This document shows positions 1-6,929 of a stretch of 6,929 nt of DNA, piece after piece (position 1 is the first letter of the stretch; each line of letters starts with the position of its first letter). The stretch comes from a bacterium. GTDB lineage: Bacteria > Vulcanimicrobiota > Vulcanimicrobiia > Vulcanimicrobiales > SCRA01. The notes beneath the pieces are model-generated. The model searched no databases. It was given only the letters and a program-made list of their open reading frames with translations, and was not told the DNA's origin. Where the stretch lies: the NCBI GenBank assembly GCA_004298675.1, contig SCRI01000039.1:1-6929 (forward strand), written 5' to 3'. The position numbers and the translations under genes were made by a program.

Positions 1-117
1 ATCGCCGCCAGCGGCTTGCTCTACCCTGCCTGGGCGATGGTGGCCATGGCTGCCAGCGTTACGACCGTGTTGTTCAACTCCTTCGCCGGGCGACTCGTCA
101 AGGGGACGGCGTCATGA
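1..117 (+). CDS. C-terminal end of a heavy-metal translocating P-type ATPase (partial)
   Basis: An open frame runs in from the left edge and ends at TGA 115-117, leaving 38 codons. The peptide is a hydrophobic helix (GLLYPAWAMVAMAASVTTVL) followed by FNSFAGRL and a short basic tail. This matches the last membrane segment of P1B-type ATPases, where a conserved Met-x-x-Ser and a following Asn-(Ala/Ser)-Leu stretch close the protein. Here the Met is residue 16 of the fragment, the Ser residue 19 and the Asn residue 26. Family members use ATP to export Cu(I), Ag(I), Zn or Cd across the inner membrane. In Cu(I) pumps the motif is usually Met-x-x-Ser-Ser; here the second Ser position is Val. The stop overlaps the start of the next gene by 4 bases, which implies translational coupling. 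The catalytic domains lie outside the window, so ion specificity cannot be read. Confidence 0.72.
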   Translation: MAASGLLYPAWAMVAMAASVTTVLFNSFAGRLVKGTAS

Positions 118-1505
118 AGAGCAATGTCTCCCCGTTTACCATCGTCGCAATCACGTCGATTGCAACGTTCCTCTCGAACCTCAGCGCCGGCATCGTGAAC
201 GTGCCCTTGCCGAAGATCGTGCAATCGTTCCATGGCGGCAACTTCGATCTCGTCTATGTGGTCATTTCGTACCTCGTACCGTACGCGGTCGTCATGCCGG
301 TCGCCGGGAAACTAGGAGATGCGTACGGGCAACGGCGCGTCTTCCTCTGGGGACTGGGCCTTTACGCGGTCACATCAGCGTTCACGGGATACGCGCCGAA
401 TATCGCCGGCCTCGTCGCGTTGCATACGCTGCAGGGCCTCGGCGGCGGCATCATCTTGGTCTCGATCGTCTTCATCAGCGCGCAGATCCGCGAACGAACG
501 GGCCTGGCCCTCGGAACCTGGCGAGCGGCGCTGCTCTCCGGCACGGTGGGCGGCCCGGTAGTGGGCGGTTACCTCAGCGCATACTGGGGCTGGCCTTCGA
601 TCTTCTGGGTAACTGCCCCAATCGCGGCGCTGGTATGGATTTGGGGCGCCTTCGCCTTAGAAGAGCTTCCGCGTAGCGGCGAGGGTCGCTTCGATTGGGT
701 GGGATCGCTTTCGTTCATCGTGGCGTTCTCGGCGCTGGTCGTCGCGCTTGCCGCTTCGGGCTCAGCGATGGATACGATGGCCTCCGGCCTCTCCAAGGCG
801 ATCGGCGCGACGATGGGCGCGATGGCGCTCATGCTCTACGGACTGTTCATCGTCGGTCTCGCGGTTCTTTGGTTCAATCAGCGAACCGAGAAGCAACCGC
901 TCTTCGACATGAGCCTGTACCGCATTCGTCCGTTCGTCCTGGGAAACGCCGGCACGTTCCTGGTCTGCGTCGGCATGTTCTCAGCGATGATGTTCGTTCC
1001 GCTCGAGCTTCAGTACGTGGGCGGCTACAGCGCTTTGCAAGCTTCTAATGTACTGTTACCGTTGGCAATCACGGCGATCGTCGTCGGTGTCTGGGGCGGT
1101 TGGCTCACGGATCACTTCGGCGCGGTGACCCCGTGGGTCACCGGCTTCACGATCATGGTCGCGGCTTTCATCTTGCTCGCACTCCTGGGGCCGTCGATCT
1201 CGCCGCTCGCGCTGGCCACGATTATGGTCATCGAAGGCGTCGGTATGGCGCTGCCCTTGGCGCCCACGGCGGTGTCCGCGCTCACCCACGTGCCGGAGGA
1301 ATCGGCGGGCGAAGCCGGCGGCCTCTTCAACTTCTCCCATAACATGGGGCGCGCCGTCTCACTTGGCGTCTTCGGCGCCATGCTGCGATTTGGCAGCGCC
1401 GGCAGCTACACCCTGATCTTTCTTATTGCTGCGGCTGCGATGGTCATCGGTGCGTTGCTGGTTCTAGGACTGGCGCCCCGTCCGCATGTTGCCGCTCAGG
1501 CGTAG
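114..1505 (+). CDS. DHA2-like MFS transporter (probable 14-TM drug/metal exporter)
   Basis: This 463-residue polytopic membrane protein has the marks of the major facilitator superfamily. Motif A is GKLGDAYGQRR (65-75, in the loop after helix 2), a motif-B-like LQGLGGGI lies at 106-113, and the antiporter motif C is GTVGGPVVGG (143-152) in helix 5. WGWPSIFWV (158-166) and RFDWVGS (about 192-198) are typical of the DHA2, 14-helix branch, and length fits it. DHA2 proteins are proton antiporters exporting drugs or other small molecules; the substrate here is unknown. The acidic residue common in the first-helix signature (around 24-36, SAGIVNVPLPKI) is absent. The ATG overlaps the stop of the P-type ATPase as ATGA, with AGGGGA at 101-106 as ribosome-binding site 7 bases upstream. 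Cotranscription with a metal pump suggests a role in the same stress response, but this is inference. Confidence 0.92.
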   Translation: MKSNVSPFTIVAITSIATFLSNLSAGIVNVPLPKIVQSFHGGNFDLVYVVISYLVPYAVVMPVAGKLGDAYGQRRVFLWGLGLYAVTSAFTGYAPNIAGLVALHTLQGLGGGIILVSIVFISAQIRERTGLALGTWRAALLSGTVGGPVVGGYLSAYWGWPSIFWVTAPIAALVWIWGAFALEELPRSGEGRFDWVGSLSFIVAFSALVVALAASGSAMDTMASGLSKAIGATMGAMALMLYGLFIVGLAVLWFNQRTEKQPLFDMSLYRIRPFVLGNAGTFLVCVGMFSAMMFVPLELQYVGGYSALQASNVLLPLAITAIVVGVWGGWLTDHFGAVTPWVTGFTIMVAAFILLALLGPSISPLALATIMVIEGVGMALPLAPTAVSALTHVPEESAGEAGGLFNFSHNMGRAVSLGVFGAMLRFGSAGSYTLIFLIAAAAMVIGALLVLGLAPRPHVAAQA

Positions 1506-1509
1506 GAGG
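1504..1509 (+). promoter_or_regulatory. Shine-Dalgarno AGGAGG that fixes a GTG start
   Basis: A perfect AGGAGG overlaps the TAG stop of the MFS gene and sits 6 bases before GTG 1516. An in-frame ATG at 1486 has no comparable site and would add ten Arg-rich residues lying inside the MFS gene. The GTG is therefore preferred as the start of the next gene. Confidence 0.8.
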
Positions 1510-1515
1510 CCGACC

Positions 1516-1968
1516 GTGCGAATCCCAAAGATTGCTTCCGCTTGCTGCGCTCTCGGCGTCTGCGGCGCCATCGCCTGCTCCGTTGCGATGTTCGCCGTGC
1601 CGCTCGGCATCGTGGGAGCCGCTGCCGCAGCAGGCGCGAACACCGCGACGCATGGTATGGGTGCCATGACAGGGATGGCCGGAGCGGGAGGAAGCGCGCC
1701 ATCGGCTACCCACCTCCCAGCTTGGGTCGCTATCCTCGATGACTACGGCAAGGCTCTCTTGAGCGGCTCCGTGACGCTCATGGTACTCGCGCTGCTGTTC
1801 CGCCGCTCGATCTTCGGCGTAACTACCGCCGTCATCGGCGGACTCGTGCTGTACTACGGCATGTATCTCCAGACAAATATGCCGCTCATGGAAGTCACCA
1901 CCGGCTTCGGCCTCGTACTCCTGCTGCTCGCGATGTTGGGCTTACGGAGCCGCGTGGCGATGGAGTGA
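1516..1968 (+). CDS. Small polytopic membrane protein with Cys-rich TM1 and Met/His loop, unknown function
   Basis: I do not recognise a named family. From GTG 1516 the protein has 150 residues and four predicted membrane segments, at about 7-37, 80-95, 99-118 and 128-143. The first helix carries Cys10, Cys11, Cys16 and Cys21, with a vicinal pair reminiscent of the metal-binding pair in MerT/MerF/MerC transporters. The loop after it holds His46, Met48, Met51, Met54 and His66 (HGMGAMTGMAG), a composition often seen in Cu(I)/Ag(I)-binding segments. The third and fourth helices are separated by a short Met-containing stretch (Met116, Met122, Met125). It follows the MFS stop by 10 bases and is the last gene of the ATPase-MFS operon. 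A role in soft-metal binding or delivery to the exporters is a plausible inference from composition and context only. The stop lies right at the edge of a decayed region. Confidence 0.75.
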   Translation: MRIPKIASACCALGVCGAIACSVAMFAVPLGIVGAAAAAGANTATHGMGAMTGMAGAGGSAPSATHLPAWVAILDDYGKALLSGSVTLMVLALLFRRSIFGVTTAVIGGLVLYYGMYLQTNMPLMEVTTGFGLVLLLLAMLGLRSRVAME

Positions 1969-1969
1969 C

Positions 1970-2036
1970 ATCCTGCGTGCTCGCTACTGGCAGCTCGACG
2001 ACAGCTTGAGCACATCCACGAAGACGATATCGTAGT
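1970..2036 (+). pseudogene. Remnant of the 3' end of an HD-GYP gene
   Basis: Read on the + strand this stretch encodes ILRARYWQLDD and then, after a one-base shift, LEHIHEDD. The intact HD-GYP gene at the right edge of the window ends FLHARCWQLDDGLEHIQDDD. The match is also at nucleotide level (41 versus 42 bases with one gap and two substitutions), so this is a truncated, frameshifted copy rather than chance. No HD-GYP motif or other part of that protein is present upstream; the preceding gene stops at 1968. It is probably a relic left by recombination or gene loss. Confidence 0.6.
1978..2018 (+). repeat. Inverted repeat, left copy (HD-GYP tail sequence)
   Basis: The 41 bases beginning TGCTCGCTACTGGCAGCTCG match the minus strand of 6507-6548. 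There is one single-base gap (after 2002) and two substitutions. The two copies face each other across about 4.5 kb. Confidence 0.75.
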
Positions 2037-2054
2037 CGGCATGCGCGCGCGAAG

Positions 2055-2436
2055 GTCGCGGGGATTCCAGCCATACTCGCGCTGGAAGGCGCGCATCTGC
2101 CCGGGCCCGCTGCCGCCCGGATCGACATTGAAGGCCAGCAACTGGACGCGATCGGCAAGCCCCGCGCCCTGAAGCGCGCGCTCGAATCTCACGAAGTGGG
2201 CCGCGATGATGGGGCAATACGTCGTGCAGTACGGAAAGACGAACGTCACGATCTGCACTTTGCCGCGGAAGTTTCTTGAACGCACGCGTCGGCCGACCTG
2301 ACTGCTGAGGGTACAGCTGGGAGACCAGGGCCGCCATCGCCGCGGCGACGATCCCGCCGGCGACGCCAATCCGCGCGCGCTCTCCTCCGCAGAGCGAAAA
2401 TTTCGTTCCATGGAGCGGCGCCTCGGCGCCATGCAC
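2055..2436 (-). pseudogene. Frameshifted, 3'-truncated SCO1/SenC-family copper chaperone
   Basis: On the minus strand one frame (2436 to about 2278, possible GTG start at 2436) gives an N-terminal membrane anchor (IGVAGGIVAAAMAALV) and then SGRPTRAF. The sequence continues in a second frame (about 2276 to 2055) with RNFRGKVQIVTFVF, the copper-binding CxxxCP motif as YCTTYCP (Cys codons near 2228 and 2216), then FNVDPGGSGPGQMRAFQREY and GWNPRD. That order is the SCO fold: the GKV strand, CxxxCP, the V-D-P strand and the RAF..YG helix. The switch needs a net one-base insertion (or two-base loss) near 2277. The WxFLTG segment and the C-terminal half with the third copper ligand, a His, are missing; similarity stops where the HD-GYP remnant begins. 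The thioredoxin-like N-terminal strand before GRPT also looks shortened. A sequencing error could explain the frameshift but not the missing C-terminus. Confidence 0.72.
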
Positions 2437-2449
2437 GTACGCGCTGCCG

Positions 2450-2456
2450 TATACTA
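2450..2456. promoter_or_regulatory. Bidirectional -10-like box between the SCO pseudogene and the SCO gene
   Basis: The + strand reads TATACT (2450-2455), one base from the sigma-70 -10 consensus, ending 9 bases before ATG 2465. The minus strand reads TAGTAT (2456-2451), ending 14 bases before the possible GTG start (2436) of the decayed SCO gene. No good -35 hexamer is visible 16-18 bases upstream on the + strand. If the + box is used, transcription would begin within a few bases of the ATG, giving a very short or leaderless message, although GAGGGG (2457-2462) also lies just before the ATG. Confidence 0.4.
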
Positions 2457-2464
2457 GAGGGGCG

Positions 2465-3517
2465 ATGAAGCCGTTCCGCATCCACGCGTTCTTCCTAGGC
2501 GCCGTACTGTTCGGCGCAAGCCTCGCCGCCGCAAGCGCGGCCCCGCTGCAGCCGCTCATACCGATGCACGGTATCGTGCTGGCGCAGACCTCCGCGAACC
2601 AAGCGATCGTGCGGAACGACGCGGTTGCGCAGATGCTCCCCGCGCAGACGCGCGCCTACCGCATACCGCAGGGCGCTCATCTCCATCCCGGCGAGCAGTT
2701 CGACGCGTACCTAAAAACCACGACCTCTCCGTGGACGCTCGAGGACCTGGACCCCGGCACCCGTTATGCCGTTGGACAGGCATTTCCCAGCGTGACCCGC
2801 TTTCTCGAGGTAGGAGACAAGCTGCCTGACGTACCTCTCGTCGATCAGCACGACCAGCCGGTGCAGTTCTCGGACTTTCGCGGTAAGACGACGCTGCTTA
2901 CCGTCATCTACGCGCGCTGCACCGATATCTGCCCGGTGATCACCCGCAAGTTCGTCTCGATTGCGTCCACCCTGTCCCCCAAGAGATTCCACTTCGTCGA
3001 GGTGACGATCGACCCGAACAACGACACGCCGAGCGTCTTGCAGGCGTATGCGCACAAGTACGGGGCGGTTGGCCCCCAGTGGACATTCCTGGCGGGTGAG
3101 CCGCGCGTCGTGGGAAAGCTGCTCGCGCAACTGGGAATATCGAGCGTGCACGGTAGCGATCACGTCACCGTTGCCGGAGATCGGCAGGTGGGCGCCAGTG
3201 ACGCCCTGATCGACCACAGCGAGCCGCTGGTCATCATCGACAAGAACGGGCGCATCGCGTCGATCATCCAGAATGCGGCTGTGTCGCCGAGCATGATCAT
3301 CGCCCAGGCACGGCACGACGACGGCCTGGTGTCGAACGGCTTCAAGCGCTTCGAACTGGCGGCGACGTCGCTGGTCTACTCGGTCTGCGGCGGTTTTCTG
3401 GTGGGCGAAACCACGGTCATGGTGGGCTTCTGGATCTTAGTCATCGGCCTGCCGATCACCACGTTCGCCCTCTGGCAGATCTGGCGGCGCGTCTTCTCCG
3501 ATCGCAGCCACGCCTAG
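2465..3517 (+). CDS. SCO1/SenC-family protein with N-terminal CusF-like domain and C-terminal membrane anchor
   Basis: The 350-residue protein begins with a signal peptide (cleavage after about AAASAA, residues 21-26). Residues about 33-96 align with the CusF-like copper-binding fold (HGIVLAQ... to ...SPWTLEDL). The SCO thioredoxin-like domain spans about 113-284: FSDFRGKTTLL (135-145), CTDICP with copper ligands Cys152 and Cys156, TIDPNNDTP (181-189), WTFLAG (206-211) and DHSEPLVIIDKNGRI (250-264), with His251 as the expected third ligand. A membrane helix (about 317-338) with a basic tail anchors the C-terminus. SCO proteins bind Cu and deliver it to, or reduce thiols of, the CuA site of cytochrome c oxidase; some act in redox or metal defence. 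All three copper ligands of the SCO domain are present, but the CusF-like ligand positions are changed. No oxidase gene lies in the window. ATG 2465 is preceded by GAGGGG at 2457-2462. Confidence 0.93.
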   Translation: MKPFRIHAFFLGAVLFGASLAAASAAPLQPLIPMHGIVLAQTSANQAIVRNDAVAQMLPAQTRAYRIPQGAHLHPGEQFDAYLKTTTSPWTLEDLDPGTRYAVGQAFPSVTRFLEVGDKLPDVPLVDQHDQPVQFSDFRGKTTLLTVIYARCTDICPVITRKFVSIASTLSPKRFHFVEVTIDPNNDTPSVLQAYAHKYGAVGPQWTFLAGEPRVVGKLLAQLGISSVHGSDHVTVAGDRQVGASDALIDHSEPLVIIDKNGRIASIIQNAAVSPSMIIAQARHDDGLVSNGFKRFELAATSLVYSVCGGFLVGETTVMVGFWILVIGLPITTFALWQIWRRVFSDRSHA

Positions 3518-3617
3518 ACTCGTCCGACAACCCGGCATGCGCGCGAATCGAGCGCGGTTTGTAAGCCTGACTACCGAAGAGTGAGGCACGTTGCGCTATC
3601 CTGCTCGTACGAGACAT

Positions 3618-3623
3618 AAGGAG
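3618..3623 (+). promoter_or_regulatory. Shine-Dalgarno AAGGAG supporting a TTG start
   Basis: AAGGAG lies 5 bases before TTG 3629 and is the only good ribosome-binding site near the start of the STAS domain. No in-frame ATG or GTG precedes the conserved region, so TTG is the likely start. The 111-base gap before this gene (3518-3628) otherwise shows only a weak -10-like TATCCT (3597-3602) without a convincing -35. Confidence 0.6.
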
Positions 3624-3628
3624 CGCAA

Positions 3629-4717
3629 TTGATTACTCGGGTAGTCCGCTGGGTTCTCACAGACCTGCCGGAGACGATCGATCGGCAGTGTCTCCTCAGG
3701 GTCAAGACCACTTTTGACGGGCATGTGAAAGCCGGTCGCATGCACCACATCATCAACCTCGACCGGGTGGGTGAGTGGCAGAATGAAGCGACCACATCCA
3801 TCATCACAATCTTGCGAACGCTGAGGAACGCGGGTGGCACGCTTCGACTCGTCACGACGCGCTCGGATATACGCGCTGCCCTCTCCCTTGCTGGACTGGA
3901 CAAGATTCTTGGCGTCTACACGGATGAAGTGGCTGCCTCCGCGGTGACCGAGGACAACACGGCAAAGCCTGGACGTGCTCTCCATGCGCGCGAAGCGTCG
4001 ACTCGAACGGACACGCAAGTTCGCGTGGTAAAGAGCGTCCGCTCTCTTCTGACGCTCCTCTTGCTACTTTTGCCGAGTGCCGGCGCACGGGCGGCAAGTA
4101 TAGCACAGACTGACGCGAGTCCGGGAGCGATACGCACTACGGATGCTCAAGAGATCGTGCAGCGCCTCATCGAGCGCGAGCCCGACTTACAGACATATCG
4201 CGCACACGTTAACGTGAAGATCCGTATGAGGAGTTTTCCATTTCTTGCGCCGGCACTCAAGGGCCAGGTCTACTTCGAGCGGCCGGGCAAGTATGAAGTG
4301 ATCTTCGACCACGTGCCTTTCTATGCCAAGGGCTTCGAGCGCGTTTACGGGGACATTGGTGACCCCTCGGATTGGTATCAGCGCTTCCAAGTCTCATATT
4401 CCGGACAGGCCATCGTAAGCGGCCATCCCGACATCGTGCTGACGCTCGTTCAGCGCGTGCGCGGAATGATCGATCATGAACGCGTCATGGTCGATCCCAC
4501 GACCTGGCACATCGACCAAATGGAGTGGCGTTACTACAATGGCGGTGTCATCACGATGTCGCAGCAATATTCCAATGAGGACGGCTTTGACATGGTTATT
4601 CGTCAATCGGCCGACATCCGGATACCACACTTTTCCGCCATCGGGGAGGCCGACCTGAGCGACTATCGGACGAACGTCGCAATCGATGATGCCACGTTCG
4701 CGAAGAACCGCCGATAG
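3629..4717 (+). CDS. STAS domain joined in frame to a secreted LolA-like domain
   Basis: One uninterrupted frame of 362 codons holds two unrelated modules. Residues about 8-106 look like a STAS (anti-sigma antagonist) domain: VLTDLPETID (9-18), HHIINLDRVGEW (39-50), GGTLRLVTTRSDIRAALSLAG (69-89, given here as GG..L.LV...DIR..L..AGL) and VYTDEVAA (96-103). At the usual phospho-Ser position (D-S-S-G-L in SpoIIAA-type proteins) it reads QNEAT, so classical phosphoregulation is unlikely. Residues 133-156 form a typical signal peptide or anchor (VVKSVRS, then LLTLLLLLLPSAGARAA). Residues about 165-362 resemble the LolA/LolB-like lipoprotein-carrier fold, with GQVYFERPGKYEVIF and the closing SDYRTNVAIDDATF. 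GTG 4025 could start the second module separately, but has no clear ribosome-binding site. As a fusion, STAS would be cytoplasmic and the LolA-like part extracytoplasmic. The exact ligand of either module is unknown. Confidence 0.75.
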   Translation: MITRVVRWVLTDLPETIDRQCLLRVKTTFDGHVKAGRMHHIINLDRVGEWQNEATTSIITILRTLRNAGGTLRLVTTRSDIRAALSLAGLDKILGVYTDEVAASAVTEDNTAKPGRALHAREASTRTDTQVRVVKSVRSLLTLLLLLLPSAGARAASIAQTDASPGAIRTTDAQEIVQRLIEREPDLQTYRAHVNVKIRMRSFPFLAPALKGQVYFERPGKYEVIFDHVPFYAKGFERVYGDIGDPSDWYQRFQVSYSGQAIVSGHPDIVLTLVQRVRGMIDHERVMVDPTTWHIDQMEWRYYNGGVITMSQQYSNEDGFDMVIRQSADIRIPHFSAIGEADLSDYRTNVAIDDATFAKNRR

Positions 4718-4860
4718 CAAGTCCGTGGCCCCGCGTCTGATCTCCGCGCTCTCGCGTGACCCGCCCGCCGATCAGTGCGCCATTCTCGCCGGCATGGCGC
4801 CTACGAGCTCCTCGAAGGCGGACTGCCCATCCCGGCACCGATGACGACCGCGTCGTACGC
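4718..4860. other. Intergenic region, possible gene vestige
   Basis: This 143-base gap contains no convincing gene. On the + strand, frame 4793-4864 reads HGAYELLEGGLPIPAPMTTA and stops at TGA 4862-4864 inside the downstream -35 box. It has protein-like composition but no start codon or recognisable family. It may be the tail of a lost gene, or chance in GC-rich DNA. No terminator-like hairpin with a T-tract follows the LolA-like gene. Confidence 0.2.
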
Positions 4861-4898
4861 TTGACAGTTCATGGATACATGATATATCGTCATGTCAA
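4861..4898 (+). promoter_or_regulatory. Sigma-70-like promoter with overlapping dyad operator of the arsR-merF unit
   Basis: A perfect -35 hexamer TTGACA (4861-4866) is followed after 16 bases by TATATC (4883-4888) as -10. The outer arms TTGACA (4861-4866) and TGTCAA (4893-4898) are exact reverse complements. Inside lies the perfect 8-base palindrome GATATATC (4881-4888), within ATGATATATCGTCAT, itself an imperfect dyad. AT-rich dyads covering the -10 are the usual binding sites of ArsR/SmtB repressors, so autorepression by the adjacent regulator is expected. The predicted transcription start (about 4895-4899) falls at the ATG (4899), and there is no Shine-Dalgarno sequence, which suggests a leaderless transcript. 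Confidence 0.78.
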
Positions 4899-5264
4899 AT
4901 GGCTAAGCTGCGTATTCGTCCAGGTCTCTCGCCGGAGCCCGAGGAGTCGGCGGACCTGCTCTACGCCAAGTTCATGAGCGGGCTGGCCGATCCAACGCGC
5001 CTGCGCATCGTGCGCTTCCTCATCGACGGCCCGCGCTCGGTGGGCGAGATTGTCGAGCATCTGGGCATGAGCCAGAGCCGGGTGAGCAACCACTTGGCCT
5101 GCCTCAAATGGTGCGGCTACGTCGATACTGAGCGCCAAGGGCGCAGCATCATCTACCGGATCACGGACCGCCGCATCCGCAAGATCCTCGAGTTGGCGCA
5201 GGCCGTCGTCGGCGAGAACGCCGCACACATCGCCGCCTGCACCCGAATCGACCTCGAGGCGTAG
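4899..5264 (+). CDS. ArsR/SmtB-family metal-sensing repressor, CmtR-type cysteine ligands
   Basis: This 121-residue winged-helix regulator has MSGLADPTRLRIVRFL (26-41), typical of ArsR helix 1-2, and the recognition helix SQSRVSNHLACL (58-69). The wing is RQGRSIIYRI (79-88). Cys68 and Cys72, in NHLACLKWCGYV, fall exactly where the Cd/Pb sensor CmtR of mycobacteria has its Cys57 and Cys61. Cys114 near the C-terminus (HIAACTRID) corresponds to CmtR Cys102. The ArsR-type As(III) motif CVC in helix 3 and the CadC/SmtB alpha-5 His/Asp set are not seen. Such proteins bind the operator without metal and release it when a soft metal binds the three thiolates. ATG 4899 abuts the operator and probably starts a leaderless message. 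The MerF-like gene begins 2 bases after its TAG, so both should be induced together. Cd, Pb or Hg are possible inducers; context favours Hg. Confidence 0.93.
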   Translation: MAKLRIRPGLSPEPEESADLLYAKFMSGLADPTRLRIVRFLIDGPRSVGEIVEHLGMSQSRVSNHLACLKWCGYVDTERQGRSIIYRITDRRIRKILELAQAVVGENAAHIAACTRIDLEA

Positions 5265-5266
5265 TC

Positions 5267-5536
5267 GTGAGATCAGAGTCGCCGTTCGACTGGCTTGTAG
5301 CGCTCGGCGCGGCAGCGGCGGCCCTTGTCTGCTGCGCGACCCCGTTCGTGCTTGCCGCGACCGGGTTCTCACTCACGGCACTTGTACTGACAGGCGCACG
5401 CCGCTTCTCTGTGGTCGCGGCTGCTGCGGTAGGTGCGCTCGTTGTCGTAGCATTCGTCGTGCGCCGCCGCCGTGCGGCGGCGTGCCGCGCGCGGAGTGCG
5501 AAAGGCCTGCCGGAGGCACGTGTTGGTCACGAGTAA
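5267..5536 (+). CDS. MerF-like mercury (soft-metal) transport protein
   Basis: The 89-residue protein has two membrane helices, about 10-30 and 46-65. The first carries the vicinal pair in VCCATP (Cys22, Cys23, Pro26), followed by a Gly-Phe-Ser-Leu-Thr-Ala-Leu-x-Leu-Thr-Gly stretch (33-43), matching MerF, whose Cys-Cys-x-x-Pro sits at the same place before G-L-S-A-L-T-G. After the second helix MerF has a cytoplasmic second Cys pair; here RRRRAAAC keeps only Cys73. MerF-type proteins move Hg(II) from the periplasm to the cytoplasm for reduction by MerA. Neither merP nor merA is in the window, so the fate of imported metal is unclear. The start is GTG 5267, with GAGG (5256-5259) upstream, 2 bases after the arsR stop. 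The coupled expression implies metal-induced transport. The short length (MerF about 80) and motif fit well. Confidence 0.8.
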   Translation: MRSESPFDWLVALGAAAAALVCCATPFVLAATGFSLTALVLTGARRFSVVAAAAVGALVVVAFVVRRRRAAACRARSAKGLPEARVGHE

Positions 5537-5605
5537 TGCCGGGAACAGGTCGGGCATCGAACGCTTCGCCGAAGGAACGAGCTAAACTCGTCTCCCGCCC
5601 ATGAC

Positions 5606-5758
5606 GTGGCCGTAGCGCCTCATACGCCTCGCCACCTTCGTCGGACAATCTTGATTGGATTCGCGGCTGGCACGTGGCTGACGCTTACATCGGCCTCCTT
5701 TCCGGCGCCTGAGAACGAAAAGCGCAATGGGTCCGTCAACTTAGGAGGTATCGCTTGA
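5606..5758 (+). CDS. Possible small membrane or secreted peptide coupled to the Crp-family gene
   Basis: An open frame from GTG 5606 (or TTG 5651) to TGA 5756-5758 gives up to 50 residues. A basic stretch HLRR is followed by the hydrophobic TILIGFAAGTWLTLTSASF and a polar tail, a signal-peptide-like profile. Its stop overlaps the downstream ATG as TGATG, an arrangement typical of translational coupling. Against it: neither candidate start has a good ribosome-binding site, and there is no recognisable family. The frame is simply the one that stays open after the MerF stop at 5534-5536. It may be the decayed end of a longer gene. Upstream (5537-5605) I see only short hairpins without T-tracts. 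Confidence 0.22.
   Translation: MAVAPHTPRHLRRTILIGFAAGTWLTLTSASFPAPENEKRNGSVNLGGIA
5743..5748 (+). promoter_or_regulatory. Shine-Dalgarno AGGAGG before the Crp/Fnr-family gene
   Basis: A perfect AGGAGG lies 9 bases before ATG 5758 and 6 bases before an in-frame TTG at 5755. Both starts are compatible; ATG is preferred by codon. They differ by a single residue. Confidence 0.7.
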
Positions 5759-6444
5759 TGGCGGATAGGACGCAAGAGAGCGGGAAGCGCCTGGAAGACA
5801 GTGAGCTCATTTCCTGTTGCCCGCCGGCTGTGGGGAGTAACCTGCTTGCTTCCGGAAAGAAGCGGCAGCACCGCAAAGACGCGCTCATCTTCGAGCAAGG
5901 GGATCCCGCAACGAGCGTCATGCTCATCGAAGCGGGCTCCGCAGTATGGTTTCGTGAGAACGTTGGCGGCCGCCGCCTGATCGTCAAACTCGAGGGGCCA
6001 GGCCAGAGTCTGGGCCTGCCCGCCGTCGTGGCCGGATCTCCGCGGCTCGTGAGTGCTGCGGCTCTCGAGCCGCTGACGGTCGTCGAGATCCCGAGTAGCG
6101 CGATCCTCGACGTGATGCTCAGGGACGCTGCCATGGCGACGCGTATTGCCCGCATTGCATTAGAAGATTACATGAAGCTCTTGGATTTCGTGATGGAGGT
6201 AACGTTTCACCCCGTATCCCATCGCATTCTCCGATTACTCTTGCGCCTTGAAGAACAAGGACGACGCTTGGATGTGACGCTGCGCCACCGCGACTTCGCC
6301 GATATGGTGGCGACGACACGTGAAACCTTTACGGCTCAACTTGGAGCACTCGAACGGTCAGGTCTTATCGCGCGGAGCGGCCACGACGTGTATATCGTCA
6401 ACCCATCGGTCGTACGGACGATGATCGAAGAGCCGTATACATGA
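5758..6444 (+). CDS. Crp/Fnr-family transcriptional regulator
   Basis: The 228-residue protein has the standard layout. A cyclic-nucleotide-binding-like beta barrel spans about 30-125, with the family's Gly-Asp-Pro-Ala-x-Ser-Val turn (FEQGDPATSVMLIEAGSAV) and a later GPGQSLGLPAV segment. A long dimerisation helix follows, about 125-165 (ARIALEDYMKLLDFVMEV to RILRLLLRLEEQ). The C-terminal winged helix-turn-helix has RDFADMVATTRETFTAQLGA then LERSGLIARSG; Thr-Arg-Glu-Thr is the conserved start of the recognition helix. The cAMP contacts of Crp (RxSE-like in the barrel) are not evident. Only one adjacent Cys pair is present near the N-terminus (ISCCPP), too few for the four-Cys Fe-S cluster of FNR. 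The signal is unknown: redox, NO, metal or nucleotide are all possible. It may be cotranscribed with arsR-merF or have its own promoter in the 221-base gap. A 12-base dyad (CAATCTTGATTG, 5646-5657) upstream is a weak operator candidate. The gene converges on the HD-GYP gene with 46 bases between stops. Confidence 0.92.
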   Translation: MADRTQESGKRLEDSELISCCPPAVGSNLLASGKKRQHRKDALIFEQGDPATSVMLIEAGSAVWFRENVGGRRLIVKLEGPGQSLGLPAVVAGSPRLVSAAALEPLTVVEIPSSAILDVMLRDAAMATRIARIALEDYMKLLDFVMEVTFHPVSHRILRLLLRLEEQGRRLDVTLRHRDFADMVATTRETFTAQLGALERSGLIARSGHDVYIVNPSVVRTMIEEPYT

Positions 6445-6490
6445 CACGGCGTGCGTCGCAGAGGCCGGGTCGCCGCGTTCACTTCTGCTC

Positions 6491-6929
6491 TCAGGTGTCA
6501 TCATCTTGGATGTGCTCAAGCCCGTCGTCGAGCTGCCAGCAGCGAGCATGTAGGAACACGGCGACGAGCGTAGGGTCGAATTGTCCACCGGCGTTTGCCA
6601 GTAGCTCTGAGAGCGCCTCGTTTTGCACGATAACCGGGCGATACGGCCGCGGCGAGGTCATCGCGTCGTAAGCGTCGCAGATCGCGATGATTCGTGCCGG
6701 GCGGGGAATCGCCTCGCCCTGCAAGCCCCGCGGGTAGCCCAAGCCGTCATACCGCTCGTGGTGTGCCCCGACCGCAAGCGCGACCGCATGCATGTGGCTC
6801 CCGGTCAGCCGGGACAGGAACTGCTCGCCAACCGCGGCATGTCGTTGCACCGTCATGCGCTCGTCGTCCGTCAGGGGGCCGGCTTTCAGTACGATGGCCT
6901 CCGGGACGACGATCATCCCGATGTCGTGC
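6491..6929 (-). CDS. HD-GYP domain c-di-GMP phosphodiesterase, C-terminal part (partial)
   Basis: The minus-strand frame is open from the right edge and stops at TGA (6493-6491), leaving 146 codons. It begins HDIGMIVVPEAIVLKAGPLT, the HD-GYP core start (HDIGK...IP..iL.K.G.L), and continues with RHAAVGEQFL. It then has HHERYDGLGYPRGLQGEAIP (the GYP motif near 6739-6731), RIIAICDAYDAMTSPRPYR and the closing helix region AGGQFDPTLVAVFL. These motifs supply the His/Asp metal ligands that hydrolyse cyclic di-GMP to linear products. The residue usually Lys in HDxGK is Met here, a departure of uncertain effect. Upstream sensor or receiver domains lie outside the window. The ATG at 6916-6914 is internal to the domain and not the true start. 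The last 42 bases of coding sequence before the Asp-rich tail recur as an inverted relic at 1978-2018. Confidence 0.94.
   Translation of the reverse strand, partial: HDIGMIVVPEAIVLKAGPLTDDERMTVQRHAAVGEQFLSRLTGSHMHAVALAVGAHHERYDGLGYPRGLQGEAIPRPARIIAICDAYDAMTSPRPYRPVIVQNEALSELLANAGGQFDPTLVAVFLHARCWQLDDGLEHIQDDDT
6507..6548 (-). repeat. Inverted repeat, right copy (3' end of the HD-GYP gene)
   Basis: Minus-strand sequence starting TGCTCGCTGCTGGCAGCTCG encodes ARCWQLDDGLEHIQ of the intact HD-GYP gene. It pairs with the relic at 1978-2018 in opposite orientation. This copy is in frame, so it is the functional version. Confidence 0.75.

Follow-up and report, generated by a model that had tools for sequence, protein, structure and literature searches.

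A STAS domain and a LolA-like domain joined through a signal-peptide-like segment in one conserved reading frame of Vulcanimicrobiales

How can a STAS domain, which belongs inside the cell, and a LolA-like domain, which is predicted to lie outside the cytoplasmic membrane, be encoded by the same gene, and does such a gene give rise to one protein or two? This question is raised by a stretch of 6,929 nt (hereafter the window; contig SCRI01000039.1) from a metagenome-assembled genome (MAG) of the order Vulcanimicrobiales. The initial annotation had described a STAS domain, a signal segment and a LolA-like domain in one frame, and our analysis bore this out: positions 3629-4717 of the forward strand form one continuous open frame of 362 amino acids with a TTG start and without an internal stop, and the same architecture was present in 22 genomes. 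The STAS domain, linker, signal segment and LolA-like domain are all encoded by this single frame, as follows:

3618..3623, forward strand: Shine-Dalgarno sequence AAGGAG, 5 nt 5' of TTG 3629 (from the sequence; duplex energy -7.1 kcal/mol)
3629..4717, forward strand: fused STAS / signal segment / LolA-like gene, 362 aa (frame kept in genome G003 with 88% identity; two-domain profile match in 22 genomes)
3701..3931, forward strand: STAS domain, residues 25-101, divergent and without the SpoIIAA phospho-serine motif (Pfam, PDB profile and fold match)
3932..4027, forward strand: linker, residues 102-133, with the weak internal GTG 4025 inside
4028..4096, forward strand: hydrophobic signal segment, residues 134-156, with an AxA-type cleavage motif at A153-R154-A155 or nearby
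4139..4714, forward strand: LolA-like domain, predicted periplasmic, residues 171-362 (family profile matches; purifying selection in comparison with G003)

The signal-type segment reported between the two domains was also found, with a hydrophobic core at about residues 140-152 followed by the AxA-type motif. An out-of-frame ATG at 3984 opens a small frame just as it had been described (MRAKRRLERTRKFAW followed by a stop, ending at 4031); its stop lies one codon earlier in G003, and the frame is very probably non-coding.

As the window is an entire 6.9-kb MAG contig, an assembly or sequencing error could have joined two genes. However, the same continuous frame was observed in G003 (contig SCQY01000167.1; 88% identity), another, independent MAG of the window's genus, and the fused form is carried by the closed chromosome (3,508,363 bp) of the cultured species Vulcanimicrobium alpinum WC8-2 (G004), a bacterium with a Gram-negative double membrane (PMC9758169). 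Thus, an assembly artefact could be ruled out, and we regard the probability of this explanation as negligible. In V. alpinum, the ORF is located at about 1,374,062-1,375,063, with the predicted cut at about AFA|QPDRPTDP; judged by kinship, the window belongs with this species in one order of Eremiobacterota/Vulcanimicrobiota. A family profile built from ten fused proteins identified 22 genomes, from 10 genera of the window's order, in which a single frame covers both domains: g2 contributed eleven of these genomes, the window's own genus (g1) and g38 two each, and seven other genera one each. The search for the architecture in other genomes, which the initial annotation had proposed, therefore yielded fused homologues, and its concern that homologues might always occur as separate ORFs did not hold. 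When the public genome collection was scanned with the single protein, only the near relative was recovered, and no relatives appeared in the viral contigs or plasmids searched.

With regard to domain identity, Pfam placed STAS (PF01740) over residues 27-101 of the window protein with an E-value of 4.3e-4, slightly below the curated cut-off, and in a genome-wide scan the window match reached 22.9 bits, just above the PF01740 cut-off. The same model matched split relatives strongly (1.4e-11), and the family profile recognized STAS in both the window and G003 (E = 5e-23). A PDB profile search with the family profile matched SpoIIAA-type chains (E about 1e-3), and TM1081 was top-ranked by Foldseek (E = 4.2e-4) with a low-confidence model predicted from two sequences (mean pLDDT 38); the model lends weak support to the STAS assignment and is useless for the LolA-like half. 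For the LolA-like domain of the window protein, Pfam returned nothing. Of 46 family members, however, 10 were matched by PF17131 (LolA_like; best 6.7e-6), and two remote proteins found with that profile family scored above its curated cut-off. A PDB profile search with the LolA-like alignment returned only chance matches to a fluorescent protein.

We then considered how the fused gene is related to other arrangements. About 90 loci of the window's order were classified with profiles of the two halves, which revealed three states: fused genes (21, or 22 with that of G116, found separately), separate STAS and LolA genes (39) and LolA-like genes without a nearby STAS gene (about 29, including a second copy, C16, in the window genome). 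In 33 of the 39 split genomes, the STAS stop and the LolA start overlapped by exactly 4 nt, and a stop/start overlap of this length is the usual sign of translational coupling. Moreover, the STAS and LolA genes of G029, G083 and G100 lie in one frame with a single stop separating them. The proposal that a stop between two coupled genes had been lost matches these comparative data. In the LolA-like tree, for which the root was not inferred, all fused sequences fell on one side of a branch with an SH-aLRT value of 97, accompanied there by only four STAS-less sequences, paralogues left out. One old event, either joining or splitting, would explain most of this distribution. Joining of two coupled genes appears to be favoured over splitting, because distant family members have no STAS domain.

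Whether translation of the fused genes begins at one place or two was approached by searching the region from 25 codons before the hydrophobic core to 3 codons after its beginning. A start codon near the core was present in all 68 split or STAS-less genes, whereas 11 of the 21 fused genes had none (Fisher p about 1e-8). The split LolA genes had strong ribosome-binding sites (median duplex energy, -9.5 kcal/mol), in contrast with the weak sites of the internal start codons left in fused genes (median, -3.1 kcal/mol). Since start codons were lost and the remaining sites were weak, the fused genes appear to be translated from the STAS end. The initial annotation had suggested that a second gene might start at GTG 4025, in which case the locus would functionally be two genes giving two proteins from TTG 3629 and GTG 4025. 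This GTG is indeed in frame and directly 5' of the signal segment; however, its ribosome-binding site is weak (-3.2 kcal/mol, compared with -7.1 for TTG 3629), and 11 of the 21 fused genes have no start codon in the region at all. We therefore rejected this candidate as very improbable: roughly half of the fused genes cannot have an internal start, and in the window one is unlikely.

The segment between the two domains hardly distinguishes fused from split proteins: signal hydrophobicity was 2.22 and 2.31, respectively, and uncharged length was 19.9 residues in both. Of the 21 fused proteins, 20 had an [AV]xA motif behind the core (12.2 expected from shuffled tails), an excess that was counted over related sequences and is therefore no more than suggestive. 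Judged by these features, the hydrophobic segment has kept the appearance of a signal peptide that can be cleaved.

The genomic context of relatives points to an exporter. Among 18 loci of family f2 with long flanks, a TolC-type OEP gene on the same strand as the STAS/LolA genes was found within about 5 kb downstream in every case and an HlyD/EmrA-type adaptor in 17; an MFS gene occurred in 7, and in some loci a TetR regulator and an EmrB-type MFS pump lay between. The STAS/LolA genes of relatives thus head a TetR/EmrA/EmrB/TolC-type operon. Upstream of the STAS or LolA gene, the palindrome TGCAAGTAC(C/T)(C/T)ACTTGCA was present in 78 of 86 family-f2 loci (0.3 expected from shuffles), and it was often doubled at a distance of 39-40 nt, the second copy being directly preceded by a -10-like box (for example, L023, L032 and L050). 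This operator-like palindrome (TGCAAGTACCCACTTGCA), a candidate site of the operon's TetR, is very probably the operator of that regulator; in STAS-less loci, the LolA-like gene usually lies directly behind it.

In the window's own genome, the gene has neither an operator-like palindrome nor an adjoining EmrA/TolC operon, and the TetR-EmrA-EmrB set of this genome (C74) has no STAS or LolA partner adjoining. The window's own genus has lost the pump-operon context: of the pump genes, the fused gene there has just one, of EmrB-like MFS type, nearby. This MFS gene (window positions 1-1506) is 95% identical to its counterpart in G003 (L037, 3934-5439); it is located upstream of the fused gene in the window and downstream, inverted, in G003, and the locus has therefore been rearranged. 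The window neighbourhood is otherwise metal- and redox-related (ArsR, MerT-like and SCO1). At positions 4899-5536, the gene of an ArsR-family regulator precedes that of a small MerT-like membrane protein, and a pyridine-nucleotide-disulphide oxidoreductase gene lies directly before the ArsR copy of C16, which together suggest a worn metal-resistance module. On the reverse strand, a short SCO1/SenC-like frame (1854-2432; PF02630, E = 7.8e-10) looks truncated and points away from an intact SCO1-like gene at 2465-3517. Another LolA-like paralogue of the window's genus (L182, 1730-6855; G002:C24) lies behind genes for an AcrB-type RND pump and a QueG-like protein.

What the STAS domain does is less apparent. 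Ser/Thr occupied the position of the SpoIIAA phospho-serine in 10 of the 21 fused proteins and in 15 of the 39 split ones; the window has Asn there. Because this phospho-acceptor position is not conserved, the STAS "switch" assumed in the initial annotation is unsupported, and a conserved phospho-switch STAS of the SpoIIAA/RsbV type (anti-sigma factor antagonist) was rejected, the D-S/T position being variable. No anti-sigma kinase gene was found among the scanned neighbours, which covered part of the neighbours, and a partner could be encoded elsewhere. The second copy in the same MAG (C16:12418-13155; L038) is 91% identical over LolA and has lost 117 codons in frame, STAS included, with its first 23 residues joined to the hydrophobic core; a leader is plausibly kept. 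The genes 3' of this copy (ArsR, Crp-type and HD) resemble their window counterparts at 91-97%, and the two contigs share their end point; the likeness may reflect strain variation or an island that was duplicated. A comparison of the window with G003 showed purifying selection on the LolA-like part (dN/dS = 0.29; 95% interval, 0.13-0.60), whereas the interval for STAS spans 1 (dN/dS = 0.57; 0.14-2.44).

Taken together, we consider the chances about even that an old fusion of two coupled genes created a single precursor, most likely cut by signal peptidase, whose carrier part acts beside an exporter. According to this model, a small STAS gene and the gene of a secreted LolA-like periplasmic protein, translationally coupled, would have fused long ago, and a precursor would be made from one start, TTG 3629. 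The STAS domain would remain in the cytoplasm while the Sec machinery takes up the internal signal segment, N-side inside, and exports the LolA-like domain. Signal peptidase I would then most likely cut at the kept [AV]xA site, so that a STAS stub stays tethered to the inner face of the membrane and the LolA-like carrier is set free in the periplasm. These would be the same two products as in split genomes, but always made one to one. The substrate of the carrier, which would act beside the exporter, is most likely hydrophobic or lipidated. The topology of the protein, its cleavage and cargo, its partnership with the pump and the role of STAS are all deduced here.

On the other hand, the protein might stay whole as a type II membrane protein, with STAS inside and the LolA-like domain tethered outside, so that a cytoplasmic signal is coupled to an envelope carrier or pump. 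The continuous frame and linker are kept in 10 genera, an uncharged stretch of about 20 residues suffices to span the membrane, and STAS domains regulate transporters elsewhere, as in MlaB and SulP (PMC7367683). However, the cleavage motif is kept in nearly all of the fused proteins, the segment is indistinguishable from that of split relatives (presumably secreted), and many relatives have no physical link between the domains or no STAS at all; we thus find a permanently whole protein doubtful. A lasting type II protein seems no more likely than processing into two proteins, and with moderate confidence we would place cleavage into a tethered stub and a free LolA-like protein ahead of it, because cutting of the protein would more readily explain why the motif is kept across genera. 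Still less probable is a more elaborate version, in which cytoplasmic sensing or switching by an uncleaved transmembrane STAS/LolA-like protein gates a periplasmic carrier that feeds a TetR-controlled EmrAB-TolC-type exporter; such a transmembrane switch is possible and not favoured. If true, envelope transport would have a regulator of a new kind, encoded by one gene in some genomes and by two in others.

A different reading, which is compatible with cleavage and covers the window's genus rather than the whole family, regards STAS in the window lineage as a decaying remnant, an overlong leader of a protein in which only the exported LolA-like domain matters. The in-frame deletion of STAS in the C16 copy with its plausible leader, the weak Pfam score of the window STAS, the STAS-less relatives and a dN/dS that is clearly below 1 for LolA and not for STAS are all in line with it, and this genus may be in the course of losing the STAS part. 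However, the family profile still recognizes STAS in the window and G003, the domain is kept in all fused genomes, and dN between the window and G003 is close for the two parts (STAS, 0.045; LolA, 0.037). This reading appears unlikely. We retain cleavage of a fused precursor as the preferred reading.

The architecture is real, conserved and moderately surprising, and it is a variant arrangement of known parts, namely STAS, LolA_like and an EmrAB-TolC-type operon. STAS together with a LolA-like domain had no description in the literature searched, most subscription papers lying outside it. Across a diderm phylum that has been little studied, the family links a tripartite exporter with a STAS domain and a LolA-like carrier; it includes naturally occurring fused, split and STAS-less forms within one order and provides a clear case of a gene fusion that places a cytoplasmic domain before a signal peptide. 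As a cultured species with a closed genome has the fused form, topology, cleavage and pump partnership are directly testable.

Several known systems invite comparison. A eukaryotic precedent for the proposed processing is iRhom2, which is reported to be cut by the signal peptidase complex behind its cytoplasmic N-terminal domain; the two proteins are unrelated (PMC7618786). The Mla system, with the STAS protein MlaB inside and the carrier MlaC outside, resembles our family in that a STAS domain and a periplasmic carrier-like protein are encoded side by side, but the carrier here matches LolA_like rather than MlaC, and the pump genes are of EmrA, EmrB and TolC types. No MlaF, MlaE or MlaD genes were found among the scanned neighbours (where TetR, HlyD, MFS and OEP were found) and no MlaC profile match was obtained, and an Mla-like system was rejected on these grounds. 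Bacterial STAS proteins (SpoIIAA, TM1442, TM1081 and MlaB) are similar in sequence and predicted topology, whereas in our family the phospho-acceptor Ser/Thr is not conserved and an export signal follows the domain. The likeness to EmrAB-TolC exporters lies in the EmrA-type adaptor and TolC-type channel, often with TetR and an EmrB-type MFS, that come after the STAS/LolA genes in family f2; to our knowledge, known EmrAB-TolC systems have no STAS and LolA-like head genes, and the window's own copy lies outside such an operon. Finally, LolA is a lipoprotein chaperone that carries its cargo from LolCDE to the outer membrane acceptor. Members of PF17131 (LolA_like, outer membrane lipoprotein-sorting protein) share with our family a homologous C-terminal domain, recognized by profile via family members, and a predicted export signal before it; in contrast, no Lol-pathway partner was seen adjoining here, a STAS domain precedes the signal in frame, and the LolA-like gene of relatives is placed with a tripartite pump.
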